The position numbers were made by a program, and so were the translations under genes. This document shows positions 1 through 36,816 of a stretch of DNA of 36,816 nucleotides, piece after piece. Every line of letters begins with the position of its first letter. Within the stretch, counting starts at the first letter, position 1. Location: NCBI GenBank assembly GCA_016200145.1, contig JACQFH010000639.1, positions 1-36,816 of the forward strand, read 5' to 3'. Below the pieces are notes generated by a model. It did not search any database, had not been told where the DNA came from, and worked only from the letters and a program-made list of their open reading frames with translations. The DNA comes from Planctomycetia bacterium (GTDB lineage Bacteria > Planctomycetota > Planctomycetia > Planctomycetales > Planctomycetaceae).

Positions 1-1
1 C

Positions 2-1363
2 GAAGGGCACACGATTCAGGAGCTCCTGCACACGAAGTTCAGCGCGCCGGAATCCGAAATTCGCGATCAGTTGACACGGAACGGACAATGGTCGGGCGAA
101 TTAACCCAGGCGCGCCGCGATGGAACCGAACTGATCGTCGCCAGCCATTGGATTCTGTACCGCCGCGATCCCGGCGGCCCGCCTGTCGTAGCGCAGGTGA
201 ATAACGACGTGACGGACGCCCGGCGTGCCGAGGCCGCCCTCCGCGAGGCAGACCGTCACAAAGATCAGTTTCTGGCGACCCTCGCCCACGAGTTGCGAAA
301 TCCCCTGGCGCCGATTCGAACGGGGCTCGACCTGCTCCGGGCGCAGGGCGGATCGGTAGAATCAGACGGGCCATCCGCAGAGGTTCACGCCATGCTCGAG
401 CGGCAGGTGGGCAACCTGGTGCGCCTGATCGACGACCTGCTCGACGTCGGGCGGGTGAACACCGGCAAGATCGCCCTGGCACTCGAGAGGGTCAACCTGG
501 CCGATATCGTCGAAGACGCCGTCGAAGCGTCGCGACCGCACGTCGCGGCCGCCGGCCACGAATTGCTGATCGACATTCCCAAAGAGCCATTACCGCTGGA
601 CGCCGACCGCACGCGCCTGGCGCAGGCGCTGTTGAACCTGCTCAACAATGCCGTCAAGTTCACTGATCCGGGAGGTCGCCTGTCGCTGACGGCCCGCCGC
701 GATGGAACCGACGTCGAGATTCGTGTCGCCGACAACGGCATCGGCATCCCGCTCGACATGCTGCCCAAAGTATTCGATCTGTTCACGCAGGTGGACTATT
801 CAGCGCACCGGTCGCACGCAGGCCTGGGAATCGGGCTGAATCTGGTGAAGGCGCTCGTCGAAATGCACCACGGCAGCATCGCGGCCCACAGTTCCGGACC
901 GGGGCTGGGAAGTGAATTCGTGATGCGCCTGCCGATGGCGGCGCTTCGCGCACGGCGCGCCGCGACGGGAACTCCCGCGTCCTCCGAGCCGGCGCCGGCC
1001 GGGCCGCCGCGCCGCATTCTCGTGGTCGACGACAGCCCCGACTCGGCCCGCAGCCTGGCGATGCTGCTCACCATGAAGGGGCACCAGTGCCAGACGGCCT
1101 TCGACGGTCCCGGAGCGCTCGAGGCCGCCGCCGAGTTCGACCCCGACGTGTTTGTCCTCGACATCGGGATGCCGGGCATGAGCGGCTACGAAGTCGCGCG
1201 CCGCCTGCGCGCCACGACCGATTTCAATCGTGCAAAACTGATCGCCGTCACCGGCTGGGGCCAGCCCGAAGACCGCCGGCGCGTGAAGGAATCGGGGTTT
1301 GACCATCACCTGGTCAAGCCGATCGCCGTGAATGCGCTGGCGGAATTGCTGTCCGAGCGCTAG
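2..1363 (+). CDS. Hybrid sensor histidine kinase, 3' part (PAS - HisKA - HATPase - receiver)
   Basis: The frame is open to the left edge, so the true start lies outside the window; 453 residues are visible. The first ~65 visible residues look like the end of a PAS domain. A HisKA helix follows with the phospho-acceptor in HELRNPL (His ~96 of the visible part), then a HATPase domain with NNAVKF, DNGIGIP and GLGIGL boxes (~190-300). The C-terminal ~120 residues are a receiver with VVDDS, the acceptor Asp in VLDIGMPGMSG and the Lys of VKP. No transmembrane segment is visible. It is a hybrid kinase ending in its own receiver and lacking an output domain, so the phosphate presumably goes to a separate Hpt or regulator. 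It converges on the next gene: TAG at 1361-1363 overlaps the opposite stop at 1360-1362. The input signal is unknown. Confidence 0.93.
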   Translation, partial: EGHTIQELLHTKFSAPESEIRDQLTRNGQWSGELTQARRDGTELIVASHWILYRRDPGGPPVVAQVNNDVTDARRAEAALREADRHKDQFLATLAHELRNPLAPIRTGLDLLRAQGGSVESDGPSAEVHAMLERQVGNLVRLIDDLLDVGRVNTGKIALALERVNLADIVEDAVEASRPHVAAAGHELLIDIPKEPLPLDADRTRLAQALLNLLNNAVKFTDPGGRLSLTARRDGTDVEIRVADNGIGIPLDMLPKVFDLFTQVDYSAHRSHAGLGIGLNLVKALVEMHHGSIAAHSSGPGLGSEFVMRLPMAALRARRAATGTPASSEPAPAGPPRRILVVDDSPDSARSLAMLLTMKGHQCQTAFDGPGALEAAAEFDPDVFVLDIGMPGMSGYEVARRLRATTDFNRAKLIAVTGWGQPEDRRRVKESGFDHHLVKPIAVNALAELLSER

Positions 1364-3120
1364 CGATGGCCGCGTCCCAGCCGGCGCCGGAGAGTGCTGA
1401 AGATCATCCGGTACTTCGGCGCAGGCACGTAGCGGCCGGCTGGACTGCGAGGGGTCGACTCGAGTCCGTCGGCGACGTCGCGGCGGTGCTTGCCCCGGCC
1501 GGCTGGTTCGGGTTGCACCACGTCATAGTCCGTCGACGCTTCGGGCAAATCGACGTCGGCCACATCTTCGAGCATGTTGTCGTCGACCGTCCACTGATCA
1601 ACCGGGCCGCCAGGCACGATCTCTTCTTCGTCCCAGCGACCCACGGCTGCATGGACCTCCCGGCAGGCCTCCGCGACGCTGGCGCCGATCCGCTCTTCGA
1701 TGTCGGGCCGCTCCATCCCGGCGGGGACGACGAACCGCGGTTCCGCGTCGAGCGCCGCGCTGTCGTCTTCGTCAGGCAGAAAATCCACGCTCTCGTCGAG
1801 CGCCAATTCGCCGGAGCCATCGTCAAGTAGGAACGGGTGGCGCCCGGTGACCGGCGCACACAAGGGCACGTCGACGCCAACTTCCAGCTCGTCGTCCGAA
1901 TCGGCATGCACCGCCAGGGGTTGCGGGGCGGCAGGCACGTCAAGCGGGGGCGCCGCGTGCCAGTTCGCCGGGACGGGGGCGTCTTCGAACGTCCGGGCCA
2001 GGCGCGGCATGCCCGCATCGAGCAGCGCATAATGGTCGACGACAGGTTCTTCGGTCATTTCATCTGCCAGCGAAATTGATTCGGAGTCATCCGGCGCTGA
2101 ATCGGTATCCGCAACGTCGCTTCCCACTTCGAAGCACACGGTCTCCCCGAAGGCGGGAGCGTCGCCGAATTCTTCACTGGCGACCGGCGACGCGACTGCA
2201 ATCGTTTTGCGGCGATCCGTTTTGGCATCCTGGTGGGCGTCGTATTCCTCGACCTGGTCCGAAAGTTCCGTCGACGAGGTATCCGCCGAAACAGAGATGT
2301 TCCAGTGCAGCGGAAGCTGGCGCAGGTCGAGCAGGGCTTCTGCAACCAGTTCCACGGTCACGCGGGGCGATTCCTGGACGTATGTCAGCAGCAGGGCATG
2401 ATCGCAGAGCTGGTTCAGGCAGCGCGGAACTCCCGCGGCAGCCGACGCAATTCTGTCGAGGGCGCCGTCGTCGAAGATCTTCGAGATTTCTCCCCCCGCC
2501 CACGAGATGCGGTGCGCGATGTAGCCGATGCTTTCGCCGCGAGACAGCGAATCGAGATACAACTGGCAAGCGATCCGCTGATTGAGCGCTTCCAGCGCCG
2601 GAGACGTCAATCGTTCCTCCAGCGCTTCCTGCCCGGCCAGAATGACGCGAGCCAACGGCTGGTCTTCTTCGGCCAGGCACGCCAGCAGCCGCAGTTCTTC
2701 CAGCAGGCGGTCGTTCAGGAGATGGGCTTCGTCGATGATCAGCACGGCTCCGCGGCCCATCAGCGTCAGTTCCCTGAGCAGGCCGAACACGGCCAGGCGC
2801 AACTCCTGCTCTTCCAGCCCGCAATACTTTCGGCCGAGCTCGAACAGAATCGACTGGAGCAGGGCGCGGCGCGTGGGGAAGTTGGCGTTGGCGATGAACA
2901 CGGGGGTCATGCGGGGCGCCAGCTCGGCGGCGATCCGACGGCAAAGCAGCGTTTTCCCGGTTCCCGCCGCTCCCGTCACAACCCCGATTCCTTCACCGCT
3001 TTCGGCACGCAGCACGAGTTGATCGAGCAGTTCTTGAACGGCTTCGGTCGCGAAGAAACAGGTCGGGTCGGGGGTCGCGGAAAAAGGGCGTTTCGGGAGG
3101 TTGAAATACGCCTCGTACAT
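1360..3120 (-). CDS. ExeA/GspA-type AAA ATPase with long acidic C-terminal tail
   Basis: 586 residues. The N-terminus matches the ExeA/GspA family (AAA ATPases linked to secretion-system assembly): MYEAYFNL, RPFSATPDP, Walker A GAAGTGKT (50-57), Walker B VLIIDEAH (~126-133), then helical AAA lid sequence to about residue 270. From ~290 to ~560 the protein is low-complexity and rich in Asp, Glu, Pro and Ala, with a basic end. I see no peptidoglycan-binding domain or clear transmembrane helix, both of which classical ExeA/GspA proteins have. The ATG at 3118-3120 has a GAGG seven bases upstream. It is monocistronic here and about 19 kb from the secretion locus, which it may serve. The ATPase class is secure; the secretion link is inference. 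Confidence 0.88.
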   Translation of the reverse strand: MYEAYFNLPKRPFSATPDPTCFFATEAVQELLDQLVLRAESGEGIGVVTGAAGTGKTLLCRRIAAELAPRMTPVFIANANFPTRRALLQSILFELGRKYCGLEEQELRLAVFGLLRELTLMGRGAVLIIDEAHLLNDRLLEELRLLACLAEEDQPLARVILAGQEALEERLTSPALEALNQRIACQLYLDSLSRGESIGYIAHRISWAGGEISKIFDDGALDRIASAAAGVPRCLNQLCDHALLLTYVQESPRVTVELVAEALLDLRQLPLHWNISVSADTSSTELSDQVEEYDAHQDAKTDRRKTIAVASPVASEEFGDAPAFGETVCFEVGSDVADTDSAPDDSESISLADEMTEEPVVDHYALLDAGMPRLARTFEDAPVPANWHAAPPLDVPAAPQPLAVHADSDDELEVGVDVPLCAPVTGRHPFLLDDGSGELALDESVDFLPDEDDSAALDAEPRFVVPAGMERPDIEERIGASVAEACREVHAAVGRWDEEEIVPGGPVDQWTVDDNMLEDVADVDLPEASTDYDVVQPEPAGRGKHRRDVADGLESTPRSPAGRYVPAPKYRMIFSTLRRRLGRGHR

Positions 3121-3334
3121 GGCACCGCCTCGTCAGCAGGATTTCCAAGCGCGCTTATCTGCCCTCATTCATCGAGTTTGCCGACAGGGCATCTTTAGGC
3201 TGCCGCCGGTGGGGGGAATTCCGAGCCCAAGGGAACCGCTGACGCGTGTGCCAGATATGCCGCCGACAACGATTGAAACTCCAGAAATCGGGCATTTCCA
3301 CGAAAAACCGACAACCCGTTCGAGGAGGTTCGGA

Positions 3335-3415
3335 GCCACGGTTGAAACACGGATCAAACACGGATTAACGAAAGTCGTTTGCTAACCGAGTTTTATCCGT
3401 GTTTCATCGGTGGCC
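3335..3415. repeat. Long imperfect inverted repeat (hairpin element)
   Basis: The left arm 3335-3354 and right arm 3395-3415 both read close to GCCAC(C)G(G/A)TGAAACACGGAT when one is reverse-complemented. AAACACGGAT occurs twice directly (3345-3354 and 3356-3365) and once inverted (3395-3404). The centre closes perfectly as AACGA-AAG-TCGTT (3367-3379). An RNA copy could fold into one long stem. It lies in a gene-free stretch and has the look of a dispersed intergenic repeat, but only one copy is in the window. Confidence 0.6.
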
Positions 3416-3482
3416 AATATGCTGTACTAATGTATAAACGGCCGCGTGCGACGCCGACCCTCGCAATCGGGTTTCTTCAGGA

Positions 3483-3488
3483 TATAAT
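3483..3488 (+). promoter_or_regulatory. Candidate -10 box of the phoH operon
   Basis: A perfect TATAAT stands 70 bases before the phoH ATG. A hexamer 17 bases upstream (CTCGCA, 3460-3465) matches TTGACA at only three positions, so the -35 is poor. Transcription would start near 3495. Perfect -10 boxes are uncommon by chance in DNA this GC-rich, but this is a motif reading only. Confidence 0.4.
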
Positions 3489-3496
3489 TAGGGAGA

Positions 3497-3526
3497 GGGG
3501 GCATGGTTCCCCATGAGTTTCCCCCC
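3497..3526 (+). other. Hairpin in presumed phoH 5' leader
   Basis: GGGGG (3497-3501) and CATGG (3502-3506) can pair with CCATG (3511-3515) and the C-run at 3521-3526, with TTCC as loop and AGTTT as a one-sided bulge. It lies between the candidate start of transcription and the phoH start codon, so it could affect translation or mRNA stability. It is not followed by a T-run and so is not a standard terminator. Confidence 0.35.
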
Positions 3527-3558
3527 TTGAGTTTCCGAAGTCTTCGAGCACCCCGCGA

Positions 3559-4530
3559 ATGAACGAAGCCTCGCTTGCGCTTTCCAGCCCGGACCAGATT
3601 CCACTTTTGTTTGGGGCGCAAGACCGATTTCTGCGGCAGGTGCGGGAAGCCGTTGGCGTCGACGTCACATTGCGTGGCGATGAGATCCGCCTGCACGGCA
3701 CCGACGACCAGATCAAACGGGGCCTGGCGGTGTTCGCCGAGCTGCGCTCGATCCTCGAGAAACGCGGAGAACTTCTCGATTCCGAGGTTGCCGGCGTGCT
3801 CATCGGCAACGGGAACGGCCATTCGGCAGGCAATGGCTCGCCGGCCGAAATGATCGACCTTCTGGAAAAGGCCCGTCGCGTCGCCCCTCGAACGGCTGGC
3901 CAGGCCGAGTATGTGCGGGCGATTCGCGAAAATGACATGGTCTTCTGCATCGGTCCTGCCGGCAGCGGGAAGACGTACCTGGCCGTGGCGATGGCCGTCA
4001 ATGCGCTCAGACAGGAACAGGTCAAGAAAATCGTGCTGGTCCGTCCCGCTGTCGAAGCGGGCGAGCGGCTGGGGTTTCTGCCGGGGGACCTGTTGGCGAA
4101 GGTCAATCCGTTCCTGCGGCCGCTGCTGGACGCCATGAACGAGATGCTCGACTACGAACAGGTCAAACGGTACATGGAGCGGGACATTGTCGAGATCGTG
4201 CCGCTGGCGTTCATGCGGGGCCGAACGCTGAACAACACATTCATCATTCTCGACGAAGGCCAGAACACGACCCTCACGCAGATGAAGATGTTTCTGACTC
4301 GCCTGGGAAATGGCTCGCGGATCGTCGTCACGGGAGACACCACGCAGAGCGACCTGCCCGGCGGCGTCACCAGCGGGCTCCTGGATGCAATCGACCGCCT
4401 GAAAGGGGTCGAGGGGATCGCCCACGTCAGGCTCACCGGGCGCGACATCGTGCGACATCCGCTCGTTAAGGAAATCGTCCGGGCATACGAAGAGGGGCCG
4501 GCCCACCGCACTCCGCGGCGCAAGGGCTGA
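3559..4530 (+). CDS. phoH: PhoH family ATPase (PhoH-like protein)
   Basis: 323 residues, the usual length for this family. An N-terminal ~70-residue small domain precedes a P-loop ATPase: Walker A GPAGSGKT (132-139), the family signature LVRPAVEAGERLGFLPGD, and Walker B FIILDEGQN followed by RIVVTGDTTQSDLP. PhoH-like proteins are cytoplasmic ATPases thought to act in RNA processing, often alongside YbeY; the exact reaction is poorly defined. The ATG at 3559 has no good Shine-Dalgarno sequence but fits the family N-terminus. The 7TM-HD gene follows after 30 bases and ybeY after that, a gene order conserved in many bacteria, so the three are probably one operon. Confidence 0.95.
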   Translation: MNEASLALSSPDQIPLLFGAQDRFLRQVREAVGVDVTLRGDEIRLHGTDDQIKRGLAVFAELRSILEKRGELLDSEVAGVLIGNGNGHSAGNGSPAEMIDLLEKARRVAPRTAGQAEYVRAIRENDMVFCIGPAGSGKTYLAVAMAVNALRQEQVKKIVLVRPAVEAGERLGFLPGDLLAKVNPFLRPLLDAMNEMLDYEQVKRYMERDIVEIVPLAFMRGRTLNNTFIILDEGQNTTLTQMKMFLTRLGNGSRIVVTGDTTQSDLPGGVTSGLLDAIDRLKGVEGIAHVRLTGRDIVRHPLVKEIVRAYEEGPAHRTPRRKG

Positions 4531-4560
4531 TCTTCAGGGATTCCAACAAGCAGACGCTTG

Positions 4561-6885
4561 ATGTCGATGCTGGGAAATAGACGCGCTCGAGGCGGACGGG
4601 GCACTGCGCTTCGCCTGGCTGGCGGTCCGTCGGCTGACCTGCGAAGTCTGCTGGCCGACCGGTCGGTGCTGTCGCGCCTGGCGCTGGGCCTGCTGACGGT
4701 GAGCGCCCTGACTGTCTGCGTGCAGTCGTGGAAGCACTCGTTTCCATTTCGGTTGAACCAGCGCCCGGCAGACGGCGTCGCCGCCGTGATCGAGTTCAAG
4801 CGCGTCAACCCCGATCAGACGTCCCGCGCCCGCGATCGCGCCGCGCAGCAGGTTCTGCCGGTGTTTCGCCACGACGCTCGACCGCTGAAGAGTGCCCCGC
4901 AGGAACTGCGGACCGCGCTGGTCTCGTTTCTGACGGCGTCGTCGGTCAGCAATCTCCCCGTGGACACCCGCCGTGCCTTCGGCCTGGCCGCCGAAGGAAA
5001 CCTGCCCCCCGCCGGAGGGCTGCCGGCCGGTGATCGAACCGAGTCGTTCGAGAAATTGAAGCAGATCGCCGCCGATGAAAATCAGCTGCGTGATCTGATC
5101 GATGATTTCACGCGCTTCATTCAGCCCGTCGAAAAAACCGGACTGATCGTCCGCGAGCACTTTGCCGCGGAACTCGGCAATGCCACCCAGATCACCGTCG
5201 CCGGCGCCGATGGCCAGGTGCGCACGACCAGTCTCGCCGAAGTTCAATTGCCGGCGCTTCTGGCTCCGACAGGAATCCTGCATGGCCGGTGGGCCCTGTT
5301 CCCCACGCTCCTGCCGGTGCGCTACGAGCTCGAACACTGGCTGAAAGTCCAGTCGCCCGAGACCCTGGCCTACGATCCGCAGGCGACTCAAGCGGCCCGG
5401 CAACAGGCCGCCAGCGAGGCCAAAGAGTTCGAAGACGAATATTCTGGCGGCAACCTGCTCGTCAAGCCGGGGGAATTGATCGACGATCGCAAGCTCGAAC
5501 TGTTGCAGTATGAATACAATCTGCTCGACGCACAGGTCGGCACGGGCGAGCGCGCGGTTCGGGTCGCCATCGTATTCATGCTGCTGCTGATCGTCGCCGC
5601 GCTGATCGGATACTACCTCGCCCGCAACGAACAGGCCCTGTTCGGCGATATTGGCCGCTTGAGCCTGTACCTGGGCATGCTGGTTCTCGCGGTGGCGCTG
5701 GGGTGCGGGCTGTCGTATGACCCGTGGCGCGCCGAAGTCGGCCCGATTCTGGTCTGTGTGATGGTTTGTGCCGTCGTGTACAGCCAGATGCTGGCCACGC
5801 TCACGGCGTTTGCGCTGTGCCTGATCGTGGCCGTCACGACCGGCGCCGAGCTGGGGCGGTTCACGGTGCTTATGAGCGTCTGCGCCACGGCGGCCATCCT
5901 GCTCCCCAGCGTCCCCTCGCGGTCAACGCTGGTGGTGGTGGGGTTCTGGTCGGGAATCGCCTACTTCCTGATGCATTGGGGCACGGCCGTCGTCGAACAG
6001 CAGGGGATTACGCCCGGCGGCGACAACCCACTCGGCGTGGCGATGTGGCGCGACACGGCGCACTGGATCGAAAGCCTGCGCGGCGCGGGGTGGTGCCTGG
6101 CCGCCGGATTTTTGGTGTCGGGCAGCCTGCCCTTCATCGAAGCGACGTTCGGCGCCGTCACCGATATCAGCCTGCTCGAGCTGGGGGACGTCTCCCATCC
6201 CCTGCTGCAGGAGCTCGTCCGCCGCGCTCCAGGCACTTACAACCACTCCATCACCGTAGCCAGCATCGGTGAAACGGCCGCCGACGCGATCGGCGCCAAC
6301 GGGCTGCTGGTGCGCGTCGGGGCTTACTTCCACGACATCGGCAAGATGCTGAAACCCCATTACTTCGTCGAGAACATGACTGACGGCGAAAACCGGCACG
6401 ACCACCTGGCCCCCGCCATGAGCACGCTGATCATCATCGGGCACGTCAAAGACGGCGTCGACCTGGCCCGTGAGCACAGCCTGCCCCGACCGGTGATCGA
6501 TTTCGTCGAGCAGCACCACGGCACGACGCTCGTCGAGTATTTCTACCACGAAGCGGCACGCCTGGCCGAAGAAGACCCCGATCACCGCACCGACGCCGAA
6601 GAATCGAACTTCCGTTACCCTGGCCCCAAGCCACAGACCCGCGAAACGGCTGTGCTGATGATCGCCGACGCCGTCGAAGGCGCCAGCCGGGCCCTCAGCG
6701 AGCCCACCCCCAGCCGCATCGAGCGTCTGGTGCATGACATTGCCCTGCGACGACTGCTCGACGGGCAGTTCGACGAATGCGGCCTGACGCTGACAGAATT
6801 GAGCCGGATTGAAGACAGCCTCACGAAATCGCTGACGGCCATGTACCACGGACGGGTGAAGTATCCGGAGCCGCGCACCGCGTGA
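4561..6885 (+). CDS. pgpH: 7TM-HD family cyclic-di-AMP phosphodiesterase (PgpH type)
   Basis: About 774 residues. One N-terminal membrane helix (near 40-60) is followed by a large extracytoplasmic domain (~65-320) of the 7TMR-HD type, about seven membrane helices (~335-525) and a cytoplasmic HD domain with HDIGKM and the downstream metal-ligand segments DHLAPAMS and QHHGTTL. Characterised PgpH proteins hydrolyse c-di-AMP; activity here is inferred from family membership and intact HD residues. A TTG at 4558 precedes ATG codons at 4561 and 4567; I take 4561, without a strong ribosome-binding site. It sits between phoH and ybeY, the classic arrangement. No diadenylate cyclase is in the window. 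Confidence 0.93.
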   Translation: MSMLGNRRARGGRGTALRLAGGPSADLRSLLADRSVLSRLALGLLTVSALTVCVQSWKHSFPFRLNQRPADGVAAVIEFKRVNPDQTSRARDRAAQQVLPVFRHDARPLKSAPQELRTALVSFLTASSVSNLPVDTRRAFGLAAEGNLPPAGGLPAGDRTESFEKLKQIAADENQLRDLIDDFTRFIQPVEKTGLIVREHFAAELGNATQITVAGADGQVRTTSLAEVQLPALLAPTGILHGRWALFPTLLPVRYELEHWLKVQSPETLAYDPQATQAARQQAASEAKEFEDEYSGGNLLVKPGELIDDRKLELLQYEYNLLDAQVGTGERAVRVAIVFMLLLIVAALIGYYLARNEQALFGDIGRLSLYLGMLVLAVALGCGLSYDPWRAEVGPILVCVMVCAVVYSQMLATLTAFALCLIVAVTTGAELGRFTVLMSVCATAAILLPSVPSRSTLVVVGFWSGIAYFLMHWGTAVVEQQGITPGGDNPLGVAMWRDTAHWIESLRGAGWCLAAGFLVSGSLPFIEATFGAVTDISLLELGDVSHPLLQELVRRAPGTYNHSITVASIGETAADAIGANGLLVRVGAYFHDIGKMLKPHYFVENMTDGENRHDHLAPAMSTLIIIGHVKDGVDLAREHSLPRPVIDFVEQHHGTTLVEYFYHEAARLAEEDPDHRTDAEESNFRYPGPKPQTRETAVLMIADAVEGASRALSEPTPSRIERLVHDIALRRLLDGQFDECGLTLTELSRIEDSLTKSLTAMYHGRVKYPEPRTA

Positions 6886-6922
6886 ACGACGTGCGGAATT
6901 CGGAGTGCGGAATGCGAATGCG

Positions 6923-7456
6923 ATGCCCAAATACTCCATTGCCATCGCCAATCGGCAGCGTGCTTTGCGGATTGATCGGCGCGCGATGGCAATGCTGGTG
7001 CGGCGGGTGCTGGGCCTGGAACAGGTCGCCGCGGCCGAGATCAGCATCGCCTTCGTCGGTGACGCCGAGATGCAGGCTGTCAATCGCCAGTACCTGAACC
7101 ACGATTTTCCGACCGACGTGATCAGCTTCCTGCTGGGCGCGACCCCGGTCTCAGGCAGGCAGGTCACGAAGGCCGGATCACACTCGGGAAAGAAACAGCA
7201 AGTTCCAGACTTCCGGCCGGGGCACAACGTGCAGGCGGCAATTCGTCGCGGAGCCTGCAAATCGATCGACGGTGAAATCGTGATCAGTACCGAAACGGCC
7301 CTCTCCAATGCCTCACGCCTGGGCACCACGCCGCAGCACGAGCTGGCGCTGTACCTGGCGCATGGCCTGCTGCACCTGTGTGGCTACGACGATTTGAGCC
7401 CCCGCGAAAAGCGCCTGATGCGCCGCCGCGAAGCCGAAGCCCTGACTTTTTTGTAG
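6923..7456 (+). CDS. ybeY: YbeY endoribonuclease (rRNA maturation) with internal insert
   Basis: About 177 residues from the ATG at 6923; a GTG at 6905 would add six residues of repetitive sequence. YbeY is a metal-dependent RNase in 16S rRNA 3' maturation and ribosome quality control. The metal site reads HGLLHLCGYDD: two His are present and the usual third His is Asp, a substitution I believe occurs in other YbeY proteins. The TDVISF and GEIVIS motifs are present, but about 45 residues separate them where 10-20 is usual. The extra stretch (roughly bases 7150-7265) keeps frame, looks unlike the family and contains two perfect inverted repeats. The ATG follows the pgpH stop by 37 bases, and a palindrome begins right after the TAG. 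Confidence 0.93.
   Translation: MPKYSIAIANRQRALRIDRRAMAMLVRRVLGLEQVAAAEISIAFVGDAEMQAVNRQYLNHDFPTDVISFLLGATPVSGRQVTKAGSHSGKKQQVPDFRPGHNVQAAIRRGACKSIDGEIVISTETALSNASRLGTTPQHELALYLAHGLLHLCGYDDLSPREKRLMRRREAEALTFL
7150..7265 (+). repeat. In-frame palindrome-containing insert within ybeY
   Basis: This segment encodes about 35 residues absent from typical YbeY proteins, between TDVISF and GEIVIS. It contains GGCCGGA (7171-7177) with TCCGGCC (7212-7218), and TGCAGGC (7230-7236) with GCCTGCA (7253-7259), both perfect 7-bp inverted repeats. CAGGCAGGCAGG lies near its left end. The length is compatible with the reading frame. It may be an inserted repeat element or simply a lineage-specific loop; the boundaries are approximate. 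Confidence 0.45.
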
Positions 7457-7476
7457 CCGAATTCGCCAGAATTCGG
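7457..7476. repeat. Perfect palindromic hairpin directly after the ybeY stop
   Basis: CCGAATTC-GCCA-GAATTCGG: an 8-bp perfect stem with a 4-nt loop starting at the base after TAG. There is no following T-run, so it is not a canonical intrinsic terminator, though it could protect the mRNA 3' end. Its position and symmetry suggest a dispersed repeat. Confidence 0.65.
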
Positions 7477-7521
7477 GGCACGTCCATTTACCTCCCAGCC
7501 CGCGTGTGGCCGCCGACGCAC

Positions 7522-7541
7522 CCGGGGACTTACGTCCCCGG
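7522..7541. repeat. Second perfect hairpin in the ybeY-VWA gap
   Basis: CCGGGGAC-TTAC-GTCCCCGG: an 8-bp GC-rich stem with a TTAC loop, 46 bases after the first palindrome. It may act as a termination or mRNA-stabilising structure for the phoH-pgpH-ybeY operon, or be another repeat unit. No T-run follows. Confidence 0.6.
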
Positions 7542-7550
7542 CTCACCCGC

Positions 7551-7578
7551 TCCATCCTCCATCCTCTATCCTCTATCC
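7551..7578 (+). repeat. Four tandem pyrimidine-rich heptamers
   Basis: TCCATCC occurs twice (7551-7564) and TCTATCC twice (7565-7578), head to tail, ending 27 bases before the next start codon. The register and the paired T/C difference suggest growth by duplication. It lies in the 5' leader of the VWA gene, where copy-number change could alter spacing. Confidence 0.6.
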
Positions 7579-7605
7579 TCGGCCAACCGATAGAATCAGG
7601 ATGGC

Positions 7606-9828
7606 ATGATTCCCCAACTCGATCCCATCCTGGCCTGGCCCTGGGTCATACTGGCCGCAGCGACGGCGATCGTCTGGCGCCGAGTGCTGCTTTCGCTCCG
7701 GCTGGTCACGTGGGCGCTGCTCACGTTGCTGATGTTCCGCCCCTGGATCGAACTCACCGAGACCGACAGCCACTCCTCGGCACTCCTCATCGCCGGCGAC
7801 GTCAGCCGCAGCATGACCGTGACCGACGGCCCCGGTGGCGCAACCCGCCGCGCCACCCTCGTGCAGATCGTCGATGACGCCCGGCCGGAACTCGAAAATC
7901 TGGGAAAGGACATCGAGATCATTTTCATCGATTTCTCGAAAGACGTCACGCCCGTCGATCGGTTTGCGATCGACGCGCCGGGCGAGCAGACGGCCATCGG
8001 GCATCTGCTCGACGAGTTGCCCAAGCTCGTCGGCGAGAAGAAACTCGTGGGAGCAATCCTGATCAGCGACGGCGCCCAACGGTCTCTGCCTCCCTACGAC
8101 GTCGATCCTCGCGCCGCGGCCGAGCGGCTGGCCGAGCAGCAGGTGCGCGTCGACACGGTCGGCATCGGACAGTCGGGATTCTCGGATTCGGCCGTCGACC
8201 TGAGCGTCGAAGACCTCGATGTCACGCCCACTGTCTTCGTCAAGAACACGGTCGTCGTGCGCTGCAGAATCCGCGCGCTCGGCGCGGCCAATCAAGAATT
8301 GACGGTGCGCCTGCTGCTCGAAAACAAGACGGGCGTCGAACCGGGCAAGGCAGGCACGATGCTGCCGGTCGGCCCTCCCCGAAAGATCAAACCGACGCTC
8401 AGCCAGGAGATCATCGCGCTCGATGATCTCACCTTCGTGGCCGCCGATCCGGGGGAATTCAAGCTGTCCGTCGAAGTCGTGCCGCTGGAAGGCGAGCCGC
8501 TCGTCACGAACAACTCGCAGACCACGTTCATCAACGTCCTCAAAGGAGGCGTGAACGTCGCCTATTTCGACGCCGAGTACCGGTTTGAACAAAAGTTCCT
8601 GCGTCGGATCGACGAATCGCCCGACATCCAGCTCGACTACAAGCCAGTCCGAGCCGGTAGGATCGGTCAGAAGACGCGCATTGAGCCGGAATGGTTCAAG
8701 CCGGGCGCCTACGACGTGTACATCATCGGCAGCGTTCCGGCCAGCGTCTTCGGGCCGGCCGCGCTCAAGTCGCTGTCGGAATCCGTCCGGCAGGGTGCAG
8801 GCTTGTTGATGATCGGCGGAGTGCGCAGCTTCGGGCCCGGCGGCTATGGCGACACGCCTCTGGCAGACGAGTTGCCCGTCGTCATGCTGAGGACGGAATT
8901 GCAGAATGGCGACGACGTCGACCCCACGCTGCATTACCTCAAGCCGCTGTCGATGCTCCCCACCCAGCAGGGGCTCGCGCACTTCGTGATGCGGCTCGAA
9001 TCGCCTCAGAAAAACCTGGCGACCTGGCAGGGGCTCCCAGCGCTGGCGGGGGCGAACCGGTTCGTCAACCTGAAGGACGGGGCCGTCGTCCTGGGGGAAG
9101 CGCGCGAGACGGGCCAAACGCGAGTCCCGCTGCTGGTCGCCCAGGAGTTCGGGCGCAGCCGCACGATGGCGTTTGCCGCTGATTCGACGTGGCAGTGGTA
9201 TACCGAAGGTCATCACGAGGCTCACCAGCGGTTCTGGCAGCAGGTCGTGCTGTGGCTGGCTCATAAGGACACGCAGGGGGACGAATCGGTCTGGGCCAAG
9301 CTCGACACGCGCCGCGTCCGCGTCGGCCAGCCCGTCAACATGACGTTCGGCGCCCGCGACGCCGACAAACGGCCCATCGAAGACGCCGTGTACACGGTCG
9401 AAGTCACCGACCCGGACGGCAAGAAACGCTCGCTCATGCCGCAGCGATTGGGATCCGAAAACCAGGCGCGATTCCTGGAAACGCGCACGCCGGGCGATTA
9501 TCGCGTGCACATCGGCGCCACCCGCGGCGGCCAGCCGATCGGCCTGGGAACCGACGTCCGGTTTATCGTCTACGACCAGGACCTCGAACTGCACAATCCC
9601 GCCGCCGACTTCGCGCTGCTCGAAGAGATCACGCGAATCACCGGAGGCACGAACGTGCCCCCGGGCGATTTCGCGGCCCATCTGAAAAAGCTGTCGCGCC
9701 TGGGCCTGAACGTGGAAGTCACTCGCGTCCACCGCATCCTGCTCTGGGACAACTGGCCCCTGCTCGTGCTGTGCGTCGTCCTGTGGGGCGTCGAATGGTT
9801 CCTGCGCAAACGCCGGGGACTGGTGTGA
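7606..9828 (+). CDS. VWA-domain / glutamine-amidotransferase-like membrane protein
   Basis: 740 residues. One or two hydrophobic helices at the N-terminus (~10-48), then a von Willebrand A-like domain with an intact metal-ion-dependent adhesion motif start (DVSRSM, ~65-70) and ILISDGAQR further on. Beta-rich sequence follows, then an amidotransferase-like Rossmann segment (PGAYDVYIIG...GAGLLMIGGVRSFGPGGY, ~365-410) in which I see no catalytic Cys-His-Glu triad. A single helix near the C-terminus (WPLLVLCVVLWGVEWFL) is followed by KRR. The bulk is probably extracytoplasmic. Proteins of this layout are frequent in planctomycetes, commonly beside Bat-like VWA and MoxR genes, which are absent here. 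AGGA lies just upstream of the ATG. Function is not established; it may scaffold or sense in the envelope. Confidence 0.85.
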   Translation: MIPQLDPILAWPWVILAAATAIVWRRVLLSLRLVTWALLTLLMFRPWIELTETDSHSSALLIAGDVSRSMTVTDGPGGATRRATLVQIVDDARPELENLGKDIEIIFIDFSKDVTPVDRFAIDAPGEQTAIGHLLDELPKLVGEKKLVGAILISDGAQRSLPPYDVDPRAAAERLAEQQVRVDTVGIGQSGFSDSAVDLSVEDLDVTPTVFVKNTVVVRCRIRALGAANQELTVRLLLENKTGVEPGKAGTMLPVGPPRKIKPTLSQEIIALDDLTFVAADPGEFKLSVEVVPLEGEPLVTNNSQTTFINVLKGGVNVAYFDAEYRFEQKFLRRIDESPDIQLDYKPVRAGRIGQKTRIEPEWFKPGAYDVYIIGSVPASVFGPAALKSLSESVRQGAGLLMIGGVRSFGPGGYGDTPLADELPVVMLRTELQNGDDVDPTLHYLKPLSMLPTQQGLAHFVMRLESPQKNLATWQGLPALAGANRFVNLKDGAVVLGEARETGQTRVPLLVAQEFGRSRTMAFAADSTWQWYTEGHHEAHQRFWQQVVLWLAHKDTQGDESVWAKLDTRRVRVGQPVNMTFGARDADKRPIEDAVYTVEVTDPDGKKRSLMPQRLGSENQARFLETRTPGDYRVHIGATRGGQPIGLGTDVRFIVYDQDLELHNPAADFALLEEITRITGGTNVPPGDFAAHLKKLSRLGLNVEVTRVHRILLWDNWPLLVLCVVLWGVEWFLRKRRGLV

Positions 9829-9848
9829 GCACTGCTCGAGCAAGCGAG

Positions 9849-9892
9849 CCGGGGGTACGGGCACCAATTTGATGAGAATTGGTCGCCCCCGG
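9849..9892. terminator. Bidirectional terminator-like hairpin between convergent genes
   Basis: The outer stem CCGGGGG (9849-9855) pairs with CCCCCGG (9886-9892). The inner stem ACCAATT (9863-9869) pairs with AATTGGT (9877-9883) around a 7-nt loop. Small internal loops separate the two stems. It lies in the 118-bp gap between the convergent VWA and flotillin genes, where a shared terminator is expected. It lacks a clear T-run on either strand, so efficiency is uncertain. Confidence 0.5.
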
Positions 9893-9946
9893 GTGCTTCC
9901 GCCTGCCAATCCGCGCCGTTTGCAACGTGAACGCACCCGCGTCAAA

Positions 9947-11629
9947 TTATGAGCGGGTCGTAGGCGGGGGGTCTGATGATGGACTCGCATGCGCGACCGT
10001 CGCTCCGTCGGCGCCGTTGGTGTGGGCGGCGACGTGCGATGCGGCGGCGCCGTCGGGCGACAGCCGGGCGACGAACTCGGGGACTTCCACGCCGCCGATG
10101 TCTTTCATGATTTGCATCATCGGGGGCAGCGTGCGAGCGAAGCTCTGCAGGAAATTCGACGTGGCGCTGTGCCCGCTCTGCGCGCCCGGGCTGCCGTTCT
10201 CCCACACGATCACCTTGTCGAACTTGATGTTCGAGATGGCCTTGGCGGCCGTCTCGGCCAGGTGGTCGAGGTGCTCCAGCATCAACAGTTGAAACGCCTG
10301 CTGCGCCCCGCCGCAGGCATTTATGATCTCGCGCAGGCCTTCCCCCTTCTTCGCAAGGATCTCGTACTGCCCTTTGGCCTCGGCTTCCAGCTTCGCGAAG
10401 ATCGCGGCCGCCTGGGCCTGGGCGTCGATCCGCAGTTTCTGCGCGTCGGCTTCGGCCTCGACGATCGTCTTGGCTTTCTGCGCTTTGGCGGGCGCTTCGA
10501 GTTCGGCCCGGCGTTCGGCCTCGACGCGCTCGGCGTCGGCCAACGCGGCCTTCGCCATGGCGCGGTTCTGCGCTTCGAGGACCGCCGCCTCGGCTTCGCG
10601 TTTTTTCGTCTCGGCCAACTGGTAGGCTTCGGCCTTGCGCACCTGCAGGCCGGCCTGCGCTGCCGCCACCTCGGCCTGCGAATGGGCCTCGCCGGTGAAG
10701 GCCTTGGCGTTCGCGTCGGCGATTGAAATTCGCTTGGCCCGGTCGGCGTCGGCCACCTGCATCTCTTTCTCGAACGCGGCCGACTGCTCGCCCACCTGTT
10801 GTTCTTTGTCGAGCTGGGCCACCTTCACCGCCTGCTCGCGCTTGGCCTCGCGAATCCCGATTTCTTTCGACTTCTGGGCGCTGGCGACCAGGACGAATTT
10901 GTCACGTTCGGCCTCGGCGACGCGGACTTCGCCCGATTTCTCCTGCTCGGCGACGTCGCCACGGGCCTGCTGGAGCGCCGTGGAAGCGGCCTTCTGGCCC
11001 AGGGCCTTGATGTATCCCGACTCGTCGCGGATGTCGGTGATGTTCACGTTGATCAGCACCAGGCCGATCTTTTTCAATTCAGGCTCGACCGAGTGCTGGA
11101 TATTCTGCAGAAAGCTCTCGCGATCGCGGTTGATGTCTTCGATCCGCATCGAGGCGATCACCTGCCGGAGCTGTCCGAAGATGATGTCCTCGGCCTGCTG
11201 CTTGATCTGCGCGGTGTTGAGACCCAAGAGGCGGATCGCCGCGTTTTGCATGATTTCGGGCTGCGTCCCGATCGCCACGGTGAACACGCTGGGAACTTCG
11301 ACGCGGATGTTCTCGGCCGACAGGGCGTCTTTGAGCGGAATGCCAATCTGGATCGGTTCTAGGTGCAGAAAGGCAAAGTCTTGAATGATGGGGACGATGA
11401 ACGCATAGCCGCCGTGAATGCACTTCGACGACACGCCGGCGCCGACTTTTCCGCCGAATTTCACCAGCACGCGGTTGCTCGGGCAGCGCACGAACCGCCT
11501 GGCGATGAACACCCCCATGCTCAGGATGAACAGGGCGACCGTCATGCCGATCATTCCGTAATACATGAAGGCGCTGTTTTCCGGATCAGCGGCAGCCACT
11601 AACACAGGCAGAGCGAGCACGTCAGACAT
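9947..11629 (-). CDS. Flotillin family protein (SPFH/band 7, YqiK-like)
   Basis: 560 residues. A hydrophobic N-terminal helix (~22-45) anchors it, followed by an SPFH domain (~50-215) and a long Ala/Glu/Gln/Lys-rich coiled coil (~220-430) with the repeated EAE and AEAER pattern of flotillins. The C-terminus (~440-560) becomes Ala/Pro/Ser-rich. Flotillins oligomerise at the inner face of the membrane and organise fluid domains and protein complexes. The ATG at 11627-11629 has AAGGA six bases upstream and overlaps the end of the NfeD-like gene by 8 bases, so the two are translationally linked. NfeD-flotillin pairs are a known partnership. The adjoining polyamine-type operon runs in the same direction. 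Confidence 0.94.
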   Translation of the reverse strand: MSDVLALPVLVAAADPENSAFMYYGMIGMTVALFILSMGVFIARRFVRCPSNRVLVKFGGKVGAGVSSKCIHGGYAFIVPIIQDFAFLHLEPIQIGIPLKDALSAENIRVEVPSVFTVAIGTQPEIMQNAAIRLLGLNTAQIKQQAEDIIFGQLRQVIASMRIEDINRDRESFLQNIQHSVEPELKKIGLVLINVNITDIRDESGYIKALGQKAASTALQQARGDVAEQEKSGEVRVAEAERDKFVLVASAQKSKEIGIREAKREQAVKVAQLDKEQQVGEQSAAFEKEMQVADADRAKRISIADANAKAFTGEAHSQAEVAAAQAGLQVRKAEAYQLAETKKREAEAAVLEAQNRAMAKAALADAERVEAERRAELEAPAKAQKAKTIVEAEADAQKLRIDAQAQAAAIFAKLEAEAKGQYEILAKKGEGLREIINACGGAQQAFQLLMLEHLDHLAETAAKAISNIKFDKVIVWENGSPGAQSGHSATSNFLQSFARTLPPMMQIMKDIGGVEVPEFVARLSPDGAAASHVAAHTNGADGATVAHASPSSDPPPTTRS

Positions 11630-12257
11630 GATGTGTCCTTGCAGGTTCAGATGCCGGAATGACTTCGAGAATCTCGTTGCCGACGACGCCCACGACCTGC
11701 ACCATCGTTCCCGTCGGCAGCAGGTCGAATTCTGTCTCGGCTTCGTATTCCATCGTGCGGTTCTGCACCGTCACGGTGATCTTCCCTTTGCCGGACCGCC
11801 GGGCGGGGACCGTCAGATAGACGGTTGCCGAGGCGCCAACCGCGTTCTGGATGCGCACCGTGCCGTCGCTGCGCAGTCGGCTCATGGCTCGCATTCCCCA
11901 CGCGACGAGATACAGCGCTGCGAGTCCGGCGGCGGCGGCGATCACGAATGCCCCGGCCGGGCGCGCTCCAGAGGCCTCTGCGGCCAGACCTGCCAGACCG
12001 AAAAACGTCAGTCCGGCAATGACCGTGCGGAAACTGAGCACGCTGAGAAACCACCACAGGGCCGAGTCGTGCCCCACAGCGCCGGCATCGTGGTGACCGT
12101 CGCCGGTCGCATCGTCGTGCCCGCCCGCGTCAAAGTGGTCGCTCCCACCATCCCCCGCGAAGTCGTGATCCCCCGAAAGGCCGATGAGCGAAAACACGAA
12201 CTGGCCCGTGAAAATCGTCCCTCCGATGACGGCGCAGAGCAGGTAAAACTGGTCCAT
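11622..12257 (-). CDS. NfeD-like membrane protein with OB-fold tail (YqiJ-like) and His/Asp-rich loop
   Basis: 211 residues. An N-terminal membrane helix (~5-25) is followed by a loop (~29-64) very rich in His, Asp and Gly (six His and more than ten Asp), then two or three membrane helices (~66-125) and a beta-rich C-terminal OB-fold (~130-205) of the NfeD type. NfeD-like proteins partner with SPFH proteins; the pairing is reproduced by the 8-base overlap with the flotillin gene. The acidic His-rich loop looks suited to binding divalent metal, which is inference. The ATG has AGGAG six bases upstream. It is 290 bases downstream of the oxidoreductase gene, so it may have its own promoter. Confidence 0.87.
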   Translation of the reverse strand: MDQFYLLCAVIGGTIFTGQFVFSLIGLSGDHDFAGDGGSDHFDAGGHDDATGDGHHDAGAVGHDSALWWFLSVLSFRTVIAGLTFFGLAGLAAEASGARPAGAFVIAAAAGLAALYLVAWGMRAMSRLRSDGTVRIQNAVGASATVYLTVPARRSGKGKITVTVQNRTMEYEAETEFDLLPTGTMVQVVGVVGNEILEVIPASEPARTHHV

Positions 12258-12547
12258 GATCGGCTCCTGGCGATCGCGAAGGTCGCAATCGGCTGGCGGA
12301 GTGCTGCGGATCGTTCGAATTCATCCCCATTATCACGACGACGCGTCCGGAAAGTCAAAGACATTCCGGGTGGGGGCTGTTTCACACCTGATTGCTCCTG
12401 GGGTGGCTTTTCAATTCCTGCATACCAGGGACAACGCACGGGAGCATTTTCAGGATCACCGAAAATGGCGATCGCGTGCGCCGAATGACGGTCGGGTAAA
12501 ACGTCCTGACTGAGGTAACGAAGGAACGGCGTGGCGAGCGGAGCGGA
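12258..12547. other. Gap between the FAD oxidoreductase stop and the NfeD-like gene
   Basis: 290 bases without a convincing gene. It should contain either a promoter for the NfeD-flotillin pair or a read-through leader from the speD operon. The one clear element is an inverted repeat at 12445-12467, part of a 20-base sequence repeated upstream of speD. Confidence 0.55.
12444..12467 (-). promoter_or_regulatory. Inverted repeat and copy 1 of a 20-base shared motif
   Basis: CATTTTC (12445-12451) and GAAAATG (12461-12467) form a perfect 7-bp inverted repeat with a 9-nt spacer. The 20 bases from 12444 match 18273-18292 at 19 positions. It lies 187-206 bases before the NfeD-like start codon, and also 81-104 bases after the oxidoreductase stop. 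It could be an operator, an upstream promoter element, a terminator hairpin of the preceding operon, or a dispersed repeat. Confidence 0.45.
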
Positions 12548-14197
12548 TCAGAGCAGCGTATCGAACGCGATTCCACGCTCGCGCAAGATGTCTTCGGCGG
12601 CACGGACGCCGTGATAGAAAGCTTCTTCGAACAGGGCCACGCCGCTGAGGTCGGTGTTGGCGAAGCGGATCGGGCCGAACGGCTGCGTTTCGCCGAGGCG
12701 CGCAGCACTCCACACGAAACCAGGGCGGGGGCGGATCATGGCATGCCCCCAGTGCATCACGTCGAGGCGCGTCACCAGGCCGCGGATGTCCGGGTGGGCG
12801 CGCGACAGGTCCGAGAGCACGATCTCTGCGCACTCGTTCCAGCTCAACCCGGCCAGGCGCGCCCGCCCGGCGCGCGGATCGTCGTCGCAAACCGGATAGT
12901 AATACGTGAAGACCGCCGGTCCGCGATCGATCCCCTGCTGGTGCGTCGCAGACACGTATCCCAATGACGGGCTTTCGTAAAGAACGTTGTCCCACGCCAG
13001 CGGAAAGCCTGATTCGCGCGGCCTGTCGCGAAGCAGCAGATTGGCGACCATCCACGAGCCATACTGGAATTCCCGCGCTGCGTTGCCGCGCACTTCACCG
13101 AATCCGCGAATCAGGTGGGAGGCCAGGTAGTGCGGTGCACAAAAGACGGCCTGCCGTGTGTGAAAGCCGAGGGCATCAGATCCGTCATGCGACACGGCGA
13201 CAACATCCACGCCCGGCTCGTCGCCCGCCTTCGGCACAAGCTCGGAGACGGCCCACCCCGACCGCAGCACGCCGCCGAGCGGTTCGCTCAGATGGTCCAC
13301 AATGCGGCCGTTGCCTTCGGGCCAGGTGATCAGCGACTGCGGCTCGGCCCACGGCGTCCGGACGCGCGAGGCGAAATAGAACAACCCGGCCCAGGCGCTG
13401 GTCTGTTCGACCGTCAGGCCGAAATCATCGCGGCAGGAATAGTCGGCCAGCCAGCGCAGGCGACTCGAAGTCAAGTTCTTCCCGGCCAGCCAGTCAGCCA
13501 TGCTGATCCGATCGAGCGCAGTCACATCGGCGTCGTCCGAGCAACTCGCCACGGGGATTGTGAACGCCCGCCGGCCGTGCGCGTCGCGCCAGGCGACCCA
13601 CTTGCTGATTTCAGCTTGAAATGCCGTCCAGTCGCGCCGATCGGCCTCACTTTCTCCTTCGTGCGGGTACAGGCCTTCGTGCCATTCGCCTGCGAAGAAC
13701 AAGCGCTCCTGCGGATCGCGGCAAAGGAACTGTTCGGCAACAACCGGCTCCCCCTCGCCATCGCGCCCCTCCAGCACTCCCATCTCGTCGAGCAGCGCGA
13801 CCAGCGCGCCGTTTTCCTTGAGAGGCGCCGGCACGTAATGCGCGCCCCACGGGCAGGGGATGCCGCCCAGCGAATCGCCGCGGGATGTACCGCCAGCGCG
13901 GGGCTCGAGCTCCAGAACGACGAAGTCCTGGAATCCGGCCCGCCGCAGACGCCACGCGGTCGCCAGACCTGCAATTCCGCCCCCCACGATCACGACACCG
14001 ACATTCTGCCAGCGATCCGCCGCCGGCGTGGGGCGAACTCCGTCGCGCAGCCGATGCCCGATGGCAGCCGACGCGCCGACGATTGCCCCTTCCAGCGGCA
14101 GCGACTGCACCGGCGGCGAACACCCCGCAGCCAGCGCGGCGGGCGCCCCCAGAAATGTGGCCAGCAGCTCGCGGCGCGTCAGTTCCAATGCTTCCAC
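12548..14197 (-). CDS. Tat-exported lipoprotein FAD-dependent amine-oxidase-like oxidoreductase
   Basis: 549 residues. The N-terminus carries a twin-arginine motif (TRRELL), a short hydrophobic stretch and a lipobox (LAAGC, Cys ~25), predicting export of a folded, lipid-anchored protein. A dinucleotide-binding motif follows ([16 protein letters not shown], ~68-83) with GGTSRG, typical of flavin monoamine-oxidase-like enzymes. The C-terminal end ([20 protein letters not shown]) resembles the closing FAD-contact segment. By family it would oxidise an amine, possibly a polyamine product of the neighbours; the substrate is not proven. The start is GTG at 14197, overlapping the preceding synthase gene by 19 bases. 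It is the last gene of the speD operon. Confidence 0.85.
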
Positions 14198-15699
14198 TCC
14201 GCCTCGTAGTACCGCACAAGCGTCTGATTATCGAGCCGGTTGATTTCGACAGGAACGGCGCTCGCGTCCTCGGGAATGTCGAACAGCCCCTGGTACGTGC
14301 GGTTGTTGAGGAATCGCAGATGGGTCTGCAGCTCGGCGGGCACTTCGGCCGGCCGTGCTCCGGCCGTCGTCCGGGCCAGGCAATAGCCCCAGACGCCGAA
14401 CGATGGAACGGTAGCCTGATAGGGGTCGACGACGAAACCCGCCGATTCCAGCGTGCGTACAATGCACCAGAATGACGACCTGGCCACGAGCGGCGACGTA
14501 CATTGAATGGAAACAGCCGCCTCCGGGGTCAGGCGCGCTTTCAAGAGTCGGTAGAACCGTGTCGTATACAGTTTGCCCAGCGAATACGTGTTCGGATCGG
14601 GAAAATCGACGATCGCCGCGTCGAACAGTTCCGGGCAGTGTTCGAGCCAGATCATCGCGTCGGCGTGAACGATCGACACGCGGCGATCCTGAAGAGCCGC
14701 GCCGTTCAGTTTTCGCAAGGGAGGATATTTTTCCGCAAGGCCCGTCATCTCCGGGTCGATGTCGACGAGCGTCACCGCTTCGACCGCCGAATGTTTGAGG
14801 ATCTCGCGCACCGCCAGACCGTCGCCCCCTCCCAGCACGAGCACACGGCGCGGCGTGCCGGCGCTCAGCAGCGCGGGATGCACCAGCGCCTCGTGATATC
14901 GATACTCGTCGGCCGAATTGAACTGCAGGTTGCCGTTGAGAAACAATTGAAACTTCCCCGCGCTTTCCGTGACGACAATCCGCTGGTAGGACGTGGTGCG
15001 GGTGAACACGACCGGATGGGGAAACAACTGCTCTTCGGCCAGCTCGGTCAGCCGGTCGGCCGCCGCCACACCAGCCGCCAGAAGCGCGATGACGGCAATA
15101 CCTCGCAGCCGCAAGCCCGTCAGCCGCCCGTCCATGAGCGGTTTCAGCAGCCAGGTGCCCCACAAGCCGACCAGCGCATTCAGGATTCCGAAGACGAGTG
15201 ACGTGCGGACCAGCCCCAGGCGCGGAATCAGAAACAGCGGGAACATCAGCGATGCCAGCAGCGCCCCGATGTAGTCGAACGCCAGCACGCGCGAGACCAG
15301 GTCACTGAAATCCAGGTGCTCCTTCAGGATTCGCATCAGGAGCGGCAGCTCGAGGCCCACCAACACGCCGATCGCGAAAACGACGCCGAACAATACGACA
15401 GGAAACCACGACAGCCGCCCGAACGCGAAAAACAACAGCGGCGCCGACGTGCCCCCCAGCAGGGCCACAGCCAGTTCGACTTCCACAAACGCCCGCACCA
15501 GGTGCCGCGTGACGAACCGCGACAGCCACGCCCCCACCCCCAGTGCCGACAGGTACACGCCGATCACCAGCGAGAACTGCGTGACCGAATCCCCGAGCAC
15601 GTAACTGGCGAGCGTCCCGGCGAGCAATTCGTAGATCAGCCCGCACGTCGCGACGACCAGCACGTTCAGGTACAGCAGGAACAGCGGTGCCCGGGTCAT
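14179..15699 (-). CDS. Spermidine-synthase-like aminopropyltransferase fused to a ~7-TM membrane domain
   Basis: 506 residues. The first ~220 hold about seven hydrophobic helices; the remainder is a spermidine-synthase-type Rossmann domain with [13 protein letters not shown] (~293-305), [16 protein letters not shown] and IVDFPDPN, which match the decarboxylated-SAM binding segments and the catalytic Asp region, followed by LY...FY. Soluble spermidine synthases are ~280-300 residues, so the membrane half is an addition, though such fusions are known. Together with the speD gene it suggests aminopropyl transfer at the membrane. The acceptor may be putrescine or something membrane-bound. The ATG at 15697-15699 is 6 bases after the DUF350 stop, and the gene overlaps the oxidoreductase. 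Confidence 0.9.
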
Positions 15700-15705
15700 G
15701 CCGAC

Positions 15706-15993
15706 TTATCCGTGGATCGCGCCGGCAATGATGATCGACATCCCCAGAATCATGGCGCCGATGATGATCGCCACCGCCGTGTTCTGGTCTTCCTCCAGCT
15801 CTTTGCGCAGCGAGAAGGGGGTGATCTTGCTGATCACCCACACGCTGGCGCAGAACGCCGCCAGGCCGACCGCCGAAAAGATCACGGCGGCCAGGATGTG
15901 CGACACGAGCAGGCCGCCGGGCGAACCCTCGGCGGCCACCTCGGCCGCTGCCATTGGAAACACCGTCCCCAGGAATCGCGGTAGCATTGTCAT
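15706..15993 (-). CDS. DUF350 (UPF0719) small membrane protein
   Basis: 95 residues from the ATG at 15991-15993, with a GGGG purine stretch upstream. Two hydrophobic helices (~28-52 and ~71-94) flank a charged turn, SLRKELEEDQNTA, the recognisable DUF350 signature. Family members commonly have two such two-helix units; this one has a single unit. The start codon overlaps the stop of the preceding small gene by one base (TAATG). DUF350 proteins often neighbour spermidine-synthase-like and DUF4178 proteins, as here. Molecular function is unknown; a channel-like or scaffolding role would be a guess. Confidence 0.85.
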   Translation of the reverse strand: MTMLPRFLGTVFPMAAAEVAAEGSPGGLLVSHILAAVIFSAVGLAAFCASVWVISKITPFSLRKELEEDQNTAVAIIIGAMILGMSIIIAGAIHG

Positions 15994-16196
15994 TATTTTC
16001 CCCCGTGCCAGGATGAACTCGAGCCGCTGGTCTGGTGTCCGCCGCCGATGAAGATTCCCCCCGGCCGGCCCGAAGCGGCGCCCGCAGCGCCGCTGCCCGG
16101 TGCGGCCCGAGGAAACATGCGCCAGCCGCTGGCCGCCGCCCCCGAAAACGCCACGCTCACCACGAGCCCCAAGATCAGATAGATTCGTATCAGCAT
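15993..16196 (-). CDS. 67-aa membrane/secreted protein with Gly/Ser-rich tail
   Basis: An N-terminal hydrophobic helix (~3-22, IYLILGLVVSVAF) is followed by a low-complexity tail rich in Gly, Ala and Ser ending SSSSWHGGK. It resembles no family I can name. Support comes from context: it starts 2 bases after the DUF4178 stop, its own stop overlaps the DUF350 ATG by one base, and the hydrophobic/tail split is sharp. The helix could be an uncleaved anchor or a signal peptide. It may be an accessory subunit of the DUF350 protein. Confidence 0.7.
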   Translation of the reverse strand: MLIRIYLILGLVVSVAFSGAAASGWRMFPRAAPGSGAAGAASGRPGGIFIGGGHQTSGSSSSWHGGK

Positions 16197-16198
16197 CG

Positions 16199-17791
16199 TT
16201 AATCCTCGTCGCTTTCGTACGTCGCGTAGGGATTGAACTGGCTCTCCGCCCAGCGCGACTTTTCAAAGCCCCACGCGTACAGCGCCGCGCCCAGCGGCAA
16301 CACCGACACCGCCGCCAGGCACACCGCGAACATCCCCTGATCCACGCCCTCCCGAATGCCCGTCGAAAACACCGTATCCAGCAGCGCCAGCAGCAATCCG
16401 AACACGAGCCACCACAGAAAGATGCGCTTGTCGACGGGTGACGGCTGGTTCGGCGCGACCCCAAATGGTCTCGGCAGCCCTTTGACGCCGAATGCCTGTT
16501 CGATCTCGGCATGCGGCATGTACGTCGCCAGAGAGTAATTGACTTCCCTGGCAGCGGGCTGCCCGGCTGTCGCATCGTCGCCGGCTGGCGGTCGCGTGAT
16601 CTCGACCGACAGACTCTCGGGCGGAGCAATGTAATCGGTCGCGGCCACTTCTTCGCCGATTTCGACTTTCCAATAGAATTCCCCCAGCACGTGCCGCACC
16701 GTGGCCAGCGCCCGCTGGAAAATCTTGAACGTGCGGCCGTCGCACCGCGCCGTCTTGCCGCTTGTCTTCACCGAGCCTGCCGAGATCGGCTTCGCGAAGC
16801 TCCAATGCTTGTCGCTGTTGATCAGCCAGCGAAAGCCCTTCCGCGCCTGGTACAACAGGTACTCGGTCCAGAAATACTCCGTGCCTTCGATCGTCACCGA
16901 CCGCGCCATGAAACCGATCACGGTGTACTCGACACCCTGCAAAGCGCCCGACGTTCCCAGCGGGATGAGCGGATGGTGTTCGCTTTGACTGAGCGTCTGC
17001 AGGTATTTGAGCTTCCCTTGATTGGCGTCCAGCAGCGACATGCAACTGGGGCAGGTGACCCGTTCCGATTTATCGGGCGCCACGAGCGTCAGTTGACCGC
17101 CGCATTGCGGACACGCCACCTGAATGGCGGAAATCTTCGCTGGTTCGGCGTCGTCGCCACGTGCCGCCGTTGAAATCCCGATTTCGTCGAGGCTCACCTC
17201 GCGGCCCAGATACAACCTCGGTTCGTCGTCGCTGTAATCGAGCGTCGCAAACGAGGAATCGGGGCCGTACAGGTCTGCATAATTCAGGGTTTCATTCGGC
17301 ACGAATCGGTACGGGATTTCGCCTTCCGCCGAAAGCGCCGTGGCCGTCCCAACTTCGGCAACCGTGAATTCTCCTTTGGTCCCCAGTGCGAGGCGGTGCT
17401 CGATTTCGAGGCCCCCGAACGGCGGCAGCGGAGTTTCTTGCGAAGGCTTTCTCGCAAAGGTCAGATAGAACCGCCCCTGCGCCTCGGCCAGCCAGCCCCA
17501 GCGATTGCCGGGAAATGCGGCATACCACTCATCCCACACGCCACCGGCCGCGTGCCGGTATTGCGAGCGGCCCACGAGCGTAAATCGTTTCCCCTCGTAT
17601 TGCCCATGCAGTCCGACTTTCAGAGGCGATTCGGTCGCGACGAGATCGGCGACTTTGCCCAGGTCCTCCAGCCGCTTGTCTCCCCGGGCGACGACTGAAT
17701 GACAGTACGTGCAGACCGTCACGAGCGAGCTGCTGACCTGAAACCTCACCGGACCGGCGCATGCGGGACAGGCTGCCTGCTTGCCTTTCAT
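16199..17791 (-). CDS. DUF4178 protein with two zinc ribbons and C-terminal membrane helices
   Basis: 530 residues. It opens with a zinc ribbon (CPAC...CTYC, ~8-32), then a DUF4178 domain (~55-200) with YEGKRFTLVGRSQY and WDEWYAAF. A second ribbon (CPQC...CPSC, ~227-250) precedes a second DUF4178 copy (~270-415; YTVIGFMARS, YFWTEYLLYQ, GFRWL). Two hydrophobic helices lie near 455-520. DUF4178 has no established biochemical role; the duplicated ribbon-domain pair suggests nucleic-acid or protein binding at the membrane. The ATG at 17789-17791 overlaps the speD stop as ATGA. The domain architecture is clear and the function unknown. Confidence 0.87.
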   Translation of the reverse strand: MKGKQAACPACAGPVRFQVSSSLVTVCTYCHSVVARGDKRLEDLGKVADLVATESPLKVGLHGQYEGKRFTLVGRSQYRHAAGGVWDEWYAAFPGNRWGWLAEAQGRFYLTFARKPSQETPLPPFGGLEIEHRLALGTKGEFTVAEVGTATALSAEGEIPYRFVPNETLNYADLYGPDSSFATLDYSDDEPRLYLGREVSLDEIGISTAARGDDAEPAKISAIQVACPQCGGQLTLVAPDKSERVTCPSCMSLLDANQGKLKYLQTLSQSEHHPLIPLGTSGALQGVEYTVIGFMARSVTIEGTEYFWTEYLLYQARKGFRWLINSDKHWSFAKPISAGSVKTSGKTARCDGRTFKIFQRALATVRHVLGEFYWKVEIGEEVAATDYIAPPESLSVEITRPPAGDDATAGQPAAREVNYSLATYMPHAEIEQAFGVKGLPRPFGVAPNQPSPVDKRIFLWWLVFGLLLALLDTVFSTGIREGVDQGMFAVCLAAVSVLPLGAALYAWGFEKSRWAESQFNPYATYESDED

Positions 17792-18189
17792 GCCGGGCCT
17801 CTGCCGCTCGCGGCCGGAAGTCGCTCGCAGTCATCATCGACCATCCTCCCGCCGCGCGGCACACACCGCACCACGACGCGTGCGGCGCCCAGTCGTTCTG
17901 TGAGCCGTTCCTGCCAGGGCCAGTCCGCGTGCGGCCGGCAACAGTACAGATTGAACGTCGCCAGGCCAAACTCAGGAAACGTGTGGCACGTCAAATGCGA
18001 CTCGGCCAGCAGGTACATCCCCGTCACTCCGCTGGGCGCGGGGAACTGATGCCAGTGCGGGTGGCCGATCGTCCGCAGTTCGAGGTCCGAAATCACCTCG
18101 TTGCACAAGGCGCGAAGCGTCGCCAGATTGCTCAATGCCGCGCTTTCGCAGCCCTCGGCCTCGATGATCCATTCGTGCCCGGTCAGCAT
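17788..18189 (-). CDS. speD: S-adenosylmethionine decarboxylase proenzyme
   Basis: 133 residues from the ATG at 18187-18189; an in-frame ATG at 18211-18213 would give 141. I prefer the shorter form because MLTGHEWIIEAEGC aligns with the usual start of small bacterial SpeD proteins; neither start has a good ribosome-binding site. The key motif is LLAESHLTCHTFPE: the Ser is the self-cleavage site that becomes the pyruvoyl cofactor, and the following His and Cys are the expected catalytic residues. The product, decarboxylated SAM, is the aminopropyl donor for spermidine-synthase-type enzymes such as the one four genes downstream. It is the first gene of the operon. No putrescine-forming enzyme is in the window. 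Confidence 0.9.
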   Translation of the reverse strand: MLTGHEWIIEAEGCESAALSNLATLRALCNEVISDLELRTIGHPHWHQFPAPSGVTGMYLLAESHLTCHTFPEFGLATFNLYCCRPHADWPWQERLTERLGAARVVVRCVPRGGRMVDDDCERLPAASGRGPA

Positions 18190-18534
18190 GGGGCAGATTA
18201 TGCCATGACGCATAAACCAGAGTAAAGGTGGGCGGGGTCGGCCGTTCCGGATGCCAGCGTGAACGTAATCCGGCATTTTCAGGATCACGGAATTTCACCG
18301 GTTCTTTTGCCGGAAGGGCGAAAGTCGGTCAGAGACCGCTGCCGGTTTAGAGATCGGAAACCTGCATATCCCCAGGAACGTTCGAAGCCCGCAATGTGTG
18401 GGGCGGACTTGGACTGCCTGTGCGTGGAAATTCCCCTGCCCCAGGAGTATGCTGGTTGCATTCCGGGCGCAGTTCAGGCCGCGCCCGCGGGGCGTCCTGG
18501 CGGTCATGCGATCAACTCGATCAGGAGAGCAGTC
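18190..18534. other. Divergent control region between speD and the Gfo/Idh/MocA gene
   Basis: 345 bases with no gene I can support. It must hold the promoter of the minus-strand speD operon and that of the plus-strand oxidoreductase. Visible elements are copy 2 of the 20-base motif (18273-18292), a perfect stem CGGGCGC (18464-18470) with GCGCCCG (18481-18487) around a 10-nt loop, and an AGGAG ribosome-binding site at 18523-18527. I could not assign -35 and -10 boxes with confidence. Confidence 0.55.
18273..18292 (-). promoter_or_regulatory. Copy 2 of the 20-base shared motif, upstream of speD
   Basis: Identical to 12444-12463 at 19 of 20 positions (GCATTTTCAGGATCAC is exact). It lies 84-103 bases before the speD start codon, a suitable distance for an operator or promoter element. 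The inverted-repeat partner seen in copy 1 is broken here after GAA. No other copy was seen in the window. Confidence 0.45.
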
Positions 18535-19821
18535 ATGTCGAACAAGGCAAAGCGGCTTCCTCGGCGTCAGTTCCTCAAATCTGCTCTTTCGGTTGCCGGG
18601 GCCGCCGCAGTAGCCCCCACGATCATTCCCAGCTCGGCCCTGGGCCTCGACGGCGCGGTCGCACCCAGCGAACGAGTGATCGTCGGCGGGATCGGGATCG
18701 GCAACCGGGGCACCTACGACCTCGGCTGTTTCCTGGAACAGAAAGATGTGCAGTTCGTCGCCGTGTGCGACATCAAAGAGGCGCGGCGGACCGCCGTCAA
18801 GAAAATTGCCGACGAAAAGTACGGCACGCAGAAGTGCGAAATGTATCGCGATTTTCGCGAGCTGCTCGACCGCAAAGACATCGACGCCGTGCTGATCGCC
18901 ACGGGCCCGAACTGGCACGCGACCGCCGCGATGAACGCCGCCAAGGCCGGCAAAGACATGTACTGCGAAAAGCCCTGCACGAAGAACATCGCGCAGAGCC
19001 TGATCCTGGCCGACACGATGCGCCGCACCGGCCGCGTGTTCCAGGCCGGCACGCAGCGGCGCAACCTGCCGCACTTCGCGTTCGCCTGCGAACTGGCCCG
19101 CACGGGCAAGCTCGGCAAGCTCAAAAAGGTCTACGCCCATCCGGCCGGGATGCAGGCTATGACGAGCGGCTGGCTGATCCCGGAACAGGAACCGAACAAG
19201 GAAGTCGTCGACTGGAACATGTACTTGGGCCCCGCAGCCTGGCGGCCGTTCAACGCCAAGTTGCTCGACGGTTTCAACTTCGAAAAGGGTGGCGGGCTGG
19301 TCGGCGGCGGCGTGCTCGAATGGGGCTCGCACTGCGTCGACCTCTGCCAGTGGGCCGTGGGAGACTGCCCCCCGCCGATCGAGTACAACGCGCCGGCCAA
19401 CGGCGAGCTCATGGCTCGCTACGAGAACGGCGTCGAGCTGATCTACCGTGAAAAGGGCTGGATTCCTCTCGGCTCGTGCCCGGTCCGATTCGAAGGCGAA
19501 ACCGGCTGGGTCGAAGCGGGAGACAGCGGCAAGCTCGTGTTGAGTTCGCCGGAACTGCTTGCCGGAAGGTCGGTCGCCGAAATCGGTGGCTACCCGGCGA
19601 CCTACCACGTCCGGGATTTCCTCGACTGCGTCAAGACGCGCAGCCAGCCGAAGGGAAATGCCGACGCGGCCTGCAACGCGCACATCGCCTGCCACGCCGC
19701 GAACATCGCGCTGTACCTGAACCGGCAGGTCAAATACGACCTTAAGAAGCACGAGTTCATCAACGACGAACAGGCCAACCGCCTGCGTTCCGAAGCCCTC
19801 CGCGAACCCTGGCGCCTGTAA
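18535..19821 (+). CDS. Tat-exported Gfo/Idh/MocA family oxidoreductase
   Basis: 428 residues from the ATG at 18535, chosen for the AGGAG about seven bases upstream and the immediate Tat signal (PRRQFLKSALSVAGAAAVAPTIIPSSALG). The Rossmann N-terminal domain has a glycine-rich loop (GGIGIGNRG), VAVCDIK, and the family motif YCEKPCTKN, whose Lys is the conserved EKP lysine. The C-terminal alpha/beta domain contains ECD-type substrate-pocket sequence (GGGVLEWGSHCVDLC, with His near 270). These enzymes use NAD(P) to oxidise or reduce sugars and derivatives; planctomycetes carry many exported copies, whose substrates are mostly unknown. It stands alone on its strand, divergent from speD. Confidence 0.93.
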   Translation: MSNKAKRLPRRQFLKSALSVAGAAAVAPTIIPSSALGLDGAVAPSERVIVGGIGIGNRGTYDLGCFLEQKDVQFVAVCDIKEARRTAVKKIADEKYGTQKCEMYRDFRELLDRKDIDAVLIATGPNWHATAAMNAAKAGKDMYCEKPCTKNIAQSLILADTMRRTGRVFQAGTQRRNLPHFAFACELARTGKLGKLKKVYAHPAGMQAMTSGWLIPEQEPNKEVVDWNMYLGPAAWRPFNAKLLDGFNFEKGGGLVGGGVLEWGSHCVDLCQWAVGDCPPPIEYNAPANGELMARYENGVELIYREKGWIPLGSCPVRFEGETGWVEAGDSGKLVLSSPELLAGRSVAEIGGYPATYHVRDFLDCVKTRSQPKGNADAACNAHIACHAANIALYLNRQVKYDLKKHEFINDEQANRLRSEALREPWRL

Positions 19822-19839
19822 CCAAACAAGTCTGTCTGT

Positions 19840-19850
19840 GACGTAACGTC
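19840..19850. repeat. Short palindrome in the gap before the HEAT-repeat gene
   Basis: GACGTAACGTC is a perfect 5-bp inverted repeat with one central base, 57 bases before the next start codon. It could be a small operator; it is short enough to occur by chance. Confidence 0.25.
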
Positions 19851-19906
19851 TCGCTCAATTGATGATTTCGTACCCGTCAAGATTGTTGACCCTCCGGATT
19901 GATCCC

Positions 19907-22054
19907 ATGCACCTGACTCGACATTTCGCTCGCTCTGTCGTCGTGCTTGCCGCGTTCTTGGCTTTGACCGCCGCGTCGGTCCGGGCGGCTGAGGGCACTT
20001 CGCCTTCGCCGGAAAAGGAACGGGAACTGATTGCCCTCCTTCGTTCCGACGCGCCGGCGGCCGAGAAGGCCCTGGCCTGCAAAAACCTGGCCGTCCATGG
20101 TTCGGATGTGGCCGTGCCTGAGCTGGCGAAGCTGCTCGTCGACGAACGGCTCGCCTCGTGGGCGCGAATTCCGCTGGAAGTGATCCCCGGCGCGGCGGCC
20201 GACGAGGCGCTGCGCAAGGCGCTCGATTCGACGCAGGGAATACTGCTGGTCGGCGTTCTCAACTCGATTGGCGTCCGCCGCGACGCCGGCGCCGTCGACC
20301 CCTTGACCTCCCGCCTGCAGGATGCCGATGCGGAGGTCGCCTCGGCCGCCGCCGTCGCACTGGGGCAGATCGGAAATGTGCCGGCCTCGAAGTCCCTCCG
20401 CAAGGCCCTGCCGGTGGCGCCTGCCAAAGTTCGCTCGGCCGTCGCCGAGGGGCTGGTGCTGTGTGCCGAACGATTCTTCGTGGAAGGCAATGCGGCCGCT
20501 GCCGCCGAGATTTACGACGAAGTCCGCAAGGCCGATGTCCCTCAGCAGAGGATTCTGGAAGCGACTCGCGGCGCGATCCTGTCGCGCAAAGATGAAGGCA
20601 TCGCCCTCTTGACCGAGCAGTTCAAGTCGCCCGACAAAGCGCTGTTTCAGATCGCACTCACCACGGCCCGCGAGTTCCCGGGACGCAAGATTGATGAAGC
20701 TCTCGCTGCTGAAGTGACCAAGGCCGCCCCCGAGCGGGCCGCCCTGATCATCGAGGCCATGGCCGACCGCAAAGAAACCGTCGTGCTGCCCGCAATTGTG
20801 AAGGCGGCCGGCAAAGGTGCCAAGCCAGTTCGCATCGCAGCGATCGGCGCGCTGGGACGGGTAGGCGACTCTTCGTGCCTGTCTTCGCTCCTGGAAATCG
20901 CGATGGAATCTGATGCCGAAGTCGGACAAACGGCGAAGACCGCCCTGGCGGATTTGCCGGGAGAAGGAGTCGATAAAGAAATTGTCGCCCGTCTGGCGAA
21001 AGCCGAGGGCAAGGCGTATCCGATGTTGATCGAGCTGGTCGGCCAGCGGCGGATCGAAGCCATTTCCGCACTGCTCAAGGCCGTCGAGCATTCCGACAAA
21101 ACGGTTCGCAGCGCGGCGTTGACGTCCCTCGGGCAGACTATTCCCGCAAAGAACCTGTCTGTTCTGATCGCGCAGGTTGTTTCACCGAAGCACGCCGACG
21201 ACGCTCCCGTGGCTCAACTGGCGCTGAAGACGGCCTGCGTCCGTATGCCCGATCGCGAAGCCTGCGCCACCGAGCTGGCGAGCGGCATCGAAAAATCTCC
21301 CGCCGCGACGAAGACGATCCTGCTGGAGATCCTCAGCGACGTGGGGGGGGCCAAAGCCCTTAATACGATTGGTACGGCAGCCAAGAGTAACGACGACAAA
21401 CTTCAGGACACGGGCAGCCGTTTGCTCGGCAAGTGGAGCAGTGTCGACGCCGCGCCCGTGCTGCTCGATTTGGCGAAAACCTCCGCCAGCGACAAGTACC
21501 ATGTGCGGGCCATCCGCGGCTACATCAGCCTGGTGCGCCGGTTCAAAGAGATTCCGGAGCCGGAGCGTCTTGAGATGTGCCAGAACGCCATGGCCGCGGC
21601 CCGCCATGCCGACGATCAGAAGCTCGTGCTGGGCGTGCTCAAGCTGTACCCGAGCATCGGCACCCTCAAGCTGGCCGTCACGGCGAGCAAGGCCCCGGAG
21701 CTGAAAGACGAAGCGACGCAAACCACGCTGGCAATCGCCCAGAAGATCGGCGGTAAGTCCGACGAAGTCCGCGAGCTCCTGTCGCAGGCCGGTCTCGAGA
21801 AAGTAAAGCTGGAGATCGTCAAGGCCGAGTACGGCTCGGGAGCGACGCAGAAGGACGTCACCGAAGTCCTGCAGAAGCAGGCCGGCGACCTGCAACTGAT
21901 TTCGCTGCCTGACGGCAACTACAACGCCAGCTTCGGTGGCGACCCGACCCCCAACACGCCCAAGCAGTTGAAGATCAAGTACAAGATCAACGGCAAAGCC
22001 GGCGAAGCCACCTTTGCCGAAAATGCCCTGATTATTCTACCCATGCCGAAGTGA
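19907..22054 (+). CDS. Secreted HEAT-repeat protein with C-terminal DUF3395-like domain
   Basis: About 715 residues from the ATG at 19907, which gives a proper signal peptide (MHLTRHFARSVVVLAAFLAL..VRAAEG); upstream in-frame starts at 19859-19862 would spoil it. Residues ~35-640 are helical HEAT-like repeats of about 30-35 residues with the A-A-x-ALG-x-I pattern (for example AAAVALGQIGNVPA and RIAAIGALGRVG). The last ~80 residues change to beta structure: EYGSGATQKDVTEVL..FGGDPTPNTPKQLKIKYKING, which recalls the DUF3395 domain. It is probably a periplasmic protein-protein interaction scaffold. No haem-binding CxxCH motif is present. Partner and pathway are unknown. Confidence 0.85.
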   Translation: MHLTRHFARSVVVLAAFLALTAASVRAAEGTSPSPEKERELIALLRSDAPAAEKALACKNLAVHGSDVAVPELAKLLVDERLASWARIPLEVIPGAAADEALRKALDSTQGILLVGVLNSIGVRRDAGAVDPLTSRLQDADAEVASAAAVALGQIGNVPASKSLRKALPVAPAKVRSAVAEGLVLCAERFFVEGNAAAAAEIYDEVRKADVPQQRILEATRGAILSRKDEGIALLTEQFKSPDKALFQIALTTAREFPGRKIDEALAAEVTKAAPERAALIIEAMADRKETVVLPAIVKAAGKGAKPVRIAAIGALGRVGDSSCLSSLLEIAMESDAEVGQTAKTALADLPGEGVDKEIVARLAKAEGKAYPMLIELVGQRRIEAISALLKAVEHSDKTVRSAALTSLGQTIPAKNLSVLIAQVVSPKHADDAPVAQLALKTACVRMPDREACATELASGIEKSPAATKTILLEILSDVGGAKALNTIGTAAKSNDDKLQDTGSRLLGKWSSVDAAPVLLDLAKTSASDKYHVRAIRGYISLVRRFKEIPEPERLEMCQNAMAAARHADDQKLVLGVLKLYPSIGTLKLAVTASKAPELKDEATQTTLAIAQKIGGKSDEVRELLSQAGLEKVKLEIVKAEYGSGATQKDVTEVLQKQAGDLQLISLPDGNYNASFGGDPTPNTPKQLKIKYKINGKAGEATFAENALIILPMPK

Positions 22055-22167
22055 GTTCTTGCTTTCAGGCAATCCTGAGCTAAGTTACATTTGCGATTTG
22101 CGTTGCAGCAGGCCAGACGTGGCCGGCTGGGCGGAATACGCTTGCCGCGAATGACTTTGGCTCCGGT

Positions 22168-22383
22168 ATGTCCGAAAAGCGACATCAACAGAAACTGTAT
22201 CGCATCGTCGGCATTCGCCGTAACGAGTCGCGTGAGGTTCTGCGGTCGGGGCTGTCCCGCGAGCAGGCGACGGCGCTGTTTCTGACTCTCATGAACTCGG
22301 AAGAGTTCACCGGCTTTGCCGTCGAGCGGGATCCGCATCAACCGGCCGCCAGGCACGAAGTCTTCGCGCACACCGGCACCTGA
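22168..22383 (+). CDS. 71-aa hypothetical protein
   Basis: A small soluble-looking protein, charged and without a signal peptide: YRIVGIRRNESREVL..GLSREQATALF..LMNSEEFTGFAVERD. The sequence reads like a compact alpha/beta fold with plausible amphipathic helices rather than a shadow frame, and it fills an otherwise empty gap. The ribosome-binding site is weak. Its stop at 22381-22383 lies 11 bases from the convergent secretin stop. I do not recognise a family. Confidence 0.55.
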   Translation: MSEKRHQQKLYRIVGIRRNESREVLRSGLSREQATALFLTLMNSEEFTGFAVERDPHQPAARHEVFAHTGT

Positions 22384-22393
22384 AAAATCCGGG

Positions 22394-24631
22394 CTACCGC
22401 TTCGTGCGCGGATCGCTGGCCTTTGGCTTCTTCGAGGCCTGTGGTTCCGGAATTACCGTGCCGTCGGGAACAACGATCTCGACCGGGGGCGGAGGGACGG
22501 GCTCAAACGGGATCGCACCGCGCGGCGGCGGGATTACGGGCGGAAACTCTTCCTGCGCCGTCGGCGCGAAATACTCCGGTGGCAGCGGATAGGGATCGCT
22601 CAGGTTGCCGATCGCGTCGGGCAGTCGGCCCAGTCGCAAATGCCGCGGGTTCTCATAGGCATCGGGCAGCCTGGCTTCATAGGGGCGCGGGGCCCGGTTG
22701 AGCGCGCCATTCATCAGGGGCGTGAATGCCTGCTCAAGCTCGACCTGGTGCACCGCATTCTCGTACTCGATCGGATAAGGCGCGATTCGCGGGAGCAGCG
22801 CGAAGACGATTTCCACCCGCTGACGATTGACGGTCCGTTTCTGGAACAACCGGCCGATGACGCGCATGTCGCCCAGAATCGGAACTTTGTCCTGTGTTTC
22901 GATGTCCTGTTCTTTGATCAGCCCGCCGATCACCATCCCGCAGCCATCGGGCAGCAAAACGGTCGTCTCGGTCGTCGTCGTTTCGGTTTGCGGCAATCCG
23001 TTGGGATTGATCTGCCCGGTCGAGACCTCGGGCATTACCGACATCAGCACCTGGTTGTCGGCGCTGATCTGCGGTGTCACCGTCAGTACGACCCCCGTGT
23101 TCAGGAAGTTGACGTTCTGCAGCGTGCTGGTCTGGGTCGTCGTCGTGACGAAGTAGCCGAACCGCTGTCCAATCTGGATTCTCGCCTGCTGCCCGTTGGT
23201 CACAATGACCTTGGGCGAGGCCAGCGTCTTGGATTCCGTCGTCGTCTGCAGGGCCTGGACCACGGAATTGAAGTTGGCGCTGTCGACCGTGAACAGTGAC
23301 GCCGGCGTCGCCGCCGGATTGGCAAATCCCACTGTTTTCAAGGCCATGTTGTAGCCGGCGGCCGAGAACAGGTACTGCAGATTCACGCCGTGCAGCATGT
23401 CATCTTTGAGCGTGATCTGCAGGATATGAACCTCGATCATCACCTGTCGCGGCGGAACATCGACTGTCGCAATGTACTCGGCCACGCGCTGCAGCGAAGC
23501 GGGGATGTCTTCGACGATGATCAGTTCCTGCGCGCTGCGCCGATCTTTGGGGCTGGTCTGGCTGGTGAAGACTTTGCCGGCGGGACACATTCCCTTCACG
23601 ACGACTTCGACGTCATGGGCGCCGACAAAGTTCAGGGGAAAGACCTGGACGTGCCGGTCTTGCAGGTGTGCCGACGCTTTTGAATCGGTGGCGACCTTGG
23701 AGACGAAGATGATGTTCTTAGCGCGCACCCACGTGCATCCGGCGATCTCGACAATCGCCGTGAGCGCTTCCTCGAAATCGACGTCCGTCAGCGTGACCGA
23801 GATACTGGCGGTGGTATCGTCGCCGGCGATGAGATTCAGGCCTCTCTGCCTGGCCAGCAGGTTCAGCACCTGGTTCAACGGGGCCTCGCGAACCACCAGC
23901 GTGATGCGGTCGCCCAGGGGAGTGAGCTGAATGCGGTCATCAGGCGCCGAGTCGTCGAAGGGAATGCTGAGCCGGCCGCTCTCGGGCAATTCGACGGGGT
24001 CCGCCTCCGTCGATCCGGCATCAGATTTCGGCCCCGGAAGCGAAGGGGGCGAATCCTCGTCGCTCGCTGAAACCGGTATCAGAACCTCCGGGAAAGAAGG
24101 AGCATTCTTCTTCGACGACCCCTTTCGAGTCCGGGCGCCTGATTGAACGACGGTTTTCCCCGGCTTCGCTGGCGACAATTCGGGCGCGCCGCCGGCGCCT
24201 GTGCGTCGGGTTCGCGGGGCCTGTTCTGGGATCGTGGAACGACCGCCGCCGTTTCCGGTCGCTGCAACAGAACGTCGGGACTCGCTGACCGCGTTCTCTG
24301 GAATACCACCCAAAGGAGTCTGTGTCGCGGACGTCTGCAGAATCTCCTGCGGTTTCCTGGATCGTCCTGTGGCAGGCAGTCTGTTCGGAGGGTCGGCAAC
24401 CAAGGCATTTTCCGGCTGCCGCGCTGCGATCGGCGCACCGCCAGCAGCCTGGGGTAACGCAATTTGCCGGGATTCCGAAGCGATCCGTTCGCCATTCGGC
24501 GCGGCTTTATCGGCGAATTGCGGTGCGCGACCCGCTGCACATCCGGCGAGCGCCACCAGCACGTACGACAGCCCCAGAAGCGCGTGCCGCCTGTCGTGGA
24601 GTCGGTCGTGTAAGTGAGAAGGGCGAAACAT
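22394..24631 (-). CDS. Outer-membrane secretin lipoprotein (GspD/PilQ family)
   Basis: 745 residues. The N-terminus ends in a lipobox (LVALAGC, Cys ~31). A long low-complexity linker (~35-225) precedes an STN/N0-type domain (~235-310; ITLVVREAPLNQVLNLLARQ), a secretin N1 segment (~315-400; VQVFPLNFVGAHDVEVVV), and the secretin core (~440-640) with VIVTNGQQARIQIGQRFGYF, TGVVLTVTPQIS and the family end motif VPILGDMRVIGRLF. After the core is a ~100-residue Pro-rich tail. It would form the outer-membrane channel of the secretion or pilus machine encoded upstream, as the last gene of that locus. A hairpin and a 145-base gap separate it from the PilP-like gene. Confidence 0.93.
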   Translation of the reverse strand: MFRPSHLHDRLHDRRHALLGLSYVLVALAGCAAGRAPQFADKAAPNGERIASESRQIALPQAAGGAPIAARQPENALVADPPNRLPATGRSRKPQEILQTSATQTPLGGIPENAVSESRRSVAATGNGGGRSTIPEQAPRTRRTGAGGAPELSPAKPGKTVVQSGARTRKGSSKKNAPSFPEVLIPVSASDEDSPPSLPGPKSDAGSTEADPVELPESGRLSIPFDDSAPDDRIQLTPLGDRITLVVREAPLNQVLNLLARQRGLNLIAGDDTTASISVTLTDVDFEEALTAIVEIAGCTWVRAKNIIFVSKVATDSKASAHLQDRHVQVFPLNFVGAHDVEVVVKGMCPAGKVFTSQTSPKDRRSAQELIIVEDIPASLQRVAEYIATVDVPPRQVMIEVHILQITLKDDMLHGVNLQYLFSAAGYNMALKTVGFANPAATPASLFTVDSANFNSVVQALQTTTESKTLASPKVIVTNGQQARIQIGQRFGYFVTTTTQTSTLQNVNFLNTGVVLTVTPQISADNQVLMSVMPEVSTGQINPNGLPQTETTTTETTVLLPDGCGMVIGGLIKEQDIETQDKVPILGDMRVIGRLFQKRTVNRQRVEIVFALLPRIAPYPIEYENAVHQVELEQAFTPLMNGALNRAPRPYEARLPDAYENPRHLRLGRLPDAIGNLSDPYPLPPEYFAPTAQEEFPPVIPPPRGAIPFEPVPPPPVEIVVPDGTVIPEPQASKKPKASDPRTKR

Positions 24632-24701
24632 TTTCCGTCGATTCTCGACGCAGTGTGCCGGTTTCCAAGAGTCGCCCTGTAAAGAGAATGCGCCCCTGCT
24701 G

Positions 24702-24719
24702 TGTTCCTGGTAAGGAACA
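24702..24719. repeat. Perfect hairpin between the PilP-like gene and the secretin gene
   Basis: TGTTCCT (24702-24708) and AGGAACA (24713-24719) form a 7-bp stem with a GGTA loop inside the 145-base gap. It may moderate read-through from the pilM-pilP genes into the secretin gene, or stabilise a processed mRNA end. There is no T-run, so it is not a strong terminator. Confidence 0.4.
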
Positions 24720-24776
24720 ATCTACGTTATCGGCACGACCGGAAAGGCAAGTACAGTCGATTTTGCCGCCCGAGTC

Positions 24777-25361
24777 TTACTGACCGGAAGCGGAAGGATC
24801 AGAAGCCTGTACGTTTGTTTCGGCCTCGAGCACGACGCCTGCGGCAGATATTGATACCACCTTAATGCCGTCGACGACTTCGCCCTGACGAATCAGGCGC
24901 CCGCCAACGAGCGCTGCGGCCGTGCCGTCGGACATGCGGAACACAACGCTGACTTTCTTCCCTTGAAATTCCTGCATCCGCTGCCTGAGCGCCAGGCTGC
25001 GAGATTTCTCGGCGATCTGTTCGGGCGTCGGCGGCGCATTCGCTGCATTGCCCGCGGGCTGGAGCTGCTGTTGCAGCGCGAGTCTTGGGGCGAACGGGTC
25101 GAATTGAAGCGTCGTCTCAAATTCTTCGTCGGATGGGGAGGCGCCTTTCCCGCGGAATCCCTGAACACTGACGCGGTCGCTTGCGACAGGAACCACAGGC
25201 AACCGCGGCCGCGCGCCACCCTTGGCCGCAGCGCCGCCGGCATCGGGCGAGTCGCCGTTTCCGAACACGACGATCGCCATCAGGACGGTTGCCAGACCGA
25301 ACACGACGAACCACTTGAGGCGCTGTCCTGGCAGCGAGAATCCGAATACCCGGTTATCCAC
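24777..25361 (-). CDS. PilP/GspC-like inner-membrane protein
   Basis: 194 residues from the GTG at 25359-25361, chosen because GGAGGG sits seven bases upstream; a GTG at 25376 would overlap the upstream gene by 23 bases instead of 8. One membrane helix (~20-35, WFVVFGLATVLMAIVVFG) is followed by a Pro/Ala linker, a coiled segment (~95-120) and a small beta domain (VVFRMSDGTAALVGGRLIRQGEVVDGIKVVSISAAGVVLEAE) resembling the homology region of PilP/GspC, which docks the inner-membrane complex to the secretin. Its place between the PilO and secretin genes supports this. Sequence similarity is modest, so the name rests on both layout and context. Confidence 0.75.
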   Translation of the reverse strand: MDNRVFGFSLPGQRLKWFVVFGLATVLMAIVVFGNGDSPDAGGAAAKGGARPRLPVVPVASDRVSVQGFRGKGASPSDEEFETTLQFDPFAPRLALQQQLQPAGNAANAPPTPEQIAEKSRSLALRQRMQEFQGKKVSVVFRMSDGTAAALVGGRLIRQGEVVDGIKVVSISAAGVVLEAETNVQASDPSASGQ

Positions 25362-25956
25362 GGGCAGTCCCTCCACTGGCGGCGTTGGCTTTGGCCGGAC
25401 GAACGAAATAGATCAGCAGCGTGATGTCGATCTGCGTCTTGTCGCCGGTCTGCGGGGCTTTGATTTCCAACCGGCTGATCCGGCACAGACGCGGAAGCTC
25501 TTCGGTCCGTCGCAGGAACCGGCAGACCGAGGCATACGTTCCCTGGCCATTGAACTGCACCTCCATTTCCCCGTGGTTTTCGAGAAGTCGCACAACGCCG
25601 GGCCGATAGTCGTGGATCTCCAACTCCACCTGATGGGCCAGCGCGGTCATCTGACCCAGAAAATCCGCCTCATGCGGCGTGCCCGGCACACGAGCGGCCA
25701 GGCGGGAATTCCTCGCCTCGGCCTCGTCGATCTGCCGGCGCAGATCTTTGTTTTTGGCTCGAACGTCTGGCGCCGATTGCAGCAGCTTGTCGAGCTCGGC
25801 ACACTCGGATGAGATCGTCCTGCTTCTCGCGTGAACGGGCAGAAACACGACGGTTGCTACAACCGTCGCCAGGCCCAGAGTCAGCGCGGTTCCAACGAAT
25901 TGCAACAGCCAGCGTTCGATCGTGAGCTTGCGGCGGATGAGATCGTGTCGATTCAT
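25354..25956 (-). CDS. PilO-like inner-membrane assembly protein
   Basis: 200 residues from the ATG at 25954-25956. One N-terminal membrane helix (~19-42), then a coiled coil (~45-85) and an alpha/beta domain with VQFNGQGTYASVCRFLRRTEELPRLCRISRLEI, the characteristic PilO/GspM-type ferredoxin-like segment. PilO pairs with PilN on the periplasmic side to link the cytoplasmic PilM/ATPase to PilP and the secretin. A TTG at 26001 would overlap pilN and is less likely. Its end overlaps the PilP-like gene by 8 bases. Confidence 0.85.
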   Translation of the reverse strand: MNRHDLIRRKLTIERWLLQFVGTALTLGLATVVATVVFLPVHARSRTISSECAELDKLLQSAPDVRAKNKDLRRQIDEAEARNSRLAARVPGTPHEADFLGQMTALAHQVELEIHDYRPGVVRLLENHGEMEVQFNGQGTYASVCRFLRRTEELPRLCRISRLEIKAPQTGDKTQIDITLLIYFVRPAKANAASGGTARG

Positions 25957-25981
25957 GGCGACCGAAACGGCAATCGAGAGT

Positions 25982-26599
25982 TTAGAGTGTGCATTCCACA
26001 ACGAATGATCGGACGCCGCGAACCGGCCCCTGCCCGCCCGTCGACGATCTCAAATCCACCTTTTCGAAGAGCAGGCTGTCTCGCAGAGCAACCACGAAAC
26101 GAGACACGGTCAAGTTGTCTGCGCCAATGCCTTTGACGGTCATCACCAGCGTTTCGACTTCGGTCGTTTGCTGCTGGTCTGAGGGAGCCGTGGCGCCTGT
26201 TTGGGGAGATTTCACGATGCTTTTCGACCGCGAGAATGAGAACTGCTGCACCTGGACCCCGTCGGTGCACGACGCGGCACTGCGGCTGACCGTCGATAGC
26301 AGATGAAAGGCAAGTTGTTCGCTCTCGAGTTCGGCGAGAACCTTCTGATCGTCGAGCAACAGGGCCAGGCGATTTCGCTGCTGTTCATTCTGCGTACGCA
26401 GCGCTTCGAGCGGTTCGGCGCGAAGTCGCCGCATTTGCAGCCCCTGTTCCAAGCGGTGCAGTTCGTAGTGCTGAAACAGACCGATGGAGGCGACCAATAT
26501 GCCGCAGATCCCCGCGGCGACGCTCCATTGCCGGATTTGAGTTCGCCGCAGCGTATTCCGCTGGAACGCCAGAGGCAAAAGGTTCAGGCGATCTTTCAC
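25982..26599 (-). CDS. PilN-like inner-membrane assembly protein
   Basis: 205 residues. It starts with the family-type cytoplasmic peptide KDRLNLLP, which in PilN binds PilM. A membrane helix (~25-44) and coiled coil (~45-95) follow, then an alpha/beta domain (~100-205) ending in TVSRFVVALRDSLLFEKVDLRS. The GTG start at 26597-26599 overlaps the PilM stop (GTGA), the usual tight pilM-pilN linkage. It acts with PilM and PilO as the inner-membrane alignment complex. Confidence 0.87.
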   Translation of the reverse strand: MKDRLNLLPLAFQRNTLRRTQIRQWSVAAGICGILVASIGLFQHYELHRLEQGLQMRRLRAEPLEALRTQNEQQRNRLALLLDDQKVLAELESEQLAFHLLSTVSRSAASCTDGVQVQQFSFSRSKSIVKSPQTGATAPSDQQQTTEVETLVMTVKGIGADNLTVSRFVVALRDSLLFEKVDLRSSTGGQGPVRGVRSFVVECTL

Positions 26600-27714
26600 G
26601 GATCGAGTCCCCCCAGCGACAGGGCCGCCGCATTTGCGAATAACTCAACGGGCAACTGGCCGCTCAGACCATCGAAATTTCCCGATTGTGGGGCGCGCCA
26701 GTTGCGAACGGCCAGGCCCAGTCCCGCCGCAAGAGACCGGTCCATGTTCCGAACCGTCGCGCCGCCGCCTGTCAGCCAGATCCGCCAGGGCGCGAGGGCC
26801 GGCGACTGGTGTTTCAGAAAGGCCAGCGTCTTGTGCAGCTCGCCGAGCATTTCATCAATCGGGCCTCGCAACAATTCGGCGACGAACTCGGGCAAATCCT
26901 GCCGGTCGGTACGCGAGTCGACGCTTTCCGAGACCCCGCACGTCGCCAGCAGGTGCCGAGCTTCCGGGGACGACAGGCTCAGGGCCGTTTCCACTGCTTT
27001 CATGAGGCCCGCACAGCCACATGTTCGCAGCGCGCGAGAAAAAACCGGTTGTCCACCCGAGACGACGGCCAGCAGGGCCGAAGAATGTCCCCAGTCGAGA
27101 ACTCCGACAGGTTCCGCATCGGCCGGAGGGGCGTCTGTCAGCAGCAGGGCCCGCGCCAACGTGAACGGCGCGCCATCGACGCCACGGCAGGTCAGCCTTC
27201 CGGCGTCGAGCTCAGTTGCCGACTGCTCCACCAGCTCGCGGCGAACGCCCACGACGTGCATTGCGACGGCGCCGGATTCCGACGTGGTCATCGACGGGTG
27301 CGCTTCCCAGTAATCGAACGCCAGATCTTCGGACGAGCCTTCTCGATGAGCAGACAGTTCCTGGCAGATCAGGTCGTAGAGTTCGGGTTCCGCGGCCGCC
27401 GGAACTTCGAGAGTCACAAGCTCGGTGGCCGTCGGCGAAAACAGGCACGCGGCGTCGCGGCCTCGAAAGTCTCCGCACTCCCTCAAGGCCTCGCGGACGA
27501 GCCCGGCCAGTTGCCCGTTCGCGACCGACTCGACCGTCAATGGCCCGGGCTCAGGCCAGGGCACCAGGGCCGTTCGCGCCAGGACCCAGCGATTCGAGCG
27601 AAACTCGACCTGCGCCAGTTTGACGGCGCCGGCGCCGATATCAATGCCGATCCAGCCGGTCGAACGAGTTCGTCTCCGGCGGAAGATGCCCGGTTTGCCT
27701 GCTGCGAGTACCAT
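26596..27714 (-). CDS. PilM-like actin-fold ATPase
   Basis: About 372 residues from the ATG at 27712-27714; upstream frame is Arg-rich non-family sequence, so the longer version is rejected. WIGIDIGAGAVKLAQVEF (near 20-37) is the phosphate-1 motif of the actin-like ATPase fold; VGVLDWGHSSALLAVV is the phosphate-2 region and RIWLTGGGATVRNMD the adenosine motif. The final residues (NAAALSLGGL) match the family's usual GLALRG-type end. PilM is cytoplasmic, forms a ring and binds the PilN N-terminus, coupling to the ATPase. It follows the small membrane protein by 49 bases. Confidence 0.88.
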   Translation of the reverse strand: MVLAAGKPGIFRRRRTRSTGWIGIDIGAGAVKLAQVEFRSNRWVLARTALVPWPEPGPLTVESVANGQLAGLVREALRECGDFRGRDAACLFSPTATELVTLEVPAAAEPELYDLICQELSAHREGSSEDLAFDYWEAHPSMTTSESGAVAMHVVGVRRELVEQSATELDAGRLTCRGVDGAPFTLARALLLTDAPPADAEPVGVLDWGHSSALLAVVSGGQPVFSRALRTCGCAGLMKAVETALSLSSPEARHLLATCGVSESVDSRTDRQDLPEFVAELLRGPIDEMLGELHKTLAFLKHQSPALAPWRIWLTGGGATVRNMDRSLAAGLGLAVRNWRAPQSGNFDGLSGQLPVELFANAAALSLGGLDP

Positions 27715-27763
27715 GGGAATTCTGGCGGGCGGCTGCGCTGTGTCGCCGTGAATCGCTTCCGCC

Positions 27764-28075
27764 TTATTTCTTCTTCGCCTCGTTGCTCTTCGCGTCGTTG
27801 TTCTTCGACCCGGCGCCGCCTTTTGCCGCAACAACCTGTTCCATGCGTTCCAGGCGCGTATCCATGCGCTTCAAAATCACCACAATGTCGCGCAACACGG
27901 CTTCCGAGCGCTCGCCGCCGGCAAGAAACGCCTCGCGGCGGGGAAGTTCGGTGACCTCAGCGTGCAGCGACGACGACTGGGCGGCGATTCCTGCGGCATA
28001 CCCCGCGACGATCCCCAGCACCACACCCGAAATCCAGCGCCACGAATTCCGGCCGGTCGCAATTGGACGATCCAT
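27764..28075 (-). CDS. Small membrane protein with coiled coil (103 aa) in the pilus locus
   Basis: One helix (~14-33, ISGVVLGIVAGYAAGIAAQ) follows a short basic N-terminus, then a predicted coiled coil (LRDIVVILKRMDTRLERMEQVV, ~61-82) and a Lys/Asn-rich tail ending EAKKK. GGGAGAG lies just before the ATG, so it is translated. It sits 15 bases after the GspF-like gene and before pilM. I recognise no family; the helix plus coiled coil suggests a bridge between the platform protein and the PilMNO complex. Confidence 0.75.
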   Translation of the reverse strand: MDRPIATGRNSWRWISGVVLGIVAGYAAGIAAQSSSLHAEVTELPRREAFLAGGERSEAVLRDIVVILKRMDTRLERMEQVVAAKGGAGSKNNDAKSNEAKKK

Positions 28076-28090
28076 TGTTCTCTCCCGTCG

Positions 28091-29314
28091 TTAACTGGAG
28101 GACACGCTCGACACGTCGAGCATCGGCAGCATGACCGACGCCACGATGATTCCGACGATGATTCCCATGATCACGACGATCGCCGGTTCCAGCAGCTTCA
28201 TCAGCTCCTGCAGCCTGCGTTCGCCGTCGTCTTCGTAAAATTCTCCGACCATCTCCAGGACCGGTCCCAGTTTGCCCGTTCGTTCGCCGGTGCCCGCCAT
28301 GTGTGCGGCGTCCGCCGGAATAAATGCCGTCTGGCTCAACGATTGACCGAGTCCGCGACCGTTCAATACCTCGCTGTGCAGCGTCGCGAACAGGTCACGA
28401 TAGCACCTGTTCTGCACAGCCGAGCGGCTCAGTTGCAGCGCTTCCGGCAGCGGCACGCCCGATTGCAGCATCACTCCCAGCAGCCGGAATGTCCTGCCGA
28501 CCAGCAGCGATCGCACCACGTCGCGCACCAGAAACAGGCTCAAAGCCACTCTATCCCGGTATCGGCAAAAGGCTTCGGTCGACCGCAGCCGAACCGCCCC
28601 GAACGTCGCCGCGGCGCCGCCAATTCCCCAGATCCAGCCATGGTTCTGAATCGAAGACGCAAGATTCAAAAGGACTTGCGTCGAAGCGGGCATGGGGACT
28701 CCCATGTCGTGAAAGATTCCTGCAAAACGGGGCAGGACGAAGGAAATTAAGGCGGTGATCACCACCAGCGAAATGGTCAGAAGCGCGGCCGGGTAGGCCA
28801 GGGCCGCACGAACCGCCGAGCGCAACCGAATCTCTTTTCGGAGCATTTCCCCCATTCTGGCGAGCACAGCGGTGACCTGCCCGGACGCCTCGCCGGCGGC
28901 AATGCCCGCCGCATAAACTTCGCCGAAAATCCGAGACTGCCGCCGGATCGCCGCCGAGATCGAGACGCCGTCGGCGAGATCGTTGTAGATCTGATCCAGC
29001 GAGTCGCGGAGTGCAGGTTTCGTACACTGGGTCTTGGCAGTCTTGAAGGCCTCGGCAAGTTCCACACCTGAGCGCGTCATGATCACCAGTTGCGAGGTCA
29101 GCATGAGCAGGTCGTGCTTCGTGACGCGCGAATTCCAGCCGGGCACGGCGCCGGCGGCCGGCCGCTCGACAGCGCCGCTGCTCCGTTGTTCGAGCGACAG
29201 TGCGAACAATCCCTTATCGCGCAGCAGTTTTCGCGCGGCGGTGGGAGACTCGGCTTCGAGCACGCCGCTCGAAGTTGCGCCTCCCACCGCTTTGGCTTTG
29301 TAGTGATAATTCAT
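28091..29314 (-). CDS. Type II secretion / type IV pilus platform protein (GspF/PilC family)
   Basis: 407 residues, the standard family length. It begins YHYKAKAVGGATSSGVLEA, typical of the cytoplasmic start, and has two repeated T2SSF domains (~70-195 and ~275-395), each closing with a hydrophobic helix (LLTISLVVITALISFVL and PAIVVIMGIIVGIIVASVMLPM). The motifs ALRDSLDQIYNDLADG and RCYRDLFATLHSEVLNG mark the two copies. It is the inner-membrane platform on which the GspE/PilB ATPase drives pseudopilus assembly. It lies 42 bases downstream of the ATPase gene. Confidence 0.95.
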   Translation of the reverse strand: MNYHYKAKAVGGATSSGVLEAESPTAARKLLRDKGLFALSLEQRSSGAVERPAAGAVPGWNSRVTKHDLLMLTSQLVIMTRSGVELAEAFKTAKTQCTKPALRDSLDQIYNDLADGVSISAAIRRQSRIFGEVYAAGIAAGEASGQVTAVLARMGEMLRKEIRLRSAVRAALAYPAALLTISLVVITALISFVLPRFAGIFHDMGVPMPASTQVLLNLASSIQNHGWIWGIGGAAATFGAVRLRSTEAFCRYRDRVALSLFLVRDVVRSLLVGRTFRLLGVMLQSGVPLPEALQLSRSAVQNRCYRDLFATLHSEVLNGRGLGQSLSQTAFIPADAAHMAGTGERTGKLGPVLEMVGEFYEDDGERRLQELMKLLEPAIVVIMGIIVGIIVASVMLPMLDVSSVSSS

Positions 29315-29356
29315 GGCAGAACCGGCGTGACGGTTGACTTTCGACCGCGGCCCGGG

Positions 29357-31126
29357 CTACTCGAAGAACCCGGTGCGCACCACTTCATCCAGATCGGTCT
29401 TCCCCGCTTCCGCGAGGCGAATTCCCTCGTCGAGCAGCGAGCGGCCTCCGTGCTGCTTGTGCCAGCGCCGAATCGATTCCAGGCAGGAATCCTGACCGAT
29501 GATTTCGCGCAGTTCGCGGCCGATGGCCAGCATTTCGTAAATGCCAATCCGCCCGCGATATCCGGTGTCGTGACATTCGTCGCAGCCCTCCCCGCGCACG
29601 AACTGACGCCGCAAGTCGCCGCCGTAGTGGATCATTTCGAGGATTTCTGAAGACGGATAATACTGCGTGCGGCACTTGCTGCAGACGGTACGGATCAGCC
29701 GCTGCGCAACGACGCCTTCGAGGGCCGCGGCGATTTTGAAACCGGCGATGCCCATATCAAGCAGGCGCGTGACGGCGCCGGCGCTGTCGTTGGTGTGCAG
29801 CGTGCTGAGCACGAGATGCCCCGTCAGCGCCGCCTGAATGGCGACTTCGGCCGTTTCACGGTCGCGAATTTCGCCCACCATGATCACGTCCGGGTCCTGC
29901 CGCAAGATCGAGCGCAGGGCATTCGCGAAGGTGAGCGAATTTTCGGCGTTGGCCTGCACCTGGTTGATCAGTTCGAGCTGATACTCGACGGGGTCCTCCA
30001 CGGTGACGATGTTGTGGTGCACCGATTTGATCAGCTCCAGCGCCGAATACAGCGTCGTCGTCTTGCCGCTGCCCGTCGGGCCGGTGACGAGCACCAGGCC
30101 GTGGGGCTTGTTGAGCATCAGTTTCATCTTCGACAAGACGTCTTCAGGCATTCCCAGTTTGTCGAGATTGAACGTAACGTTGTGCCGGTCGAGGACGCGC
30201 AGCACGACCTTCTCGCCGAGCACCGTGGGCAGGGTCGACACGCGCAGGTCGATGTCGTGTCCTTCGACGACCACGTGCATGCGGCCGTCCTGGGGGAGCC
30301 GGTGCTCTGCGATATCGAGCCGCGCCAGCACCTTGACGCGCGAGACGATCGCCGGATGATGGTCCCGCCGGGGACAGATCACTTCCCGCAGCAGGCCGTC
30401 GACGCGGAAGCGGACGATTGAATTGCGGTGCCCGGGTTCGATGTGAATGTCGCTGGCCCCGGCCCGCACGGCCTGCACGATCACGTAGTTCACCAGATTG
30501 ACGACGGGGCTCCCTTCGGAAATCGAGCCCAGATCGGTGATGTCCAACTGCACCGTCTCGGTATCGATCTGCAACGCGTTGTCGCTCAGGTCGGCCGTAA
30601 TGGCGTCGACCTCGAAGCCCGCGGTGTAACACCGCTGAATCATCCGGCGGATGTCGGCCTGCAGGCCGAACACCGGGCGCACCTTGAGTTTCGTCAGCCG
30701 TTCGAGCTCGTCGACCTGGTGCAGGTTCTGCGGATGCACCATCGCGACGGTCAGCGTGTCGCGAACCTTGAACATCGGCACGGCCGACAGCGCTTCGGCC
30801 CGGGCCCGGGGAACCAACTTCACCACCTGCGGGTCGATCAGGCCGTCGCGCAGCCTCACGGCCGGCAATCCCAGCGACTGCTGCATGAAGGGCAACAGGT
30901 CTTCCTCTTTCACGAAACCCAGTTCCACCAGGGTTTCGCCCAGCTTCTGCTTGCGGAGCGTTTGTTCCTGCAAGCCCGAGAGAAGTTGTTCGGGCGAGAT
31001 CAACCCGGCTTTCAGCAGCCGTTCACCCAGCGGGGAGCCGTTGGCGAAGTTCCGCCGCCGCGAGTTCCCGGCGCGTGCGGGAACATCGGAATTCGAAACT
31101 TCGGGAAGTGCGGCGACATCGTTCAT
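29357..31126 (-). CDS. Type II secretion / type IV pilus extension ATPase (GspE/PilB family)
   Basis: 589 residues. An N-terminal GspE-N (MshEN-like) region (~35-180) contains LLKAGLISPEQL and LVELGFVKEEDLLPFM, the kind of module that in some relatives binds c-di-GMP. The motor domain has DIHIEPG, Walker A GPTGSGKTTT, the Asp box TVEDPVEYQ, Walker B ILRQDPDVIMVGEIRDRET, and the His box TGHLVLSTLHTNDSAG. A zinc-binding CSKC...CDEC pair follows, as in GspE/PilB. It powers filament extension at the cytoplasmic face. The ATG overlaps the STAS gene stop as ATGA. Confidence 0.96.
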   Translation of the reverse strand: MNDVAALPEVSNSDVPARAGNSRRRNFANGSPLGERLLKAGLISPEQLLSGLQEQTLRKQKLGETLVELGFVKEEDLLPFMQQSLGLPAVRLRDGLIDPQVVKLVPRARAEALSAVPMFKVRDTLTVAMVHPQNLHQVDELERLTKLKVRPVFGLQADIRRMIQRCYTAGFEVDAITADLSDNALQIDTETVQLDITDLGSISEGSPVVNLVNYVIVQAVRAGASDIHIEPGHRNSIVRFRVDGLLREVICPRRDHHPAIVSRVKVLARLDIAEHRLPQDGRMHVVVEGHDIDLRVSTLPTVLGEKVVLRVLDRHNVTFNLDKLGMPEDVLSKMKLMLNKPHGLVLVTGPTGSGKTTTLYSALELIKSVHHNIVTVEDPVEYQLELINQVQANAENSLTFANALRSILRQDPDVIMVGEIRDRETAEVAIQAALTGHLVLSTLHTNDSAGAVTRLLDMGIAGFKIAAALEGVVAQRLIRTVCSKCRTQYYPSSEILEMIHYGGDLRRQFVRGEGCDECHDTGYRGRIGIYEMLAIGRELREIIGQDSCLESIRRWHKQHGGRSLLDEGIRLAEAGKTDLDEVVRTGFFE

Positions 31127-31458
31127 TGGGCAAAACTCGCGACGGCCGACTGGGCATCCCGAAAGATCTCAATCTGGTCCGCCAGGCCCGTAACCGACAG
31201 GATTTCGCGGCACAGTGCGCTGGGGCCGGCGACTTTCAGCGCTCCCCCGCGCTCCTGCATCTGGTCGCGAAAGTCAAGCAGAGTTTCCAGGCCCGCGCTG
31301 TCGATGAGCGGTACGTGTTCGAGGTCGACGACGATCCTCGGCTGCCCCTGCCGGCAGCATTCCTCCAGGACTTGGCCGAATTGCTTGCAGTTTTTCAGAT
31401 TGAGGGGGTCGGTCCCGCTCACGAAATCGACGGCTCCGAGTTTGCGGCGCTCGAACAT
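31123..31458 (-). CDS. STAS-domain protein (anti-sigma-factor antagonist type)
   Basis: 111 residues making one STAS domain. The phosphorylation-site region reads VPLIDSAGLETLL, with Ser in the position phosphorylated in SpoIIAA-like proteins. RIVVDLEHV and LKVAGPSALCREILSVTGL fit the rest of the fold. Such proteins relay signals by binding kinases or anti-sigma factors. GGAG lies six bases upstream of the ATG, and the stop overlaps the GspE start by 4 bases, so it is translated with the ATPase. No partner anti-sigma kinase is obvious, although the neighbouring histidine kinase is a candidate. Confidence 0.87.
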   Translation of the reverse strand: MFERRKLGAVDFVSGTDPLNLKNCKQFGQVLEECCRQGQPRIVVDLEHVPLIDSAGLETLLDFRDQMQERGGALKVAGPSALCREILSVTGLADQIEIFRDAQSAVASFAQ

Positions 31459-31469
31459 GGTGCGCTCCT

Positions 31470-33290
31470 TCAGGAAACCGGGATCAGCAGCGTAAACTTA
31501 CTGCCCTTGTTGAGTTCGCTGTGAACTTCCAGACGGCCGCCGTGAGAACGGGCCACCTCCCGAACCAGCGACAATCCGATTCCGCTGCCGGGGATGTCGC
31601 GCACACGCGGGTCGTCGCTGCGGAAGAATTTCTGACAGATTTTCGACAAGTCCTGCGGCGACATGCCGATTCCAGTGTCTTCGACGCTCACCGCCAGTTC
31701 GCCGCCGATGACCGAGACCTGCACGCTGACTTTACCCCCGGCCGGCGTGTACTTGACGGCGTTCCCCAGCAGATTGACCAGGGAGGCGGCGATCTTGTCT
31801 TTGTCGATGACCAGCTCCGGCAGCTTCGGGGGGATCAAGGTGAGAAATTCCAGGCCTTTCTGCTGGATCTGCGGCTGGACCTTCTCGATGGCCTCATTCA
31901 ACAGCCGCAGCGTATCCGTCTCCTGCAGGTTCAGCGCCAGCGAACCGCATTCCAGGCTGCTGATATTGAGCAGCTCATCCACGAACCGCGCCAGCCGCGT
32001 CGCCTCTGAGTTAATGATGTTCAGAAAATCCTTCTGGCTGTCGAGATCGGCGATCTCGTTGAGGGCCAACGTCTCGGCGTAAGCCTTGATATTGGTCAGG
32101 GGCGTTCGCAGCTCGTGAGCCGCACTGTTCACGAAATCGGTTCGCGCCTGTTCTGCCAGCTTTTGCTGGGTGACGTCGCGAATCTGCCAGACTTGAGTCG
32201 AACCCTGGCTTCCCTCTTCCAGCAGGGGCTGCCGCGCCACGCGCAGCACTCCGTTTGCCGTTTCGGCGCCGCGGGTGACTTCGAACGCGACAGGCAGCGA
32301 TTCCTGATTCAGTTGCCGGCGCAGGTCATCCGAGGCGGGGCCCGCGTCACCGAAGAGCAGATGCTCGATGGTTGATTCGGGGGCCCGCCCCGCGGGAATC
32401 CCCATCAGCGTGCAAAACGATCGGTTGACGAACAGGATTCGCCCCTCGTGATCCGAGAGGGCGATCCCCTCGGACAGATTATTGAGGACCCGTTCCGCCT
32501 TCTGTTCCCGGACGCCGCCCACCGCCTTCGCCAGGCTTGCCGCCAGCGCCGTCTCGATCGATTGCTTCGATACGCACGCCACGAGGCGGTTCCATCCGGT
32601 GGCAGTCGAATTGATTTCCGGCAGCCGATTGATTGCCGAGGCCGCTTCGGGTGCAGCGCTCGAAATCCGCAGCAGTTGCTCTTCGATCTTCGACGACAAC
32701 CCGGCTGCCCGGCGCAGCATCTGACCCCCCAACAGGAGGATGCCGACGGGGAGCAACATGACCACCGGGGCATGGTCGGCCAGCGACTTGATGATGCCAG
32801 TGTCGCGCGAAACGTGGGTTCCCACCAGGAGCGTCCCGAATCTTGCGGATCCCGAATTCAGCGCGACCCAGTATTCGTCGATTGGCAGGACAACGTGTCG
32901 ACCATTCTCGATCCGCTCGAGACGATGAATGCCGCTGCGGGACGTGGGAACCGCAGCATCGCACGCCTCGCCGATTCGAGCTGGACAGGAATGAGCACGG
33001 TACGTGCCCTCTGCCGAGACCACGGCGCAGTAGACGACCGGCTCGGCCGCCGCCAGCTTTTCGATGAGAAACTGCCGGTGCTCTCCTCTATGATCGACTT
33101 CGTCGGCCACGAGGGCCTGCGCGGTCTGCTCGACGTCCTGCAGGAACGGATGGGCCTTGCGGCTCCCGAATGCACCGGGCGTCACCAGCACCAGGCCCAG
33201 GCCGAGCGCGACAACGCTCCCCAGCCCGCACATCAGATAATTTCCGATCAGGCGTCGGACCAGCGATACATGCGAGTCGGTGAACGGCAT
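31470..33290 (-). CDS. Membrane sensor histidine kinase with PAS domain
   Basis: About 606 residues from the ATG at 33288-33290; a GTG at 33305 would overlap the upstream gene. A membrane helix near 20-45 and another near 178-200 bound a ~130-residue extracytoplasmic domain. A HAMP-like linker and PAS domain (~275-375) precede the HisKA helix with HELRTPL and a HATPase domain with NLLGNAVKYTP, VEDTGIGM and GSGIGLSL. All catalytic boxes are intact. The gene starts 5 bases after the receiver gene, so the two form a two-component pair. It lies inside the secretion locus, before the STAS and GspE genes, and probably senses an envelope cue for that machine. Confidence 0.94.
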   Translation of the reverse strand: MPFTDSHVSLVRRLIGNYLMCGLGSVVALGLGLVLVTPGAFGSRKAHPFLQDVEQTAQALVADEVDHRGEHRQFLIEKLAAAEPVVYCAVVSAEGTYRAHSCPARIGEACDAAVPTSRSGIHRLERIENGRHVVLPIDEYWVALNSGSARFGTLLVGTHVSRDTGIIKSLADHAPVVMLLPVGILLLGGQMLRRAAGLSSKIEEQLLRISSAAPEAASAINRLPEINSTATGWNRLVACVSKQSIETALAASLAKAVGGVREQKAERVLNNLSEGIALSDHEGRILFVNRSFCTLMGIPAGRAPESTIEHLLFGDAGPASDDLRRQLNQESLPVAFEVTRGAETANGVLRVARQPLLEEGSQGSTQVWQIRDVTQQKLAEQARTDFVNSAAHELRTPLTNIKAYAETLALNEIADLDSQKDFLNIINSEATRLARFVDELLNISSLECGSLALNLQETDTLRLLNEAIEKVQPQIQQKGLEFLTLIPPKLPELVIDKDKIAASLVNLLGNAVKYTPAGGKVSVQVSVIGGELAVSVEDTGIGMSPQDLSKICQKFFRSDDPRVRDIPGSGIGLSLVREVARSHGGRLEVHSELNKGSKFTLLIPVS

Positions 33291-33295
33291 TGTTT

Positions 33296-33721
33296 TCAAG
33301 TGCACTGGGCAACCGGGCGTGCCGCGGCACGGGCGCCGCCCGTCAATTCTTCCGCCGCCGCGACGAGTTGCCGGGGACTGAACGGTTTATGAAGGATCAG
33401 GTTCACTCCGAGGTCGCGCATCATGCGGTCGCGGTTCAATTCCAGGCCCTTGGCCGTCAACAGAATGATCCGCAGGTCTGAGAATCGCGATTCCGACCGA
33501 ATGCGACGGCACAATTCGCCGCCATCCATTTCCGGCATCTGATAATCCGTCACGAGCAGATGGAACGGGCCGTCCTGAAGCGATCCCCAGGCGGCGCGCC
33601 CGTTGGCCGCCACAGTGACTTCAAATCCGGCCCGGCTGAAGTTGAACCGCATGACGTCGGCCATCACGCGATTGTCTTCGACGACCAGCACTCGCAAACC
33701 CGGCGACGGAACTTCGTTCAT
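33296..33721 (-). CDS. Single-domain response regulator (CheY-like receiver)
   Basis: 141 residues comprising one receiver domain and short ends. VLVVEDN supplies the acidic pair, LLVTDYQMPEMDG the phospho-acceptor Asp (~61), ILLTAKG the Thr and LILHKPF the Lys. There is no DNA-binding or enzymatic output, so it should act through protein contacts. GGAG is six bases upstream of the ATG. It directly precedes the histidine kinase gene and follows the second pseudopilin gene by 114 bases. Confidence 0.94.
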   Translation of the reverse strand: MNEVPSPGLRVLVVEDNRVMADVMRFNFSRAGFEVTVAANGRAAWGSLQDGPFHLLVTDYQMPEMDGGELCRRIRSESRFSDLRIILLTAKGLELNRDRMMRDLGVNLILHKPFSPRQLVAAAEELTGGARAAARPVAQCT

Positions 33722-33835
33722 TGTCTACTCCAACGGCCCGGGCGACACGAATGTCAACCGGGCCGTATTCCAGTTTTCATCCAGATTCAGTCCAGGGACG
33801 ACGCTCGCGTACTGCGACAGCGCCGTCACTTTAGA

Positions 33836-34255
33836 TCAGTAGGCGATGCCCACCGAATCGTTGATCGCGAAATCACCGGTCGTCTGGTTATAGACCCAGC
33901 CTTCGCTGCTTCCGCCCACGACGAGAGGATTGGCCGTCGAAGCAAAAACGTTCGCGTTGTTGTTGCCGATCGGGCAGACGGGGAACGGGCCCTTCAGATA
34001 GGGTTGCAGAGCCGTCGCCAGGGTGGCCGCCGGGGGATAAGCGTTGTTCGCGTCCTGCGATTTGTACATTTCGATCGCGCTCCGCACGATCTGCAGGCTC
34101 TGCTTGGCGGAATTTGTCTTCGCCGACGCAATCGTGTTGAGCATCTTGGGTGCGGCGACGGCCGCAATGATCCCAAGGATCAGGATCACAACCACCAGCT
34201 CGATGAGGGTGAAGCCTTTGCGCCGATTGGGCTGAATCTGCACGAGGTTTTGCAT
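33836..34255 (-). CDS. Type II secretion / type IV pseudopilin (GspG-like), paralog 2
   Basis: 139 residues from the ATG at 34253-34255, preceded by AGGAGA eight bases upstream. The leader MQNLVQIQPNRRKG ends at the prepilin peptidase site G^FTLIE, followed by the hydrophobic spine VVVILILGIIAAVAAPKML. The rest is a short GspG-like globular domain with PVCPIG and a conserved end TGDFAINDSVGIAY. It is closely related to the upstream gene at 34459-34893, about 70% identical over the C-terminal part by eye. It is a candidate major pseudopilin of the machine. No prepilin peptidase is in the window. Confidence 0.94.
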   Translation of the reverse strand: MQNLVQIQPNRRKGFTLIELVVVILILGIIAAVAAPKMLNTIASAKTNSAKQSLQIVRSAIEMYKSQDANNAYPPAATLATALQPYLKGPFPVCPIGNNNANVFASTANPLVVGGSSEGWVYNQTTGDFAINDSVGIAY

Positions 34256-34458
34256 TTGACGGTTCTCCTGGAACTGTAAGTGACGCTCTTGAATCAGATG
34301 TTTGGAACCGGGCCCGGGCGTGTGCCTGCTGTACGAACTACCTGCCATGTTGCCGAATAACCGCACCGTGCAAAAAACGTAGGACAGGAATATGAAAATG
34401 CAAGAAATTTCTTGTCTTGTGAGACAATCATCTTCCGTCGCCCCTGAATTTGCATCTC
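34256..34458. other. Gap between the two pseudopilin genes with two short dyad elements
   Basis: 203 bases. It holds a 14-bp perfect palindrome, CAAGAAATTTCTTG (34401-34414), and a hairpin TTGTCT (34412-34417) / AGACAA (34422-34427) with a 4-nt loop that partly overlaps it. The AT-rich stretch around 34370-34430 stands out in this GC-rich DNA and is a likely promoter area for the downstream pseudopilin. I could not assign -35/-10 boxes. Confidence 0.5.
34401..34414. promoter_or_regulatory. 14-bp perfect palindrome, candidate operator
   Basis: CAAGAAATTTCTTG reads the same on both strands and lies about 146 bases upstream of the second pseudopilin start. Size and symmetry fit a dimeric regulator site. 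Alternatively it belongs to the mRNA 3' end of the first pseudopilin gene. Confidence 0.35.
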
Positions 34459-34893
34459 CTAATAGGCAATGCCAGTCGCATCGTTGATCGCGAAATCTCC
34501 GGTCGACTGGTTGTAAAGCCAGCCGTCGGTCGTCCCGCTCACGACCAGGGGATTGGCCGTCGAGGCGTAGACGCTGGCATTCAGATTTCCCATCGGGCAG
34601 GTCGGAAACGGCCCGCGCAAATGGGGTTGCAGCGCCGTCGCCAGGGTTGCCGCCGGCGGATAGGCGTTGTTCGGGTCATTGGACCGGTACATCTCAATGG
34701 CCTGCCGCACGATCTGAAGGCACTCGCGGGCCGAATTGGCACGGGTGGACGACATCGTATTGAGCATCTTCGGCATGGCCACCGCCGCGATGATGCCCAT
34801 GATCAGGAGCACGACCAGCAGCTCGATCAGCGTAAAACCCCGGCGTTGAGGCCGGAGAATCGCATTGCTTCGCATGATGACGGCGCTCCGCAT
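34459..34893 (-). CDS. Type II secretion / type IV pseudopilin (GspG-like), paralog 1
   Basis: 144 residues from the ATG at 34891-34893; an ATG at 34873-34875 would shorten the leader from 18 to 12 residues and has GGAG ten bases upstream, so the start is uncertain. The cleavage site reads RRG^FTLIELL, then the hydrophobic helix VVLLIMGIIAAVAMPKML. The globular part shares NNAYPPAATLATALQP, CP, ASTANPLVV and a GDFAIND..GIAY end with the downstream paralog. It is the first gene of the minus-strand locus and faces the divergent HD-GYP gene. Confidence 0.93.
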   Translation of the reverse strand: MRSAVIMRSNAILRPQRRGFTLIELLVVLLIMGIIAAVAMPKMLNTMSSTRANSARECLQIVRQAIEMYRSNDPNNAYPPAATLATALQPHLRGPFPTCPMGNLNASVYASTANPLVVSGTTDGWLYNQSTGDFAINDATGIAY

Positions 34894-35209
34894 GAACCAC
34901 TGCAGCTCAGGCTGCGTTTACGAACGCGCCCCGCGCACAGCTCATCGCCTGGCCATCGAATCAAATGCGACCGGTCGCGCTCCGACAGTGTTTCAAACAG
35001 CGTACTTCGCTTCCGGGACCTTGCCGAAGCCTGCTGCCGGAATCAGCCAAGATGAGGCATCTTCCTCATCCCGGCCGGCAGGAAGCCCCCCTTCGAACTT
35101 GTCATTCGATAAAGGCGAGCTACGTTTTCGACGGGCGTCTCGTTGCGGCGAGCACGTCGAACGCCCGGAATTCGTGGATTGCCGCTGAAAAAAGACGGGG
35201 AACGACAAC
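34894..35209. other. Divergent control region between pseudopilin and HD-GYP genes, rich in hairpins
   Basis: 316 bases without a supported gene. AAGATG-AGG-CATCTT (35049-35063) and GATGAGG-CATCTT-CCTCATC (35051-35070) are both perfect and cannot form at once. Further right, CGGGCGT (35132-35138) pairs with ACGCCCG (35161-35167) around CTCG/CGAG (35139-35142, 35149-35152), while TCGACG (35128-35133) could instead pair with CGTCGA (35155-35160). These would lie in the HD-GYP mRNA leader if transcription starts upstream of 35049. I looked for the conserved core of known c-di-GMP riboswitches and did not find it. Confidence 0.5.
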
Positions 35210-36535
35210 ATGAATTCGTCTGAAGTCTGGCAGGAATTGTCGGACCTCCGGTCCGGGACCGAGGCCTATGCCGAACAGGTCAGCCGGGACTTCGAAGAGC
35301 TGACGTGGCTCAGGCACCTGCTGGAACAGCTCGATTCGTGCGACGCATCCTCTCCTCTCGACCGGATTGCGCAACAGGTGCTGCCCGAGTTGCGAATCAT
35401 GATTCGCGCCGAAGCCGTCGTGCTTGTCGGAACAGACCCGTCCTCCGCCTGGATTGAACCGGGGTCGCAGTCCGAATGCCGGGTGCTCTTTGCCGACGGC
35501 CGGCGGCTCGCAGGCGACGACAGATTTTTAGACCTGATCGCGGCGCTGACGGCCCAAGCCGGTGAATTTCCTTTGGTCCGCAACCATATCTCTTCTGCGT
35601 GGTTGCCCGCGGGCTGTGCCGGCATTCATTCGTGCATCGTCGTGCCGGTTTCGCGTCAAGGCGAACATTATGGCTGGATGCTGGCACTCAATCGCGTGCA
35701 CCGTGCTGTGCAGTCTGCTCACGGCTCTGAAGGCGCGCAGGAATCTTACGGCGACAATGAGTTTGGAACGGAAGAAGCCGGGTTGTTTCAGGCGGCGGCG
35801 CGCACGCTGGCGAGCCACGCACGCAATACTCAGCTCTTCCGCGAAAAGGAACTGCTGCTGATTGGTGTAATCCGGGCGCTGATCAATGCCATCGACGCCA
35901 AAGACGCGTACACCTGGGGTCACAGCGACCGCGTCGCGCTGATGGCCAAACGCCTGGGCGAACAGTTGCAGCTCGACGAGCTGGAATGCGAACGGTTGTA
36001 TACGGCCGGCCTGCTTCACGACATCGGCAAAATCGGAATTCCCGACAGCATCCTGCAAAAGGCCGGACCGCTCACCAACGACGAATTCGACGCGATCAAG
36101 AAGCACCCGGAAATCGGGCACTCCATTCTCCAGCACCTGCACCAGCTCAGCTATGTGCTGCCGGGCGTGCTGCATCACCACGAAAGCATCGATGGCCGCG
36201 GATATCCCCACCGATTGCAGGGAGAAGGAATTCCCCTGTTCGGACGGATTCTGGCCGTCGCCGACAGCTACGACGCCATGACCAGTTGCCGCCCTTACCG
36301 AACCGCCATGTCGCCCGAAATCGCCCTGGGGCGTTTGCAGGCAGGCGCTGGCAAACAATGGGACGCGCGCGTCGTGGCGGCGTTCCTCACCTGCAGCGAA
36401 GACATCAGAAAGTTGTGCGGCGACGCCCGGGGGCAGGTGTTGCATGGCGCCGAAGCCGGACCGGTCGACGGGAACGCACCTGCCGGAGCGCATCATGATG
36501 CGCTGGAATCGGCCGTCGCCGCGCTCAGCCATTGA
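35210..36535 (+). CDS. HD-GYP cyclic-di-GMP phosphodiesterase with GAF-like sensory domain
   Basis: 441 residues. A short N-terminal helix is followed by a GAF-like domain (~45-205) and a full HD-GYP domain (~215-395). All key residues are visible: GHSDRV, LLHDIGKIGIPD, KKHPEIGHSIL, LHHHESIDGRGYP, and the VADSYDAMTSCRPYR segment. It should therefore hydrolyse c-di-GMP. The GAF-like domain presumably senses a ligand or partner. No membrane helix is present. GGGGA lies upstream of the ATG. The stop is 6 bases before a pseudopilin gene, and the gene is divergent from the secretion locus, which suggests c-di-GMP control of that machine. Confidence 0.94.
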   Translation: MNSSEVWQELSDLRSGTEAYAEQVSRDFEELTWLRHLLEQLDSCDASSPLDRIAQQVLPELRIMIRAEAVVLVGTDPSSAWIEPGSQSECRVLFADGRRLAGDDRFLDLIAALTAQAGEFPLVRNHISSAWLPAGCAGIHSCIVVPVSRQGEHYGWMLALNRVHRAVQSAHGSEGAQESYGDNEFGTEEAGLFQAAARTLASHARNTQLFREKELLLIGVIRALINAIDAKDAYTWGHSDRVALMAKRLGEQLQLDELECERLYTAGLLHDIGKIGIPDSILQKAGPLTNDEFDAIKKHPEIGHSILQHLHQLSYVLPGVLHHHESIDGRGYPHRLQGEGIPLFGRILAVADSYDAMTSCRPYRTAMSPEIALGRLQAGAGKQWDARVVAAFLTCSEDIRKLCGDARGQVLHGAEAGPVDGNAPAGAHHDALESAVAALSH

Positions 36536-36541
36536 GACGAC

Positions 36542-36816
36542 ATGAACCGGTCCATCAGCACGCCGCAGAGACATCGCAGGCCGCAGCGCGTCAGCCGCCG
36601 GCGCTGTTCCGGATTCACGCTTGTGGAACTGGTGATCGTGATCTTGATTTTGGGGATTGCTTCGGTGATTGCCGTCCCGCGATTTGTGAATACGCTGAAC
36701 TCCAGCCGTGCCAGAACGGCCGCCCGGCGCGTCGCAAATGACGTCGCCCTCGTCAGAAGCTGGGCGCGCATCACCAGCCAGTCGCAATCGATCACGTTCG
36801 ACACGACCGGTAACAC
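36542..36816 (+). CDS. Type II secretion pseudopilin (GspH/FimT-like), 5' part
   Basis: The frame runs off the right edge; 91 residues are visible. An Arg-rich leader of 23 residues ends at the prepilin site G^FTLVE, followed by VIVILILGIASVIAVPRFV. The next segment, SSRARTAARRVANDVALVRSWARITSQS.., matches minor pseudopilins of the GspH/FimT kind, whose early helix carries LARSEA-like sequence. The ATG is 6 bases after the HD-GYP stop, so the two are probably cotranscribed. More pseudopilin genes may continue beyond the window. Confidence 0.9.
   Translation, partial: MNRSISTPQRHRRPQRVSRRRCSGFTLVELVIVILILGIASVIAVPRFVNTLNSSRARTAARRVANDVALVRSWARITSQSQSITFDTTGN

Follow-up and report, generated by a model that had tools for sequence, protein, structure and literature searches.

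Which target is modified by membrane-bound SpeE-like enzymes encoded beside an AdoMet decarboxylase has been an open question, for which the locus described here now provides a testable candidate. In the window, i.e., the whole stretch of 36,816 nucleotides that was analysed, a speD gene stands in one operon with the gene of a 7TM SpeE-type enzyme and with that of a microprotein which ends in lysine.

Operon layout and recurrence

The six genes of the operon and two downstream neighbours, the latter listed as candidates only, are the following:

17788..18189, minus strand: speD, S-adenosylmethionine decarboxylase class 1b, 133 aa (PF02675, 84.9 bits)
16199..17791, minus strand: DUF4178 protein, 530 aa, in which zinc ribbons, DUF4178 domains and C-terminal TM helices each occur twice (PF13785)
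15993..16196, minus strand: microprotein with an N-terminal TM helix and a Gly/Ser tail, end ...WHGGK-COOH, 67 aa; proposed acceptor or carrier
15706..15993, minus strand: DUF350 membrane protein, half-length form, 95 aa (PF03994, 53.6 bits)
14179..15699, minus strand: 7TM polyamine aminopropyltransferase, SpeE domain at about 230-478, 506 aa (NF002956)
12548..14197, minus strand: exported FAD amine-oxidase-like protein, Tat motif and lipobox at the start, 549 aa (PF01593)
11622..12257, minus strand: NfeD/YqiJ-like membrane protein, neighbour, candidate only (weak NfeD match, E 0.015)
9947..11629, minus strand: flotillin (SPFH/Band 7), neighbour, candidate only (PF01145, 90.4 bits)

The genes of speD and the DUF4178 protein overlap in ATGA, and a gap of 2 bases separates the latter from the microprotein gene. 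TAATG is common to the genes of the microprotein and DUF350, 6 bases lie between DUF350 and SpeE, and the SpeE gene overlaps the FAD gene by 19 bases. The place of the six-gene operon, its strand and every junction were as the initial annotation had given them. The flotillin and NfeD/YqiJ-like genes (9947-12257, minus strand), a known membrane-microdomain pair, are located directly downstream, the NfeD-like gene at a distance of 290 bases. Both were rejected as operon members, since they adjoin the operon in this window alone and not in the other loci compared; the pair is probably a separate unit. A terminator hairpin right behind the operon was also rejected, as the 81 bases in question fold worse than shuffled sequences.

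The nearest named loci and the enzyme tree place the genome of the window in Planctomycetota. In a search of the phylum, 38 of 392 Planctomycetota genomes encoded the 7TM SpeE and 39 the DUF4178 protein. Both occurred together in 34 of the 392 genomes compared to 3.8 expected (hypergeometric p about 1e-39, to be taken as a guide only because related genomes are not independent). The order DUF4178 - tiny protein - DUF350 - 7TM SpeE was kept across Planctomycetota, often with speD ahead and the FAD gene behind, and the same order was observed in named genomes of Acidobacteriota, Myxococcota, Gemmatimonadota, Verrucomicrobiota, Bacteroidota, Pseudomonadota and Spirochaetota. The neighbourhood comparison thus bore out the earlier expectation that the set recurs in other genomes: it is found in at least eight phyla, and its arrangement is far from chance. 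On a Novosphingobium plasmid, genes for a Band-7 protein, two DUF4178 proteins, a short hypothetical protein, DUF350, an aminopropyltransferase, an FAD oxidoreductase and SpeD follow in a row, and other Band-7 proteins flank some homologous operons. The proximity of DUF4178, DUF350 and SpeE-like genes to membrane-stress genes, mentioned in the initial annotation, agrees with a link proposed in print from PspA and Band-7 neighbourhoods (PMC11237479).

Further features were recorded at individual loci. A multi-TM protein of about 370 aa with LFSPQVDLLAFGG near its start and without a Pfam family is encoded at L113:8411-9520 (plus strand) and at 22 other operon-bearing loci; in the cases inspected, its gene lies downstream of that of the FAD protein. 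On a Myxococcales contig (L171:755-7563) the module occurs twice, back to back and on opposite strands; a fused lysine tail is present in one copy, while the other holds a short piece of the 7TM SpeE. A role in anti-phage defence was dismissed, as PADLOC matches were weak and generic (methyltransferase or Rossmann), and so was a phage origin, as neither the enzyme nor the microprotein had any PHROGs match.

The 7TM SpeE enzyme and its partners

The 7TM enzyme matched NF002956/PRK03612 with 646 bits (cut-off 472) and Spermine_synth (PF01564) with 120.7 bits. Residues D293, D313, D315, D347, D365, D368, Y268 and E270 are conserved, D293 being invariant, and GGGDG, YHE and both aspartates of the catalytic loop DFPDP are kept. 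The loss of catalytic Asp residues, which would have spoken against aminopropyl transfer according to the initial annotation, was thus not observed in the alignment. Judged by sequence, every residue needed for binding of decarboxylated AdoMet (dcAdoMet) and for transfer is kept. The AlphaFold model (pLDDT 91.7) displays an aminopropyltransferase fold with 1uir/3anx, triamine/agmatine aminopropyltransferase, as its nearest folds; plasmid-derived rows were left out of the structure predictions. The identity of a fungal-type methyltransferase is ruled out by the acidic GxGDG, and we consider the 7TM SpeE very probably a true aminopropyltransferase.

Differences to soluble spermidine synthase occurred on the acceptor side. 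The complete N-terminal beta hairpin that closes this side in the soluble enzyme is missing in the 7TM SpeE because the domain directly follows the last TM helix. PDB matches begin at residue 24 (1uir) or 47 (6bq2) compared to 5 and 30 for soluble SpeE, and the soluble motifs PTY and QNG/QAG are replaced by PSF and Q[SAC]TSP. In positive-inside analysis, Lys/Arg were richer on the N-terminal side in all 57 of the 57 7TM enzymes, with means of 0.7, 2.6, 3.5 and 3.5 Lys+Arg per alternate loop on this side and 0.02, 0.7 and 1.5 on the other. From this charge bias, the N-terminus is predicted to be inside and the catalytic domain outside, on the side of the tail. Three acidic residues in or beside TM helices (E24, E117 and D142) are conserved and would suit a cationic substrate.

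SpeD exceeded the cut-off of AdoMet_dc (PF02675, 84.9 bits compared to 25) and was below that of TIGR03330 (66.5 bits compared to 75.65); its pyruvoyl Ser, His and Cys motif is kept (ES-H-H-PE-C; ESHLTCHTFPEFGLATFNLYCC). It is the only SpeD in its genome, and exactly one SpeD, located inside the operon or elsewhere, was found in each of 13 operon-bearing genomes tested. A neofunctionalised decarboxylase is unlikely here, as this sole SpeD occurs in a genome with SpeE and a separate arginine decarboxylase; a candidate for such an enzyme was noted in a relative (G018 C1:4348869-4349192) with one SpeD (TIGR03330, 83 bits) and no good SpeE. In the operon SpeD of Bacteroidota (L162, L179, L180, L181, L184 and L185), VFLSNF or YLSN stands at the place of Cys in the others, and the catalytic Cys seems to be lost or moved. 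The genome of the window also encodes an 866-aa protein with a SpeE-like domain (G000 C592, L087:21-2621, plus strand; fused MFS/spermidine synthase model, 93 bits, over cut-off), and many relatives each have several long SpeE-like proteins of this kind.

In the DUF4178 protein, PF13785 matched two stretches (113.8 bits), the TM helices span residues 457-475 and 486-504, and C227, C230, C247 and C250 are invariant among 37 sequences. A search for a solved structure of DUF4178 returned matches only to zinc ribbons (LysW type, RNA polymerase subunit P). The match of the DUF350 protein spans about half of the 133 profile positions.

The FAD protein exceeded the cut-off of Amino_oxidase (PF01593, 66.1 bits compared to 19.8), and its nearest folds are monoamine oxidase, putrescine oxidase and spermidine dehydrogenase. 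Among 44 sequences R8 is invariant and R9 nearly so, consistent with a twin-arginine-type start, to which a lipobox is added in this copy. For the active-site lysine that is conserved near flavin N5 in flavin amine oxidases, a comparison of the 44 sequences with one another showed no invariant Lys. An exported amine-processing role, as put forward in the initial annotation, fits this conserved start and the amine-oxidase fold. Some operons, e.g., L041, L045 and L058, are without the oxidase, and the oxidase is therefore not essential to the reaction.

The microprotein tail and its proposed modification

The microprotein had no family match in Pfam, NCBIfam, PHROGs or PADLOC. It is nevertheless conserved, and homologues were picked by position in 85 loci, the ORF being chosen by hydrophobicity and position alone while the C-terminus was ignored. 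All 85 microproteins (84 distinct sequences), each with one TM helix, have a C-terminal Lys, and 84 of them end in GK or HK, the penultimate residue being G in 66, H in 18 and V in 1. Control ORFs from the same loci ended in K in 3.7% and in GK/HK in 0.27% of cases. The 20 residues ahead of the end hold a mean of only 0.26 Lys, and the net charge is +1.5 before and +0.1 after the TM helix. Six loci have no microprotein, and in each of them it is the DUF4178 protein that terminates in the same Gly/Ser-rich tail with GK or HK; as these fused proteins have one TM helix and not two, the tail would lie outside again. At least four independent fusion events were counted on a tree of 96 enzymes, a quick tree with many forks open. 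In a divergent branch, the tail is carried by an unrelated lipoprotein (...GGGFGK) or a zinc-ribbon-TM protein, with ends of ...GGGFGK or ...GFGGK. Proteobacterial genomes with an unlinked 7TM SpeE still possess DUF4178 elsewhere, and in several of these cases (L189, L190, L192, L193 and L195) the lysine tail occurs on or beside the distant DUF4178. The tail therefore travels with the enzyme and not with the scaffold. This coupling of tail and enzyme is our strongest result, and we regard it as nearly certain.

We propose that the operon may represent an envelope aminopropylation module. SpeD would make decarboxylated AdoMet in the cytoplasm, and the 7TM SpeE, with its catalytic domain outside, would pass the aminopropyl group on to the microprotein, namely to the side-chain amine of its C-terminal lysine. 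The flexible, Gly-rich tail of the microprotein would be located on the same membrane side as the catalytic domain. The product, N-epsilon-aminopropyl-lysine, would present a spermidine-like cationic end at the membrane, and the Tat-exported FAD amine-oxidase-like protein might oxidise or trim that amine. The donor might be moved across with the help of DUF350 and of the conserved acidic residues in the TM region of the enzyme, and the DUF4178/zinc-ribbon protein may be the partner of the tail in the cytoplasm, with the tail attached to it in some cases. In this scheme we infer the acceptor, the export of the donor and the oxidase substrate; the intact catalytic residues, the conserved gene set, the obligate lysine end, the scaffold swaps and the topology predicted from charge bias were read from the sequences.

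The initial annotation had left a lipid, a protein or an ordinary polyamine as possible acceptors, and among these the invariant C-terminal lysine of the tiny protein speaks for a protein. In its chemistry, the side chain of lysine resembles the end of putrescine, both being aminobutyl amines, which counts for lysine as the acceptor; the donor is made in the cytoplasm and we know of no dcAdoMet exporter, which counts against transfer outside. The earlier claim that an aminopropyl group is made or attached at the membrane stood as the best reading; the basic idea was already in print. An acceptor other than a free polyamine appears rather likely to us. That the terminal lysine is this acceptor, at the outer membrane face, is a tentative assignment with a little less than an even chance. 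As a whole, a new bacterial post-translational modification system in at least eight phyla, in which an obligate C-terminal lysine on a dedicated, membrane-anchored and Gly-rich tail is aminopropylated outside the cytoplasm from exported decarboxylated AdoMet and an exported flavoenzyme processes the product, is conceivable but rather doubtful. As the last residue is invariant and kept across several protein scaffolds, the question is reduced to one mass-spectrometry experiment.

The conserved C-terminal lysine could instead be a docking or sorting signal and not an acceptor. An unlikely, if still substantial, alternative along this line is that the 7TM enzyme is an ordinary membrane-held polyamine synthase (for putrescine, agmatine or spermidine), that the lysine tail mimics a polyamine end for docking or regulation, and that the exported FAD protein oxidises polyamines. 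The host genome encodes a biosynthetic arginine decarboxylase and the 7TM enzyme is its only good SpeE, so that this enzyme could be simply the polyamine synthase of the cell; its catalytic residues and fold, which are those of soluble aminopropyltransferases, and the resemblance of the FAD protein to amine, putrescine and spermidine oxidases/dehydrogenases are in line with this view. However, the catalytic domain is predicted to be outside and the acceptor side is altered, and a relative (G024) has canonical SpeD and SpeE elsewhere in addition to the 7TM enzyme, which argues for a distinct job of the latter. In the study of Li et al. 2019, a spermidine-synthase mutant was reportedly not complemented. 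Ravi et al. 2024 discuss aminopropylation of other substrates and cite Li et al. 2019 for it (PMC11237479).

We consider it improbable that a membrane lipid or another envelope polymer is the acceptor and is turned cationic, with the lysine-tailed protein as a scaffold or substrate-presenting subunit. The position of the enzyme in the membrane, with a catalytic domain predicted on the outer side, would suit such a substrate, as would the membrane-stress genes (PMC11237479) and Band-7 proteins adjoining relatives of the operon, but the obligate C-terminal lysine, kept through several scaffold swaps, would be left unexplained. It is similarly improbable that a different reaction, i.e., proteolytic sorting or peptide conjugation, acts on the Gly-rich Lys tail and that aminopropyl chemistry supplies the conjugated amine. 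A GG end is common to the DUF1190 proteins beside DUF350 and/or YjfC/YgiC (YjfM, YgiB and two others), for which such sorting or conjugation is suspected; however, no ATP-grasp ligase was noticed in the studied loci, and GG and GK ends differ.

Comparison with known systems

Li et al. 2019 reportedly described a membrane-fused SpdSyn-like protein together with SpeD and DUF350 and proposed a non-putrescine acceptor without naming one; in our analysis, a concrete acceptor candidate emerges. The PspA-associated group 2 operon of Ravi et al. 2024 comprises CesT/Tir-PspA, 7TM-SpeE, DUF350, DUF4178 and a small lipoprotein (PMC11237479). It resembles the operon studied here in combining DUF350, DUF4178 and 7TM-SpeE, whereas speD and the exported FAD protein are present in ours. 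No PspA or CesT/Tir gene was found among the six operon genes and the two downstream genes, and the PspA matches of the genome lie on other contigs. In the open literature, that paper was the only relevant one found for DUF4178 or aminopropylated proteins, and the word lysine is absent from its main text (PMC11237479). The operon class is partly known (Ravi 2024; Li 2019), and the idea that its enzyme aminopropylates a non-putrescine acceptor is known as well; compared to the searchable open literature, we regard three points alone as new: the obligate end in lysine, the swaps of its scaffold and the argument from topology.

The E. coli yjfIJKLMC and ygiBC loci similarly encode DUF350 (yjfL), a polyamine-handling enzyme and an exported protein whose end is rich in Gly, but combine an ATP-grasp ligase with a GG end in place of an aminopropyltransferase with a GK end. 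All four DUF1190 proteins looked at, YjfM (L186:4888-5526), YgiB (L188:745-1416) and those of L240 and L248, end in GG-COOH, and those of E. coli adjoin proteins annotated as peptide--spermidine ligase. The DUF1190 loci may harbour a parallel C-terminal modification system.

In fungi, a 7TM SpdSyn-like enzyme acts on secreted proteins by methylating their N-terminal His (PMC10349129). It likewise consists of an N-terminal 7TM region and a C-terminal SpdSyn-like domain and modifies a terminal residue; however, it is without the acidic residue of GxG(D/E)G (PMC10349129), whereas the 7TM SpeE keeps D293 and should use dcAdoMet. By its related architecture, the fungal histidine methyltransferase may serve as a precedent. 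Deoxyhypusine of eIF5A and the lysines of silaffins carry a polyamine-type group on the lysine side chain, as proposed here, but these are internal lysines, formed by a different enzyme in the case of eIF5A, and are not known from bacterial envelopes. If our proposal is true, a hypusine-like modification would occur at the bacterial envelope, and this would be, to our knowledge, the first known role for dcAdoMet outside the cytoplasm.
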